Shown piece by piece: positions 1 through 64,000 of a stretch of 64,000 nucleotides of DNA. The position numbers and the translations under genes are program-made. The notes beneath the pieces were generated by a model. It saw only the letters and a program-made list of their open reading frames with translations. It was not told the DNA's origin and did not search any database. The DNA comes from Candidatus Aminicenantota bacterium (GTDB lineage Bacteria; Acidobacteriota; Aminicenantia; Aminicenantales; Aminicenantaceae). The stretch spans positions 119,475 to 183,474 of the forward strand of contig WVZL01000007.1 of assembly GCA_011772495.1 (NCBI GenBank), in the 5' to 3' direction. The number at the start of each line of letters is the position of its first letter. Positions within the stretch are counted from its first letter, which is position 1.

Positions 1-241
1 GGAGGAAATCCCGCCTCTGTTCCAGTTCATGCTGGAACTCGGTGTAAGCCTGCAAGACTGTCTCACCACCTTCAACTGGGGAATCGGATTTTACATTTTT
101 GTGCCTGAAGAAGAACTTGACCGGACGATCGAAACAGGCAGGAAGGCGGGTTATGAACTCCTGGACCTGGGCCAGGTGGAAGAGGGAGAGCGCTGCGTTA
201 TTTTTGAACCAGAGGGAATAACACTTCCTCCAGTCGAGTGA
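1..241 (+). CDS. purM: Phosphoribosylformylglycinamidine cyclo-ligase (PurM) C-terminal fragment, truncated by window edge
   Basis: Frame 2 read from the edge gives EEIPPLFQFMLELGVSLQDCLTTFNWGIGFYIFVPEEELDRTI..., matching the PurM C-terminal pattern (PPIF..., TFNxGxGM.xxVP...). Confidence 0.72.
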   Translation, partial: EEIPPLFQFMLELGVSLQDCLTTFNWGIGFYIFVPEEELDRTIETGRKAGYELLDLGQVEEGERCVIFEPEGITLPPVE

Positions 242-268
242 ATCGGGTTTTCCAAACGAAAAATAGTA

Positions 269-346
269 GGGGTCAGGTCTTAACTTTCAGCTTTTAAAAA
301 ATAAATAATCTGGGTATCGGGATCTTGAAGGCTAAGACATGACCCC
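269..346. repeat. Short REP-like inverted-repeat element (GGGGTCAGGTCTTA ... TAAGACATGACCCC)
   Basis: Imperfect terminal inverted repeats in intergenic DNA; same end motif recurs elsewhere in the window. Confidence 0.6.
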
Positions 347-416
347 TGTTTGGTTAAGAAAATCATTCACCGTAACCAACTTTTCTGCAATATTTTGAGT
401 CACTAATACTGGAGGA

Positions 417-2825
417 GTGGATATGTTCAGGAATTATTTGAAAATCGCCTTACGAAATATTCTCAGGAATAAAGTCTATTCAATCATAAACATTTCCGGA
501 TTAGCCATCGGTATGGCGTGCTGCCTTTTGATACTGCTTTTCATACAAGATGAGCTGAGTTATGACAGCTACCATGATGAGGCAGATCATATTTTTCGAC
601 TCGTAGCAGCGAATAAAGCTTCAGGTGAAGTGCGTCATTTGGCACCCGTAGGCGCTCCTTATGCTGAACTCTTCAGCAGTGCTTTACCCGAGATACGAAA
701 TGCCACCCGGTTTTATAAGCATCGTAGGGTATTGGTGAAATATGAAGATAAGAGATTTTTTGAGGAGCGCTTTTTCTTTGCAGATCCGACAGTCTTCGAT
801 GTCTTTTCTTTTCCCATGATGAGAGGAAATTCAGAAGCGGCCTTGGCCGCTCCTTTTTCAGTCGTCATCACTGAAGCCATGGCTCAAAAATATTTTGGTG
901 ATGAGGATCCAACCGCCAGAAGCATTATTCTGGATAACAAACACACCTTTAATATTACCGGTATCATCAGGGATGTCCCTCCTAATTCCCACTTTCGATT
1001 CGATTTTTTAGCTTCTCTGGAGACTTTGGCTGATCTCTATGGTCAACGGTTTCTAAAGCACCCGGGGTATATGTCTTTCTATACCTACCTCCTTCTTCAA
1101 GAGCATACAGATCCCGGTGAGTTTGAGCAGAAACTACAAGGAGTTGTGAAGCAGTTTCTTGGGGAACGGGTGGCCTCGCTGAGAAGCTTTTATCTGCAGC
1201 CTTTGAAGAGCATCCATCTGAATTCGCAAATTGAATTCGAAATCGAACCCAATAGCAATATGTCCTATATTTATATTTATTCTGCCATTGCGTTTTTTAT
1301 CCTGCTGATCGCTTCTTTCAATTTCATGAACCTTTCTACGGCACGGTCGGCCAGAAGGGCTAGAGAAGTCGGGATGAGAAAAATCCTTGGAGCTTTCCGT
1401 TGGCAGCTTATCAAACAGTTCCTCGGGGAATCCCTTATTCTGGCCTTGGTGAGCCTTTTGCTGGCCGTTGTGCTGGTTATATTGTTTCAAGGCTTATTCA
1501 ACTCTCTTATCGGGAAAGAATTAGCTTTAAACTTATTCGAAAGCCGCACAATCTTTCTTGGCTTTGCGGGAATCGTTTTCATCGTGGGTGTCTTAGCCGG
1601 GTTATACCCAGCGATTTTTCTTTCGGCCTTTGAACCCATACGCATTTTGAAAAGGAAAGTCGGAACTGGCGGGAAGAGTGGTTCCTTTCGGCGTATCCTG
1701 GTCGTGATGCAATTCACTATTTCGATTGTCCTCATCATCGGCACCTTGATCATCCGGAATCAGCTCAATTATATGCGCAGTCAAAACCTGGGTTTCAGCA
1801 AAGAGCAAGTCGTTGTCATTCCCATACATGATCGTGAGGCCAGGAAATCTTACGAATCCATCAAGACAGAAATCATGAAGAATACTTCAGTCATCAGCAC
1901 CTCAGCTTCCTCCAGCGTGCCCGGAAAACCTGTTACTAATATTGCCTACCGAGTAGAAGATGCCCAAGAAGATGAGCACGTGAGTGTAGACACATTTTTC
2001 ATCGATCATGATTTTCTGGAAACACTGGATATCAAACTTGCCTCAGGCCGCAATTTTTCTCAAGAATTTTCAACGGATCAGGCCGAGGCCTTCATCATCA
2101 ATGAAACAGCCGCCAGGACGTTTGGCTGGAGCAATGCTTTGAACAAGCAGATCATCTGGCCTTCTGATCTGCGGCGAAGAGATGCTATCGTTAAAAAGGG
2201 CCAGGTCGTCGGGGTGATAAAAGACTTCAATGTCACCTCTCTTCATCAAAGCATCGGGCCTGTTCTCTTACAAATTTCGCCTTCCAACTTTCGTTACCTC
2301 TCTGTCCGGATTGCCCCAGAGAATATTCCGAGGACACTGGCTTTTATTCAGGGAGAATGGAGCAGATTTTCACCTGCCTATCCCTTTGAATATTCATTCC
2401 TGGATGAAGACTTTGACAGGCTCTACAGAACCGACCAGAAAGTTGGCCGAATCATCGGCCTGTTTTCGACGCTGGCCATTTTTGTGGCTTGCCTTGGTTT
2501 GTTCGGGCTGGCGTCATTTTCGGCTGAACAGCGAACCAAAGAAATCGGGATCCGTAAGGTGCTGGGAGCATCTGTCTCGGGAATTGTTCTGTTTTTTTCA
2601 AGAGAATTCACGAAATGGGTCCTGGCAGCAAACCTCATTGCTTGGCCAGTAGCCTATTTTGTGATGAATAAATGGCTGCAGCATTTTGCCTATCGCACCA
2701 AGATCGGGTTCGGGATTTTTGTCCTGTCGGCTTTGCTGACCTTTGTCATTGCTTTCGTCACCGTGAGTTACCAGTCTATCAAAGCCGCAGTGGCCAACCC
2801 AGTGGATTCGCTTCGATATGAATAG
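417..2825 (+). CDS. FtsX/MacB-like ABC transporter permease
   Basis: 802 aa; duplicated FtsX cores (ARSARRAREVGMRKILGA; EQRTKEIGIRKVLGA), C-term ANPVDSLRYE; GGAGGAG just upstream (ATG at 423 likely the true start). Confidence 0.9.
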   Translation: MDMFRNYLKIALRNILRNKVYSIINISGLAIGMACCLLILLFIQDELSYDSYHDEADHIFRLVAANKASGEVRHLAPVGAPYAELFSSALPEIRNATRFYKHRRVLVKYEDKRFFEERFFFADPTVFDVFSFPMMRGNSEAALAAPFSVVITEAMAQKYFGDEDPTARSIILDNKHTFNITGIIRDVPPNSHFRFDFLASLETLADLYGQRFLKHPGYMSFYTYLLLQEHTDPGEFEQKLQGVVKQFLGERVASLRSFYLQPLKSIHLNSQIEFEIEPNSNMSYIYIYSAIAFFILLIASFNFMNLSTARSARRAREVGMRKILGAFRWQLIKQFLGESLILALVSLLLAVVLVILFQGLFNSLIGKELALNLFESRTIFLGFAGIVFIVGVLAGLYPAIFLSAFEPIRILKRKVGTGGKSGSFRRILVVMQFTISIVLIIGTLIIRNQLNYMRSQNLGFSKEQVVVIPIHDREARKSYESIKTEIMKNTSVISTSASSSVPGKPVTNIAYRVEDAQEDEHVSVDTFFIDHDFLETLDIKLASGRNFSQEFSTDQAEAFIINETAARTFGWSNALNKQIIWPSDLRRRDAIVKKGQVVGVIKDFNVTSLHQSIGPVLLQISPSNFRYLSVRIAPENIPRTLAFIQGEWSRFSPAYPFEYSFLDEDFDRLYRTDQKVGRIIGLFSTLAIFVACLGLFGLASFSAEQRTKEIGIRKVLGASVSGIVLFFSREFTKWVLAANLIAWPVAYFVMNKWLQHFAYRTKIGFGIFVLSALLTFVIAFVTVSYQSIKAAVANPVDSLRYE

Positions 2826-2985
2826 TTAAGAATCTTGGATCCGAAAACCTAACGCCTATTTTGTTCCTTTCGTGTTTGACATCAAATATTCTCAGTGCTA
2901 TATGCTAAGCAAGGTGCTGAGGAAAAATTAACTGCTCATGGTCAACTTTAGAGAAAAATCATGATTCCCTAGGAAGGAGGGCAAA

Positions 2986-3549
2986 ATGTCATTAATCCCG
3001 GCTTTTGAAATAGGATTATGGAATGCCTGGATTCTGACTATTTACTTTATTTTGACTGGCATGGTTCCACAATTTCTGGTTAGCAAGGAAAGAAAGGAGA
3101 AGATGGGATGGCCGCCGTTCAATAAAACCGAGAAAATCTTAGCTCTCATCACCCATGCTGTGATCATGCCTGTAGCCGCCATATATTCAATCTTTCTGCC
3201 ACTGAAATTAGGCACTGTATGGTTGTATGTTGGACTTCCCGTATGTTTCCTGGGGGGAATGATCCTTTTTATTGCTTGTATCAACATCATCGCGACTCCG
3301 CTTGGTGAGCCATTTTCCAAAGGTGTCTACCGCATTTCAAGACACCCGATTTATTTTGGCGGCTTTTTGGTATACCTTGGCATAGGCATTGCCTGTGCTT
3401 CCTGGCTATATCTGCTGTTCGCCTTTGCCTGGATAGTCCTGTGGAACATGGTATTGCCCACCGAAGAACGTGATTTAGTCGAGAAGTATGGCGATACTTA
3501 TCGTGAATACCTAGAAAGAACCCCAAGATGGATAGGAATCCCGAAATAA
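2986..3549 (+). CDS. Isoprenylcysteine carboxyl methyltransferase (ICMT)/PEMT-like membrane methyltransferase
   Basis: 187 aa, multiple TM segments, C-terminal YRISRHPIYFGGFL...EERDLVEKYGDTYREYLERTPRW motif. Confidence 0.8.
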   Translation: MSLIPAFEIGLWNAWILTIYFILTGMVPQFLVSKERKEKMGWPPFNKTEKILALITHAVIMPVAAIYSIFLPLKLGTVWLYVGLPVCFLGGMILFIACINIIATPLGEPFSKGVYRISRHPIYFGGFLVYLGIGIACASWLYLLFAFAWIVLWNMVLPTEERDLVEKYGDTYREYLERTPRWIGIPK

Positions 3550-3551
3550 AT

Positions 3552-3670
3552 GGGGTCAGACCAAGCTGATTGATTTATTATTAATAATTTATGGTCATTT
3601 TTTTGTAAAATTAGGCCTTAGAACAGTGATTTTAGGGTCGAAAACGTGCATTTAAGAAAGAATAGACTTC
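3552..3670. repeat. Truncated copy of ~225-bp TIR (MITE-like) repeat family
   Basis: Starts GGGGTCAGACCAAGCTgattgatt and shares interior (aGGcCTTAGAAcAGtGATTTTaGGGTCgAAAACgt) with copies at 27101 and 32439; right TIR not found. Confidence 0.6.
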
Positions 3671-3728
3671 CTGATTCGTAAAGAATCGATTTATTAGATT
3701 GAGCAACTGGATTATCGACGCCCGCTGC

Positions 3729-4535
3729 TTATTGCTTCTCGCACCAAATTTTATGTAAGCCTGTGCTTTTTACAGTTATATAATTATTTCTTGTCCAATC
3801 CAGGTCATAGCTGCACAGACTTTTCCATACAAAGGCGTCTAGAAACTCGATTTGAATGGAAACTATTTGGTCTGAATCGACGCCTCGGGTCTCAGATTTC
3901 TTTTTGCGAACAATAGTAGGCGTGGGCTCCCATCTTCCGTTAATCTTTAACTTGTAGCGAATTCTGAATACAGAATCATTGTTAATGAAGACGTTAAATC
4001 TCCTGGTGGATCGATTCTGGGGGCAGTTTCTATTCACCGATAGTGATTTGATATCTCTCAACAGGGTGCCACGCAGGGAAGGAAGATCCTTGGTGATTCT
4101 CGTACAATATCCTGTGAAATTTTCGCCTTCGAATAAAGTGACGTGTACGAAGACCCTGAGCTTGATGGATTTAATTGGCACATTTCTTACAAAGTGTGAC
4201 ATCGGAGGATATCCAGTATATTTGTCGATCAGTCTGATCGCATCTGTATCCCAAAAACTGAGAGGATGGGTGTTTTCTGTTTCAACGTAGACCCGACGGG
4301 CATCACCTGAATAGTTCTCACGGCTATATACGAGAAAGTAGTGGTTCGGATTACCTGGATATGGCCTAGCTTGTGGCATCGGGCTATCAAAGCCAGCCTC
4401 GGCAGCGGCCTCCGCTAGACTCTTGTTCCAAGTAGAAACGGAATCATCGCCACTAGTTTTTGTGACGCTCGGCGGGGCCAGATAAAAGTGACATAAGATG
4501 ATGAGGCCTAAGATCATAACTTTTAAAACACGCAT
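3729..4535 (-). CDS. Secreted beta-gamma-crystallin-like protein (paralog 1)
   Basis: Signal peptide; two Greek-key motifs YxxxxYxG/FxxxxFxG (VYSRENYSG; LFEGENFTG). Confidence 0.6.
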   Translation of the reverse strand: MRVLKVMILGLIILCHFYLAPPSVTKTSGDDSVSTWNKSLAEAAAEAGFDSPMPQARPYPGNPNHYFLVYSRENYSGDARRVYVETENTHPLSFWDTDAIRLIDKYTGYPPMSHFVRNVPIKSIKLRVFVHVTLFEGENFTGYCTRITKDLPSLRGTLLRDIKSLSVNRNCPQNRSTRRFNVFINNDSVFRIRYKLKINGRWEPTPTIVRKKKSETRGVDSDQIVSIQIEFLDAFVWKSLCSYDLDWTRNNYITVKSTGLHKIWCEKQ

Positions 4536-4845
4536 GATTAACCTCCTAAATATTTGAATTTATAATGATTTGTTTTTATTTCATTCCGATCTGCCTTTAT
4601 AAAGAAGGCGTTTGTAAAAAGGAACTAAGAATCGGATAGCAAGAGAGACACTATGTATGTTTTTAAAATCTGCACGTCGAATCTCCCTCCTCTCGTCATG
4701 AAAGACCGCAAATCATGATGAGAGAAGGCACCGAGGCAAGCAATGCCAAGTTCGAACACTGATTGAAACTTTTATGTTCGGTCTGGAGATAGCAAAGCAA
4801 AAGAAATTGAAAAAGGAACTTGACGGGGGAGCCGAAGCCTGCTGC

Positions 4846-5628
4846 TCATTTCTTCTCACACCAAATTTTAATCCCTTTGTGCTTTATGGTTATAGTGTTG
4901 TGTCTTTTCCAGTCCAGATCATGCTTGCATAAGTCTTTCCATATCACCATATCCAGATGTTGTATTTCAATAGTAACTATTTGATTAGAACGGACGGAAG
5001 GAGTTTCTGATTTTCCGGCACGAACAGGATTCCAGAGCTCCCATTCCCCATTAACATTCAGTCTGTATCTAATTCTTGTCCCTCCGTTGTTTTGGATGGT
5101 AAAATTAAATATCTTGGTAGATAGATTTTGCGGGCAAGGGCCTTGTACTTTAATTGATCTGATATAATCCAATACAGGGCGCAGCGAGGGCGTATTCTTT
5201 GTAATCGTCAGGCAGTATCCCTTATAGTTTTCTTCTTCATATAAAGTGACAGAAACATAGGGATAAGTTTTGATGGATTTAATTCGAACATATATATACG
5301 ATTCCGGAGACCCTCCCCATTTATCACCTATTCTAATCCCGTCATTATCCCATAAGTAATACAGACGTGCACACTCAACTCCCGGGTAGTAGACGCGGTA
5401 GGCATTGCCTGTGTAGTTCTCCCCATCGTAAACCATAAAGTATTGACCCATCTGTTGAATTGCATTTGGCATCGCACAATCAAAGCCGGCGTCTGCGATG
5501 GGCTCAGATAGATTCTCGTCTCCAATAGAGACGGGATCATCGTCACCAGTTTTTGTGAGGCCAGGAGGGGTAAGATAAATAATACATAAAATGGTAAAAC
5601 CTAAGATCATTGTTTTTAAAATACGCAT
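4846..5628 (-). CDS. Secreted beta-gamma-crystallin-like protein (paralog 2)
   Basis: Clear paralog of 3729-4535; YDGENYTG and YEEENYKG motifs; shared signal peptide and C-terminus (KIWCEKx). Confidence 0.6.
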   Translation of the reverse strand: MRILKTMILGFTILCIIYLTPPGLTKTGDDDPVSIGDENLSEPIADAGFDCAMPNAIQQMGQYFMVYDGENYTGNAYRVYYPGVECARLYYLWDNDGIRIGDKWGGSPESYIYVRIKSIKTYPYVSVTLYEEENYKGYCLTITKNTPSLRPVLDYIRSIKVQGPCPQNLSTKIFNFTIQNNGGTRIRYRLNVNGEWELWNPVRAGKSETPSVRSNQIVTIEIQHLDMVIWKDLCKHDLDWKRHNTITIKHKGIKIWCEKK

Positions 5629-5673
5629 GATTAACCTCCTACATATTTGAATTTATTATGATTTCCTTCTTAT

Positions 5674-7413
5674 TCATTCTGATTGTTCCTTATTGACAAG
5701 AACCAACTCCCGCATGTAGAGCAGTTCTGGTTTGTGGCCTGTCATATCGAACAAGGCAAGGTTGATTCTTCGGCTTTCTGCTGGCGGGTTGATTAAAGAC
5801 GTTTCGAACACTTTTGTTTCTCCGGCCCCGAGGTTTTCCAGCAGCTTCTGATCGACCAGTTTATCGTTGAGTCGGACGCGCAGCAGCAAGTAGGGCCAAA
5901 CATGCCCGCTCGCATTCCGTATCCTTCCGTGCAGGATAAACGGCTGTCCCACTGGCGCCAGGATCATATCTCCGGTGAGGGCCAGAGGGCTGCCGTCCAA
6001 GCCGATTACCTTGTCGACCAATAATTCGGCTGTTCCTGCTGTAGTCCTTCCCGCAGCGACAAAATATCGGATGACGGGAATGGAAAACTCTACTGCAGGC
6101 TGGAGGATGTGAAGAGTGACTTCATGCAGCCCGGGAATGAGGGTAGGAAGTCCAGGCGGGTATCCTGAATCAATCGTGATTTGGTCAGCCATGGCGAGGA
6201 ATCGCGTCACCAAGCCAAAGGGATGGCCGTCGATCAGCCACTGGGCCTGCAGAATGCCCGTTCCTTCGTACTTGAGATCCACGAACACTCGCAAAGGGCT
6301 GGTACCCTTGGGGACGACAGTATAAGGCTTGCCGTCCTCGAAGCGCAGCTGAAGGTAAGAGATTGCGAAAGGCGCGCGAGAACCGGTTGCCGGTACAACC
6401 TTTACAGACAGAGAGACAGGGATCCGTTCGCCGTCTCGGATATCAAAGGCGGTCACGGCGTATAGGGCTTCCCGATTGTAGATGTGGGTGACGCTCAACC
6501 CGCTTCTAGGTAGAGACGTACCGTCTCCAAAATCCCAGTCAATGACCAGCGAGTCGAAATTGATGGCCATGAGCATTGCGGATTCTCCTACGCGTGGCTC
6601 CGGGGGTGTGCACGTGATAAGCCGCGGCGGAAGTATTGCGACGGAGACCATAGCCGTCTCTACGGCACCGCCTCCGTCATAGGCGCGTACTAAGTATGAC
6701 CCGCTAGTCGAATAGACATGGCTGATTTCAGGAGGCGAGGTATCGTTCTCTATTGTACCGTCGCCGAAATCCCAACGGATAAGAGTGGAGGAAGAGAAAT
6801 TCACGGCTGTAAAGACGACAGTCTCGCCAGCCCGCGGTTGGGAGGGTGCGAACCGAATAGAGGGCGGACTACCGACCTCAACGTTAGCCTTGATAGGGTG
6901 TTCCGAGGTTCCGGCCATGTCGATAGCGGTGACGATATAGACCCCGGCCGTTGCGTATATGTGGATTTCGGTTCTTCCTCCTAAAGGTAGGACTGTACCG
7001 TCACCGAAATCCCAATGCACCTGGTCGGAGAGGAAGTTGACGGCTGTGAAGGTGACGGGTTGAGTGGCTCTGGGCGAGGTAGGAGTGTAATCGATCAGGC
7101 GTTTTTCCCGGATGGTGATGGTCACAGTCTCCACCCCCACCAAACCACTGGCGCTGACAAGGTAGGTGCCCTGCTTGCGAAAAGCGTGTGTCACCGAGGC
7201 CCCGTTGGTAAAAACGACCGGAGTTCCATCGCCAAAATTCCAATCAAGCTCCGAGGCACCGGGGTTGGTTACGGTGAAAGTGACGGTTTCCTCTACATTT
7301 GGGTCTCCAGGCGTGTAGACGATGGCAGCGTTCGCAGGCAGAGCTAGGCCAAGGAGGATCATGGCCCCGAAGATATTTTTCCTCTTCAATACCAAGGTCC
7401 TGAACTGTCTCAT
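5674..7413 (-). CDS. Secreted protein with four PKD repeats
   Basis: Four FGDGT repeats (DWNFGDGT, HWDFGDGT, RWDFGDGT, DWDFGDGT); start likely MRQFRTLVLKRK at 7413, not 7467. Confidence 0.8.
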   Translation of the reverse strand: MRQFRTLVLKRKNIFGAMILLGLALPANAAIVYTPGDPNVEETVTFTVTNPGASELDWNFGDGTPVVFTNGASVTHAFRKQGTYLVSASGLVGVETVTITIREKRLIDYTPTSPRATQPVTFTAVNFLSDQVHWDFGDGTVLPLGGRTEIHIYATAGVYIVTAIDMAGTSEHPIKANVEVGSPPSIRFAPSQPRAGETVVFTAVNFSSSTLIRWDFGDGTIENDTSPPEISHVYSTSGSYLVRAYDGGGAVETAMVSVAILPPRLITCTPPEPRVGESAMLMAINFDSLVIDWDFGDGTSLPRSGLSVTHIYNREALYAVTAFDIRDGERIPVSLSVKVVPATGSRAPFAISYLQLRFEDGKPYTVVPKGTSPLRVFVDLKYEGTGILQAQWLIDGHPFGLVTRFLAMADQITIDSGYPPGLPTLIPGLHEVTLHILQPAVEFSIPVIRYFVAAGRTTAGTAELLVDKVIGLDGSPLALTGDMILAPVGQPFILHGRIRNASGHVWPYLLLRVRLNDKLVDQKLLENLGAGETKVFETSLINPPAESRRINLALFDMTGHKPELLYMRELVLVNKEQSE

Positions 7414-7423
7414 TTCTGTCTCC

Positions 7424-9481
7424 TTAAAATGACAAATCAAGCTGGCCAAACCAGGCTGTGTAATCACGAATGTACCCCTGCATCTCAGACCGATTATAGC
7501 TGCTGCGGAGGGAAAGGACTAAGCTGCTGACCTGGATCCAGGGGACCCATTTCTGCACGTTCAGATTCAGGTTCCCTTCCAGATTGAGGAAGCGGGAGAT
7601 ACCTGGGCTCCCGGCTTCGGTCTGCGAATAAGAGCCGTTAAAGGAAACGGAGACGATCTGAGGAATGAACCAGACTTCGGCGAGCAGAAAGGAATTGAGC
7701 ATCTTTTGGCGTTCATCTTGCGCGGGCATGTTTATCCCCGAATAACCCAAGGTCGGCATCAGGGTCAGCCAATTCCCGATCCGGAACGCGCCACTCAGGT
7801 TAGCGGTCAAATTCCGGTTGTCAAGCTGAGGATTGCTGGCGCTCGATAAGCGGGCATTGGTCAGGCTTAAAGTGATATTCCCGGTTCGGCCTAAAATCCA
7901 GTTCAGCGCTCCGGACAGCTGGAGGCCTTGGCTGTCCTGCGGGGAGAACACTTCGCCCTCTATGATGGAGGAGTCCTGGGAATCGTACTTCAAGCTGAAA
8001 TTGAAGGAGAACGGATTAGATAGAGTCCAGATCAGGTTCAGGTTGGCGTTCCTATTCTTGGTCGTCGTCAGGTTAGGCTTGTCGTCCACATTGTCCCGGG
8101 CCTCCAGATAGGAGCCGCTGAGATTGACCCTCCCTAGGTTGAGGCCGAGATTGGCATCATAGATTTTCCGGTCGTTGGCAAAATAGGAAAAGCCGATGGG
8201 ATTGAACTGCGGACTGATCCGGCGGAAGTTGGCGCTCAGGTTGAAACTTCCCAATAGGGCGCTACCGCTTAGCCGCCAGGCGGTTCCTCGAAGCGCATCC
8301 TGATCATCTTCGAGGTTCCCGTCATAGCGGCTCTCAGCGTACTCCCCGCCGAGCGTCACTTTATTCGAAAACAAGCTTATTATCGGGAGAAAAGCCAGAA
8401 CGCGGCCTTGGCGGGCCATGCCTCCCCACATCACACCGACGTTGGAACCAAGACTGGGATCGTCTTTGCCAGCCACGTAAACGACTTTGAACGACAATCG
8501 ATCCTTCCAGAACCGGCTGCCCAACGCTGCTCCGTATAAGGACAGGCCAGGCTTGGGCACGCCGAAACCAGAAAAACCCTGAGGCTGCTGGGCGCTGACG
8601 TCGAAGAGATGGATAGAAGCTTTTCGGCCATAGAACGCGTATTCCACCCCTCTCCGGCCCAAACCTGAAACAGTAAAATCAGATTCCTGGATGTTGATAT
8701 CCCCGACTCTTAGAGTGTGCTCTCCATGAGTCACGGACAGCATCATGTTGGACAAGTCGAAGGGGTTGCTGCCTTCGGGTGGCTCTCCAGCATAGATGAA
8801 ATTCGAATCCAAGCCTAGGCCGAATCGGTTCTTATTGAAATTCCAGGCAACGCGGAAGTTCCCGTCGGCAGTCGCGATTGAACTTTCGGGGTCAGACGAA
8901 CTTTGTTGAATTGGGATCCTGACGCTGGCGTTCAGATCGATCGGCATTTTATATTTTCGGACCATCTGTTCATCTTCGAGAGGTCCAGTCGGAACCGGAG
9001 GGAGGAATGCGCCGCTCTCATCGACTGCTCGGAACGTTGATTCCGGTGCTCCCTGAGGCAAAGCTAGTGTCTGGCCATTGATCGATACCTGAATGAAATA
9101 ATCGAATTCGAGACCAGAGAGCACCGAAGTGTCAAAATTACAGACATAGTCCATCCCGGATGAAGTCTCCATGGGTCGGACCTGGAAATCTTCCAGGTCT
9201 GGGGTCCGGTAGTAGAAGCGCATCCAATCTGCCTGGCCGGCCACTATGGCCTTGATCTCCAAGGACTCCCCGCGTTTGAAAGCTGTCACCGGAGTGTGGT
9301 CGATGGCGGTATCGGCGCCTTCTTGTTGCGATCCTAGCAGAGGAGAGAAGCCCAAGAGAATACAAATCCAAAATATGATGGCAGCGAGTCTACGGCTATA
9401 GTCTCGGCCTTCTCTCGAAATTCTGACTTTTTCTCTCATGGATATAAGAGCACTTTTTTCTAATTGATATAAGAAACCCAT
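7424..9481 (-). CDS. Outer-membrane beta-barrel protein, hypothetical
   Basis: 685 aa, signal-like N-terminus, alternating amphipathic strands, C-terminal aromatic residue (DLSF); immediately upstream of the PKD gene. Confidence 0.65.
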   Translation of the reverse strand: MGFLYQLEKSALISMREKVRISREGRDYSRRLAAIIFWICILLGFSPLLGSQQEGADTAIDHTPVTAFKRGESLEIKAIVAGQADWMRFYYRTPDLEDFQVRPMETSSGMDYVCNFDTSVLSGLEFDYFIQVSINGQTLALPQGAPESTFRAVDESGAFLPPVPTGPLEDEQMVRKYKMPIDLNASVRIPIQQSSSDPESSIATADGNFRVAWNFNKNRFGLGLDSNFIYAGEPPEGSNPFDLSNMMLSVTHGEHTLRVGDINIQESDFTVSGLGRRGVEYAFYGRKASIHLFDVSAQQPQGFSGFGVPKPGLSLYGAALGSRFWKDRLSFKVVYVAGKDDPSLGSNVGVMWGGMARQGRVLAFLPIISLFSNKVTLGGEYAESRYDGNLEDDQDALRGTAWRLSGSALLGSFNLSANFRRISPQFNPIGFSYFANDRKIYDANLGLNLGRVNLSGSYLEARDNVDDKPNLTTTKNRNANLNLIWTLSNPFSFNFSLKYDSQDSSIIEGEVFSPQDSQGLQLSGALNWILGRTGNITLSLTNARLSSASNPQLDNRNLTANLSGAFRIGNWLTLMPTLGYSGINMPAQDERQKMLNSFLLAEVWFIPQIVSVSFNGSYSQTEAGSPGISRFLNLEGNLNLNVQKWVPWIQVSSLVLSLRSSYNRSEMQGYIRDYTAWFGQLDLSF

Positions 9482-9720
9482 TCGTTTATCAAGGTTAGAA
9501 GTCTATTGGTCAATCCTAGCCGTTCGAAATCGCTTATTTTTAATGTTATAAATACTCTAAAAAATCGTAAAGATATGCTCAATCCTCTTTAAGGATGAAT
9601 CTTGCGATGATTTTTTTTTAATTTTTCATCACCCCCAAGGAGGATATTAAGCTTGAAGAGAAGTAGAAAAAATCTTCCAAAGAAGATAAATTTTAGACGC
9701 TTTACTTCCATACTTCTGGT

Positions 9721-9758
9721 GGGCGGTTAGCTCAGTTGGGAGAGCGCAGCGTTCGCAA
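9721..9758 (+). repeat. tRNA-Ala(CGC) 5'-half (putative att site, copy A)
   Basis: 38 nt identical to positions 1-38 of the intact tRNA at 15289-15361; homology ends in the anticodon loop. Confidence 0.85.
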
Positions 9759-10319
9759 GACGACATCCCCCCTGATGCGTAAATCCTTGATTTTGCCAGG
9801 AATATCAATATTATCAGCGACTTACCTTTAATCTTCCTTTTAGTCCCAGTTTCATATTTTTAGCAATTTTTAGTCTTTTTTGTCACAGATTGGGCACACG
9901 GGTATGAATTCATACTGAAATAGAGAAGCGGACACTATTTTCAGCGTAGGCCAGTCGAATTGTTATATTTACAATGTTGACACGCTTTTCTTTAAGAATT
10001 TGCATCTTTATTCAAGATATGGTAATAATTGAACAAAATGAGTTTTAAATTCTTCTAACTCAGCACAATAGACCTCCTTTCTGTTGAGATTTATTCGTGC
10101 TGTCTTATTTTTATGTTAAGGAACACAATCATGCTCCAGATAATAAAAATAGAAGATAAGAGTGTTTTTGATAGGAAAGAATACAGAATTCCATGAATTC
10201 CGCAAACGAGCAAGATAAACAAGGTAACACGGAATGGAAAAGAGATTGAAGGAAAGCGAGAATGCAAGATTGAATTGCGGAGAATACTTTTCTTCAGGAA
10301 GAGAAAGAGACGGAAAAAG

Positions 10320-11216
10320 TTGAAAATTGTTATAACTGGTGGAAGTGGAAAATTGGCCGAATACCTCGCTCCTACACTTGCTAAGGAGCATGCAATCCTA
10401 CTCTATGATAAACAGCAACCACAGCACGATAAGTTCTCATGGGTGCAGGGCCAAATCACAAACAGGGCCAAACTCAGTGAGGCGTTCCGAGGCGCAGATA
10501 CGGTGATACATCTGGCGGCTCTGCGGTCCCGTTATAACTATCTCCCGATGAAAGTCATGGAAACAAACGCTTTAGGAACTTTCTGTGTGCTTGAAGCAGC
10601 CTGTCGCGAAGGAGTGAAGAAGTTGTTATTCTCCAGTAGCGACGCGGTTCTTGGATTAGCCCAGAGCACTAATGAGTTAGCGCCCGATTATTTACCGATA
10701 GACGAGAAACATCCCTTAAAACCGCAAGATCCTTACGGAATCAGCAAAATGCTCGGAGAGGAAATGTGCTGCTGCTATGCGGAAGGACGCGATATTGACA
10801 TCATGGCCCTGCGATTTTCTAACATTTTCTGTCCTGGGGATGAGCAAATTTACTTGACCGACACCAAAGATCCGTCAGTGCGGCATAAATCACTTTGGGC
10901 TTGGATTCACGTAAAAGATGCAGTCCACGCCATTTTATGCGCCCTGGTGTCAGGCCCGCAAGGATACGATGTATTCCACATTGCGGCTGAAGATGTCTGT
11001 GTGTTAAGCATGAATGTCCCGAAGCTGGTGGCTACTTACTTTCCTAAGACTCTACTCAGAAAATCTCTTTCTAGTAAAGAAAGTCTTATCGATTGTAGTA
11101 AGGCCAAGGATAGGCTGGATTTCCAGCCACGTATGAGATTCGACGAAACCATGGCTATGGGAAGGTCAGAGCTTTCCAGTAAAAACCATCGGGCGATTAA
11201 GGCTATGAAATCATAG
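10320..11216 (+). CDS. NAD(P)-dependent epimerase/dehydratase (extended SDR)
   Basis: LKIVITGGSGKLAEYLAP... Rossmann motif, VIHLAALRS, DPYGISKMLGEE (YxxxK); TTG start proposed at 10320 (ORF opens at 10275). Confidence 0.85.
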   Translation: MKIVITGGSGKLAEYLAPTLAKEHAILLYDKQQPQHDKFSWVQGQITNRAKLSEAFRGADTVIHLAALRSRYNYLPMKVMETNALGTFCVLEAACREGVKKLLFSSSDAVLGLAQSTNELAPDYLPIDEKHPLKPQDPYGISKMLGEEMCCCYAEGRDIDIMALRFSNIFCPGDEQIYLTDTKDPSVRHKSLWAWIHVKDAVHAILCALVSGPQGYDVFHIAAEDVCVLSMNVPKLVATYFPKTLLRKSLSSKESLIDCSKAKDRLDFQPRMRFDETMAMGRSELSSKNHRAIKAMKS

Positions 11217-11232
11217 AGTTAACTCGATAATT

Positions 11233-12204
11233 ATGAAGATTGCAATAATTTATCATCCAGGCCGAATGCGGGCGACCGAAAATAAAATACACGGATCACA
11301 CCGCAAAATCCTGTACCCCACTCTTACTCGGGTGCGCAAGGCATTCTTGCGTGCGCATCATAAGGTTTTAACCATTGACGGACGCGGCAACCTATTTGCG
11401 AAGCTCAAGAGAACCAAGCCTGATATCGTGTTCAACTGGTACTCAATGCCAGGCATAGCCCAGGCGTATGTCCCGGCGCTCTTGGAGAAGATAGATATGC
11501 CTTATACTGGCTGCAGTGCTCTATGCCATGCTCTGGCCATGCATAAGGGGCTGGCGAGTAAAGTCCTTCGATACGACAAATTGCCTGTGCCACCATTCAC
11601 TTTGGTCAGTCGAAAGCAACGGGAGCCCTCTCGACGGGTAGAATTCCCAGTTCTGGTTAAGCCCTGCTCTTTAGGGGCGAGTGAAGGAGTGTCGGAAGAG
11701 TCTTTCGTCGAATCGGCCGAAGAGCTACCTGGGGCGATAGATGCTGCTCTTGCAGTAGACAAGGAAGCGGTCGTAACAAAGTATATCTCTGGGCGCGAAC
11801 TGACCGTCGGTATTATCGGCAACAGGAAATTACAAATTCTGCCAATCCTGGAGAAGCAATTCGACATTTCCTCAGGCGCTCCACGAATCTTTACCGAAAG
11901 GATGAAGAAGAAATCTGCCCATTGGCACTACAACGTGACAGTTCCTAATCTGAAAGCAGATGAGGAGGCGGCCGTGAACAAGATAACGACAAGAGCATAC
12001 CGTTCGATGAGGTGTAACGATTATGCGCGAGTGGACATTCGTCTGGATAAACAAAAGACTCCCTGGGTCCTCGAAGTGAACACCCTCCCGGGAATTTATC
12101 CGAAATTCAGCCCCATGGCTAGGATGGCCAATGAAATGGGCAAGACAGCCGAGTATCTGGCTTTGCGGATCCTTGAAGAGGCCATGGAGAGGCATGGTTT
12201 ATGA
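11233..12204 (+). CDS. ATP-grasp ligase, D-alanine--D-alanine ligase-like
   Basis: FPVLVKPCSLGASEGVS...ELTVGIIGNRK...DYARVDIRLD...PWVLEVNTLPGI are D-Ala-D-Ala-ligase family motifs. Confidence 0.8.
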   Translation: MKIAIIYHPGRMRATENKIHGSHRKILYPTLTRVRKAFLRAHHKVLTIDGRGNLFAKLKRTKPDIVFNWYSMPGIAQAYVPALLEKIDMPYTGCSALCHALAMHKGLASKVLRYDKLPVPPFTLVSRKQREPSRRVEFPVLVKPCSLGASEGVSEESFVESAEELPGAIDAALAVDKEAVVTKYISGRELTVGIIGNRKLQILPILEKQFDISSGAPRIFTERMKKKSAHWHYNVTVPNLKADEEAAVNKITTRAYRSMRCNDYARVDIRLDKQKTPWVLEVNTLPGIYPKFSPMARMANEMGKTAEYLALRILEEAMERHGL

Positions 12205-12327
12205 GCGTCAGGCCTTTGTGAGTGAGTATAAGGATGTCGTATTTAAGCATAATTTATCGGAGAGATCATAGCATTCGTAAATAAATCACTCCTTGGTGTG
12301 TAAGTCTTTGGTTTTGTGGGAAATAAG

Positions 12328-12515
12328 GTGATAAAGACTGTCGTTATTCTTGCAATGCCCCGCAGCGGTTCCTCTCTTCTGGCAGGTATTCTTCATCGTT
12401 TAGGTGTCTAGATGGGTAAAGAAGAAGATTTGAATGTGGGGAAGCATTTAATCAGGTATGGTTGTTATGAAAATTAATCTTTTATAGCTTTTAATGAGAA
12501 CATTCTTTTCCACAG
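12328..12515 (+). pseudogene. Sulfotransferase N-terminal remnant
   Basis: VIKTVVILAMPRSGSSLLAGILHRLGV*MGKEEDLNVGKHLIRYGCYEN*SFIAFNENILF: P-loop-like sulfotransferase start interrupted by TAG and TAA. Confidence 0.65.
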
Positions 12516-12521
12516 TGAATA

Positions 12522-12635
12522 GGGTCGGTCCAATCTAATTGATTTATTTTTAACAATTTAGGGTTAACTTTGCTGCCTTTTTAGGTCTTAAAGCAGTGAT
12601 TTTAGAGTCGAAATCATTGGTATAAGACAAATGAG
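12522..12635. repeat. Truncated copy of ~225-bp TIR repeat family
   Basis: GGGTCGGTCCAAtCTAattgattt...GCTGCCTTTTTAGGTCTTAaAgcAGtGATTTTaGaGTCgAAAtCAT, homologous to 27101 copy. Confidence 0.6.
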
Positions 12636-12707
12636 ATTAAGTGAGAAAGTAGAAAAAAGACTCAAAAAGTGATAAATTTTTAGGTTCATTCATAATTGAT
12701 TTCTGGT

Positions 12708-12745
12708 GGGCGGTTAGCTCAGCTGGGAGAGCGCAGCGTTCGCAA
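12708..12745 (+). repeat. tRNA-Ala(CGC) 5'-half (putative att site, copy B)
   Basis: 37/38 nt identical to first 38 nt of tRNA-Ala at 15289; diverges in anticodon loop. Confidence 0.85.
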
Positions 12746-13270
12746 GAAGATAAACTCCCTGATGCATAGCACCTTCACTTTAAGAAAAATATCAATATTA
12801 TTAGCGATTTACCTTTGATCTTCTTTTCAGTTCCTTTGCCATATTTTCAGGTATTTTCAATCACTTTTGTCACATATTGGGCAGATGGGGAGACGTGGCA
12901 ACTTTCCTGCCTTGGCAAGAATCATCTCATTTCTATGAACTAACAGGAGTATTTGATGAAAGGAAGGTTGGCAGCGGGATTTGGATTTAAACCACCGACC
13001 TCCTGATTATATGCCTTTTGTATTTCGATCCGCTTAGAAATTCTAACTTGCTGATTTTAAATAAAATTAGTTTCAAAATAGAGAAATGTTGGGATATATC
13101 TTTAAAAATAAGTCTAGGTTATATGGACGGTCAATCAGTAAACGAGTCTCGGTTTATTTTAGTTTAGGATGGAAGGAATGGTCTTGAATAAACCATCCAC
13201 AGTGAACAGAAAAGAAAATCGTCGGGTTGAACCTTTGGAAATGATTCAACCCGACGAGTGAAATTTAATG

Positions 13271-14020
13271 TTAGAACCTTATAACAGCATGTGCGAGCAC
13301 GGGAAAAGTCCAGCGATCTCCCACATCATTAAGGTTCTCTAAGCCTGTTCCGGCAAGACCTTCAATCTGGCTGGGTTTTGCTTGGTAATGTATACCGCCC
13401 TCAACACCGAGTGCTAGATTCGAATTCATATCAATCCGGAAACCAGCATTGCCACCAAAAGCGATGACAGTTGAGCTGTCATAAAAATTCACATCCTCTA
13501 AGACAACTGCTGCAGCGGGTACGCTCAATCTCGCATTGATAGCATCGATGAATTTTACTCCCCCAGTGACAGAAGCGTAAGGCTTGAAAACTGAATCGAC
13601 TATGAAGAAATGGCGATAACCCAGTTCAAAACCAAACTCCTGATAATCATCAAAGAGAGCAAAGAGTGGGAGCCCAGCAACATCTCCTACCTGCAATTCC
13701 TCAGCGCTGGTCTTGGCATAAGTGAAAATGCCTAAAATCTCTCCCCATTTCCATATGCCATAGCCGAGGGAAACCTGCAAATTTGGAGCTGTCTGATAGA
13801 CATCACCGAAACTTTTTGCCTGAACCGTAGTGGGAAGACCCAAAACAATTCCAGTGCCGGCATCGTGTACGTCGCCGCTGATTTCAGCATCGATGCCGCC
13901 GTACACTGCTAATGACCATTTGCCCTTTATCTGCATGTTATCAGGCTGAGCATGAACGAATGCAGGAAGACAAATGAACAGAGTCGCAATAGCCATAGTG
14001 GCAACTGCTTTTTTCATTGC
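13271..14020 (-). CDS. Outer-membrane beta-barrel protein, hypothetical
   Basis: Signal peptide MKKAVATMAIATLFICLPAFVHAQ with GGAGG RBS; C-terminal ...AHAVIRF; ORF opens at 14101. Confidence 0.7.
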   Translation of the reverse strand, partial: AMKKAVATMAIATLFICLPAFVHAQPDNMQIKGKWSLAVYGGIDAEISGDVHDAGTGIVLGLPTTVQAKSFGDVYQTAPNLQVSLGYGIWKWGEILGIFTYAKTSAEELQVGDVAGLPLFALFDDYQEFGFELGYRHFFIVDSVFKPYASVTGGVKFIDAINARLSVPAAAVVLEDVNFYDSSTVIAFGGNAGFRIDMNSNLALGVEGGIHYQAKPSQIEGLAGTGLENLNDVGDRWTFPVLAHAVIRF

Positions 14021-14295
14021 TAACCTCCTTTTTTTTGCGAATTGGTGCTTTTTGGAAATAATTTGGCCAAATATCTCATGAGCACTTTTCGCTATAATCA
14101 TTTTTCAATTTTAAAATATTATAATAATTGGAAAATAAAGTCAAGTAATTTTATAGATTTTATAGGAATTATATTTTTAATTGTTTATCTTTTGATTTTG
14201 CTAACATAGTAATACGCAATAATTCTGGTCTTGAGTCTATGAATGCTGGACTGTGATTTGTTCGTCGCTGCTTTCAACAAACAAAGAAAATCGAT

Positions 14296-14913
14296 TTGTT
14301 TTTTGGGATTCTTCTTTCGATTCTTTCTTCCCAATTTTTATGGTATTATTCATTTTCTCCAAAAGAGGATAGACAAGTGCATCTTCATAAACGGATCATG
14401 CTGGGAATAAATGTTCTTGGTGGCACGGCTGTAATTTCCAGCTATGTTTATGGATTTCTTACCAATCCAACCGATAGCGGAAGTTTATGGGGTGGAATTC
14501 CAGATTCCATGAAACCTTTCTATGTAACATCGATGTTTATGGCGGCTGCAGGATATTTCCTCTATTCCTATTTCCTACTTTTCCGCGCTAATCCTAATGT
14601 CATCAGAGTTGCTCGGTGGTTCGGATTTAGCATATTTAACATGATATACGTACTCATCCTTTTTCCCTCCGCCCTCTGGATGCCTCTGACCTTTAAGATG
14701 ATCGCCGCCCCCAACCCTCTCCTATCGATTGCCATCCGCTTAATCCTTTGGTGTATTGGGTTGTTTTCACTGATACTCGTCATTGCTCTTCTGTGTCTCC
14801 GCCCACGAAAGCCAGCCATTGCTTACTGGCTCGCCGTGGTTGGAAGCATAGTCTTTTTCGTTCAAACTGGAATTCTGGATGCGATAATATGGGTCATTCA
14901 TTTTCCTGCTTGA
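14296..14913 (+). CDS. Multi-TM membrane protein of unknown function
   Basis: 205 aa with about six hydrophobic segments; start codon uncertain (TTG). Confidence 0.55.
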   Translation: MFFGILLSILSSQFLWYYSFSPKEDRQVHLHKRIMLGINVLGGTAVISSYVYGFLTNPTDSGSLWGGIPDSMKPFYVTSMFMAAAGYFLYSYFLLFRANPNVIRVARWFGFSIFNMIYVLILFPSALWMPLTFKMIAAPNPLLSIAIRLILWCIGLFSLILVIALLCLRPRKPAIAYWLAVVGSIVFFVQTGILDAIIWVIHFPA

Positions 14914-14984
14914 TGCGAAATTTTAAGACAGACATTTCGAACATTTTAACATGAAGATAGCTGCCAGCAATCTAAAAAACAGGA

Positions 14985-15240
14985 ATGAGAAAAAGAGAAA
15001 TCGCCAATCTCAAAAGGGACCATGATTTGCACCATACTTATGCTTCAAGATTCGTTAGGACAAGAATGGACCTCACAATGGTTAGGGATTTATTGGGACA
15101 TCATTCAGTTAAAACCACAGAGCAATGTACACCTTCGAATCAAGAGCAGAAGAGAAAAGCAGTTGAGCTTTTAAGCAGTGAAAGCGATGGAAAAAAGACT
15201 GAAAAAGTGTTAAATTGGTCACTTGTTGGTCACACGGAAG
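14985..15240 (+). pseudogene. Degenerate tyrosine recombinase/integrase C-terminal fragment
   Basis: HDLHHTYASRFVRTRMDLTMVRDLLGHHSVKTTEQCTPSNQEQKRKAVELL matches HDLRHTxAS...LLGHxxxxTTxxYxH, with Arg->His and Tyr->Cys; no N-terminal domain. Confidence 0.8.
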
Positions 15241-15288
15241 AAAAAGGTAAAATCGAAAATCCTTTAATTCCTTTATTATCAACACGGT

Positions 15289-15361
15289 GGGCGGTTAGCT
15301 CAGTTGGGAGAGCGCAGCGTTCGCAACGCTGAGGTCGGGGGTTCAAATCCCCTACCGTCCA
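15289..15361 (+). tRNA. tRNA-Ala (anticodon CGC)
   Basis: Folds by eye: acceptor GGGCGGT/ACCGTCC, D-arm GCTC/GAGC, anticodon arm CAGCG-TTCGCAA-CGCTG, T-arm GGGGG-TTCAAAT-CCCCT; 3' CCA not encoded. Confidence 0.93.
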
Positions 15362-15386
15362 CTTTCAGGAATGATTTGAGATAACA

Positions 15387-16100
15387 ATGAGCAGTGAATT
15401 ATTGGTATTGATAGGAACAGCAGCCACTCTGGGTCTGGTGCATACTGTGCTTGGGCCTGATCATTACCTTCCCTTCATTGTGATCAGCCGGGCTCGGAGA
15501 TGGCCTTTACCCAAGACTCTGTCTATATCTTTTCTCTGCGGACTCGGTCATGTGTTGAGTTCGGTGGCACTGGGCCTGGTCGGAATTGCCTTGGGAATTG
15601 CTGTCTCCCGACTGGAAGGAGTCGAGTCGTTTCGAGGGGGAGCAGCAGCCTGGCTGCTTATCGGCTTCGGCTTTGCCTACTTTATCTGGGGGATACACCG
15701 AGCCATAAGAAACAAGCCTCACAGTCATGTCCACCTCCATCATGATGGGGAGGAGCACGATCATGTTCATACTCATGAAGCATCCCATTCCCATATCCAT
15801 AACCAGAAAAAAAAGGCAAGCCTCACTCCCTGGATCCTCTTTATCATCTTTGTTTTCGGACCCTGCGAGCCTCTTATTCCTCTGGTCATGTATCCGGCCA
15901 TGAAGCACAACATCTCTGGTGTTATTTTGGTCGCTTCTGCCTTTGGTCTAGCGACAATATTAACCATGCTCATTATTATTGCAGTTTCTTCCTGGGGGGC
16001 AAGTTTTATTAGGTTAGGCCGCTTAGAAAGATATGTCCACGCTATTGCCGGAGCCATGATCTTCATCTCAGGCCTGAGCGTCCAATTCCTCGGGCTTTGA
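15387..16100 (+). CDS. Nickel/cobalt permease or UreH/TauE-like membrane transporter with His-rich loop
   Basis: HTVLGPDHYLPF motif, central HSHVHLHHDGEEHDHVHTHEASHSHIH loop, FGPCEPLIPL motif. Confidence 0.7.
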   Translation: MSSELLVLIGTAATLGLVHTVLGPDHYLPFIVISRARRWPLPKTLSISFLCGLGHVLSSVALGLVGIALGIAVSRLEGVESFRGGAAAWLLIGFGFAYFIWGIHRAIRNKPHSHVHLHHDGEEHDHVHTHEASHSHIHNQKKKASLTPWILFIIFVFGPCEPLIPLVMYPAMKHNISGVILVASAFGLATILTMLIIIAVSSWGASFIRLGRLERYVHAIAGAMIFISGLSVQFLGL

Positions 16101-16115
16101 GAGACAGAGCATTCC

Positions 16116-16598
16116 ATGAAGTTTATCGTCGACTGCATGCTCGGGAAGCTGGCCAAATGGCTGAAGATCCTCGGATTTGACACCATCTATTTCAGCAAAA
16201 TCGAAGATGCAGAACTTTTGGAGTTGGCGCGCAAAGAGAAGAGAATCCTTTTAACCAGAGATAATGAATTGATCGAGAAATCTCGAGACATTGAATCTTT
16301 CTTCGTAACGAGCGAGGAATGGAACACTCAATTGGAACAAGTGCTAGACGAGTTCGATCTCTGGAAAAAAGTCAGCCCTTATTCTCGATGTATCGAGTGC
16401 AATGTTGAACTTCGAGATTTATCAAAAAAGGATGTTAAAAATCTAGTGGCCCCGTTTGTGTATGAACAGGCCAGTGCCTTCGCTCTTTGCCCTCAATGTG
16501 AGCGTGTTTACTGGAAAGGAACTCATCACCAGGATATGGAATTCAAGATTGAAGAGATATTGGGTAAAAGAAAGAAAAAAAAGAAAAAAACTTCCTGA
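16116..16598 (+). CDS. Mut7-C RNase (PIN-like plus zinc ribbon) domain protein
   Basis: MKFIVDCMLGKLAKWLKILGFDT...ILLTRD...CIECN...CPQCERVYWKGTHH signature. Confidence 0.85.
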   Translation: MKFIVDCMLGKLAKWLKILGFDTIYFSKIEDAELLELARKEKRILLTRDNELIEKSRDIESFFVTSEEWNTQLEQVLDEFDLWKKVSPYSRCIECNVELRDLSKKDVKNLVAPFVYEQASAFALCPQCERVYWKGTHHQDMEFKIEEILGKRKKKKKKTS

Positions 16599-16793
16599 AG
16601 GCTACATTTCCTCCCAAGAATTTCATCTGTTAAGAAATCTCAATATTCCACCTTTTAAAGACATTCATAGTTTAGCTACCGAAATGTTGAAAGTTAAGAC
16701 CTGACCCCGATATTTTTCGTTGATTTCTCTTCGAGGCTCGATTAAAATGGAGCTTAATTTGATTTCCCTTCCTTAAGGACAAGAGGTGAAAAG

Positions 16794-17468
16794 ATGAGTA
16801 TCATTAGCAAATTATTCGGAAAATCTCCGTTTGAACCTCTATACCAGCATATGTTGAAGGTGAAAGAATGTGTGGATTTAGTCGAACCGCTTATGGAAGC
16901 CTTCCTTGAAGGAAAACAGGACAAAGTAAAGTCTATTGCCAAAAAGATTTTCAAAGCAGAACATGACGCCGATTTGGTTAAAAAAGAGATCAGAGGCCAT
17001 TTGCCCAAAAGCATATTCTTGCCTGTATCAAGAGGTGATATTCTCCGCTTTCTGAAAGAACAGGACAACATCGCCGATTCCGCTGAAGACTTGGCTGCCT
17101 TGCTTATTCTCAGAAAGATGCCCGTACCAGAAGAACTCAAAGCTGACTTGAAAGATTTTGTCAAGAAGGTACTCGAGACTTATGAAATGACCATGACTAT
17201 CTCGAGTGAGATCAAAATCCTGGCTGAGACCTCATTCGGCGGTGCCGAAGCCCATAAAGTGATGGACATGATCGAGCAGCTGAAAGAGGAGGAATTCGAG
17301 GCGGACAAGGCCCAGATGAGAGCGGCCAAGAAAATGTTTTCCCTCGAGAAGAAGTTGGACCCTGTTTCGGTCATGATGTGGACGCATATTTTCCAGGAAC
17401 TGGGCACTCTAGCTAACCATGCTGAGAATGCTGGAGACCAGATGAGATTGATGCTCCACGATTCCTGA
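16794..17468 (+). CDS. DUF47/PhoU-like phosphate transport accessory protein
   Basis: EHDADLVKKEIRGHLPKSIFLPVSRGDILRFLKEQDNIADSAED; upstream of PiT transporter. Confidence 0.87.
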   Translation: MSIISKLFGKSPFEPLYQHMLKVKECVDLVEPLMEAFLEGKQDKVKSIAKKIFKAEHDADLVKKEIRGHLPKSIFLPVSRGDILRFLKEQDNIADSAEDLAALLILRKMPVPEELKADLKDFVKKVLETYEMTMTISSEIKILAETSFGGAEAHKVMDMIEQLKEEEFEADKAQMRAAKKMFSLEKKLDPVSVMMWTHIFQELGTLANHAENAGDQMRLMLHDS

Positions 17469-17558
17469 GTCAGGACAGCTTAGACTTCTTTTTTTATTTT
17501 ATCTTTATCAAGAGAATAGAGAAAAGTATGGATTTGCATGTGAAACGGGTAGATTTGC

Positions 17559-18797
17559 ATGGATGTTAGCTTCTTCATACTCATCGCTGCCATAGTGATA
17601 GGCTTTTACAGCGCCGTCAACATCGGAGCCAATGATGTCGCCAATTCTATGGCCACCTCTGTTGCTTCCAAAGCATTGACCATAAAAAAAGCAGTCATCG
17701 TGGCTGCCATTTGTAATATTTTCGGGGCTGTTCTGGTAGGAAGTCATGTGGCGGAGACAATTCGCAAAGGCCTCATCGATCCTTTACAGTTTTCCGGCAA
17801 GCCCACGCTTTTCATGTTCGGGATGCTGGCCTCGGTTCTGGGAGCAGCTCTTTGGGTCAACATCGCCACCTTTTTCAAGCTTCCGGTTTCAACCACTCAT
17901 TCCATCATCGGCGGAGTACTCGGGTTCGGTCTGGTGAGTGTTGGTTTTGCAGGAATTACCTGGAAAGTGGTGCTCTTTGTTATTCTGAGTTGGATAGTTT
18001 CTCCTGTTTTTGGCGGTCTGATCGCTTTCACCCTTTTCACTATCATCAAGAAATCTATCCTGAGCTCAACAGAGCCAATAGAGCAAACGCGTAAGATAGG
18101 GCCTTTCTTTACCGGAATCGTGGGCTTCATCCTCTCGCTGGCTATAATCTATAAGGGCCTGAAACACCTTCATCTGAATCTTCCTTTTCTAGAAGCAGTG
18201 CTCATTTCTTTAGCTGTTGGTGTTGGGGGTTTCTTTCTGGGTTTTTATCTGCTCCGAAAATACAAAGTGAAAGATATGGACCCCTATTATCAGGTGGAGA
18301 AGATGGCCAATCCCCTCCAGGTCCTCTCAGCCAGTTACCAGGCTTTTTCTCATGGAGCGAATGATGTGGCCAATGCCATCGGTCCGGTAGCAGCCATCTG
18401 GGCCGTAATTCATACCCAGCAATTGGCAATGGCCGTCTCTATTCCGATTGAATTGCTCGCCCTAGGAGGTGTCGGTTTGGCTTTAGGCATTTATTTCTGG
18501 GGCCACCGAGTCATGGAGACAGTAGGGAAAAAGATTACAGCCATTACTCCCACCCGCGGATTTTCAGCTGAATTCGGCACAGCCACGACAGTACTGCTTT
18601 GCTCCCGTCTGGGAATGCCTGTTTCAACCACTCATGTGGCCATAGGCAATATCATCGGGGTAGGGCTGGCGAGAGGAATTTCTGCTATAAACCTGGATGT
18701 GATAAAAAGAATATTCACAGCTTGGATCGTATCGCTTCCTGCGGCCGCTCTCTTTTCAATCGCCATTTACCTTCTTCTTTCCTTCATCTTTGTCTGA
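17559..18797 (+). CDS. pit: Inorganic phosphate transporter, PiT family
   Basis: GANDVANSMATSV and SHGANDVANAIGP duplicated signatures; STTHSIIGG/STTHVAIGN. Confidence 0.92.
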   Translation: MDVSFFILIAAIVIGFYSAVNIGANDVANSMATSVASKALTIKKAVIVAAICNIFGAVLVGSHVAETIRKGLIDPLQFSGKPTLFMFGMLASVLGAALWVNIATFFKLPVSTTHSIIGGVLGFGLVSVGFAGITWKVVLFVILSWIVSPVFGGLIAFTLFTIIKKSILSSTEPIEQTRKIGPFFTGIVGFILSLAIIYKGLKHLHLNLPFLEAVLISLAVGVGGFFLGFYLLRKYKVKDMDPYYQVEKMANPLQVLSASYQAFSHGANDVANAIGPVAAIWAVIHTQQLAMAVSIPIELLALGGVGLALGIYFWGHRVMETVGKKITAITPTRGFSAEFGTATTVLLCSRLGMPVSTTHVAIGNIIGVGLARGISAINLDVIKRIFTAWIVSLPAAALFSIAIYLLLSFIFV

Positions 18798-19021
18798 TAT
18801 TCTTGATATTGGCTCTTTTCAGCACTTTTGACCTCTCAAGAATTCCAGAAATCAATAGGCTAGACTTTAAGAGGAGAAAAGAGAGATGGATTGATTCATA
18901 GGATAAAAAAAATTATACTTTAAGGCATAATCAGGTATCGTAGGTCAAGAATGGGAATATTCATTCGGCGAGTAAAACCAGGCGGTGAGCATTCTCGTAT
19001 TAGTCTTTGAGAGGAGGAATC

Positions 19022-19354
19022 ATGCTCATTCTCACCACTCCAACCATCGAAGGTAAGAAGATCGTGAAGTACCTAGGACTGGTCAGTGGAGAAGCCATCC
19101 TGGGAGCCAATATCTTTAAGGATTTATTTGCCGGCATCAGGGACATTGTCGGAGGCAGGTCGGCAGCCTATGAAAAAGAGCTGCGTTCGGCTAAACAGAT
19201 AGCCATCGAGGAAATGGTTGAAGAAACAAAGGCTCTGGGCGGCAATGCCGTTGTCGGTGTTGACCTTGATTATGAAACGATCGGCATCGGTCAGACTGGC
19301 AATATGCTCATGGTCAGTGCCAGCGGGACTGCTGTCGTGTATGAAGAGGAGTAA
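19022..19354 (+). CDS. YbjQ/UPF0145 heavy-metal-binding-domain family protein
   Basis: [54 protein letters not shown]...; GAGGAGG RBS before ATG 19022. Confidence 0.88.
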
Positions 19355-19365
19355 AGGAGCAAAAA

Positions 19366-19728
19366 ATGGAAAACCATATCAAGATCCTTGGAATTCTTTG
19401 GATCATTTCAGGAACGCTGGGCCTGACTTTTGCCATTATTGTTTTCGGGATTCTCTTTGGTGTTTCCTATATTCCGGATGTTGGGTATGAAGCCGAAGTC
19501 ATCTTGAGGTCAATAGGTGCCGGGTTCAGCCTTTTCTTGGCCATTCTCTCAGTTCCAGAAATTATAGGCGGCATATGGCTTATGAAGAAGCGAGAATGGG
19601 CCAGAATCCTGGTCTTGCTCTTTGCCTTCCTGAATCTTATTAATTTCCCTTTCGGAACAGCTCTGGGTGTCTATTCCATAGTGATCCTGTTCAATCAGGA
19701 AGCCGTTAAGCTATTCGGGAAAGGATGA
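19366..19728 (+). CDS. Small TM protein, hypothetical
   Basis: 120 aa, several TM segments, 12 nt downstream of YbjQ gene. Confidence 0.6.
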   Translation: MENHIKILGILWIISGTLGLTFAIIVFGILFGVSYIPDVGYEAEVILRSIGAGFSLFLAILSVPEIIGGIWLMKKREWARILVLLFAFLNLINFPFGTALGVYSIVILFNQEAVKLFGKG

Positions 19729-19841
19729 CACGATCCTGACTGCGCTGGAACATTTAAGGTGAATTTTTCGATGATTTAGGGTATATTTATTAAACTGAAT
19801 TTTTTTCACAACCATTTATACAGCGGCAAAAGGAGTAGAAC

Positions 19842-20849
19842 TTGAAGGAAAAAATCAAGGCTATCGTTTTCGGGTGTGGAGTCATGGGGCGCCAAGTCGC
19901 CCGAGTTCTCCTTGATAAGGAGAGTTTTGAAGTCGTAGGAGCCATTGATATAGATCCTGAGCTTATCGGATGGGATTTGGGAGATATTCTTGGAATCCGA
20001 AAAAAATTAAACCTAAAAATTGAAAAGGAGCCTGAGGTCCTCTTTTCCAAGGTCAAGGCTGATGCTGTCGTGCATACTACAACCTCTTATCTCGAGATTG
20101 TTCTTCCCCAGATAACCCAATGTTTGAAGGCCCGATTGAATGTCATCTCTACTTGTGAAGAGCTGTCTTATCCCTGGAAACGGCATCCTGAGATTGCCAA
20201 AAACATAGACAAATTGGCTAAGGAGAAGGGAGTGACAGTGGTGGGGACAGGCATTAATCCCGGGTTTTTGATGGACACCCTCCCCCTCATGCTGACAGCT
20301 CCTTGCCTTGATGTGAAATCCGTTAAAGTCACCCGGATGATGAATTCTGCCAAAAGGCGCATTCCTTTCCAGGAGAAAGTCGGCACTGGGCTCACCCAAA
20401 AAGAATTCAGGCAAAAAATTGAAGACAAGTCTATCACCGGCCATGTCGGGCTTCTAGAATCTATCTACACGATTGCCAACGGTCTAGGTTGGGAGTTGGA
20501 CGGAGCTATAGAACTTCCTCCTGAGCCGGTCACGGGAGAGAAAGAAATAGAGACTGGCCTGGGTGCAGTCAAACCAGGTAACGTTATTGGATTAACGAGC
20601 GTAGCCTATGGCCAGCTGAAGGGCAAAGAAGTCATTCGTCTGGAATTCTGCGCCAATGCAGGGGTAGATGAAGAGTATGATGAAGTCATCATCGAAGGGG
20701 AGCCCAACATTCACCAAAAGATCATTGGGGGAGTCCACGGAGATATCGGAACCGTGGCCGTAACGATCAACACGATCCCCAGGATTATCGAAGCTCCACC
20801 AGGGCTCCTACTCATGAAGGATCTATCTCTCCCTTCGCTAGCTCTTTAG
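19842..20849 (+). CDS. Dihydrodipicolinate-reductase-like dehydrogenase (2,4-diaminopentanoate dehydrogenase type)
   Basis: IKAIVFGCGVMGRQVARVLL N-terminus; central and C-terminal layout as in diaminopentanoate dehydrogenases. Confidence 0.7.
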   Translation: MKEKIKAIVFGCGVMGRQVARVLLDKESFEVVGAIDIDPELIGWDLGDILGIRKKLNLKIEKEPEVLFSKVKADAVVHTTTSYLEIVLPQITQCLKARLNVISTCEELSYPWKRHPEIAKNIDKLAKEKGVTVVGTGINPGFLMDTLPLMLTAPCLDVKSVKVTRMMNSAKRRIPFQEKVGTGLTQKEFRQKIEDKSITGHVGLLESIYTIANGLGWELDGAIELPPEPVTGEKEIETGLGAVKPGNVIGLTSVAYGQLKGKEVIRLEFCANAGVDEEYDEVIIEGEPNIHQKIIGGVHGDIGTVAVTINTIPRIIEAPPGLLLMKDLSLPSLAL

Positions 20850-21587
20850 GATTTGGACGATTCGGGAGAGCGTCTTGCCAGCCTCATCATTTATCACGTG
20901 ATGAGCCATATCATCAAGGGGTGTTGGATCTTTGTTGATGATGGCCAGTTTAGCGCCTCCGTGTTTGGCTTGGAGGGGAATATCTGCAGCCGGATAAACG
21001 ACTAATGAACTGCCTATGACCAGGAGGAAATCGCATTTTCTGGCTTCCTCGTAGGCGGATTGAAGAGTCAGAGGATCAAGGGATTCTCCAAAAAATACCA
21101 CAGCCGGCCTTAATTTTCCCTGGCAGTTTCTACAGGGGGGAGGGAGTTTTTCCTCCAGGATTGAAAAGACTTCATCCACGGAATAATCTTGAGCACAATT
21201 CATACAGTATATGACTCTTGAAGTTCCGTGCAATTCAATGACCGAAGAAGAACCGGCTTCTTGGTGAAGTCCGTCTATGTTTTGAGTGATTACGGCTTCT
21301 AACTTCCCCATAGTCTCGAGTTCGGCCAAGGCTAAATGACCTAAGTTCGGTTTGGCTTTCAGGAGCAGGGGATAACGGAGCTCCCGAAAGAAATTCCAGT
21401 AATAGGAAGAATCCTGCATAAAATAGTTGATGTTGGCGTATATATTCGGGTCGTATTTACCCCAGAGCCCTGATTCTCCTCTGTAAGTGGGGATGCCGCT
21501 TTCGGCTGAATGTCCGGCCCCAGTAAAAGCAACGATGTATTCAGAATTCTTAATGTCAGACGCCAAAGCCTTGATGATATCCATCAT
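20838..21587 (-). CDS. cobB: NAD-dependent protein deacylase, Sir2 family
   Basis: FTGAGHSAESGIPTYRG, TQNIDGLHQEAGS, HGTS, CxxC pairs, VFFGESLD. Confidence 0.92.
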   Translation of the reverse strand: MMDIIKALASDIKNSEYIVAFTGAGHSAESGIPTYRGESGLWGKYDPNIYANINYFMQDSSYYWNFFRELRYPLLLKAKPNLGHLALAELETMGKLEAVITQNIDGLHQEAGSSSVIELHGTSRVIYCMNCAQDYSVDEVFSILEEKLPPPCRNCQGKLRPAVVFFGESLDPLTLQSAYEEARKCDFLLVIGSSLVVYPAADIPLQAKHGGAKLAIINKDPTPLDDMAHHVINDEAGKTLSRIVQILKS

Positions 21588-22411
21588 GGCCTCAAGAGAC
21601 GGGCGGCATTGTCATGAAGAATCTTTCTAGTAGATTCTTCAGCCAATGGAAGTTCCTTTATGGCCTTGATATTGCTGCTGATGGTTTTTATTCCTGGCCA
21701 GTCAGAGCCGTAGATGAATTTATCGATATTTCTCTCCATATCAGGAAAGTAATCCAGAAGATTCTGAGGAGGCAATCCAGAGATTTCCAGAAAAAGGTTT
21801 GGATGGAGGCGAGAGAGGAAGAAAGCCTTTTCATACCAAAGACCTCTTCCGCTGTGGGCCATGATGAGGGAAAGTTCGGGAAAATCTGAAGCCACCTCAT
21901 CCAGATGTAAGGGGTCAGCGTATTTTATTTTTGAACCCTTGAAGATCGAAGAGCCCGTATGGATGAGGACAGGAAGCTTTCGCTCTTGAGCAACAGTATA
22001 GACTGGGTACATATTTTTTTCATGGGGGTAGAAGTGATTGTAGGAAGGATAGAGTTTTAATCCTTGGGCGCCTTGTTCCAGGTATTTTATGAATTCCTGA
22101 GCAGGATTAGGGGTGAGATAGGGATTGATGGTGCAGAAGGGAATAAAGATATCATGACCCTGGCAGAATTCTAGAACATATTCATTGGGAACGATTCCGG
22201 TGACGAGGGGACTGAGTTCAGGCAGGATGACAGCCTTTTCGATTCCATGGCTTTTAAGATAAGTCGCGAAGCCCTCAGGTTTGGTCAGCTCTTCATACCG
22301 GGTATAGAACTCGGATTGGGCTGATTTCTGGTAATCGTGAACCCCTTCAGTCCAGTTTTCTTTGAGGCCGATATGGATGTGAAAATCGATGACTTTTAGG
22401 TTCTTTAACAT
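21584..22411 (-). CDS. Amidohydrolase family (TIM-barrel) protein
   Basis: VIDFHIHIG, GLKLYPSY, IHTGSS, MAHSG, YGSDWPG; overlaps sir2 start by 4 nt. Confidence 0.87.
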   Translation of the reverse strand: MLKNLKVIDFHIHIGLKENWTEGVHDYQKSAQSEFYTRYEELTKPEGFATYLKSHGIEKAVILPELSPLVTGIVPNEYVLEFCQGHDIFIPFCTINPYLTPNPAQEFIKYLEQGAQGLKLYPSYNHFYPHEKNMYPVYTVAQERKLPVLIHTGSSIFKGSKIKYADPLHLDEVASDFPELSLIMAHSGRGLWYEKAFFLSRLHPNLFLEISGLPPQNLLDYFPDMERNIDKFIYGSDWPGIKTISSNIKAIKELPLAEESTRKILHDNAARLLRP

Positions 22412-22653
22412 GTCTTCCTTGAGTCTACATAAAAATCGGGGCCAGGTCTACACTTTTGGCTTTCTAAGCTAGATAGCAGCGATTGGAATTCATTATTTTA
22501 TTGATTAGATTTGATTTGACTTTTGACTGCCTTTGCTATAGAAGAATTCTAAAGTCAAAAGCCCTTGTTCAGGATGAAAAGACTCGGAGGGAAAAAAACC
22601 AAAAGGAATCCTGGATCCAGGAGTTCCTGTTTCAAGATTGAAAGGAGAGAGAG

Positions 22654-23784
22654 ATGAAGAGAACTTTTACTTTTTTAATGATGTTATTCGTGGGAGTCTC
22701 TATGTTTTTAAATTCCGCCACTATTTCTGAGGAGAAACAAGAGATGGAAACCATTGTAAAAACGCTGAATAGCCATAAAATCAAACACTTTCTTTTTACG
22801 AACAGCCAGGGAAACCAGTTTTTGGTCATCCCTAAGTTCGGGGGGAGGATTCTGTCTGTCTCGGTGGATGGGGAGAATTTGTTCTGGACTCACCCTGATA
22901 TTCTGAAGGGTCAGGGCGGGCAACGTTCTTGGATCTCACCAGAGGGGGGAGCCAAGGGGTTTATCTTCAGACCGGATTGGAAGGGAACCAGGGATTTTTC
23001 CATGCTTGACCCTGGCCAATACAAGGTCATACTTCATAAGGAAAATGAACGCCTCGTGCTTTCGAACACCTTCAAGACCACCTCCAACGATGGCCAAGAA
23101 AATTATGATTTAACCTTGACCAGAGAATTCAGGCCTTCAGAAGACCTGCTGAAGCCTCTGCCTCCTTTCAAAGACTTGGATTATCAATACCTGGGGATTG
23201 ATTTCGTCCATAAACTCAAGAATAACTCTAAAAAATTTCTAGACCGGATATTAGGATTGTGGTGCCTGATCCAGATTCCGCCTCAGGGGACAATGATTGT
23301 CCCCGTCAATAGAGTCGAGAAAGCAGCCTGGCGGGGCAACTATTTTGAACCTACTCCTGAAGACTTCGTTAAAGCCAATCCAGATTCTTTTTCTTTTTTC
23401 ATCCACGGAAGCCAGAGGTATAAAGTCGGTCTACGCCCAGAATCAACCCAGGGCGCCATCAGTTATTTAGCCAAAACAAAAAATGGAGATTATTCCTTAG
23501 TATTCATGGAATTTCCGGTTATGCCAGAGGCTCGTTATGTCGATAAACCCAAAGGAGAGCAGAAAACAAACGGGGATGCTATCCAGATTTACAGTCATTT
23601 GGAGGAAGGACCGCTGGCATTTGGTGAGCTAGAATGCCATTCCTGGGGATTGGAGCTGGGGGCAGGTGAAGAGGCAGCCTTTCCGATTAAGATAGGCGTC
23701 TATAAAGGAACTCTCGAAGTCTTGAAAGAGATCGGAAAGACGCTTGTTTGCCCTCAGTTTGATAAGGCTCATTTTTTTAAGTAA
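22654..23784 (+). CDS. DUF4380-like secreted protein
   Basis: Signal-like N-terminus, PKFGGRILSVSVDGENLFWTHPD; aldose-epimerase-like fold inferred. Confidence 0.55.
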   Translation: MKRTFTFLMMLFVGVSMFLNSATISEEKQEMETIVKTLNSHKIKHFLFTNSQGNQFLVIPKFGGRILSVSVDGENLFWTHPDILKGQGGQRSWISPEGGAKGFIFRPDWKGTRDFSMLDPGQYKVILHKENERLVLSNTFKTTSNDGQENYDLTLTREFRPSEDLLKPLPPFKDLDYQYLGIDFVHKLKNNSKKFLDRILGLWCLIQIPPQGTMIVPVNRVEKAAWRGNYFEPTPEDFVKANPDSFSFFIHGSQRYKVGLRPESTQGAISYLAKTKNGDYSLVFMEFPVMPEARYVDKPKGEQKTNGDAIQIYSHLEEGPLAFGELECHSWGLELGAGEEAAFPIKIGVYKGTLEVLKEIGKTLVCPQFDKAHFFK

Positions 23785-24001
23785 AAGCGAGCTGGCGTCT
23801 GACCTTCAATAATTTTAAGAATTCTCTTAAGCTGTTGCTTGCAAGGGGGCATCAGATATTCAATTATTTTGATAATAGACTATAACTATTGCCTATCTAA
23901 CTTCGCGGAGATGACCCTGGGGGTGATGGCTATGTGTGGATAATCCCTCGCCTGATGCCACAGAGAATCAATTTGCTCTGCGCATTCTTCCCTGCCCAAG
24001 T

Positions 24002-24595
24002 TTACCAGCTTTTCATGGTACTAATAAATTGGGCGCAGGTCATGAGGGTGGCAAAGCCAAAGGAAAGATTCTTCAGGGTAGAGAGATGATAGTCTTCCTC
24101 TCCGGTCGAGGTGCCATCGGCCAGGAAGAATACCCGATAATCCCTGACAAAGGCATCTCTGGCCGTGGTTTCACAGCAGAGGTTAGTCATGACTCCACCA
24201 ATGACTAAATCCTTGATGTTTCTTTGTTTTAATTTTTCTGCAAGGTCAGTGTTGTAGAAAGCATTGTACCTATCTTTCTGGATAATGATATCTTTGGGCC
24301 CGATGTTTAATTCAGGGAGAAGTTGTGCCTCCGTAGTTTCCTTGATGATTAGATCTGCCCACCAGGCTCCGAGCATCCCTGCCTCTTCGGTGGATTTATG
24401 ACCGTGCTGGGTAAAGATCAAAGGGATGTTCCTTTCCCGTGCAGTGGTGATGATGTGTTGAAGGTTAGATAGCATAGGTTGAATCATTGCCCGAAAGTAT
24501 TCCTGGAGGTCGATCAAGAGAATACCTATTTTTCCTTGTCCTGGCGTCCATTTGTATCTATTCAATATTTGAACCAGTTGCTCCATATTATTCAA
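24002..24595 (-). CDS. Isochorismatase-family cysteine hydrolase
   Basis: ILLIDLQEYF, IIIQKDRYNAFYNTDL, VIGGVMTNLCCETTARDAFVRDY. Confidence 0.88.
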   Translation of the reverse strand: MNNMEQLVQILNRYKWTPGQGKIGILLIDLQEYFRAMIQPMLSNLQHIITTARERNIPLIFTQHGHKSTEEAGMLGAWWADLIIKETTEAQLLPELNIGPKDIIIQKDRYNAFYNTDLAEKLKQRNIKDLVIGGVMTNLCCETTARDAFVRDYRVFFLADGTSTGEEDYHLSTLKNLSFGFATLMTCAQFISTMKSW

Positions 24596-24805
24596 TGGCC
24601 TGCTCCTTTAATTCTCATTTTTCTTCTATTAAAATAAAATGGAGTCAGACATTCAATAGTTCTAGTAAATTATTATAATGATTAGTGGTCTGATCCCTTT
24701 ACACGCAGTGCTCTGAAAAAGTAAAATCCTCCTTATTCTTTAAAATTGATTTTAGATTCTCTATGTTCTATGATTTAAAAAATTTTATCTTAAACCTGAA
24801 AAAAG

Positions 24806-27097
24806 ATGAGCCAAGAATCTAGCCAGCGCGGGACTGGAAAAAAGGGAAGCTCTCCTCCTCAGCGAGGAACATCGATGAAATTGAGCCGAGAACTGAGTCT
24901 TTTCTCGGTGACCATGATTGGGGTAGGAGCGATGATCGGAGCCGGGATCTTTGTCCTTACCGGGATTGCGGCCGGAGTGGCAGGTCCTGCCATTCTCATT
25001 GCCTTTCTCCTCAACGGGATCGTGGCCTTCTTCACAGCTTCTGCTTATGCAGAACTCGGTGGTTCGATTCCTGAAGCAGGAGGCGGTTATCTATGGGTCA
25101 AGGAAAGCCTTCCCCAGCCTTCGGGTTTTCTTTCGGGGTGGATGTCCTGGATGGCCCACTCAGTCGCCTGTTCACTTTATGCTATCGGATTTGGCGCCTA
25201 TTTCGGGGAAGTCCTGGTGGAGTTTAAGTTCGATCTCCTCCTTCCTCCCGTGATCTTGAAGAAGATTTTGGCTGTTCTTGTGGTCATCGTTTTTACCTCG
25301 ATCAATTACCGAGGAGCCAAGGAAACAGGAAAGGCAGGGAATGTGGTGACGGTCCTGAAAATAATGATACTTTTGCTCTTTGTTCTGATGGGCTCGAAGA
25401 TAATCATTTCTGAGCCGCAACGTTTTACCAATTTCTTTCCCTTCTTTTCCAAAGGATTCATCGGGATTTTGACCGCTATGGGACTCACTTATATTGCCTT
25501 TGAAGGCTATGAAATTATTGCTCAGAGCGGGGAAGAGGTCAAGAATCCAGCTAAAAATGTCCCTAAAGCCATCTTTTTATCCCTTTTGATTGTGGTGCCC
25601 ATTTATATCTTCGTGGCCTTTGTGGCTCTTGGCGTTGTCAATCCTGGAGCAATGACTCCCTGGGCATTTCTGGCAGCCAAGAAAGAGGTGGCGATGGTGG
25701 AGGCAGCCAGAAACATTAGCGTCTGGGGAAGCGCTGTCCTTCTTATCGGAGGATTGCTCTCCACCATCTCCGCCTTGAATGCTACCATTTACAGCTCCTC
25801 CCGGGTTTCTTTTGCTATGGGCAGAGATCATAATCTTCCTCCTGTTTTTTCTCGTGTTCATGCCAAATTCAAAACACCCAGCGGCTCGCTTTTTGTTTCC
25901 TCGATTCTTATTATCCTGATGCTCCTTCTGCTGCCTATCGAGGATGTCGCCTCGAGCGCTGATATCATGTTCCTCTTTCTTTTTATCTTTGTGAATGTGG
26001 CCCTGATTCACATCCGGAGAAAGAAGCCTCAGCTCTTGAAAGGCTACAAATCTCCTTTATTTCCTCTATTCCCGCTGATAGGCATTATCACCCAGGGCGT
26101 ATTGATTATTGTGATGTTCGCTTATAGCCCTAGGTCATTCTTCATCAGCCTTCTTTGGATAGGCATGGGGCTTTCTATCTACTACGGGTACGCCAAACAC
26201 TGGGAAAAGAAAGAAGTGGGCCCCAAAATCCTCGTGGAAGAAAAAGAACTGGCGCATAGAGATTTCAGGATAGTCCTGGGAATCGAACATAAACAGGAAG
26301 TTCAGCCTCTGATGAATCTGGCCGTCGTCATAGCCAAAGAAAAGGATGGTGAGATTTTTGTGACTCATGTCATCCCTCTTCCTCCTCAGACGCCTTTAAC
26401 TGCTGGAAAGCGGTTCATCGAGGAAAGAAGGGAATTTCTAAAAGTTGCCGATGATCTCGGGGAAAAGAGCAAAGTTCCGGTAAGCTTTAACATACGAGTT
26501 GCCCGCCAGGTCTATCATGGACTTCTGGATAGTGTTCATGAGAATAAAGGGAATGTTCTGATCCTGGGAAGCGGAGAGATAACAGCGCGGCGGAGAGTTC
26601 TGGGAAGCATTCTTGATCCGATAATCCAGGAAGCTCCCTGTGATGTTGGCATCTTGAAAATTCAGGGGGATGGAAAAATCAAGAGAGTGCTCGTCCCTAC
26701 TGCTGGTGGACCGAATGCCAAACTCGCTTTGGAATGGGGCTCCTGGATTGCCAAACAGAACCGAGGGCAATTGACTCTTCTTTCTATAGCACTCGATGAG
26801 GACAGGAGAAAGAAAGCGGAAGGTTGTCTGAGAGAAACTCGAAACGCTATACTTTATGATAGTCAGATAGTTATAGAAAAGGTTGTTTGTGCACGAGATA
26901 TTGTTTCAGCGGTTCTCGAAGAAAGCCAAAATCATGACCTGATCTTGATCGGGGCCAGCAAAGAAGGATTATGGAAGCGAGTCCGATTCGGAACCATCCC
27001 TGAAAAGCTGGCCCGTAGATCTCCGGTTTCTGTCTTAGTCGTCAGAAAATTTGAGGGAGGCATTCTCTCCTGGATAAGAAGGTTTTTGGCCGGATAG
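24806..27097 (+). CDS. APC-family amino acid permease fused to C-terminal universal-stress (USP) domains
   Basis: MIGVGAMIGAGIFVLTG...; C-terminal tandem USP-like regions (VLVPTAGGPNAKLALEWG..., LILIGASKEGLWKR...PVSVLVVR). Confidence 0.88.
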   Translation: MSQESSQRGTGKKGSSPPQRGTSMKLSRELSLFSVTMIGVGAMIGAGIFVLTGIAAGVAGPAILIAFLLNGIVAFFTASAYAELGGSIPEAGGGYLWVKESLPQPSGFLSGWMSWMAHSVACSLYAIGFGAYFGEVLVEFKFDLLLPPVILKKILAVLVVIVFTSINYRGAKETGKAGNVVTVLKIMILLLFVLMGSKIIISEPQRFTNFFPFFSKGFIGILTAMGLTYIAFEGYEIIAQSGEEVKNPAKNVPKAIFLSLLIVVPIYIFVAFVALGVVNPGAMTPWAFLAAKKEVAMVEAARNISVWGSAVLLIGGLLSTISALNATIYSSSRVSFAMGRDHNLPPVFSRVHAKFKTPSGSLFVSSILIILMLLLLPIEDVASSADIMFLFLFIFVNVALIHIRRKKPQLLKGYKSPLFPLFPLIGIITQGVLIIVMFAYSPRSFFISLLWIGMGLSIYYGYAKHWEKKEVGPKILVEEKELAHRDFRIVLGIEHKQEVQPLMNLAVVIAKEKDGEIFVTHVIPLPPQTPLTAGKRFIEERREFLKVADDLGEKSKVPVSFNIRVARQVYHGLLDSVHENKGNVLILGSGEITARRRVLGSILDPIIQEAPCDVGILKIQGDGKIKRVLVPTAGGPNAKLALEWGSWIAKQNRGQLTLLSIALDEDRRKKAEGCLRETRNAILYDSQIVIEKVVCARDIVSAVLEESQNHDLILIGASKEGLWKRVRFGTIPEKLARRSPVSVLVVRKFEGGILSWIRRFLAG

Positions 27098-27100
27098 AAT

Positions 27101-27325
27101 GGTGTCAGACCAAGCTAAATAATTGATAATAAATAAAATGTTTTTTTGCTGCCTTTTTAGGTCTTAGAATAGCGATTTTGGGGTCAAAAACATCAATCTA
27201 ATAGGGTAAGAGTGAGTTTCTTAAAGTGATGATTTTGCCCAGGGAAATGGCGGTTTAAGAGCAAAAAATGGGCATAAATTTGACATATCTTGTTGATAAA
27301 AAAATAGATAGCTTGGTCTGACCCC
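27101..27325. repeat. MITE-like element with ~17-bp terminal inverted repeats (full copy 1)
   Basis: Left GGTGTCAGACCAAGCTA, right TAGCTTGGTCTGACCCC; interior homologous to 32439-32667. Confidence 0.8.
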
Positions 27326-27391
27326 AATTAAAAAATTAAAAAAAATGATTTTTCTTTTAGGTGGCTCTATATTAGAATTGTAGGGAAGAAG

Positions 27392-29608
27392 ATGAGATCA
27401 TCCCGTCAAAGAAATTTCATCTTGATATCCGTTTTTATTGCAATATTTGTGATAGCTGTAACAAATTTTTCTCGTTATCTCTTTTCACAGGCTGAGTTGA
27501 AGCCCCTTCGCTACGAAGTGGAAGTGGTGCTGTTAGAGATCCCCCTTTACGTCATTGATAATAAAGGAAATCCTGTCGAAGACCTTAGGCCTGAGGAAGT
27601 CACGCTTTATGAGAATGGCAAAAAGCAGAAAATATCGCATTTTGTCCTCGTCCAGAATGATTCTCCTCGAATAGCCACTATAACCCGAAAATATCCAGCC
27701 GCCAGGCGCCAGATTCTATTGTTTTTTGACTTCGCCTTCTCTACTCCAACAGGGATTATAAGAGCCAGGGAAGCCTGTCTGGATTTCATAAAGGAAAAAA
27801 TACTCCCTACGGATTTAGTAGGTGTCGCCTCTTATTCAGGTATAGGGGGTTTGAAGATTCTCTCTCATTTTTCCAGTGATCGAGAGCATTTGTTCGATGT
27901 CGTCAATACCTTGGGCCTGCTTGAATCAAAACAAAGAATAGCTGGCCCGGTAGGTTTTACCTTTCCTAGAATTGACCAGCCATATCGAGATGAGACAGAA
28001 GCTGATCAGTTCTCTCCGGCGCGCATGGCTGATGACCGGATAGCCATACTCCAAGAGCAGTTGAATAAGAGACTTGCCAGGATCCAGGCCGCCAATGTTA
28101 CAGATTTCATAAGCAGCCTAAACACACTATCTGTGGCCTTAAACACCATTCAAGGTCGAAAACACATCATCTATTTTTCCGAAGGATTTGACAGCAAAGT
28201 GCTGACCGGAAGGGCTCAGGAACAAGTGAGCGGAGAGACAAGTGTTACTACAGGAAGCGAATTTGTTTCTCGCTATGTTCTCAGCCGTTATATTGATACG
28301 GCCTCACAATTTGGAGACGGCGCCTTAAGGACCCAGCTCGATGGAGTCCTGAATAAGATTGCCTCAGCGGATTGCTCCATCCACACTGTCGATATAGGAG
28401 GACTCAAAACTCAAGCTGGAGACCTGAACCAAGTCAGCGGACAGGCCACAAGCGTTTCTTCTATCCACCGCAGACAAGAGACTCTTACCACTTTCTCAAG
28501 AGAGACCGGCGGCCAGATTTTTAGGAATATCAATGAATTGGACCAACCTTTGGAGAATCTTCTTAAAGTAACCAATACCTATTATGTCATTGGCTATTAC
28601 CCGGAAGACAAGAAAAAAGAGGGTAGATTCCGTAAAATCAAAATTCAAACCTCCAGGTCTGGAGTAGATATCTCCTACCGTAAAGGCTATTACGAACCCA
28701 AGCCATACAGTAAATACACGAACTTGGAAAAAAGCCTTCAGCTAGTAGAGTATATTGTCAAAGACATCTCCAGCAGTAAAATTCAATTCGAAAGCTGTGT
28801 TCTTGCTTTTCGGGGCAAAGAAAGCATATGCCAGGTGCCTGTCTTTTTGAAATTTCCCGGAAGACAATTCTTAGAGAAGAAAAGAAAAGCGATCAACCTG
28901 GAGATCTTTAGTTATGCAATATCTAGCTCTGGAAACTTCAAAGATTTCTTTCACCAAACCCTGACGATCTCCCCCCAAAAATCAAAAAAGGATCTTCAGT
29001 CATTCGGGATTAAATATTACGACCTCCACTTGCTCTCTCCCGGAGATTATAGAATCAAACTGATTGTCCGGGACAAAAATACCGGAGAGATCGGAAGTCA
29101 GATTCAGAAAATCTCTGTTCCCGATTATGAAAAGGGTGACCTGGCCGTGAGCGGCCCTGTTTTTATTCAACCTGGGACTGATTGGTTGTTGACTCGGGGT
29201 TTTGATCCTCATAAACCCGGGGGACGGAAGATAGGAATCAACCTGCCTTTAGATTACCCCTTTATCATGGACAACAAGTCGTTCATTCCAGGAGTTTTTC
29301 CTGTGCTCGAGACTTCAGCTCCAGCTCAATTCTATATTAAGATTTATAATTTGAAGTTGCATCCTCAGGTTCAAATCCCACAGACTGAAATGAGCTTTGA
29401 AATGGTGGATGGGGAGGGAAGGAGTGCTCCGTTAAAAAGCATGGAATTCCTTCGGAATCCATTCCAAGTTAAACCTGGAGAATTTGACCTGCTCTTTCAA
29501 GCCAACTTTAGAGATTTTACTCCTGGGTATTACTGGTTAAAACTTACTATAAGAGACTTGTTAGCCAATCAAGAAGTCATCTCCCAAATCCCTTTGATCC
29601 TAGAGTAA
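27392..29608 (+). CDS. VWA-domain protein (VWFA-related Acidobacterial domain type)
   Basis: VEVVLLEIPLYVIDNKGNPVEDLRPEEVTLYENGKKQKISHF, ILLFFDFAFSTPTG, KHIIYFSEGFD, YVIGYYP. Confidence 0.82.
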   Translation: MRSSRQRNFILISVFIAIFVIAVTNFSRYLFSQAELKPLRYEVEVVLLEIPLYVIDNKGNPVEDLRPEEVTLYENGKKQKISHFVLVQNDSPRIATITRKYPAARRQILLFFDFAFSTPTGIIRAREACLDFIKEKILPTDLVGVASYSGIGGLKILSHFSSDREHLFDVVNTLGLLESKQRIAGPVGFTFPRIDQPYRDETEADQFSPARMADDRIAILQEQLNKRLARIQAANVTDFISSLNTLSVALNTIQGRKHIIYFSEGFDSKVLTGRAQEQVSGETSVTTGSEFVSRYVLSRYIDTASQFGDGALRTQLDGVLNKIASADCSIHTVDIGGLKTQAGDLNQVSGQATSVSSIHRRQETLTTFSRETGGQIFRNINELDQPLENLLKVTNTYYVIGYYPEDKKKEGRFRKIKIQTSRSGVDISYRKGYYEPKPYSKYTNLEKSLQLVEYIVKDISSSKIQFESCVLAFRGKESICQVPVFLKFPGRQFLEKKRKAINLEIFSYAISSSGNFKDFFHQTLTISPQKSKKDLQSFGIKYYDLHLLSPGDYRIKLIVRDKNTGEIGSQIQKISVPDYEKGDLAVSGPVFIQPGTDWLLTRGFDPHKPGGRKIGINLPLDYPFIMDNKSFIPGVFPVLETSAPAQFYIKIYNLKLHPQVQIPQTEMSFEMVDGEGRSAPLKSMEFLRNPFQVKPGEFDLLFQANFRDFTPGYYWLKLTIRDLLANQEVISQIPLILE

Positions 29609-29656
29609 GAATCGACATTCTGGCTGAATATAATTTTGTTTTCTGCTCTGACTAAA

Positions 29657-31033
29657 CTATGACTTCTTTTTTATAATCCCTGAGATTTCATTTTTTAATT
29701 GGCTGACTATTCTTTTAGCCTTTTCATGGCTCTTGGCTTCAGCTATCAATCTGATGATGGGTTCGGTATTCGAAGGTCTGATGTGGAACCAGTGATCTTC
29801 AAACTGGATCTTTAGGCCATCCAAAAGCGAGATTTCTCCTTTATTCTGGTATTTTCTCTTCAGCTGTCTTATGAGGTAATAGGCTTGCTCCTGCGTTCCT
29901 ATGATCTTATCTTTGATCAGGTGGTATTCGGGAATCTCAGCTTGAAGTTCGGAAATGGTATGGCCTGAGGAGGCCATGTACTCTAAGATCAGGCCCATAG
30001 CTGTGAAGCTGTCCCGGCAGGGATGGATTTCAGGGAGGATCACTCCTCCGTTTCCTTCCCCTCCGATGGCAGTCTTTCCTTGCTGAGCAAGAATCTGCTC
30101 TACAACGTTTATTTCGCCGATTTTGGTCCTGATGAGAGGAACGTTAAAGCTTCTGGTGATATCATCCATCGCCTGTGACGTCGAAAGGTTGATAACAACC
30201 GGACCAGGATTTTTACTCAAAACATGTTTAGAAGCCAGGAGCAGAGTTGACTCTTCTCCAAGAGGCTCTCCTTTTTCGTTGACCACAGCTAACCGGTCAG
30301 CGTCGGCATCCTGGGCAAAGCCCACGTTAGCCTCGTTTTCGATGACTGTCTGGCAGAGCTGGGCGATATTTTCGGGAACAGGTTCTGGATGATGAGCAAA
30401 GGAACCATCAGGCACGCAATTTATAGAAATCGTCTCACATCCCAGATTTTGCAAAAATTGAGGAGCCAGCACTGCACCCGCTCCGTTAGCGCAGTCGATG
30501 GCCACCTTGAATTTCCTTTTGCTGATTAGACCGGTCTTGAAATAAGATAGCAGCTTCTTTAAATGAGGCGCGGTGGGATTCTTTTTCGATTTCGGAATCC
30601 TATATTTCTCGGCTTCAACCAGAGAAAATTCTCCCTGGTGGTAGATGTCTAGGAATTCTTCAGTCTGATGATAGTTTAAAAACAATCCTTCCTGACTTAT
30701 AAATTTTAGGCCGTTCCATTCTTTAGGATTATGACTGGCTGTGACAAATATGCCTCCTCTGGCTTTGGCTTGTTTAGTGAAAACTTGAAAGGAAGGAATA
30801 GGGCAGATTCCGACCTCTACGGGTTGACAACCGACAGATAAAAGTCCGGATAGAACAGCATTCTTTACCATGATGCCCGAGGTTCTTGAATCTTGGCCCA
30901 CAATGATAGCCCCTCCTCCTAGGTAGGTGCCATAAGCCTGGGCAAAAAAAGCCAATAGCTGGGGAGTCAGGCTTTCCCCTACGATGCCTCTGACTCCTGA
31001 GATGCTTATTTTTAAGGAGGTAACTCTCATCAT
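29657..31033 (-). CDS. glmM: Phosphoglucosamine mutase/phosphomannomutase family (intact motifs)
   Basis: TASHNPKEWNGLKF, DADADR, GEGNGGV, RPSNTEPIIRL all present. Confidence 0.85.
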   Translation of the reverse strand: MMRVTSLKISISGVRGIVGESLTPQLLAFFAQAYGTYLGGGAIIVGQDSRTSGIMVKNAVLSGLLSVGCQPVEVGICPIPSFQVFTKQAKARGGIFVTASHNPKEWNGLKFISQEGLFLNYHQTEEFLDIYHQGEFSLVEAEKYRIPKSKKNPTAPHLKKLLSYFKTGLISKRKFKVAIDCANGAGAVLAPQFLQNLGCETISINCVPDGSFAHHPEPVPENIAQLCQTVIENEANVGFAQDADADRLAVVNEKGEPLGEESTLLLASKHVLSKNPGPVVINLSTSQAMDDITRSFNVPLIRTKIGEINVVEQILAQQGKTAIGGEGNGGVILPEIHPCRDSFTAMGLILEYMASSGHTISELQAEIPEYHLIKDKIIGTQEQAYYLIRQLKRKYQNKGEISLLDGLKIQFEDHWFHIRPSNTEPIIRLIAEAKSHEKAKRIVSQLKNEISGIIKKKS

Positions 31034-32379
31034 TTCACCAAGGGGGATATAAATTGCATGACTTCTTCCGCTCTCTGCTGAGCTCTCTCTTTTGATTTGT
31101 CCTCAGATATTATCCGTATCATTGGCTCAGTAGCTGATGTTCTCACCTGAACCCAGCCGCTCTTTTCTTCAACTTTTATCCCATCTGAACTGTCAATTTT
31201 TCTATCTCGGTAGACTTTCTTGACTTCATTGACGACCGAATGAATCTTGGTGGGAGGGCAGTAAATCTTTTCTTTGACTATATGGTACTTGGGGAGGTCC
31301 TGGATCAACTGGGAAATTTTCTTCTTCCTCCTGGCGATGGTCTCTAAGATCAGTCCCATGGCGAGAAATCCATCAAAGGCGGGCTGAAATTCAGCTATAG
31401 CAATTCCGCCACTCCCTTCACCAGCTATAACTCCCTCTTCATTTATCATTGATTGGATTACGTAGGATTGCCCCACCTTGGTCTTGATGACCGGACAATT
31501 GGTTTCTCTGGCCACATCTTCGATCATTCTGGAGCTGGAATGGTTAGTGATGATGGGGCCTGGCTTTTTCTTCGAGTAATAATTGGCTATCAAGGGAAGA
31601 GTGTATTCCTCGGATAAAGTCTCCCCGTTTTCTGAAACAAGAGAGACCCGGCTGGCATCGCTGTTCAGGAGAAAACCGACATCAGCCTTGACAGCTTTGA
31701 TGATTGAAGCCACCTGTTGGGCGTTCCTCGGACGGGGTTCAGGATCGTGAGGAAAATATCCGTTTTGTTCATTGTTGATCGGAACCAATTCTGTTTGCAG
31801 AGACTTACAGAAGGAATCGATAATTTTCGCACCTGCTCCGTTGCAGGGGTCAATCACTATCTTTAATTCGGATTTTTTGATGGCTTCGACATCGAGGAAC
31901 TTCCCTAGATTTTTAAAATAAATATCCTGATAATTATCGATGGATTCGAGTTTTCCCAATCGGCCCCAAGAAGCTTTATGGTATTTTTCTAGATGGTAGA
32001 TATCCAAGACTTCCTCTCCTTGAAACGTGCTCAGGTAGGTTCCCTCTTGGTTGATAAATGTCAAGGCATTCCATTTGATATCATTATGTCCGGCAGAAAT
32101 GGATATGGCTCCTTTGGCTTTCAATCTTTTCACCATGTACTGCAGAATAGGAGCCGGACAGATTCCCAGATCCAAGACTTCACAACCCGATGAAATCAAG
32201 GCCGACAGACAGGCTGAATGAAGCATGGGGCCGGATATTCTGGTATCCCGAGCTATTAGAACGCGTTTTGAGTCTAAATAAGTGCCAAAAGCACAGGCGA
32301 AGTTCATGACCAGTTCAGGAGTAATGGTTTCCCCCACGATTCCCCTGATTCCTGATATTCCTATCTTCAAGAGCTTCAT
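31030..32379 (-). CDS. Phosphohexomutase paralog with degenerate active site (probable pseudoenzyme)
   Basis: Alignable over full length to 29657-31033, but TASHNP->SAGHND and DADADR->NSDASR; 4-nt overlap with downstream gene. Confidence 0.85.
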   Translation of the reverse strand: MKLLKIGISGIRGIVGETITPELVMNFACAFGTYLDSKRVLIARDTRISGPMLHSACLSALISSGCEVLDLGICPAPILQYMVKRLKAKGAISISAGHNDIKWNALTFINQEGTYLSTFQGEEVLDIYHLEKYHKASWGRLGKLESIDNYQDIYFKNLGKFLDVEAIKKSELKIVIDPCNGAGAKIIDSFCKSLQTELVPINNEQNGYFPHDPEPRPRNAQQVASIIKAVKADVGFLLNSDASRVSLVSENGETLSEEYTLPLIANYYSKKKPGPIITNHSSSRMIEDVARETNCPVIKTKVGQSYVIQSMINEEGVIAGEGSGGIAIAEFQPAFDGFLAMGLILETIARRKKKISQLIQDLPKYHIVKEKIYCPPTKIHSVVNEVKKVYRDRKIDSSDGIKVEEKSGWVQVRTSATEPMIRIISEDKSKERAQQRAEEVMQFISPLVK

Positions 32380-32438
32380 TCGAGATCCTTCTTCCCCCCA
32401 TTATAAACTTTTTGATTAGATTCTTGAAATAAATTAAT

Positions 32439-32667
32439 GGGGTCGGGCCAAGCTAACCAATTGATATTAAATAAATAGAGTGATTTTTTAGCGCCATTTT
32501 GAGTCTTAGAATGGCCATTCTGGGGCCAAAAACATCGGTTTAAGAGGGTAAGAGTTAAATGCTTAGAGCAGTGATTTTGCCTATAAAAAGAGCGGTTTAA
32601 GAGCAAAAAATAGGAAAAAATTGGATATATCTCGCTGATAAAAAAGGAGATAGCTTGGTCTGACCCC
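32439..32667. repeat. MITE-like element with ~17-bp terminal inverted repeats (full copy 2)
   Basis: Left GGGGTCGGGCCAAGCTA, right TAGCTTGGTCTGACCCC; interior shared with 27101 copy. Confidence 0.8.
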
Positions 32668-32684
32668 ATTAATAGGAGGGGAGA

Positions 32685-32753
32685 GGGGAGCCAGGCTAGC
32701 GAGTCCTGGCTCCCCTTGGTTAATGATCACCTGGGGCTTTTGCCCGGTGATCA
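32685..32753. terminator. Two tandem strong hairpins downstream of the M56 gene
   Basis: GGGGAGCCAGG-9nt-CCTGGCTCCCC (11 bp) then TGATCACC...GGGC-TTTT-GCCC...GGTGATCA. Confidence 0.6.
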
Positions 32754-32799
32754 TCAGGTCATTCCATCATAACGCCACTTCGTTCTTACTCAGCCCTTC

Positions 32800-34440
32800 T
32801 TACTTCTTCTCCTTTTTCTTTTGCTCTTCCATCATTTTTTTCAGCTCAGCCAGTTTCTCTTTGATCATTTTTCTCTTTTCCGGGTCTTCAGTGTTTTTTA
32901 GCTTTTCTTTAAGTTCGAGCTCCACCTGTTCATATGTCTTTATGTTCACAATTGTTGCTTCTCCCTCTGCTTCTTTCAGCTTCTGTATCTTTTTCTTGAT
33001 TGCCGCTTTTTTTTCAGGGTCATCGGTGTTTTTATATGCTTCTTTCAGTTCAGCTATGACAACCGGGACCTTATGCACTTGGACCACCACTTGATTGTTC
33101 TTTATGGCCTCTTTTGTTTTCTGGATTTGTACCAACTTCTCCTTTATCATCTTCTTTTTTTCAGGGTCATCGGTCTCTTTATAGGCTGCTTTCAGTTCTT
33201 TCTCTTTCAGCGAGAGTTCTTTGACTTTATTCTCCGTAGCTTTCATCTTCTCATATTTCGCTAACTTCTTCTTTATCTGAGCTCGTTTTTCCGGGTCTTC
33301 GGTGGTTTCTAACTTTTTCTTCAGCTCAAGATAATGAGCCTTCATCTCTTCTTTCTTTTTTTCTGTTTTGATCATCAGATACAATTGTTCGAGTTTCTTC
33401 TTTATGGCTTCTCTTTTCTCCGGGTCTTCAGTCTTTTCCAGAGCCTTTTTCAACTTTTTCTCTTTCTCCATGTACTCTTTTTGCATCTTCTTTTCTTTGG
33501 CTTTCTTTTCTTCTTCTGTTTGAGCTGTGACTTTGGAATCGTCCTGGGAGAGTGTGGCCTTATCAACACTATCTTTTTCGGCAGGTGCTTTAGCAGGTTT
33601 TGATTCGGCAAAGGCCAGCACTAAAAGGGCGATGATCGGCAGGATCAACAGGACCTTGAATTTTGCCCTTCCCCTGGATTTGATTTTCTCCATCATGGTT
33701 ATCCTCCTTTTGATTTGTGAATGATTGAAATTGTTCGCGAATTCAAACAATTTCATACCCACATGCTGCTCGAAGATGAGCACTTGATACTTCGCCTTGC
33801 TGCAGCCCTGCGCAATGACTGCATTGTCAGCTAAGTATTCATGTGTTTCTTTCAATGATTTTTTGTACGGCCATACAAAAGGATTAAACCATTGGAAAAT
33901 GGCTAGCAATTCCATGAGAATCAAATCTATGGAATGATACTGCTTTATGTGAACCAATTCATGGGAGATGATTCGGCTGAAATCCGGCTCAGAAATATCA
34001 GACTTATTCACGAATAAGAAGTTAAAGAATGAAAAGGGAGCGGAATTTTTTTCGAGGAAAACAACATTCACTCCGTTAAACTTTTGGGAGCCGTATTTTT
34101 TTATCAACAGGAATAATTGGACGAGCTTATAAATAAAGCGCAGCAGGAAAAGCCCGGCGCCAACCAGGAATATCAATCCTAAAACATCAATGGTTCCTGG
34201 ATATTGAACTTGGGTTCCTCCCGGGAGCCCGGCGACGTATGTTTTCTCGACTAAAGGCCTGGCGGGAAACGGAGAGGGAATCTTAAGAAGCGGGATAAGA
34301 AATGAGATGGGAATAGAAAACAGTAAGAAAAATCGGTTGATCAAGAAAAAGGTTTCCTTTTTTAGGCAAGCCCAATAAACGATATAAAAAAGAGCCAGGC
34401 AAACTCCAGATTCGATAAGATATAAAATTGTATTATTCAT
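32800..34440 (-). CDS. M56 (BlaR1/MecR1-type) membrane metallopeptidase with Lys/Glu-rich repeat tail
   Basis: HELVHIKQYHSID and EYLADNAV peptidase motifs; tail contains five (E/D)DPEK(R/K)xxIKxKL repeats; no penicillin-binding sensor domain. Confidence 0.82.
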   Translation of the reverse strand: MNNTILYLIESGVCLALFYIVYWACLKKETFFLINRFFLLFSIPISFLIPLLKIPSPFPARPLVEKTYVAGLPGGTQVQYPGTIDVLGLIFLVGAGLFLLRFIYKLVQLFLLIKKYGSQKFNGVNVVFLEKNSAPFSFFNFLFVNKSDISEPDFSRIISHELVHIKQYHSIDLILMELLAIFQWFNPFVWPYKKSLKETHEYLADNAVIAQGCSKAKYQVLIFEQHVGMKLFEFANNFNHSQIKRRITMMEKIKSRGRAKFKVLLILPIIALLVLAFAESKPAKAPAEKDSVDKATLSQDDSKVTAQTEEEKKAKEKKMQKEYMEKEKKLKKALEKTEDPEKREAIKKKLEQLYLMIKTEKKKEEMKAHYLELKKKLETTEDPEKRAQIKKKLAKYEKMKATENKVKELSLKEKELKAAYKETDDPEKKKMIKEKLVQIQKTKEAIKNNQVVVQVHKVPVVIAELKEAYKNTDDPEKKAAIKKKIQKLKEAEGEATIVNIKTYEQVELELKEKLKNTEDPEKRKMIKEKLAELKKMMEEQKKKEKK

Positions 34441-34819
34441 TTTCGCCTCTCTTCTGTTTTTTTATTTCCTCGTTGATCATTTTTCTGAGCTCTTCCAACT
34501 CCTCGATACTAATGTTTTCTTCACTGGTAAAAAAGGAGACCATTTCTCTGAAGGAATCGCTGAAATAATTCTTCATGATGTTTTTCAGGTAAGCTTTAGT
34601 GTATTCCTCTTTATGTATAACTGGAAAATATTCGTGAGAGTTGCCGTAGGCTTGGTGGGAGACAAAGCCCTTTTTTTCCAGGATCCTGATGATGGTCGAT
34701 ACTGTGTTATAGGCTGGTTTTGGCTGAGGAAGATGTTTGATGATATCCTTAACGAAGCCTCTTTCCAGCTCCCATAAAATTTGCATGATTTGTTCTTCGG
34801 CTTTGGTTAATTTTTTCAT
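34433..34819 (-). CDS. BlaI/MecI/CopY-family transcriptional repressor
   Basis: LTKAEEQIMQILWELERGFVKDI...PAYNTVSTIIRILEKKGFVSHQ; overlaps M56 gene by 8 nt. Confidence 0.9.
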   Translation of the reverse strand: MKKLTKAEEQIMQILWELERGFVKDIIKHLPQPKPAYNTVSTIIRILEKKGFVSHQAYGNSHEYFPVIHKEEYTKAYLKNIMKNYFSDSFREMVSFFTSEENISIEELEELRKMINEEIKKQKRGENE

Positions 34820-34835
34820 GGTACCTTTAATATAT

Positions 34836-34871
34836 AACTAATCTATTAGTTTGTCAACTAAATTTTTAGTT
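34836..34871. promoter_or_regulatory. Twin BlaI-operator-like palindromes
   Basis: AACTAATCTATTAGTT (34836-34851) and AACTAAATTTTTAGTT (34856-34871), 20 bp centre to centre, just upstream of blaI. Confidence 0.65.
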
Positions 34872-34951
34872 AGATTTAAATTTATTTTGCATATTTTCCC
34901 GTAAAAGTTTTAATATGAATCTTCATGATATAAAGGAATCGAGGCCTACCT

Positions 34952-35563
34952 ATGTTTGACAGCATCTTTGAAATTTTCTGGTTAATCGGTCTGGTGGTGG
35001 GGTCGGTGATACGAGGAGTCTATGCCAAGCGGCCCAAAAAAGATGAAATTGCAGTCGACCACAAAATAAGGCTTGAACGGTTACTGCTCTTCCTGTCGTC
35101 TTTGGGACTGATCGTCCTGCCGCTTTTTTACGTGTTTTCACCTTGGCTGGACTTCGCTGATTATCGTCTGCCCGATTGGGCGGGCTGGATTGGCGTGGCC
35201 ATCTTTGCTTTTGCGTTGTGGCTGCTCTGGAAAGCACATGATGACCTGGGGCATAGTTTCTCGCCATCGGTGCAGCTCAAGAAAGAACATGCGCTCGTGA
35301 CTCTAGGAGTCTTCCGGCTCATCCGGCATCCGATCTATGCTGCCCACGGAATATGGGGAATCGCTCAGGCTTTATTGCTGCAGAACTGGATTGCAGGATT
35401 ATCCATGCTGGTATTTTTCCTGCCTTTATACCTTGCGAGAGTTCCACGCGAGGAACAGATGATGCTCGAGCGCTTCGGGGAAGAGTATCGTGAGTACATG
35501 AATAAGACCGGCCGAGTCCTCCCCAAGTTTTCCAATTTGGGTTCGGGCCGAGAAATGAGATGA
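34952..35563 (+). CDS. ICMT/PEMT-like membrane methyltransferase
   Basis: LGVFRLIRHPIYAAHGIW...PREEQMMLERFGEEYREYMNKTGR signature. Confidence 0.82.
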   Translation: MFDSIFEIFWLIGLVVGSVIRGVYAKRPKKDEIAVDHKIRLERLLLFLSSLGLIVLPLFYVFSPWLDFADYRLPDWAGWIGVAIFAFALWLLWKAHDDLGHSFSPSVQLKKEHALVTLGVFRLIRHPIYAAHGIWGIAQALLLQNWIAGLSMLVFFLPLYLARVPREEQMMLERFGEEYREYMNKTGRVLPKFSNLGSGREMR

Positions 35564-35619
35564 TTTTTATCAAAGTCTCGTTTGGCTATAACAGATCTCG
35601 TGAATTCCTGCCCTAGCTT

Positions 35620-36813
35620 TTAAGACTCTGCTGGCTTTGCTCCTTCAAAATCCTGGAAGCGACGTAGAATTAAAACTAAAGCTATGATTCCATACCCGAA
35701 AAAGTAGATTCCCATGAGGATGAAAGCTATCGAGAGGGAGAATGAATCCGCCAGTTTACCGAAAGCCGGAGAAAGAATCACAAAAGACAGGCTTCCGGCC
35801 ATGTTCGCCACGGACAAAACTGTGGCTCTAACTTCTGACTTGATGAGGCGGTTCAGGTAATCCATGAGTAAAGGGAAAGCGTAGCCCCACAAGAAAGCGT
35901 TGAGAAGTATCAAGGGAATCAATAAAAAGGTCTTGAAGATTCCGAGCAGTATAAAGGTAGGAGCAATGAGCAGTAGAATTAGAAATGATCTTCTCTCTCC
36001 GAACATCTTTTCCAGGTCCTGGGCTTTCCTGGAGCCGAAGCCGCTGGCTAATTGAAAGGCAGCAAACAGGATGCCAAAATACCCGATACTTATCCCGATG
36101 GATTCGTAGTACAGAAAGTAAGCCCAGACACCGACAACCCCGGTACTCATAATCATGGCCGCGTAGAATATGAGCAACCTCAACTGCGGATGGGCGAAGC
36201 TGAATCGGCAGATCCTCAGGATGTCCATCAATGGATTTTGTGCTTTTAGCTTTTTCCGCTCGGGTTCGATCAAGGAAAGAGCAAACGGAAGCATCAATGA
36301 GCTGGTAGCGATGTTAATATAGAAAGGCAGGCGCAGGAATACTAAGGCGAAAAGCCCTCCCAGGATAGAAGCCAGGGCTGTACCTATCCGGGTGTAATAG
36401 AATGATCTCCCCTCGAATTTCTTGTATTCAGACTCTTCATTCAATTGAATCAGCGTGTCGTAGATCAGGGCTGAATCACAACCTGACCGCATACTGTTGG
36501 CTAAAGCGATGATGAATTCGGCCACGATGAAGGAGAGAAAGGTATGGGTAAGGGCGTACACTGCCAGGCCGACCGGCATGAAAATTGCACCCAGCACCAT
36601 TGTTTTCTTCCGACCGATGACATCAGCCAGGTAGCCGGAGGGAATTTCAAGAATCAGGATCGAAAGGGCATAGGCTGCCTGGATAGTGAAGATCTGGGTT
36701 GAGTTGAGGTTGTTGGATTCATAATAGGGAATCAATATCGGGATGATCAGATAGAACTCACCCAGGAACTTGTAGAAATAGATCTTCCAGAGATTTGTCC
36801 TGATGTTTGTCAT
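35620..36813 (-). CDS. Major facilitator superfamily (MFS) transporter
   Basis: About 12 TM; ILEIPSGYLADVIGRKKTMVLG loop motif; probable start MTNIRTNLWK at 36813. Confidence 0.85.
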   Translation of the reverse strand: MTNIRTNLWKIYFYKFLGEFYLIIPILIPYYESNNLNSTQIFTIQAAYALSILILEIPSGYLADVIGRKKTMVLGAIFMPVGLAVYALTHTFLSFIVAEFIIALANSMRSGCDSALIYDTLIQLNEESEYKKFEGRSFYYTRIGTALASILGGLFALVFLRLPFYINIATSSLMLPFALSLIEPERKKLKAQNPLMDILRICRFSFAHPQLRLLIFYAAMIMSTGVVGVWAYFLYYESIGISIGYFGILFAAFQLASGFGSRKAQDLEKMFGERRSFLILLLIAPTFILLGIFKTFLLIPLILLNAFLWGYAFPLLMDYLNRLIKSEVRATVLSVANMAGSLSFVILSPAFGKLADSFSLSIAFILMGIYFFGYGIIALVLILRRFQDFEGAKPAES

Positions 36814-36991
36814 TTTTCCATCATTTAAAAAATTGATAGTATTACAAAAACGCAATCCAAAGCAAAGAAAATGTTAGGGGAGATTCATCGCTCATCTAAG
36901 ATCGAATGATATCTTAGCTACAAATCTTGATGGTTTTAATGATCTGGAGATTGATATAGAGGAAATAGGGATGAGGCTGGGTTTGAACGTT

Positions 36992-39127
36992 CTATTTCTG
37001 CTGTTTAACTGTCCCGATCGCCCAAGCTGCTGCTTTTCTTAGCACATTTCTCGGAGATTTCATTTTTACTGCCTTTTCCAGGAAGGGAAGTTGTGATTGA
37101 TCGCCGCATTTCCCTATTGATCTCAAAGCTTCGGCCTGGGCCATGTAGCTGTCATCTTTTTCAAATTGCTCCTTAAAAAAGAGAATGAATTCAGGGTTTT
37201 TATAATCTCCAAGAATTCTTAAGGCAGTTGTTCTGACTTTTGAATTTTTATCCGTGGTCATGTTTTTATACAGATCAACATGCTCCCTCTGTTTAAGCTT
37301 TCCCAAGGTTTCGAGAGCGCTTCTTCTCACGGCCCAGAATTCATCTTCCTGAGCGCTATGGATCAAGCTGTTTACAGCACAGGTGTTGTCTTTAAATCGT
37401 GCTAGCTGTGAGGCGGCCCAGCTCCTGCCGATAACATCATCATTTTTGAGTTGATAGAGGAGTTCTTCCAGGCTTTTATCGAACCTCAATTCCTTCAAGA
37501 GGTAATTCCCTTCATCAAACCTAACCAGGAGAGGCTTCTCTTTCACAGAAAGTTCGAACACCTGTTCTTTCTGTTTTATCCATACTTTTTTTGATGTTTT
37601 TTCTTCCGGAGTGACAACTCCTATTATCACCGGCATCTTATAGACCGGAATGCCTATAGATGTATCCTGCGTTTGAATCACCTTCAGTTTGAGTTTTTGG
37701 CTTTGTTCATCCCAGCTGTAGCTGATATCAAAGACCGGATGTCCTGGCTTAAGAATAAACTGCTCGAAAAACCAGTCAAGGTTCTGACCTGTCACATCTT
37801 TTACAGCGACCATAAAATCATGGGTGTCAACGGCCTGAAACTCATGTTTATGCAAGAAGTGTCGAAGAGTTCTGAAGAAAGGTTTATCTCCCATGATGAA
37901 GCGTAACATGTGGAGAACAGCAGCCCCTTTGGGATAAGTGTGACTGTCAAAGTTGTCTTGCGGTCGGTCATAACGGTCAAAAACAATGGGACGCATGTAT
38001 TCTGTATGGGCCTCCCTTAAGTACTGGTTCTTTTTCCTGAGCAGATCATAGGCCCCTTCATCTTCTCCCTTATCATAACGGGTGTAAAGATAATCGGAAT
38101 AGGTACCAAAGCTTTCGTTTAACCAGGTATGTGCCCAGGACCGCAAGGTGATGAGGTCTCCCCACCACTGGTGAGCGACTTCATGGGCAATGACTGTCTC
38201 CCAGGAAAAATCCTGCTCTGCTCTTTTATCGTGGATGACTTGTTCACCGAGGACTGTAGCTGAGGTGGCTTCAGCGCCTCCTCCTTGCCGAGGTGTGGTG
38301 ACTTGGTCATATTTTGCCCAGGGATATTCATATCCGAAAAGTTTATTGAAGAAATCAATCATGGAGGGAGTTTTCTTAAATATCCATCGGGCATCCTCCA
38401 CATCTTTCTCATAGACCCAGTAGTTCACCGGCAGCGAACCGAGAGTGTCTTGGATAATTTCAAAAGGACCGATAGCCAGCATGAAAAGATAGGTGGAATG
38501 GGGAAGCTCCTGCGACCAATGGTAGGTTTTAGTGCTGTTCTTTATGTCCTCTTTTACGCTGACCAGCCTCCCGTTTGAAAGCACTCTGTAATCATCCTGA
38601 ACGGTTACGATCAGCTCATTGGTCACTTTATCATGAGGATAGTCATAACAGGGGAACCAGTGATGAGCATATTCGGGCCAGGAGACTGTCGATACCATCT
38701 TGGGATTAGTGGGTTTTTCGTCATCGAAAAAAAGCCCGTGTTTTGGATCCTGGGCGTGGTATTTTACGGTGAAGGTCGCAGTCTCACCATAGCCGTAAGC
38801 TCTGGAAAGCTGGACAGTGAGATGCCTGTCTGTTTGTTTAAATTCAAGGGGGTGGTTCTGTGAGTTCGCAACAGCGGTCACAACTAATTCCTCTGCATCC
38901 AGGACGCATTCTTGGAAGTCATCTTTTAATGGAATCAATGTCACTCTGTTTTCTCCCCAGAAATACTTCTTATCTAAATCAAAGGTAAGAGTTATGCGGT
39001 AGTGCTGGGCATCGTAATCATGGCTCCTTTCATAGGTGAGTGGTCTCTGGTAGACATCGATTTTTTGGGCCTGCAGCCAACAAGAAAATGAAACCAGTAT
39101 TAATAATACGGCGAAGGATTTTTTCAT
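36992..39127 (-). CDS. M1-family metallo-aminopeptidase with C-terminal HEAT-like repeats
   Basis: HEVAHQWWGDLITLRSWAHTWLNESF; GGGAEATSATVLGE; signal peptide. Confidence 0.92.
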   Translation of the reverse strand: MKKSFAVLLILVSFSCWLQAQKIDVYQRPLTYERSHDYDAQHYRITLTFDLDKKYFWGENRVTLIPLKDDFQECVLDAEELVVTAVANSQNHPLEFKQTDRHLTVQLSRAYGYGETATFTVKYHAQDPKHGLFFDDEKPTNPKMVSTVSWPEYAHHWFPCYDYPHDKVTNELIVTVQDDYRVLSNGRLVSVKEDIKNSTKTYHWSQELPHSTYLFMLAIGPFEIIQDTLGSLPVNYWVYEKDVEDARWIFKKTPSMIDFFNKLFGYEYPWAKYDQVTTPRQGGGAEATSATVLGEQVIHDKRAEQDFSWETVIAHEVAHQWWGDLITLRSWAHTWLNESFGTYSDYLYTRYDKGEDEGAYDLLRKKNQYLREAHTEYMRPIVFDRYDRPQDNFDSHTYPKGAAVLHMLRFIMGDKPFFRTLRHFLHKHEFQAVDTHDFMVAVKDVTGQNLDWFFEQFILKPGHPVFDISYSWDEQSQKLKLKVIQTQDTSIGIPVYKMPVIIGVVTPEEKTSKKVWIKQKEQVFELSVKEKPLLVRFDEGNYLLKELRFDKSLEELLYQLKNDDVIGRSWAASQLARFKDNTCAVNSLIHSAQEDEFWAVRRSALETLGKLKQREHVDLYKNMTTDKNSKVRTTALRILGDYKNPEFILFFKEQFEKDDSYMAQAEALRSIGKCGDQSQLPFLEKAVKMKSPRNVLRKAAAWAIGTVKQQK

Positions 39128-39148
39128 GATTCAGCTCCTGGTGAGAGA

Positions 39149-40513
39149 TTATTTCTTTTTCATGTAGGCTTCAATCTCGTCCACTGCCCTTGGAATTCCC
39201 TGCGAGAGATTTTCATACCCGTCTTTTGTGATCACCACTGTGTCCTCAAGTCGGATTCCCATTTCTTCCTCAGGGTAAGGCAAGTTAATATCGCAGGCAA
39301 AGACGAAGCCTGGACGCAGAACTTCATCCGGGCCAGAAAAAGTTCCAACGGGATCATGGGTCGCCAGTCCGATGGAATGGTTGTATCCGCCGTAACGGAT
39401 TAATCCTCGAAATTTCGGATCTGTATGGTCGTATCCCTGCTCGATAAGGTATTGCTTGATTTTTTCCCCCACCTCCTTGAGCGAAATGCCCGGCCGATAA
39501 TTTTGCAGGCAGGTTTTCCGGATGCCGTAGGCCATCCTGTACAATTCTTCCTGTCTCGGCGAGAACTTCCCGTTAGCGGGGAAAGTGGATGATATATCCG
39601 CATTGTAGTATCCGAAGTCTGGACCCGCATCCAGGATGATAAAATCCCCGTTTGCCAGTGTTCTGTCATGCTTGTGATAATGGCCGAAAGCGTGGTTGGG
39701 ACCTGACATCAGGATGACATAAAAAGCTAGTTCTTGGGCTCGTTCTTTTTTACAGGTGTATTCAAACAGAGCGGCCAGTTCCTTTTCTGTGATTCCAGGC
39801 CGGGTAGATTTCATGACTGCCAGATGGGCCTTAACACCAATCCTGGCTGCCTGGCGGAGGAGTTCAACTTCTGAGGGAGATTTTATTTTACGGAGGTCCC
39901 AGACAAGGGGAGAACAGTCTTTTACTGTGACTTGAGGGAATCTCTCTTTCAAGAGTTTTACCAGTTGTAGCTCCCGGGTGAGCCTTCCATCCCATGTGTT
40001 CATGGTCATCGTGTTCTGTAGAGTTCGGAATTTTTCGTTGGTGTTTTCCCGGCTCAATTCCTCGGGCCTGAACATCGTGTATAAAATATGGGTTTGAAGA
40101 CTCAGCCTTGCTAGGTGTGCCGAAAGTCGGTCGAGGGGAAAGACCTTGTCTATTCCAGTCACTTCCTTAGGATTTCGCACCAGATCCAAGGGTATACCTT
40201 CTGCCCGAGCCTCATTTTCACTGATGGAGTAAAAGAGAACACTTTCTTTATGCAGTCCGTCCACGATAAGAACAGCATTGGGGATTTCCACGCCGCTGAA
40301 ATAATAGAAATCGTTGTTTTGGAAAAATTGTTTATCCGCTGTCGGAGTGGTTGCTCCAAGAATAATGGCTGCCCCGTCTTGAATCTTTTCCATAAATTTT
40401 GCCCGCCTCGCTGCATATTCCGATTTATCAAGGATACCTTCTGCACTGGCAAAATGTAGAGAAATGAGTATCAATATAATCGCCAACGACGACCAAATTA
40501 TCTTCTTCATCAT
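39149..40513 (-). CDS. Xaa-Pro aminopeptidase-like M24 peptidase, exported
   Basis: AMP_N-like MEKIQDGAAIILGA; NGDFIILDAGPDFGYYNADISSTFP; RLEDTVVIT; signal peptide. Confidence 0.9.
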   Translation of the reverse strand: MMKKIIWSSLAIILILISLHFASAEGILDKSEYAARRAKFMEKIQDGAAIILGATTPTADKQFFQNNDFYYFSGVEIPNAVLIVDGLHKESVLFYSISENEARAEGIPLDLVRNPKEVTGIDKVFPLDRLSAHLARLSLQTHILYTMFRPEELSRENTNEKFRTLQNTMTMNTWDGRLTRELQLVKLLKERFPQVTVKDCSPLVWDLRKIKSPSEVELLRQAARIGVKAHLAVMKSTRPGITEKELAALFEYTCKKERAQELAFYVILMSGPNHAFGHYHKHDRTLANGDFIILDAGPDFGYYNADISSTFPANGKFSPRQEELYRMAYGIRKTCLQNYRPGISLKEVGEKIKQYLIEQGYDHTDPKFRGLIRYGGYNHSIGLATHDPVGTFSGPDEVLRPGFVFACDINLPYPEEEMGIRLEDTVVITKDGYENLSQGIPRAVDEIEAYMKKK

Positions 40514-40771
40514 TCACCTCCAACTCACTCTTGGCCATTTTTTTGGCCCTTATTCCTAATACCCAATATCATAGTGGAATGGCTCAATCAATCAAAAAAA
40601 ATAAAATAATGGGATTAGGCTTTCAGATTTAATAATACACAATCCTAGAATTATCGGGAAATAATAGGGAAATCAATCTCCTTTTTTGAATTTCGGTGAG
40701 AGATTCGGAAATAAATATTGTGTCCCCTGCATTCAAGATGGAGACCTCCCCCCCAATTTTTTTCCTGATAT

Positions 40772-41656
40772 TTACCTTCTGTTTCCGCCTCCCACGTAAA
40801 GGACTTGCCCGGTTATCCAGTCAGCCTGTTCAGAAGCGAAAAAGATGACAGCCTGGGCAATATCCTCGGGCTTGCCAATCCGCCGGAGAGGGTAGGTCTC
40901 GACAAGGCTTTTTTCCAATTCAGCATTTATCCATCCAGTTTGGACTGCCCCTGGTGATATGACATTGACGGTTATTCCGTAGGGTCCTAATTCGATGGCC
41001 GCAGCACGAGTGTAGCTTTCTGTGGCATATTTACTTGCTCCATAGGAGATTGCAGAAGGGTGGGCATAGGCACCATCCGTACTGATATTGATGATTCGTC
41101 CCCAGTTCGCTTTCCTGGATAGGTAACGCCTCGTGTATTCTTTAATCATGAGGGCCACAGCCCGACAGTTCACGGCAAAGTGTTCATCATGAGAATTTGC
41201 AGTTATGGTTGCAATGGGAAATTCATCCACAAATAAAGGATCTTTACTTATTTCTTCGGGGGGAATAAAGCTATCGCACTTTCCGTGCGCAGCATTGTTG
41301 ACTAAAATGTCAACTTTTCCAAATTCCTCTTCTGCTTTATCAAACATTCTTGTGATATTACCCGGGTCAGCTAAATCTGTTTCCCAGGCATAGCATTTGC
41401 CACCAAGCTCATGGATTGTCTTTACGGCTTCATCAGCAGATTTCGCCTGCATCTTATGGTAATAGGCTCTGCCTGGTACAGTGGCACCTTTGGCTTCCTC
41501 TTCGCTCACACCACCATATTCAGAGGGTGATAAACTCAGATAAGTCATAAAAACCTTGGCCCCTTCTCCTGCTAACGCTGTTGAGATCGCGGCACCAATC
41601 CCATGGTTTGCCCCGGTCACGATCGCCACTTTATCCTTAAGCTTGGTATCTATCAT
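40772..41656 (-). CDS. Short-chain dehydrogenase/reductase (FabG-like)
   Basis: VAIVTGANHGIGAAIS, LVNNAAHG, ISYGASKYATESYTRA. Confidence 0.9.
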   Translation of the reverse strand: MIDTKLKDKVAIVTGANHGIGAAISTALAGEGAKVFMTYLSLSPSEYGGVSEEEAKGATVPGRAYYHKMQAKSADEAVKTIHELGGKCYAWETDLADPGNITRMFDKAEEEFGKVDILVNNAAHGKCDSFIPPEEISKDPLFVDEFPIATITANSHDEHFAVNCRAVALMIKEYTRRYLSRKANWGRIINISTDGAYAHPSAISYGASKYATESYTRAAAIELGPYGITVNVISPGAVQTGWINAELEKSLVETYPLRRIGKPEDIAQAVIFFASEQADWITGQVLYVGGGNRR

Positions 41657-41750
41657 ATCTGTTCCTCCTTTATTACATTCCTGTCAGATATTACTTTCCT
41701 TAATAACTATACTGCCTTTATTAATTTTTACTTTTCTGGGTTGTCCGGTT

Positions 41751-42560
41751 TTATTCCTGATGATATTTCAGGACTATTATTTCCACCTCGTCTTTCAAGT
41801 CCTTTTTATTGATTGATATGAAACTTTTATCATGTCTCCTAACATTTTTGAATTTTTTTACAAAATTCTTTTCATCGGAGAATGGAAGCTCTCTTTTCAA
41901 GTTATCGGTCTTATAATGCATTGGAATTGCGATTCTGGGATCGAGCTGTTCGACAATCTTTTTTGCGGTTTGGGAATCGATAGTGTAACGTTCATCGACC
42001 GGTATCATCAGAACATCCACTTTGCCGATGGCGTCAATTTGTTCTTGTTCAAGGACATGACCGAGATCGCCGAGGTGAACTACCTTCAATCCATTGAGAT
42101 CAAGACAGACAATACCGTTTGCTCCATCGATAGCTCCATTTTGGTCGTCGTGGTAGGAAGGAACAGTCCAGAAAGTCAATGATTTTCCCTCGAATTTTCT
42201 CGTAATTTTTCCACTGACTTTTGTCGTTTTTCCTTTTTTATGGAGAATAAATTCATTCCTGTCTCCTGAGGCGAGATACGCCTGGTCTACATTAATTCCT
42301 TCAAAGTAATTATGGTCGCGGGCGTTGTGAGACACAAATGCATAATCGGTTTTCTCTTTTGGTAAGGAATATTTATTTTTTGGTGAGGCATACTCGAAAA
42401 AATCTGGATAAAAAGGATCAAGGACAATTCTTTTCCCAGCAAAGCTTATCTCAAAACATGATCGTCCATAATACATTACTAATATTTCCTCATTTTTTTC
42501 CTGCGCTAGCAAAGGGATTAGTAATAGTAAAATCATTGCAGCACTTATGATCTTTTTCAC
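41751..42560 (-). CDS. MBL-fold hydrolase (UlaG-like), exported
   Basis: MYYGRSCFEISFAGKRIVLDPF, VVHLGDLGHVL, DVLMIPVD, signal peptide; likely start KKIISAAMILL at 42560. Confidence 0.82.
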   Translation of the reverse strand: MKKIISAAMILLLLIPLLAQEKNEEILVMYYGRSCFEISFAGKRIVLDPFYPDFFEYASPKNKYSLPKEKTDYAFVSHNARDHNYFEGINVDQAYLASGDRNEFILHKKGKTTKVSGKITRKFEGKSLTFWTVPSYHDDQNGAIDGANGIVCLDLNGLKVVHLGDLGHVLEQEQIDAIGKVDVLMIPVDERYTIDSQTAKKIVEQLDPRIAIPMHYKTDNLKRELPFSDEKNFVKKFKNVRRHDKSFISINKKDLKDEVEIIVLKYHQE

Positions 42561-42784
42561 AGTATCCTCCTTTTTTTGGCTTAACATTTTTTTTAGAATA
42601 TAACGATTCCTCCTTTCTGTGAGCTCAGGTGCTCATTCTTGTGGGAGGAATAATTTCTTTCTTTCTCATCAATTTTGATCAGGCTATAAAAATTCTAAAT
42701 GATATGATATATTTGCCTGCTGTATCTTTCAAATAGTTCTGTCTTCGTTTGAATGATAAAAACACTAAGAAAGGAGTTATTAGA

Positions 42785-44056
42785 ATGTTAATGACAAAGA
42801 GAATTTTCTGTCTCGCAGGTGTTTTTATATTAATATTTTTTTCTGGATGCAAGGGGCCGGAGAGGGAAGTGCCGGAAGACCTCACCAAAAAGGAACTTCT
42901 GGGAAAAAAGTTATTTTTTGACGCAAATCTTTCCACTCCGCCTGGGCAGGCGTGTGCCTTTTGCCATGGCCCTCAAGCCGGCTTTACCGGACCTGATTCA
43001 AGAGTGAACAGCGCAGGATCAGTCTATGAAGGGGCTGTTTCAGGACGTTTTGGAAACCGCAAGCCACCCTCTGCCACCTATGCTGGGCTGAGTCCTGTTT
43101 TACATCTAGATGAAGAAGAAGGGATCTTTGTGGGCGGCATGTTCTGGGATGGCAGAGCCACAGGCGAATCGCTGAGTGATCCCCTGGCTGAGCAAGCCAT
43201 GGGGCCCTTCTTGAATCCGCTGGAACAGAACAATTTTGATAAAAAAAGCGTGGTGATGAAAGTAAAAAATTCCGACTATGCAGCTCTTTTCGAGGAAGTC
43301 TGGAGACCTGGAGCTTTGGATTGGGAAAATGATATCGAAGGAACATACGAAAGAATCGCCCGCTCCATCGCAGCCTACGAGAGATCCGTTGAAGTGAGTC
43401 CCTACAGTTCCAAGTTTGATGCGTTCTGGCGGGAGGCGAAATTGACGGGCAAAGATGTAGAATCCATCGATGAATCGAATTGGGGAGACTACAAGAATTT
43501 AGGGTTGGAAGATGATGAAGTGGAAGGACTCATGTTGTTTGTAACCAAAGGCCTGTGTGCAGAATGCCATGTTTTGACACCCGGACCTAATGGTGAGCCT
43601 CCTGTGTTTACAGATTTCACTTATGATAATCTTGGTGCGCCCAGGAATCCTGAAAACCCGTTCTATTCTATGTCAGAGGAGTGGAATCCTGAAGGAAGCG
43701 ATTGGGTGGACAAGGGTTTGGGAGGATATCTCGAGACTACCGAAGAATATGCTCAGTACGCCGCGGAAAACTATGGCAAGCAAAAAGTCCCCACTCTGCG
43801 AAATGTGGATCTAAGGCCGAGCCAAGATTTTGCAAAGGCTTTCTTGCACAACGGCTTTTTTAAGAGTCTCAAGGATGTGGTGCGTTTCTATAATACCAGA
43901 GATGTGGAGAGTGAGAACTGGCCCCCACCTGAGGTAAGCGTTAACGTGAACACGGATGAGCTAGGGAATCTTGAGCTGACGGATAGAGAAGAGGACCTCA
44001 TCGTTCTTTTCATGAAGACTCTCTCTGATGGCTATATTAAATCTAAAGCAAAATAA
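42785..44056 (+). CDS. Cytochrome c peroxidase/MauG-family di-heme lipoprotein
   Basis: Lipobox FFSGC; two CxxCH motifs (CAFCH, CAECH); VPTLRNVDL, FLHNGFFKSLKDVVRFYNTRD. Confidence 0.9.
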   Translation: MLMTKRIFCLAGVFILIFFSGCKGPEREVPEDLTKKELLGKKLFFDANLSTPPGQACAFCHGPQAGFTGPDSRVNSAGSVYEGAVSGRFGNRKPPSATYAGLSPVLHLDEEEGIFVGGMFWDGRATGESLSDPLAEQAMGPFLNPLEQNNFDKKSVVMKVKNSDYAALFEEVWRPGALDWENDIEGTYERIARSIAAYERSVEVSPYSSKFDAFWREAKLTGKDVESIDESNWGDYKNLGLEDDEVEGLMLFVTKGLCAECHVLTPGPNGEPPVFTDFTYDNLGAPRNPENPFYSMSEEWNPEGSDWVDKGLGGYLETTEEYAQYAAENYGKQKVPTLRNVDLRPSQDFAKAFLHNGFFKSLKDVVRFYNTRDVESENWPPPEVSVNVNTDELGNLELTDREEDLIVLFMKTLSDGYIKSKAK

Positions 44057-44129
44057 ATCGAAACGCAGACTAAAAGAGCACCGCAGAACATTTTTAATGT
44101 GCTGATCCAGGATTGAATTTCTGGTCTTT

Positions 44130-44483
44130 TTATTCCTGAAGGTCATTCCTTATTTTATCCAGGAATGTCTTCGCTTCTGAAGCGTCGAACATCTGCCAGA
44201 GCTTATCGAGCTTGTCACATGGATACTCGTCACAATGAGCACAGTTTTCGACGTTTTTCTCGAATCCACAGGCTCGGACTTCACAGGCCTTAGCAAACTT
44301 ACTGAGTTTTTCCTCTTCGACTAAACAGCCCTCACAGTTAATGTCTTTTGGTTCTAAGGGGAACTCATCTGTTGACCATTGTTCAGCAATCTTTTTTCTC
44401 TCCTGATCATCATCTTTATGGGTCGCAATATAGGTTGGGCAGTTAAAGCAGTTTAGCCCACAGATGCCGGTCATTCTTTCCAT
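44130..44483 (-). CDS. DUF3795 Cys-rich protein
   Basis: CGLNCFNCPTYIAT...CEGCLVEEEKLSKFAKACEVRACGFEKNVENCAHCDEYPCDKL. Confidence 0.82.
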   Translation of the reverse strand: MERMTGICGLNCFNCPTYIATHKDDDQERKKIAEQWSTDEFPLEPKDINCEGCLVEEEKLSKFAKACEVRACGFEKNVENCAHCDEYPCDKLDKLWQMFDASEAKTFLDKIRNDLQE

Positions 44484-44486
44484 CTT

Positions 44487-45095
44487 TCAATCCTCTGATT
44501 CCTTCAAAAATGTTTCTGTGTCCACCACTCTCGCATAGTAGCGGGAAAGAGAAGCCAGGGTTGAGTAATGGACGTCTTCGGCAGGGATTTCCCTGTCTTG
44601 AAACTTCAACGATCGAGTGGCACAGGCATCGTGCACTACGATACACTCAAAGTCGAAATCGTGGGCAGCCCGGGTAGCTGCCTCCACACACATGTGGGTC
44701 ATCATGCCGCAGATTGCAAGCCTTTCTATACTGTTTGACCTGAGATAAGCCAATAAATCGGTGTCCTTGAAAGCATTGGCGTGATTCTTGGAGATCACTT
44801 TTTCCGTTTCCAAAGGTTTCACGTGTTCATGAATTTCTCCTCCAGGTTGAGTTTCATGGCGGACATGGATCACCATCAGACCCTTTTGTCGGAAGTGGTT
44901 TAATAATTTACTAGCCTTCAAACTGGCCTCTTCTGGATTTACGAGTGATGATCTCCCGCCCGGAAAATAGAAGTTTTGGATATCGATGAGTAGCAGGGCA
45001 GTCTTAGGATTTTCGTTCTCTTCTAGGAATGCTTTATTCCCGGACAAAAGAGATACAAGGAAAATACAAAGAATCAGAGGAAATAATTTCTTCAT
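44487..45095 (-). CDS. Isochorismatase-family hydrolase with signal peptide
   Basis: ALLLIDIQNFYFPGG, LAICGMMTHMCVEAATRAAHDFDF. Confidence 0.87.
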   Translation of the reverse strand: MKKLFPLILCIFLVSLLSGNKAFLEENENPKTALLLIDIQNFYFPGGRSSLVNPEEASLKASKLLNHFRQKGLMVIHVRHETQPGGEIHEHVKPLETEKVISKNHANAFKDTDLLAYLRSNSIERLAICGMMTHMCVEAATRAAHDFDFECIVVHDACATRSLKFQDREIPAEDVHYSTLASLSRYYARVVDTETFLKESED

Positions 45096-45180
45096 TTTTG
45101 CCTCTCCTTTTGGGGAGAATATTTAAAATATTCTGTCTTTTCTCTGTACTGATTTTACTTTGTTTCTAACTTCTCTCCAT

Positions 45181-45549
45181 TCATTCAGGAGCAGTGCTTT
45201 TCTTGTTTTTCGTGATAGGAGGAAATTTTCTCCGTTTATCCATTAAGTGATGTAGAGAAAGCCACGGATGGGGAAGAAGCATCCGCGGGCCAGAATACCT
45301 CATGACTGTTCTTATCTTTTTTCTCATGTCGGGCTTATAGCAGTGAACAGGGCATTCGCTGCAGGCACCCTTGGAAGCGCCAAAAGGACATTTTTCCAGA
45401 CGAGCCAGGGCATATTCTTGAAGCTCCTCGCAATCCCGACATAGATGTTTTCTGGTGGAATGTGCGCCATGACACCAGATGCGAATCATGGCTTTCAGAG
45501 TCTTCTTCTCGCGCTTGATTCGGGAGCTTTCCGATGACTTTTGATTCAT
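45181..45549 (-). CDS. YgbA-like (nitrous-oxide-stimulated promoter) family protein
   Basis: WCHGAHST...LCRDCEELQEYALARLEKCPFG...CSECPVHCYKPDMRKKIRTVMRYSGPRML. Confidence 0.8.
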   Translation of the reverse strand: MNQKSSESSRIKREKKTLKAMIRIWCHGAHSTRKHLCRDCEELQEYALARLEKCPFGASKGACSECPVHCYKPDMRKKIRTVMRYSGPRMLLPHPWLSLHHLMDKRRKFPPITKNKKSTAPE

Positions 45550-45695
45550 GAATAAGGAATTATATATTCAGGTTTGATTTCATTCAATGGAAAAGCGGGA
45601 TTTTAAAGTAAGTCTGAAGACGTTAGGAATATCCCTGAGGAAGGGAGACTTGAAAGAATGAATATTGAGCCATTTATATGCGCTGTACGTTCAAG

Positions 45696-46205
45696 CTAAG
45701 TTTTGATTTTTTGCTTTTTCACATTCAGCTTGATCTTACCTTTCTGGGCTAACCTTGTCAGGAAGTAGTAAGCACTGTCCTTCGATATTTTGAAATGCTT
45801 GGCTATCTGTTGAGAATCGATTGTATCCTTGTCTTTAATGAAATCTAATATTTCCTCTTCAATCTGCTCTACCCAGTCTTCGAATAATCCCTGGACTTCT
45901 GGTGTAGCTAAAGTGGCAATTCTATGGCTTTGCCTCATAGAAGACATCATTTCTCGACACATCTCCCAGGGACCAAATCCTTTTTCGCCTTTTTTTCCGG
46001 GTCCGCATCCCATCATCCCTATCATGGCTCCTCCATGTCCCCTCATATGGTGCATCATCCTGGGCATCATTCCCTTCATGAATTCATGCTTTTCTTCCTC
46101 TTTCATACCAGAAAAGAAGTGTTCTATCATTTTTTCCATCATCTCCTTTTTTTCTTCTGAAGACATTTTGCCCATCATCGAATCCCTCATTTTATCCTTA
46201 AACAT
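45696..46205 (-). CDS. Met/His-rich protein with C-terminal winged-helix domain
   Basis: MMPRMMHHMRGHGGAMIGMMGCGPG then IDSQQIAKHFKISKDSAYYFLTRLAQKGKIKLNV; GGAGGA before ATG at 46205. Confidence 0.7.
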   Translation of the reverse strand: MFKDKMRDSMMGKMSSEEKKEMMEKMIEHFFSGMKEEEKHEFMKGMMPRMMHHMRGHGGAMIGMMGCGPGKKGEKGFGPWEMCREMMSSMRQSHRIATLATPEVQGLFEDWVEQIEEEILDFIKDKDTIDSQQIAKHFKISKDSAYYFLTRLAQKGKIKLNVKKQKIKT

Positions 46206-46218
46206 AATGAATCCTCCT

Positions 46219-46566
46219 TCATAATTTCTTCTTACCCTTTCTCCACCAGGGTGGACAGCAAAACATCGGTTCCATGGTCCTTTTGCCCTTTGGAGTGCTG
46301 GCGATTCCCAGAAACAGGCCAAGAGCATCAAGCAGTTTAGTATCCTTCAATTTATAATAAATAAAAGGACCGTTTCTCTTTGTTTCCAAGATATCTCTCT
46401 GGCGGAGAATTCTTAGATGATGCGAAACGAGCGGTTGAGACAGGTGAGTCGCTTCTACGATTTCGGATACAGATCTTTCCTTGTCTCCGATAAATTTAAT
46501 TATCTTCAGTCTGTTGGCCTCACCTAGAGTTTGAAAGAGATATTGCAGTCTATGCGCATCATCCAT
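46219..46566 (-). CDS. ArsR-family transcriptional regulator
   Basis: LGEANRLKIIKFIGDKERSVSEIVEATHLSQPLVSHHLRILRQRDIL...; C-terminal FCCPPWW. Confidence 0.9.
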   Translation of the reverse strand: MDDAHRLQYLFQTLGEANRLKIIKFIGDKERSVSEIVEATHLSQPLVSHHLRILRQRDILETKRNGPFIYYKLKDTKLLDALGLFLGIASTPKGKRTMEPMFCCPPWWRKGKKKL

Positions 46567-46591
46567 ATTAATAACCTTTTATATAAGTAAT

Positions 46592-46605
46592 CATTTATAT
46601 AAATG
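46592..46605. promoter_or_regulatory. Putative ArsR operator palindrome CATTTATATAAATG
   Basis: Perfect 14-bp palindrome ~30 bp upstream of arsR start; partial repeat CATTTATATAAT follows at 46609. Confidence 0.55.
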
Positions 46606-46700
46606 AACATTTATATAATAAGTCAAAATAAATTTTTGTCAAGTTTTTTTTAAAAATTTTTCCGAAGTAAATCTTTTTAAGAAATTTAGGAAGTGCTGAC

Positions 46701-47390
46701 CTACCATATTCCTGGGATCAGTCTGTATCGTACTTTCTTGGCATACTCCTGGTAACCTTCGAGCTCCTCCAGGAGAGTCTTGTCCTCGAGTGAGGTGCGG
46801 ATGATGAAGAGGACAACGATTACAAAGGCGGGGATGAAGGAATAGAACGAAGCCAGAGCGAGGGGAGCACAAAGAATGAATAGCATAACCCCAACATACA
46901 TGGGATGGCGGACATATTCATAGGGACCGGTGGTAATAACTCGATGACCGCGGTCTTTCTGGATCCTTACGTATTGCGCCAGGTAAGTGTTTTGTTTAAA
47001 GGCCCAGAAGCCTAAAATCACAGCGGGAATGAAACCGAAGTATCCGACGGCTTTCCACATCAAGGGTACCCGTGACCAGCGGAAACGTACGGCGTCAAGG
47101 CCTGCGAGAACCAGCATTATCAAGAGGAAGATGGTGTAAGTAAAAATGATTTTTTTGTCCCAGGTTTTAACGTCTTTCCTGACCGACCTTCGTTCCTTGA
47201 GCAGCTCGGGATCATTTTTCTTCAACCATATTAAACATCCTCCCACTACGAAAAAATAAAGACCGAGCAAGAGCCAGGCTTCAGGCCAGTTGAGAGTGCC
47301 GGCCGGGATAAAGAGAATAGCCAGGAGGAAGATTACGGTTGCTATAATCCTAACTGTATCTTTTAATTTGGAGGATTTTTTTTTGGCCAT
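46701..47390 (-). CDS. ICMT/PEMT-like membrane methyltransferase
   Basis: VITTGPYEYVRHPMYVGVMLF...LEELEGYQEYAKKVRYRLIPGIW signature. Confidence 0.87.
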   Translation of the reverse strand: MAKKKSSKLKDTVRIIATVIFLLAILFIPAGTLNWPEAWLLLGLYFFVVGGCLIWLKKNDPELLKERRSVRKDVKTWDKKIIFTYTIFLLIMLVLAGLDAVRFRWSRVPLMWKAVGYFGFIPAVILGFWAFKQNTYLAQYVRIQKDRGHRVITTGPYEYVRHPMYVGVMLFILCAPLALASFYSFIPAFVIVVLFIIRTSLEDKTLLEELEGYQEYAKKVRYRLIPGIW

Positions 47391-47736
47391 TTTTTATGCT
47401 TTCTGGAGAGTTCATTTTATTCGGAATATGAACATATTTCAAACATCTTGGGAAGAATCTTGCCAGCGTGTTTTGTCAAAATCTAGAGCTCGATCAGGCG
47501 ATGATACGTTCGTCTCCTGGAGAATTGGGGCTGGAGTTTTTCAAATCATGATGGTATGGTGGAGAAAATCTGGCAAGATTAGGTTGTTTCAGAAAGCAGT
47601 GAGAAAGTTATTTTAAGTTTTTAGGAAAATTGAAAAATGAGGACAATAGAGACCATTGACCTCACCGCAGATAATTTCTAGGACTATGGATTCTGTGGTA
47701 TCAAGGACATAACAGTGCCTATTTGGAGGTTTCATA

Positions 47737-48207
47737 ATGGATGAGATAACAGTCATAGACTTAGAACCTCAAATGGTTCTCGGGATGCGGAAGAGAGGAG
47801 GTTATGAAGAAATAGGAACCATCATTCAAATGATATTTGAATTTGCAGCTAGCAAGAATATCGAGCTGGCAGGTCGTCCCGTATTCATTTGTCATGAGGA
47901 GACCGTGAATGAAGCTATGGAAGCAGACAAGAATAAAAACGCAGACCTTGAATTGGCCATCCCAATATCAGAAAAGGCAGAGGTTGCCGTGGGGTTCAAA
48001 TGCTATGAAATGCCTGGTGGAAAAATGGCTAAGATTGTCCACAAGGGACCGTATGAGGATTGTGGCCCAGCCTATGAAAAGCTTTTCGCCTGGATAAAAG
48101 ACAACGGCAAAAGAGTTGTGGGACTCATAAGAGAAGTCTATTTGACTGACCCTAGAGAGGTGCCCCCAGAAGAATATCTCACCGAGATTTATGCGCCGAT
48201 AGACTAA
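47737..48207 (+). CDS. GyrI-like/AraC effector-binding small-molecule domain protein
   Basis: LEPQMVLGMRKRGGYEEI...AKIVHKGPYEDCGPAYEKLFAWIKDNGKRVVGLIREVYLTDPREVPPEEYLTEIYAPI. Confidence 0.87.
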   Translation: MDEITVIDLEPQMVLGMRKRGGYEEIGTIIQMIFEFAASKNIELAGRPVFICHEETVNEAMEADKNKNADLELAIPISEKAEVAVGFKCYEMPGGKMAKIVHKGPYEDCGPAYEKLFAWIKDNGKRVVGLIREVYLTDPREVPPEEYLTEIYAPID

Positions 48208-48283
48208 AAGAATTTAAAGAATTTATCTTTTCCAGTGGGAATAACTCCGAATTGACTTCCAAAAAGCAAGGGTAGGAGAGGCT

Positions 48284-49140
48284 ATGAAAGACTTATTCGT
48301 TAAATGCGGCTTCAATTGTGGTCATTGTGGCGCCTTCAGAGAAAACGCTAAGACGAAACAAGACAGGCAGCGCGGCAGCGATGGATGGAAAAAGTATTAT
48401 AACTTCAGGTTGAGTCTGGACCGGATGTACTGCGACGGCTGTCAAACACCTGATAAAGAAAATCTAGTGCTCTTGAATCCGGCCTGCACAACCCGGAGAT
48501 GTGCTCAAACAAACAAAGTTGAGACCTGTGCCCACTGCTCTGAATATCGGGCTTGTATGCATGAACTAAGAGTATTTAGCCAAGACATCACCAGAGAAAA
48601 AATCGAGGCCCCAAGGGGGCTCCGATCCCAGAAAAGGATTATGTTGCTTTCGTAGAGCCTTTCGAGCATCTTAAGCATTTAGACCAAATACGCGCCACTC
48701 TCAAGCCCAAAGATATTGTCAAGGCTGTGATTTTATCTAAAGAACCCAAAATTGCAGGCTTTCCCGATGCCCTCCCTTTCTCCAAGAAAAAAAGGCTGGC
48801 CTGGAAAGCCCTTTACCAAATTTTGGCAGCTATGGCCTCCCTGAGTGGCAACACCTATTCTCAGCAGGTTGAGCTTAAGAAAAGATAGGATTACCTTTTT
48901 AAGCTATTATGGACTTTCGGGCTCTATGGTGAGTTAAAAGAAGACCACGGCATGCATCTTGTGCTGGACAGCGAGACCTATTATGCTCAGAAGTTAACCG
49001 GGCATTTAAGAACAATAGTCTTGAACTTGGAATTCCTGAGAAAACACGGAGCCCAAGCAGAGATTGTTTCGCTGACGCAAGAAAGGTACGGCCAGAAAGG
49101 CTGGTTAACGCCCATGGCCTGGTTGAGGAAGGAAGGTTAG
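48284..49140 (+). pseudogene. DUF3795-type gene, frameshifted and interrupted by in-frame TAG
   Basis: Cys-rich N-terminus (48284-48655) continues in another frame from ~48610 (PKGAPIPEKDYVAFVEPFEHLKHLDQ...), then TAG within KKR*DYLFKLLWTFGLYGELKEDHGMHLVLDSETYY. Confidence 0.65.
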
Positions 49141-49149
49141 TTCCTCAAA

Positions 49150-49740
49150 ATGTCCTTTGACGATAAAGCTGGAGGCGGGCCAGCTTTAAAGGGTGTCCAG
49201 GATTATGTGGCCATACTGAATGAGAAATACAGCGAGAAGGCATTAAGATATTTTAAAAAGGTGGATATGAATCTCTTGGTGGATAAGGAGGAAGTGCTGT
49301 ACCCAGAATGGGATTTTTTCGTAGGTATGCTCGACAGTCCTAATTCTTACTGGAGATTGAGTGCTGTTCGCCTGTTAGCCAACTTAACAGGCGCAGACAA
49401 AGAAAAAAAGTTCGAGAAGATATTCGACCAGTATTACAGCCTGCTCGATGACAGTGTCATAGTCGCCATCTACCTTGTAGGTGACTCAGGAAAGATTGCC
49501 AGGGCAAAACCTAAGCTTCAAACCAAAATAACAAACAAGCTGTTGAGTATAGACAAAACCCAGCAAAAGCACAAAGACCTGATAAAAGGGAGCGCCCTTC
49601 TAGCCCTCAGTCAATATTTTGAAAAAGTTAGGAACAAGAAGAAGATAATCGATTTCGCTAAACCGCTATTGAAAGGAGAGAGCCCGAAAACGAGAAAAAT
49701 TGCCCGGGAATTCTTGAGTAAATGGGATAAAAAAGGTTAA
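49150..49740 (+). CDS. Helical HEAT-like protein, hypothetical
   Basis: 196 aa open frame with repeated helical segments; 9 nt after the DUF3795 remnant. Confidence 0.55.
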   Translation: MSFDDKAGGGPALKGVQDYVAILNEKYSEKALRYFKKVDMNLLVDKEEVLYPEWDFFVGMLDSPNSYWRLSAVRLLANLTGADKEKKFEKIFDQYYSLLDDSVIVAIYLVGDSGKIARAKPKLQTKITNKLLSIDKTQQKHKDLIKGSALLALSQYFEKVRNKKKIIDFAKPLLKGESPKTRKIAREFLSKWDKKG

Positions 49741-49768
49741 TGCCAATTGTGGAGCAGCGAATATTTTT

Positions 49769-52324
49769 TTACTCATACCTCAGTGAATCGACCGGATTGG
49801 CCAGGGCCGCTTTTACAGATTGGTAGCAAACTGTAAACAGGGAAATAATTAGAGCCAGGCCCCCGGAGACCAGAAAAATCTCCCATTGAATATCCGTCCG
49901 GGCAGCAAAATTCTGCAGCCAGTTTTTTACAGCAAAGTAAGCCAAAGGCCAGGCAATCAGGTTACCCAGAAGGATCCACCTTATAAACTCCTTGGAGAGA
50001 AGAAGGATGATACCGGTGACCGAAGACCCCAGGATTTTTCTGATCCCGATTTCTTTTGTTCTCTGTTCGGCCGTGAAAGAGGCCAAACCCAAGAGTCCCA
50101 GACAGGAGATGAAGATGGCAAAAACGGTCGAAAAGCTCAGAATCTTTTCCATGCGCTGTTCGGCCCGATAGCGGCTGGCGAGTCGTGTATCCAGGAATTC
50201 ATACTCAAAAGTTTCGTTGGGCACCACGTCTTTCTGGGTTCTTTTAATAAAAGCGATTGTCTCTGGAATATTATCCGATTGAATGCGAATACAGATATTG
50301 TCCAAGGACCATCCCATTCTCATCATGAGGGGTTCGATCTCTTCATGAAGGGAGCTGAAATGGAAGTCTTTTACGACTCCGATGATTTTGCCCTTGAAAT
50401 CATCCCAATATACCCTTTTACCCAGGGGAGATTCGAGGTCCATAGCCTCAACAGCTGTTTCATTGATTACACAGCTCTCAGATATATCCGTTTGGAATTT
50501 TTCTGAGAAAAAACGCCCGTCTGCCATTTCCATGTTGAATGTATTCAGATAATCGGCATCCACACCCATGACATTCATGACGGAAAAACTATCATCTTCC
50601 TGTCTTCCATCCCAATTGAAATCATAACCGGCGATAGAGCTTTGTTTGATATCGGGTGTTGTGTTGGCTCGGGCGAGGCTAATGATGCTCGGGTTTTTCA
50701 GGAGCTCGGCTTTGAAGGTGTCGTATTTTCTGGCTAGCTGCCCCCTCATGGGCAGACAGATGATGTTTTCTTTATTGTAGCCCAAATCCTTTTTCATCAT
50801 GAAATCCATTTGTCGGAAGACAAAAAGGGTTCCGGTGATCAAAAAAATGGACAGCGAAAATTGAGTGACAACCAAGATTCTCCTGAATACGACGCTGCCG
50901 CCCTTGGATTTTAAGGCTCCCTTGAGCACATGTATAGCCCGAAAAGAGGAGAGTACGAGTGCAGGATAGACACCGGAGAGAACGCCTGTGATAAGAGCCA
51001 GCCCGAATAGAACCAGGATAAGGCTGACCGAATAAAACATCGTGAGCGGTTTTCCAGTCAGCCGGCTGAAGGTAGGAATAAACAGATGAACAAGGATCAG
51101 ACCGATTATCAAGGCAAAGAAGGAAAAAAGAATGGATTCTCCGATAAACTGCTTGAAGAGTTGGGTACGGCTAGCTCCCACAACCTGCCTGATACCCACT
51201 TCTTTGGCTCGGTTGGCCGAACGGGCTGTAGAGAGATTCATGTAATTGATACAGGCAATAAGAAGGATAAAAACAGCCATACCTGAAAAGATATAGAGAT
51301 AAATGATCGCGCCTCCTCCACCGAGAGCGTGAAGGTGGATATCCACAAGTGGTTGTAGATAGAGGGTGGAGCTGGAGCGTGAAACAAACTCTTTGATGGT
51401 ACCGGATATTTTAGTTTCGACTTCTTGGAACGATGCGCTTTTTTCGATTTGAATATAAGTAGTGTAGTTGTTATTTCCCCAATCCTTCATATTTGTGCCG
51501 TATTCGCCGAGAAGTTTAAAGGGGATGAGGAAGTCAAACAACATGTGGGTGTTATCCGGGATATCGTGGATAACTCCAGAAACGGTCAAGTCAACACCTT
51601 CCCCGATTCGAAGGGTTTTTCCCAGAGGGTCTTCTCCTGCAAAATACTTTGTCCTCATTGTTTCGGAGATGACGATAGAATGGGGAACTTCGAGGGCTTT
51701 CTGCGGCGAACCCTCAATCATGGGAATAGAGAACATCTCGAGGAAGGAGTCATCCACTAAAGCGCCGTTTTCTCTGAAAAAAATATTCTCCCTGCCGATG
51801 GTCCATCTGCTGGCGATGTACCTTGCCGAATGTTGGATTTCAGGATATTGATTTTCCAGGTAGGGTCCAAGTCCAGAGGGAGTTACAGAAATATGGAAGA
51901 TCTGTCCGCCTTGTGGAGATTCCTGAACGACCCTGTAGAGGTTTTCTGCATTCTCATGGAATCTGTCATAGTCGAGTTCGCCCTTAATCCAGAGAAAAAT
52001 GATCAAGCAGCAGGCAATAGCGATAGCCAGGCCAGTGATATTGATGAAGGAATAGAACTTAAATTTATTAAAGTTCCTGAGACTGATTTTCATATAATTT
52101 TTGATCATTTGGATACTCCAATAGATTGAATTTGACAGTAATGCCGGCAAGGAGCGGAGGAGTTGACCCAAAAACCAAAGCCGGGCCACTCCCTTGCCCC
52201 TGGTTGCGCTGAGGCTATCAAAGACTTCAAGCAGGGCCTGCCCAATATGGTCTCGCTTTTCAAGAGGGATGAACTTTAGGAGTAACACTAGAGCTGTCTT
52301 GGGTTTAATCGACTTATTCTTCAC
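49769..52324 (-). CDS. FtsX/MacB-like ABC permease with N-terminal permease-prefix domain
   Basis: ARSANRAKEVGIRQVVGAS and EQRTKEIGIRKILGSS; ~70-aa prefix before the first TM. Confidence 0.9.
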   Translation of the reverse strand: MKNKSIKPKTALVLLLKFIPLEKRDHIGQALLEVFDSLSATRGKGVARLWFLGQLLRSLPALLSNSIYWSIQMIKNYMKISLRNFNKFKFYSFINITGLAIAIACCLIIFLWIKGELDYDRFHENAENLYRVVQESPQGGQIFHISVTPSGLGPYLENQYPEIQHSARYIASRWTIGRENIFFRENGALVDDSFLEMFSIPMIEGSPQKALEVPHSIVISETMRTKYFAGEDPLGKTLRIGEGVDLTVSGVIHDIPDNTHMLFDFLIPFKLLGEYGTNMKDWGNNNYTTYIQIEKSASFQEVETKISGTIKEFVSRSSSTLYLQPLVDIHLHALGGGGAIIYLYIFSGMAVFILLIACINYMNLSTARSANRAKEVGIRQVVGASRTQLFKQFIGESILFSFFALIIGLILVHLFIPTFSRLTGKPLTMFYSVSLILVLFGLALITGVLSGVYPALVLSSFRAIHVLKGALKSKGGSVVFRRILVVTQFSLSIFLITGTLFVFRQMDFMMKKDLGYNKENIICLPMRGQLARKYDTFKAELLKNPSIISLARANTTPDIKQSSIAGYDFNWDGRQEDDSFSVMNVMGVDADYLNTFNMEMADGRFFSEKFQTDISESCVINETAVEAMDLESPLGKRVYWDDFKGKIIGVVKDFHFSSLHEEIEPLMMRMGWSLDNICIRIQSDNIPETIAFIKRTQKDVVPNETFEYEFLDTRLASRYRAEQRMEKILSFSTVFAIFISCLGLLGLASFTAEQRTKEIGIRKILGSSVTGIILLLSKEFIRWILLGNLIAWPLAYFAVKNWLQNFAARTDIQWEIFLVSGGLALIISLFTVCYQSVKAALANPVDSLRYE

Positions 52325-52655
52325 TGGTCACCGATTTTTCTGAAAGAGAAAAGGAGAATCCTCTCCACATAATGTCATGCAGTCTCTTGGCTTCAGCCAA
52401 AGCATTGAGACCATCATCGGTTAGCCTGTAGAATTGAATGGCTTTGCCTCCTTGTGTCTTCCTGGGTTTACCTGAATAGGTTTCCACTAGGTTCTTTTTT
52501 TTCAGCTTGTCCAGCGTGACATAAAGGGAGCCGAAGGCCCAGTCATTGCCTGTGTGTTCAAGCAAGAAATTTCGGATATTGACAAGGTAAGCTGGTTCTT
52601 TAAGACCCAGTATGGCAAGCATGAATAATTCTTCTTGTTTGGTGAGATAGGTCAT
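52314..52655 (-). CDS. PadR-family transcriptional regulator
   Basis: LTKQEELFMLAILGLKEPAYLVNIRNFLLEHTGNDWAFGSLYVTLDKLKKKNLVETYSG; overlaps permease start. Confidence 0.9.
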   Translation of the reverse strand: MTYLTKQEELFMLAILGLKEPAYLVNIRNFLLEHTGNDWAFGSLYVTLDKLKKKNLVETYSGKPRKTQGGKAIQFYRLTDDGLNALAEAKRLHDIMWRGFSFSLSEKSVTSEE

Positions 52656-52961
52656 GGTTGTTTCTTTAACATATTTAAAGTTATATACAAATAAACGGAT
52701 ATTTATTCTAAAAGGTTGTCAGAAATGTGATTTTTTATTTAGATTCCGGGCAGTCTCTTGAACTAAAAGATAAGAATTTCAGTGTCGTGTTGCCGCCAAC
52801 TTTCAGACGCAATACACAATTTTTCCTGATGAATCTTTCTCATCTTGCTTCAGTAGGCCTTAGAGCAGAGGCTATAATGACGCACTATGACCTGCCCCAT
52901 ATTACTGAAATCTGAGGATTGAAAAAAACTGATTTCTTTCTTTTAGATATTAAATGAAATA

Positions 52962-53150
52962 AGTGGGGGGCGATAGCGGTGGAGAGATGAAATCTATCCC
53001 CTTTATTGAAGATCGCAAGGTCATCGATAGGATTATCTGCCGCCATATGATATGATTGCTGCTAAAAACACAGGAGAAATCCGCAGGGATATCAACCTTC
53101 AGTTCATTCTCTATTTTCATGGCAAGATGGCTGAGATAGCGGTCGATAAG
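52962..53150 (+). pseudogene. C-terminal remnant of an IS91/IS801-type transposase
   Basis: GGDSGGEMKSIPFIEDRKVIDRIICRHMI* resembles the CGGxMKIIAFIEDxxVIxxIL C-terminus of Y2 transposases; no upstream ORF. Confidence 0.45.
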
Positions 53151-53245
53151 CAAGTGATAGGCATGTAGGAGTCAACACAATCAATCGCAACGGACCTGAT
53201 CGATCTCTTTCCTTACGGAATTTTGACCAAAAGAAGGGAGGATAA

Positions 53246-54406
53246 GTGAAAACTCCGGCCTCTCAATTTATCAGATCAATGATTATGGGATGTCTCGTTC
53301 TGTTGTTGGTCAATTCAGCCTCATCGCAGACCTTTGAACTCAAAGGTCTCCTATCCGGATGGGTCACTGTGAATACAGAAGATATCTTGGAACCACAGTT
53401 GGGTATGTATTATATTCCTGAATTCTCTATCAAAAAATCCTTCTCCCAAAATTATTCCCTTGATTTTGATCTTTCTTTGAACGCCAACGGAACAGCCCGC
53501 TTTCAATCCCAGGACGAGATTCAAACAAACGGTGAAATCAAACTTTACAGAATGTGGGGGCGGTTTTCGTCCTCCCGGTTTGAAGCCAGGCTCGGCCTCC
53601 AAAAGATAAACTTTGGCTCTGCTTCTCTTTTAAGGCCTCTAATGTGGTTTGATCGCCTCGACCCCCGTGATCCTCTGCAGCTCACAGATGGGGTTTACGC
53701 CCTTCTCCTGAGGTACTACTTCTTGAACAATGCCAATATCTGGGTTTGGGGGCTTTTCGGCAACAAAGACACTAAAGGCTGGGAATTTCTTTCGACCAAG
53801 GATCGATCCGTTGAATTCGGAGGCCGCTTCCAGCGCCCTGTCGGAAAAGGAGAGATGGCTTTCACCTATCATCACCGGCAAATTGATCCCAACCAAATTC
53901 TTCCTGGTCTGGATATGGCAAATAGTTCTTCAATTCCCGAGAACCGTTTCGCGCTGGATGGCAAATGGGATATAGAAATTGGACTCTGGTTCGAAGCAAC
54001 GCTCACCCATCAGGAAAGCGATCAGCTGCCCTACCCGTGGCAGAAAGCCGTTACTGTAGGATTCGATTATACTTTCGGTCTTGGGAACGGCCTGAATCTG
54101 ATCGGGGAATACTTTGTTTATGAAAGCAGTCAGGAGCTCTTTGGTTCTGGTGAGAGTATGGAATTTTCAGCCTTGTCTATGAATTATCCCTTGAGTATAC
54201 TGGATAGTCTGAGCTGTATTTTTTATTATGATTGGAAAAACAAGGACCTCTACAGCTTCCTCAACTGGAGACGAACCTATGATCAATGGGTCATCAATGT
54301 AATTGGATTCTGGAATCCGGAACGTTTTCAGATCTACCAGAGCCCAGCGGAGAACAGCCTGTTCGCAGGCAAAGGGATTCAGGTCATGGTTATTTTTAAT
54401 CATTGA
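53246..54406 (+). CDS. Outer-membrane beta-barrel protein
   Basis: Signal peptide, amphipathic strands (FGSASLLRPLMWFDRLDPRDPLQL...), heads ABC operon. Confidence 0.65.
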   Translation: MKTPASQFIRSMIMGCLVLLLVNSASSQTFELKGLLSGWVTVNTEDILEPQLGMYYIPEFSIKKSFSQNYSLDFDLSLNANGTARFQSQDEIQTNGEIKLYRMWGRFSSSRFEARLGLQKINFGSASLLRPLMWFDRLDPRDPLQLTDGVYALLLRYYFLNNANIWVWGLFGNKDTKGWEFLSTKDRSVEFGGRFQRPVGKGEMAFTYHHRQIDPNQILPGLDMANSSSIPENRFALDGKWDIEIGLWFEATLTHQESDQLPYPWQKAVTVGFDYTFGLGNGLNLIGEYFVYESSQELFGSGESMEFSALSMNYPLSILDSLSCIFYYDWKNKDLYSFLNWRRTYDQWVINVIGFWNPERFQIYQSPAENSLFAGKGIQVMVIFNH

Positions 54407-54454
54407 GAATTTTTATGGCCAATATTCAGTATGAAACATGAGAGAGAGGTTATA

Positions 54455-55177
54455 ATGGAGAATTCTTTTTTGATCAAAACTCAAGACTTGGTTAAAACCT
54501 ATCCCATGGGGCATACGAAGATTTTCGCACTCAACGGAGTGAACCTTAATTTTAGGCCGGGGGAGTTTGCTGGTCTGGTAGGACCCAGCGGTTCGGGCAA
54601 AACAACATTTCTTAACATCGTCGGTTCACTAGACTCACCAACATCAGGGAGCGCGGTCGTTATGGGGAAAAAGATAGAAGACCTGTCGCATAAACAGGCG
54701 GCTTGGCTGCGCAACCAGAACATCGGATTTATCTTTCAAACATTCAACCTGCTTCCGGTTTACACTGTCTATGAAAACGTCGAGTTTACCTTGCTCCTGC
54801 TCAAGATGTCTGCAGAAGAACGAAAAGACAAAGTCATGCAAGCCTTGGAGTGGGTCAAGCTGGCAGATAGAGCAAAATCCAAGCCTGCCCAGCTCTCTGG
54901 GGGACAAAGCCAGAGAGTGGCCGTAGCTAGGGCTATTGTTAAGGAACCATCCATTATTCTGGCCGATGAACCGACCGCCAATCTCGACGCGGAGAACTCA
55001 TTCAACATCCTCGACACCATGGAAGAGCTGAACCGCGAGCTGGGAACAACTTTTATTTTCGCCACTCATGATGAAAAAGTCATCAAATACCTGCGTCGGA
55101 AAATCACTCTTGTAGACGGGAAGGTAGCCAAAGACGAGGCTCTTGAACAGAAAAAGGTGAAAGGAGGAAACCAATGA
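54455..55177 (+). CDS. ABC transporter ATPase (LolD/MacB-like)
   Basis: Walker A GPSGSGKTT, signature LSGGQSQRVAVARA, Walker B IILADEPTANLD. Confidence 0.94.
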   Translation: MENSFLIKTQDLVKTYPMGHTKIFALNGVNLNFRPGEFAGLVGPSGSGKTTFLNIVGSLDSPTSGSAVVMGKKIEDLSHKQAAWLRNQNIGFIFQTFNLLPVYTVYENVEFTLLLLKMSAEERKDKVMQALEWVKLADRAKSKPAQLSGGQSQRVAVARAIVKEPSIILADEPTANLDAENSFNILDTMEELNRELGTTFIFATHDEKVIKYLRRKITLVDGKVAKDEALEQKKVKGGNQ

Positions 55178-56346
55178 TCATTCCTCGTCTGGCACTAAAG
55201 AACCTACTGGGAGCAGGACTCCGGACCTGGTTAAATGTGGTGGTCCTGTCTCTTTCCTTTGTGCTCATCATCTTCCTGCAGAGCCTGTATAAAGGAATGG
55301 GTGATCAGGCTAAAGAAGCCAAGATAGACATTGAATTCGCCGGAGGCCAGTACTGGCATGAAAGTTATGATCCATTCGACCCCCTCACCTTGGAAGACGC
55401 CCATGGAGTTGTTCCCGATCCTATACAGGAAAAAATCGATAAAGGCGAAGCCACTCCCATACTTGTAACTCAGGCGACCATTTATCCTGAAGGCCGTCTC
55501 CGTACGATCCTCTTGAAAGGAATTTATCCTCAGCAATCCATTGTCAATCTTCCTTCAAAATTTCTTGTCCAAGAAGGTGAAGACATACCGGCACTCATCG
55601 GAGCCCGGATGGCGAAAAGCGCAGGTCTTAAGATGGGCGATATGGTTACCGTTCGATGGCGAGATGCAAAGGGAACATTTGACGCTCGTGATGTCCAGAT
55701 AGCCCGGGTCATGAAAACATCGGTGGGTACGGTTGACCAGGGACAAATTTGGATTCCTCTGGAGAAAATGAGAGGCCTGATGAGTATGGAAAACGAGTCG
55801 AGTCTGGTGGTGGTTGCCAAAAATACAGAGGATATCCCGACTGTCTCAGGATGGGACTTTAAATCTTTAGAATTCCTTCTCGCGGACATTGAGTACCTGG
55901 TTAGGACCAAAACAACGGGGGGTTCCATCATGTATATATTTTTGCTCTTGCTCGCCATGCTGGCCATTTTCAATACCCAGGTTCTCTCCATTTTCCGGAG
56001 GCGCAAAGAGATGGGCACCATGATGGCCCTGGGCTTCACCAGATCCAAAATCATTCAACTTTTCACCCTGGAAGGAGCTATGCATTCGGTTTTGGCCGCT
56101 ATCGTGGCTGCCATTTACGGGATTCCCTTCTTGGTATGGTTTTCTAAAACAGGTTGGGCCCTGCCAGAGGGAACAGACGACTTTGGGTTTGGGCTGGGAG
56201 AAAAACTTTTCCCAGTCTATAGTGTTGGATTGGTGGTAGGAACGATTGTCTTGGTCCTGCTGGTCACGACGATCGTGAGTTTCCTGCCCACGCGTAAAAT
56301 TGCCAAACTCAAACCCACCGATGCCTTGAGAGGTAAGATGTCATGA
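55174..56346 (+). CDS. ABC transporter permease, FtsX/LolE-like
   Basis: Overlaps ATPase stop by 4 nt; RRRKEMGTMMALGFTRSKI motif. Confidence 0.88.
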   Translation: MIIPRLALKNLLGAGLRTWLNVVVLSLSFVLIIFLQSLYKGMGDQAKEAKIDIEFAGGQYWHESYDPFDPLTLEDAHGVVPDPIQEKIDKGEATPILVTQATIYPEGRLRTILLKGIYPQQSIVNLPSKFLVQEGEDIPALIGARMAKSAGLKMGDMVTVRWRDAKGTFDARDVQIARVMKTSVGTVDQGQIWIPLEKMRGLMSMENESSLVVVAKNTEDIPTVSGWDFKSLEFLLADIEYLVRTKTTGGSIMYIFLLLLAMLAIFNTQVLSIFRRRKEMGTMMALGFTRSKIIQLFTLEGAMHSVLAAIVAAIYGIPFLVWFSKTGWALPEGTDDFGFGLGEKLFPVYSVGLVVGTIVLVLLVTTIVSFLPTRKIAKLKPTDALRGKMS

Positions 56347-57617
56347 TTAAATTCATACTCAAAGGAATAATCCGTGACCGGTCTCGCAGCTTGTTCCCGG
56401 TATTAACCGTACTCTTAGGAGTGGCACTCACAGTCTTGGGATATTGTTATTTTAGTGGAGTCATGACCAGCTGGATTCAAACCAGCGCCAAATTTGAGTC
56501 CGGGCATATGAAAATCATGTCCCGGGCTTACGCGGAGAACGCTGATCAAATGCCGAATGATCTGGCCTTTATCGGGGTTAAAAATCTCATGGCTGACCTA
56601 AAGAAAGATTTTCCCGATCTTATATATGCCCAAAGAATTCGGTTTGGAGGGCTTTTTGATATTCCGGATGAACAGGGAGAAACGAAGGCTCAAGGTCCTC
56701 TGGCTGGATTGGCTGTAGATCTGCTTTCTGAAGAGAGCCCGGAGAGGGAGATGCTTAACCTGGAAAACGCTGTGGTGCGCGGGCGTCTGCCTGAAAAACA
56801 GGGAGAGATTCTCATCAGCGATGATTTCGCCCGCCGTTTGGATATTCAGCCCGGACAAACATCCACCCTCATCAGCTCGACGATGTATGGAAACATGGCA
56901 ACAGCCAACTTCATAGTCGTGGGGATGCTTCACTTTGGCATCACGGCCTTGGACCGCGGTATGATGTTAGCAGACCTAGCAGATATCCGGTCCTCTCTGG
57001 ATATGGAAGATGCTGCGGGTGAGATCCTGGTTTTTTTCGATGATTTCGTCTACCAGGAAGATGCTGCCGAAAGAATTGCCGAGGCGTTTAATGCGAAATA
57101 TTCCGATGATGAAGAGGAGTTTTCTCCAGTGATGGAAACCCTTCGCGGCCAGGGCGGGATGGCTGACTACATGGCCATGGTGAATCAATTTATGGGTGTA
57201 ATGATCTTCTCTTTCATTGCCGTGATGTCTATTGTTCTTTGGAACGCAGGGCTTATGGGAAGTCTCAGACGATATGGAGAGATCGGTGTGCGCCTGGCCA
57301 TGGGAGAAGACAAAGGGCATCTCTACCGTTCCTTGATCACTGAATCCTTGGTGATCGGCGTTATTGGCTCCATCCTCGGGACTGCTTTGGGCCTGGCTTT
57401 TGCTTATTATCTTCAAGCCAAAGGAATCAATTTGGGGAACATGATGCAAAGCGCATCCATGGTGATAAATGATGTGATACGAGCAAAGGTTACTCCGATT
57501 AGTTATGTGATCGGTTTTATCCCAGGTCTCATAGCGACCTTTATTGGCACATCCATATCAGGCCTTGGCATCTATAAACGACAGACCTCCCAATTGATGA
57601 AGGAGTTGGAAGTATGA
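56343..57617 (+). CDS. ABC transporter permease, FtsX/LolC-like
   Basis: ATGA coupled; LRRYGEIGVRLAMGEDKGHLY motif. Confidence 0.88.
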   Translation: MIKFILKGIIRDRSRSLFPVLTVLLGVALTVLGYCYFSGVMTSWIQTSAKFESGHMKIMSRAYAENADQMPNDLAFIGVKNLMADLKKDFPDLIYAQRIRFGGLFDIPDEQGETKAQGPLAGLAVDLLSEESPEREMLNLENAVVRGRLPEKQGEILISDDFARRLDIQPGQTSTLISSTMYGNMATANFIVVGMLHFGITALDRGMMLADLADIRSSLDMEDAAGEILVFFDDFVYQEDAAERIAEAFNAKYSDDEEEFSPVMETLRGQGGMADYMAMVNQFMGVMIFSFIAVMSIVLWNAGLMGSLRRYGEIGVRLAMGEDKGHLYRSLITESLVIGVIGSILGTALGLAFAYYLQAKGINLGNMMQSASMVINDVIRAKVTPISYVIGFIPGLIATFIGTSISGLGIYKRQTSQLMKELEV

Positions 57618-58360
57618 GAAAAATATTCTTTCTGTATTGTCTACTTGTGCTTTTAACGGCTGGCGGCATAACGGAAGAATGGCCTGCAGGCGACTGGGTG
57701 CTTAAACGGGTGGATGAAAACTTCGGATCAGATAATAAAGTCTCTACCAGTGAGATGGTTATCCATGGACGGAGGGGAAGCCGTTCGATCAAGTCCAAAT
57801 CATGGCTTCAAGGGATGGACAAATCTTTCACCGAATACTTGGCCCCTGCGCGCGAAAAAGGAACCAAGATGCTTAAACTTGAAGACCAGTTGTGGATATA
57901 CATGCCTTCCACTGACAGGACAATAAAGATCTCTGGCCACATGCTGCGGCAGTCGGTAATGGGATCAGATCTTTCTTATGAAGATTTCATGGAAGATCCT
58001 GAACTCAGTAAACTTTATGAAGCCAAGGTTGTTGCGGAAGAAGTATTCCTTGAGCGTCCTTGCTGGGTGCTTGAATTGACATCCAAGGGAGGCGATATTG
58101 CTTATCACTCCCGGAAAATCTGGGTCGATAAGGAGAGGTTTGTTTCTCTGAGAGAGGAACGTTTTGCCAAAAGCGGGAAACTTCTAAAGACCTATATCGT
58201 GATGAAAGTCAGCCGGATCCAAAACCGGTGGATACCCACGCAGGTCGTCTTTAAGGATGAACTCAAAAGCGGGAAAGGAACGGAGTTTTTCCTTGAATCC
58301 ATTGAGCTAAATGCCAACATCCAAGAGCATATTTTTACCAAAGCATCGCTGAGGAAGTAA
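57614..58360 (+). CDS. Outer-membrane lipoprotein-sorting (LolA-like) protein
   Basis: Signal peptide; KSWLQGMDKSFTEYLAPAREKGTKMLKLEDQLWIYMPSTDRTIKISGHMLRQSVMGSDLSYEDF. Confidence 0.88.
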   Translation: MRKIFFLYCLLVLLTAGGITEEWPAGDWVLKRVDENFGSDNKVSTSEMVIHGRRGSRSIKSKSWLQGMDKSFTEYLAPAREKGTKMLKLEDQLWIYMPSTDRTIKISGHMLRQSVMGSDLSYEDFMEDPELSKLYEAKVVAEEVFLERPCWVLELTSKGGDIAYHSRKIWVDKERFVSLREERFAKSGKLLKTYIVMKVSRIQNRWIPTQVVFKDELKSGKGTEFFLESIELNANIQEHIFTKASLRK

Positions 58361-58378
58361 TGCCAATTACTAATCTTG

Positions 58379-59242
58379 TTAATCTTTTCTGACTAATCTA
58401 GGTATTGGTTTTTTCAGGTTAACTTGTTCTTTCAACGTTTTTGTCAGACATGCAATTAGCCATGCTTTTACTAATTCGTTTTTATCTAGCTTATGGACAG
58501 AAGTCATAGACTTCAACAAATCATTTAAAATTGAAAATTCCTTTTCAACAAATTTTTTTATATCTGAATTAAATGAACCACATCCCTCGAATGCTTCAAC
58601 TGGCTTCATTTCTCCAATCCCTGGCAGTAATAAGTCCAAATTTTTCGGAAAATCATAATGACAAATATCCATTCTGCAAACTTGAAGTTCGAGTTCCTTG
58701 TTTTCTTTTCCCTGCTGTAATTCTTGGTATGATTTCTCGTCCCAAATCAATCTTGCTCTTAATAAACGAACCAATCTTTCCTTCTCTGGGTTTTTTTTAC
58801 CCAGCCATTCCGTGATTTGTTGTCCAAATTCCTTATCATAATACTCTAAATCTTTTACTTTAGGATTATCACCTAGCCAGTTGGTTAGTGCCCATACATA
58901 TCTTTGACCTAATCGACTTCGTCCCGTTTTATCTTTCTTCCAGGCATTTTCTCCGCATCTGATATGATATTCACCTATTTTTTTCGGATCAATATCTGGC
59001 TTTAGGTTTAAAATTGACTCTTTAATATATTTAAGATGTTGTTGATATTTGAAGTGGCACACCTCAAATCTGGTAATAAGCTCGCGAATTTGTCGGACCT
59101 TTGAAGGAATGATCCCTAGAGTTTTTTTAAATTTATCTATTTCTCTAATTTCAGGGTCATTAGGTGAAATATCGATGTTAGACCATTCATTCATTATCTT
59201 AGTGTTAATTATATAAAAAATTGTCTTGTTGTATACATGCAC
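58379..59242 (-). CDS. Hypothetical protein, no family recognised
   Basis: 287-aa AT-rich open frame; no recognised motif; start may be 59194. Confidence 0.5.
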   Translation of the reverse strand: MHVYNKTIFYIINTKIMNEWSNIDISPNDPEIREIDKFKKTLGIIPSKVRQIRELITRFEVCHFKYQQHLKYIKESILNLKPDIDPKKIGEYHIRCGENAWKKDKTGRSRLGQRYVWALTNWLGDNPKVKDLEYYDKEFGQQITEWLGKKNPEKERLVRLLRARLIWDEKSYQELQQGKENKELELQVCRMDICHYDFPKNLDLLLPGIGEMKPVEAFEGCGSFNSDIKKFVEKEFSILNDLLKSMTSVHKLDKNELVKAWLIACLTKTLKEQVNLKKPIPRLVRKD

Positions 59243-59280
59243 AATTTTTTATGAAAGGGTATTTTGATGAGATCTCGCCA

Positions 59281-60657
59281 TCATCGGTCCAGGTGGCGGT
59301 GGAGGAAAGAGATGGTTTCCGCCCAGGACCGGTAGCCTCCCCGGGCGTCTGTCTGGGGCGACCCGCCGCTGGGGTCGCCGTCGATGAGCAGGCCGCGATT
59401 GGCTGTGATCAGAAAGGGGAGGACGGACATGTGGCCGCCTTTCTCGATGCTGAGATGCTTGACGTTGTAGGGGAACTGGGCCTGCTTCAGCCTGGTCACG
59501 ATGGCGGCGCAAAAATCTCCTGACGGCCAGATCTGGTCGTCGGTCCCCGATATGAGCAGGATTGGACCGGCGATATTCTCGACGGGAATCACCGCCTTCT
59601 TGATTGTGGCCGGATCGGCCTTGGCCAGGGCATCACGGAAGAAAAAGACGAAGGAGGCGAGTTCGCCTTTCATATACTTTTCCTTATCCTGGGGAGAAAC
59701 CTTGAAGGAGATGAAGGGGAGCGGTCGTCCGCCCAGACTCCACGAAGACACCGGCTTGTAATCTGGGGAAAAGAACCTAAGGGTGTGGCCTTCCCACATG
59801 TGGGCCGCCGGGGTCATGGCGACGACGGCCCGGAAAGCGCTATTCCGGGAAGCCGCGAGAAGGGCCGCTTCGCCTCCCTTAGAACCCCCTATCAATCCGA
59901 GCCCTCCTGCTTTTATCTTGGGTTGAGCCTTCATCCAGGCGGCGGCCCGGTCGAAGTACTCGAGGGGAATCTCAACAAGCTCCTCGGGCAGGCTTTGATA
60001 CCCGAACCAGGCCAGTGACAAGGCCGCGAAGCCATTGGCTGCCAAGGCCTGGGCCCACCCTTCGAACAGCCCACCCTCTGATCCCCCGAGGACGATGACT
60101 CCAGGGTATGGACCGCCTTCCACAGGATAGTATAGAAAACCTCTTAGGCCGTCTTGCTCAAGAGGAACGCGGGCCAAGGCTTCGCCGGGCCTTTGAAAGA
60201 CACAACGAAACCTAGTCGTGGCCGTGGTCCCAATGGAATTCTTGGCCGTCAGGTTCACCATCCAGCCGTTGACCCTATCATGGCGGTAGGCGAGGGGTTT
60301 CTTGGGGTCAGAGTTGGTGGCTCTCATGGACCAGAGAAGCCCGAAGATGTCCGCCTTCGCGTAACTGCCTGAGACAGGCGCTTGGCGGCCCACGTCGACA
60401 ACTCCGGACGCGTCGGCTTGGAAGACGGCTTCCGAGGCCCAAAGAATCCTGCGCGCGTCGGTAGAGGCAGCTTTTAGCGCTACCTTTTCTCCGGGCTGAA
60501 GGCCTGTAACTTTCCAGGAAAAGGCCTCTCCGTAGAGAGCCACGGAGGGAGTGGCGATGACCTTCAGTTCCTTTGCCATGGTTGCCCAGGCGATCCAGCC
60601 GATTCCCAAGGATAAGCCCAACACGAACACAGCTGCGAATAGCAATCGTTTATTCAT
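59281..60657 (-). CDS. Acyl-CoA thioester hydrolase/BAAT-family alpha/beta hydrolase
   Basis: Ig-like N-terminus plus GLGLIGGSKGGEAALLAA nucleophile elbow and ISGTDDQIWPS; ends VKHLSIEKGGHMSV. Confidence 0.85.
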   Translation of the reverse strand: MNKRLLFAAVFVLGLSLGIGWIAWATMAKELKVIATPSVALYGEAFSWKVTGLQPGEKVALKAASTDARRILWASEAVFQADASGVVDVGRQAPVSGSYAKADIFGLLWSMRATNSDPKKPLAYRHDRVNGWMVNLTAKNSIGTTATTRFRCVFQRPGEALARVPLEQDGLRGFLYYPVEGGPYPGVIVLGGSEGGLFEGWAQALAANGFAALSLAWFGYQSLPEELVEIPLEYFDRAAAWMKAQPKIKAGGLGLIGGSKGGEAALLAASRNSAFRAVVAMTPAAHMWEGHTLRFFSPDYKPVSSWSLGGRPLPFISFKVSPQDKEKYMKGELASFVFFFRDALAKADPATIKKAVIPVENIAGPILLISGTDDQIWPSGDFCAAIVTRLKQAQFPYNVKHLSIEKGGHMSVLPFLITANRGLLIDGDPSGGSPQTDARGGYRSWAETISFLHRHLDR

Positions 60658-60672
60658 AGCGAATCTCCTTTT

Positions 60673-61299
60673 TTACTTCGTTTTATTAGCTTCGATCCCA
60701 CGAAAGACCAGTTTCAGGTACTCGGCCGAATCATATGTGACTGGCTTCCTCGGGACCCGGGTCTGACGAATCCTGTGATCCAGGTACCCTTGGACGGCGT
60801 CCCAAAGGTAAAGAAAAATCCGCCTCTCGTCCTTCAATTCGAGATCGCCGGACTCGATGGCCAGCCGGATACCGTGGAACCAGGATTGAAAGACTTTGAA
60901 ACGGGTTCCCCCCAGGCGCTCATACATGATGCCGTTTTCCATTTCGAAAGAGACGAGGTCCGAAAACATCCTGAACATTTCAGGCCGTTCGACGCAGAAG
61001 ATGATGTATTCCTTGACTAGAGACTTTAGCAAGTCGAGGGGACGGTCGCCGCCGTCCGCTTTGATTTTTTCGAACCGCGCCGCAAGGTCCCTGTAGGTCT
61101 CAGCCGCGATCGCCCTGAGAAGATCCTCTTTGTTCTGGAAGAACCTGTAAATAGTGGTCGGGGAATAGTCGATAAGGGCGGCGATTTTCCTCATTGAGAC
61201 CCTGGCGTAGCCCTGCTCTGCAAAAACCTGCAGAGCTGCACTTAGGATCTTTTGCTTCAAATGGGCTCTTTCTCTTGATTTCCTTTCTCTGATACTCAT
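60673..61299 (-). CDS. TetR/AcrR-family regulator
   Basis: LKQKILSAALQVFAEQGYARVSMRKIAALIDYSPTTIYRFFQNKEDLL. Confidence 0.92.
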   Translation of the reverse strand: MSIRERKSRERAHLKQKILSAALQVFAEQGYARVSMRKIAALIDYSPTTIYRFFQNKEDLLRAIAAETYRDLAARFEKIKADGGDRPLDLLKSLVKEYIIFCVERPEMFRMFSDLVSFEMENGIMYERLGGTRFKVFQSWFHGIRLAIESGDLELKDERRIFLYLWDAVQGYLDHRIRQTRVPRKPVTYDSAEYLKLVFRGIEANKTK

Positions 61300-61590
61300 G
61301 TCGTACCTGCAAATATAACGCCGTTATTTATCTTAACAGTGTTATATATAAAAGGCAACAATGAAAAGTTCCAAGCCATTCTACAAAAAGAAAAAAAATG
61401 CCGGCGCTGTTCTTCGATTCCCGGTTGCCTGATCTCTAATTGCCAGTTTGATCTATCAGTGGCATAGAAGTTGATTGGAAAGAAAAGGATAAGGAAAGTG
61501 GCTTTGAATTTACTTGGTCTTTGACCAGGATAAGATTTAAATGAATTTATAAATATAATTCAAGTTTGATGTGCAGCAAGGGAAGATAAA

Positions 61591-61633
61591 TGGTGGGCGA
61601 TACAGGATTTGAACTTGTGACTTCTACCGTGTG
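61591..61633 (-). repeat. tRNA-Val(TAC)-like 3'-half including CCA (putative att site, copy D)
   Basis: Reverse complement ends ...CACGGTAGAAGTCACAaGTTCAAATCCTGTATCGCCCACCA; no matching 5' half. Confidence 0.75.
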
Positions 61634-61928
61634 TAAAAGGCACAAAAAGAGGAGAATGCGTAGAAAATAAGGGATTTCCTCTGTAAGCTATCGAGTACTA
61701 GACTTTTGGAATCTCGAATTTTTTTGATATTTTTATGGATTTTTCTGTATTCTGGACAAATTTTGGGCACACTTTGGGCATAGTTATTGTTTAAAACTAA
61801 TTGTTCTCATGATGCTGTAGTGAAGACTAGTTCAAATCGTCTGTATTATCTGTTCTGAAATTCACTGCAAGGTGAGGCTGTAGGTGACACGGTGGAAATG
61901 GTCGCGGTTCTAGGAGAAAACAGAAGGG

Positions 61929-63407
61929 TCAATCCAAAGGAGGCAGGTCGATGCCCATTCGCTGGGCATCGTCCTTCATGATGCTCATCAGTGCTTTGAG
62001 CGAATCGTCCGGCAGCGGTTCCACTGTGTGGGAACTCATGACTCTCTCGACTTCCTCGCACGCCCGATCCCAGGCGCTCTTTTTCCCATGGCTCTTCCAG
62101 ACATCATATGTATCACGGTCAATCACCGAACCGGCCTGATCCAGTTCCTCACGATGCCACCGACGCGTCTCATCCGAAGCTAAAAAATGATTCCCATCGT
62201 AAATATCCCCGTACAGATCGCCACCCAATCGATCTCCCCGGGCTTCGATACCCCTGACCAATCGGAGAGCCATGCCGCAGATCTCGTTATCCAGAACGAG
62301 TTTTTCCAGACTCTGACAGCTCTCGAAATTCAGCATACCCGGACCGGAGATGACGTTCGCACCCGCTAGAGCCGCAAAGAGCGCTCCCATTCCTGTCTCC
62401 AACCCCGCCTGTCCGTCGACGATTTTAGCGTCGGAAAGTCCCATGTAAGCATGAGTGGGAAGCCCCAGATGTTTCCCGATCTGAACATAAGCAGCATCGA
62501 TCATCATCGTCTCCATGGCTCCCAAGGGTGTCGTTCCTTTCCGCATATCAAACGCTGCGGGAGAACCCCCAAAAATGATGGGCGATCCCGGGTGGGCTAA
62601 TTGGTGAATGACAATGCCACTCAGGTTTTCGGCAGTCAATTGCACCAATGTGCCGGCCAGCGTTACCGGAGACGTGGCTCCGGTTAGTGGCATAGATATC
62701 AGTTCGGCGGGAATCCCTGCCTTGGATGCATCGATGAGACTCTGACAGGTCAAGTCGCTCCATTTCAGCGGAGGTGAGGGGCAGCAGTCAAAAATTGCCA
62801 GAGGTTTCTCTCTAAGCGCGCTTTCACTCCCCCGGACTGCCACCAGCATATCCTTCATGATCTCAAAACTCTCCACAGCAAAAGTACCAGTCACTACCGG
62901 TTTCTTGCTGAACTGCAGTCCGATGTATAACCGATACCTGTCTTGCATGGCTTCCGGGACATCGGTGGAAATCATTTCTGTACTCTGTGCTGCAATGTTA
63001 GGGAGGGCATCGGTCAATGTCGTAAAACGAATGAGATCCCTGGTTACTGGACCTCTTTCTTCCAATGTAATCGGATCCAAAATCGTCAAAGCCCCGGAGC
63101 CTGGATCAAAGTGAATCTCATCACCTTCCAGATTCATCGTCAGATCGCCGCTGCGGTCATACACTTTTATGGAATGAGGCGTGGTTTTCAGGGACTCTTC
63201 GACAAGGTTTTCCTTGAACGACACCGTTTGCCCTTTACATTCGCATCCTGCGTCTGCGAGAAGCCGTAACGCTTCATCGTTCTCTACGAGCACGCCCGTT
63301 TTTCCCAGAACATCCAATGCTTCAGAAACAATCTGATCAATGAACGATTCGGACAGCATGTCTAGCTTTGGTCTCTTCGTTTCTAACATCGTATCCTCCT
63401 TCATCAT
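61929..63407 (-). CDS. Trimethylamine methyltransferase (MttB) superfamily protein, no in-frame amber
   Basis: 492 aa; IVSEALDVLGKTGVLVENDEALRLLADAGC, DPGSGALTILDP, EELDQAGSVIDRDTYDVW. Confidence 0.85.
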   Translation of the reverse strand: MMKEDTMLETKRPKLDMLSESFIDQIVSEALDVLGKTGVLVENDEALRLLADAGCECKGQTVSFKENLVEESLKTTPHSIKVYDRSGDLTMNLEGDEIHFDPGSGALTILDPITLEERGPVTRDLIRFTTLTDALPNIAAQSTEMISTDVPEAMQDRYRLYIGLQFSKKPVVTGTFAVESFEIMKDMLVAVRGSESALREKPLAIFDCCPSPPLKWSDLTCQSLIDASKAGIPAELISMPLTGATSPVTLAGTLVQLTAENLSGIVIHQLAHPGSPIIFGGSPAAFDMRKGTTPLGAMETMMIDAAYVQIGKHLGLPTHAYMGLSDAKIVDGQAGLETGMGALFAALAGANVISGPGMLNFESCQSLEKLVLDNEICGMALRLVRGIEARGDRLGGDLYGDIYDGNHFLASDETRRWHREELDQAGSVIDRDTYDVWKSHGKKSAWDRACEEVERVMSSHTVEPLPDDSLKALMSIMKDDAQRMGIDLPPLD

Positions 63408-63640
63408 TGCATATCATACATTATTCGGAATATCTTACATTATTCTTGGCAAGAATGCACTTGCTTCCCTTAGGAAGCTGTTGAGACCATCGGAGATGAG
63501 CAGTTAAAAAAGCAAAATGAAAATAGGAACCGTGCAATTTTATGATGTGGCCAGGATTGTGACTAAATATTACCAATTTTGCTGAAATTGGAGGACAGGA
63601 AAAAAATAGGGTTTCTATCTGATGATACTAAATGAAATAA

Positions 63641-63683
63641 TGGTGGGCGATACAGGATTTGAACCTGTGACTTCTACCGTGTG
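63641..63683 (-). repeat. tRNA-Val(TAC)-like 3'-half including CCA (putative att site, copy E)
   Basis: Same 43-nt fragment as 61591 (one T/C difference seen), followed by homologous arm sequence. Confidence 0.78.
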
Positions 63684-64000
63684 TAAAAGGCACAAAAAGA
63701 GGATAAGTGGAAAAAATAAAAGATTTCCCCAGTAGACTGTCGAGAATCAGGCGTTTGGAATTTTGAAGTTTTTTGATATTTTTATAGATTTTTTGATATT
63801 CTTGACAAATCATGTTCACAGTTTAGTCACAGTTTACGCAATACGTGGTGAAATAACTGATTTCGCGACATATTGTTCATAAATATTTTGAGATATTTCC
63901 CCGCCCCACAACTACTGTTTGTCAAGATGGACCATCTCTCGTCAACATCTAGTTACATCTAAGGCAAGCTAGTCTGACTTTTGGCTTAAGCTTACCAGGC

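What the first reader, a model, noticed from the sequence alone, without database searches (positions are those of the whole stretch)
61591..63790. Second array: tRNA-Val 3'-half repeats flank an MttB-family gene
Two ~190-bp direct repeats (61591-61783 and 63641-63830) each begin with the 3' half of a tRNA-Val(TAC)-like gene on the minus strand, cut at the anticodon loop, and continue into near-identical arms (GTGTAAAAGGCACAAAAAGAGGA...TTTTTTGATATTTTTAT). They enclose only the 1.5-kb MttB-family gene and spacer, about 2.05 kb. The architecture parallels the tRNA-Ala array but uses the opposite tRNA half, suggesting a general anticodon-loop cassette mechanism in this genome.
Basis: partly seen in the sequence, partly recalled or inferred. 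Interest (0 to 1): 0.7.

Follow-up and report, generated by a model that had tools for sequence, protein, structure and literature searches.

The report
Single-gene cassettes anchored in split tRNA-Val
In an uncultured Aminicenantes bacterium a single methyltransferase-family gene sits between two broken-off tRNA-Val halves, and related genomes show that this is one unit of a widespread row of tiny integrase-less DNA cassettes that an integrase has stacked into the anticodon loop of that tRNA gene.

Summary
The repeats are real: two ~195-bp direct repeats (61591-61785, 63641-63837; 83% identical), each a tRNA-Val 3' half cut at the anticodon loop plus a ~150-bp arm, enclosing one MttB-family gene. 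The tRNA is Val(CAC), not Val(TAC). The contig ends at base 64000, and neither an intact tRNA-Val(CAC) nor its usual neighbour gene was found in this MAG, so the prediction cannot be tested here. It holds in relatives: of 95 genomes of the order (Ca. Aminicenantes), 17 carry 28 arm-bearing copies, often in arrays of ~2-3 kb units starting at intact tRNA-Val(CAC), with integrase remnants abutting the tRNA in a few. Cassettes carry attachment arms and one or two cargo genes (AbiEi/AbiEii, kinase, amidohydrolase, MttB) and no integrase. The integrase frame runs through the tRNA half into the arm, so integration changes its C-terminus; the window's tRNA-Ala array shows the same with the opposite (5') half. 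Best reading: an accretion array of integrase-deleted (CIME-like) elements at a tRNA anticodon loop, a known kind in a miniature, order-wide, both-halves variant. Whether cassettes still move is untested.

The parts
61591..61633 (-). distal tRNA-Val(CAC) 3' half (attachment core), 1 mismatch to the order consensus, in the T-stem
61634..61785 (-). right attachment arm of the MttB cassette; ends in the direct repeats ATGCCCAAAGTGTGCCCAAA (61762-61781, minus strand)
61590..61670 (+). remnant 3' end of an integrase reading frame: MVGDTGFELVTSTV encoded by the tRNA half, then CKRHKKRRMRRK* in the arm
   Evidence: frame conserved over 22 of 25 arm copies
61929..63407 (-). cargo: 492-aa MTTB-family protein, sole gene of the cassette
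   Evidence: 93.6% identical gene in an array on L095
63546..63640 (.). left attachment arm, homologous to the left end of an element next to an intact tRNA-Val(CAC) in G020
   Evidence: 77.6% over 147 bp including the core, E = 5e-20
63641..63683 (-). proximal tRNA-Val(CAC) 3' half, identical to intact tRNA genes of relatives
63684..63837 (-). right arm of a further, upstream cassette that is cut off by the contig end at 64000
9718..9902 (+). tRNA-Ala 5' half plus arm (companion array, copy 1)
12705..12889 (+). tRNA-Ala 5' half plus arm (companion array, copy 2)
15018..15137 (+). remnant of a tyrosine integrase C-terminus directly upstream of intact tRNA-Ala
   Evidence: (PF00589, E = 2.3e-4, below the Pfam cut-off), frame
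15289..15362 (+). intact tRNA-Ala(CGC) at the end of the companion array

Best explanation
The segment is the distal unit of an accretion array of small integrative elements at tRNA-Val(CAC). A tyrosine integrase recombined an element's attP with the anticodon loop of the tRNA gene; the element-borne 3' half restores the tRNA and the displaced 3' half marks the far end. Repeated insertion at the restored tRNA stacks units, each ending in right arm plus tRNA 3' half. The units seen here lack the integrase and keep only attachment arms, the core and one or two captured cargo genes, here an MttB-family gene, so they could move only with an integrase supplied in trans or together with a neighbour. 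The parental integrase frame ran through the tRNA half into the right arm (VGDTGFEPVTSTV|CKRHKKxxKRK*), so integration cuts off its basic tail. The tRNA-Ala array in the same window is the mirror form, with the 5' half as core and a short acidic tail. Shown: repeats, arrays, arms, intact tRNA at array ends in relatives, integrase remnants and frame. Inferred: crossover chemistry, trans-mobilisation, role of the tail, and presence of intact tRNA-Val beyond this contig.
For: Repeat pair. Profile of arm plus core: 28 arm-bearing copies in 17 of 95 genomes of the order at E <= 3e-15. Arrays beginning at intact tRNA-Val(CAC): G053 2.8 and 2.7 kb, G039 2.6, 1.9 and 11 kb, G003 2.1 kb, L096 2.1 kb, G016 4.5 kb. 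Halves carry lineage-specific bases of their own host's tRNA (G053, G016, L096), as expected of displaced halves. Integrase adjoining the tRNA: G092 (234-aa frame, PF00589 E = 8e-20, ending MVGDTGFEPVTSTV*), G061, and fragments in G039, G093, G009. Continuous frame across a junction in L095. Tail: 62% K/R in frame versus 24% and 30% in the other frames, stop at codon 24 in 22 of 25 copies, G almost absent from codon position 1 (9 of 242 versus 111 and 93). Same arm motif and integrase-tail layout at tRNA-Ala. Cassette cargo without integrase.
Against: No intact integrase of this family was found in the sampled genomes; all tRNA-Val-adjacent copies are truncated, IS-interrupted or cut by a contig end, so activity is unproven and the arrays may be fossils. 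The intact tRNA is not on this contig. pN/pS of the tail does not separate its frame from one alternative frame (0.66 versus 0.64 and 1.19). Expected ageing of cores away from the tRNA holds in only part of the arrays.
Confidence: 0.85

Rival explanations
1. Dead remnants: decayed prophages or islands integrated one after another at tRNA-Val, with no cassette mobility; internal deletion left the ends and an occasional gene. (This shares the integrase origin with the best explanation and differs only in denying unit mobility.)
For: Integrase fragments only; IS insertion into the G092 integrase; one 211-bp unit in G093 is just two fused arms; mutated cores.
Against: Many units have a similar small size with a complete, open cargo ORF (492, 829, 794, 578 aa; AbiEi/AbiEii pairs) and intact arms; some cores are identical to the host tRNA.
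Confidence: 0.4
2. Local tandem duplication or assembly duplication of a tRNA fragment, with no integrase involved.
For: Two direct repeats near a contig end.
Against: 17% divergence between copies; same arm plus tRNA half with different cargo in many independent assemblies, including within-contig arrays; attachment-arm motifs and integrase frames.
Confidence: 0.02
3. An integron-like system: cassettes exchanged one by one at a fixed site by a dedicated resident recombinase.
For: Arrays of small units with one or two genes and a shared recombination module; cargo switching, e.g. MttB in two arrays in opposite orientation.
Against: No resident recombinase gene at the arrays; the core is a tRNA half with integrase-type arms; cargo orientation is mixed; units resemble deleted integrative elements.
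Confidence: 0.1

Closest known systems
tDNA genomic islands with anticodon-centred attachment sites (Islander, PMC4383910)
   Same: tRNA plus displaced tRNA fragment in correct order and orientation, anticodon-loop crossover, tyrosine integrase; both 3' (3760 of 3919) and 5' (159) fragments known; tandems known (125 of two or more, 4 of three or more)
   Different: Units here lack an integrase and are ~2 kb; Islander requires an integrase and at least 2 kb, so such arrays are largely invisible to it.
Dehalococcoides ssrA-GI arrays with integration-module-less islands (PMC3146451)
   Same: Tandem islands at one tDNA, each ending in a target-gene direct repeat with conserved flank; 15 islands lack the integration module and are interpreted as possibly cis-mobilizable
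   Different: Serine recombinase, tmRNA T-loop, islands carrying reductive dehalogenases; here tyrosine integrase, tRNA anticodon loop, units of about 2 kb.
CIMEs and accretion (ICESt1-type elements; cited in PMC3146451)
   Same: Elements with att ends and no recombination or transfer genes, placed next to one another at one site
   Different: No ICE seen beside these arrays; mobilisation not tested.
Mx8 IntP and archaeal suicidal integrases (PMC4701971, PMC8371274)
   Same: attP lies inside the integrase gene, so integration changes the product (Mx8: 112-residue C-terminus replaced by 13 residues)
   Different: Here only the last ~12 (Val) or ~7 (Ala) codons are split off, and the preceding ~13 codons are the tRNA half itself.
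Tycheposons (Prochlorococcus; Methylophilaceae, PMC10872708)
   Same: Tyrosine-recombinase cargo elements associated with tRNA genes
   Different: Described there as 4-200 kb elements; no array of about 2-kb units; different lineage.

Membership tests
tDNA genomic island (Islander definition) | tRNA fragment with intact cognate tRNA in correct order and orientation | tested here: met
   Met in relatives; in this genome the intact tRNA-Val is off contig. The tRNA-Ala array has its intact tRNA in the window.
tDNA genomic island (Islander definition) | contains an integrase gene | tested here: not met
   MttB cassette has none; relatives' small cassettes have none; a few tRNA-adjacent elements keep truncated ones.
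CIME (cis-mobilizable element) | both att ends retained, no recombination or transfer module | tested here: met
   Right arm and core, left arm shared with G020, only MttB inside.
CIME (cis-mobilizable element) | can be mobilised with a neighbouring or incoming integrative element | not testable with these tools
   needs excision and transfer assays or read data
Integron cassette array | IntI-type integrase beside attI, cassettes bearing attC hairpins | tested here: inconclusive
   No phage-integrase-family gene lies at the window's tRNA-Val array, and relatives' arrays hold only remnants; the core is a tRNA half. attC folding was not tested.
Integrase gene spanning attP (Mx8-like) | integrase reading frame continues across the att core | tested here: met
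   Frame and stop position conserved, inferred from junctions; no intact circular element seen.

The most novel reading that the evidence does not exclude
Aminicenantes maintain live, integron-like gene-capture arrays at tRNA anticodon loops: ~2-kb cassettes of one or two genes with a two-armed attachment module, moved in trans by integrases whose C-terminal tail is removed by integration, using either tRNA half because the anticodon stem is a palindromic core.
Probability: 0.2. Interest if true: 0.78.

Novelty: new variant of a known kind. Interest (0 to 1): 0.52.

Why it matters
It shows how small an integrative element can become while keeping its attachment machinery, and points to an order-wide reservoir of one- or two-gene cassettes (toxin-antitoxin-like pairs, kinases, methyltransferases) that island finders requiring an integrase miss. 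The integrase frame running through the tRNA half suggests why such elements keep an intact tRNA half, and gives a testable switch in integrase activity between free and integrated states. Breaks of MAG contigs at these repeats may also explain 'missing' tRNA genes.

Tried and rejected
tRNA-Val(TAC) as target: rejected, sequence differs. Assembly or local duplication: rejected. Extending past 64000: contig ends there. Locating the missing locus by its conserved zinc-ribbon neighbour: no match in the MAG. Exact core in IMG/VR contigs: none; integrase relatives in viral contigs and phages only at <50% identity, and the viral loci lack this tail. pN/pS of the integrase tail: not discriminating. 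Age gradient along arrays: mixed. Phylum-crossing transfer for the copies in Spirochaetales- and Bathyarchaeota-labelled MAGs: set aside, because contigs L234 and L096 look like misbinned Aminicenantes DNA by gene content and tRNA type, an inference. First guess that the arm is an ordinary coding region along its whole length: rejected, only its first ~36 nt keep a frame.

Full report
Observation. Two ~195-bp direct repeats at 61591-61785 and 63641-63837 were confirmed. They are 83% identical, so 'near-identical arms' overstates it. On the minus strand each reads arm, then a tRNA 3' half including CCA. Between them lies a single gene, a 492-aa MTTB-family protein. The window is the end of contig C39 of a 3.28-Mb, 49-contig MAG, and the contig stops at window base 64000. 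Relatives sharing these elements are titled Candidatus Aminicenantes.

Which tRNA. The half matches tRNA-Val(CAC), not TAC. In relatives the intact gene reads ...CTACC-TTCACAC-GGTAGAAGTCACAGGTTCAAATCCTGTATCGCCCACCA and the half copies begin within the anticodon loop. The MAG's own tRNA-Val(TAC) has another sequence. A scan of the MAG for tRNAs found Val(TAC) and Val(GAC) but no Val(CAC), and the zinc-ribbon gene that precedes tRNA-Val(CAC) in several relatives was not found either (which has no positive control in that genome). The simplest reading is that this stretch is missing from the assembly, broken at the repeats.

Arrays in relatives. A profile of arm plus core (201 positions) found 28 arm-bearing copies (E <= 3e-15) in 17 of 95 genomes of the order (my count from the table). 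Several contigs show an intact tRNA-Val(CAC) followed downstream by successive half copies: G053 (2.83 and 2.71 kb), G039 (2.62, 1.94 and 11 kb), G003 (2.12 kb), G016 (4.5 kb), L096 (2.08 kb); other contigs show half-to-half units without the tRNA (window 2.05 kb, G029 2.06 kb, L095 2.39 kb). Halves often carry the bases peculiar to their own host's tRNA (G053, G016, L096), as expected if they are displaced host halves.

Arms. The right arm ends in direct repeats GTGCCCAAA-N-TGTGCCCAAAA, typical in layout of integrase arm sites (interpretation), ~150 bp from the core. The same motif occurs in the tRNA-Ala array arms of this window and beside tRNA-Asp of the same genome. Left ends are conserved too: many units begin CTTTCTTTTCAACAACTTGCG...GGTGTGACCAAAACTGTGAC, the reverse complement of the last integrase codons, and the window cassette has a second left-arm type shared with G020, where it lies next to an intact tRNA-Val. 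So the MttB unit keeps both attachment arms.

Integrase. Tyrosine-integrase pieces abut the outer end of the tRNA or half in G092 (234-aa open frame, IS3-like gene beyond it), G061 (cut by the contig end), G039, G093 and G009; none is complete in this sample. In the tRNA-Ala array a weak integrase match lies just before intact tRNA-Ala.

Integrase frame across the core. In G092 the integrase ends ...KKMVGDTGFEPVTSTV*, the last 14 residues being encoded by the tRNA half and the stop formed by the anticodon loop. In half copies the frame instead runs on: VCKRHKKKGKRKI*, VCKRHKKRRMRRK* (window 61590-61670), VWRKQRKNIRRRK* and so on. Over 22 in-frame copies the tail is 62% Lys/Arg in this frame against 24% and 30% in the others, the stop column is TAA/TAG/TGA, and G is nearly absent from codon position 1. 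pN/pS did not separate the frames, and relatedness of copies inflates the composition signal, so this is moderate evidence. In L095 one continuous frame joins integrase remnant, tRNA half and tail. The tRNA-Ala system shows the same design: WAVSSVGRAQRSQ encoded by the tRNA 5' half, then DDIPPDA*, EDKLPDA*, DADMPDA* in the arm, versus RSQR* at the intact tRNA.

Cargo. Units carry AbiEii-family genes with partner genes (G003, G029, L096), a protein kinase (G053), an amidohydrolase (G004) and MttB (window, L095), in mixed orientation. The MttB gene is instructive: the window copy and the L095 copy are 93.6% identical over 1496 bp with no gaps, the homology stopping at the stop codon and ~19 bp before the start, while the spacers are unrelated, and the gene lies in opposite orientation relative to the tRNA halves. 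Homologues at 87-90% protein identity in G020 and G011 have no arm within the stretch read. The gene was therefore placed into these arrays in two different ways; how is unknown.

Comparison with the known. Anticodon-centred tDNA islands, 5'-fragment islands and tandems are all known (PMC4383910). Tandem islands at one tDNA in which about half lack the integration module were described at ssrA in Dehalococcoides and interpreted as possibly cis-mobilizable (PMC3146451). attP inside the integrase gene is known in Mx8 and in archaeal suicidal integrases (PMC4701971, PMC8371274). What is new here, as far as the searches went, is the combination: an order-wide set of about 2-kb, one- or two-gene, integrase-less units at a tRNA anticodon loop, in 3'-half (Val) and 5'-half (Ala) forms, with part of the integrase C-terminus encoded by the tRNA half. 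Three literature searches gave no report of it in Aminicenantes; most subscription journals are not held.

Verdict. The structure is a new variant of a known kind; the mobility of the units and the role of the tail are inferred, not shown.

Noticed in passing
L095:5797-7292 versus window 61931-63426: The MttB gene is shared at 93.6% with borders at the ORF (stop codon; ~19 bp before the start), unrelated spacers, and opposite orientation relative to the tRNA halves: two separate placements of one gene into such arrays by an unknown route.
   Followed up: partly
G000:C48:199441-199624 (L079): The same arm motif lies directly downstream of intact tRNA-Asp(GTC), followed by a small ORF: a third tRNA in this genome used by a related element.
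   Followed up: partly
L133:9566-9851 (G093:C379): A 211-bp unit made only of left arm fused to right arm between an intact tRNA-Val and a half: an 'empty' cassette, apparently a deletion between arm repeats.
   Followed up: partly
L058 (G053:C327) and L130 (G064:C97): Apparently the same array (same unit sizes and matching junction sequences) in MAGs placed in different families: contamination or very recent transfer.
   Followed up: no
L235:1-1171 and L236:6954-7002 (Spirochaetales-labelled genome G095): A genuine-looking Spirochaete tRNA-Val(CAC) with a phage-type integrase downstream and, elsewhere, a half copy with a different arm: an unrelated element using the same anticodon loop.
   Followed up: partly
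window 3546-3604, 27100-27330, 32470-32673: A dispersed family of repeats containing GGGGTCAGACCAAGCT, in direct and inverted copies (199-nt pair at 27128 and 32470, 80% alike).
   Followed up: no
window 4369-4607 and 5462-5700: A 239-nt direct repeat, 75% identical, of unknown nature.
   Followed up: no
window 32854-33456: Five ~63-nt repeats at 129-147-nt spacing, probably a repetitive coding sequence.
   Followed up: no
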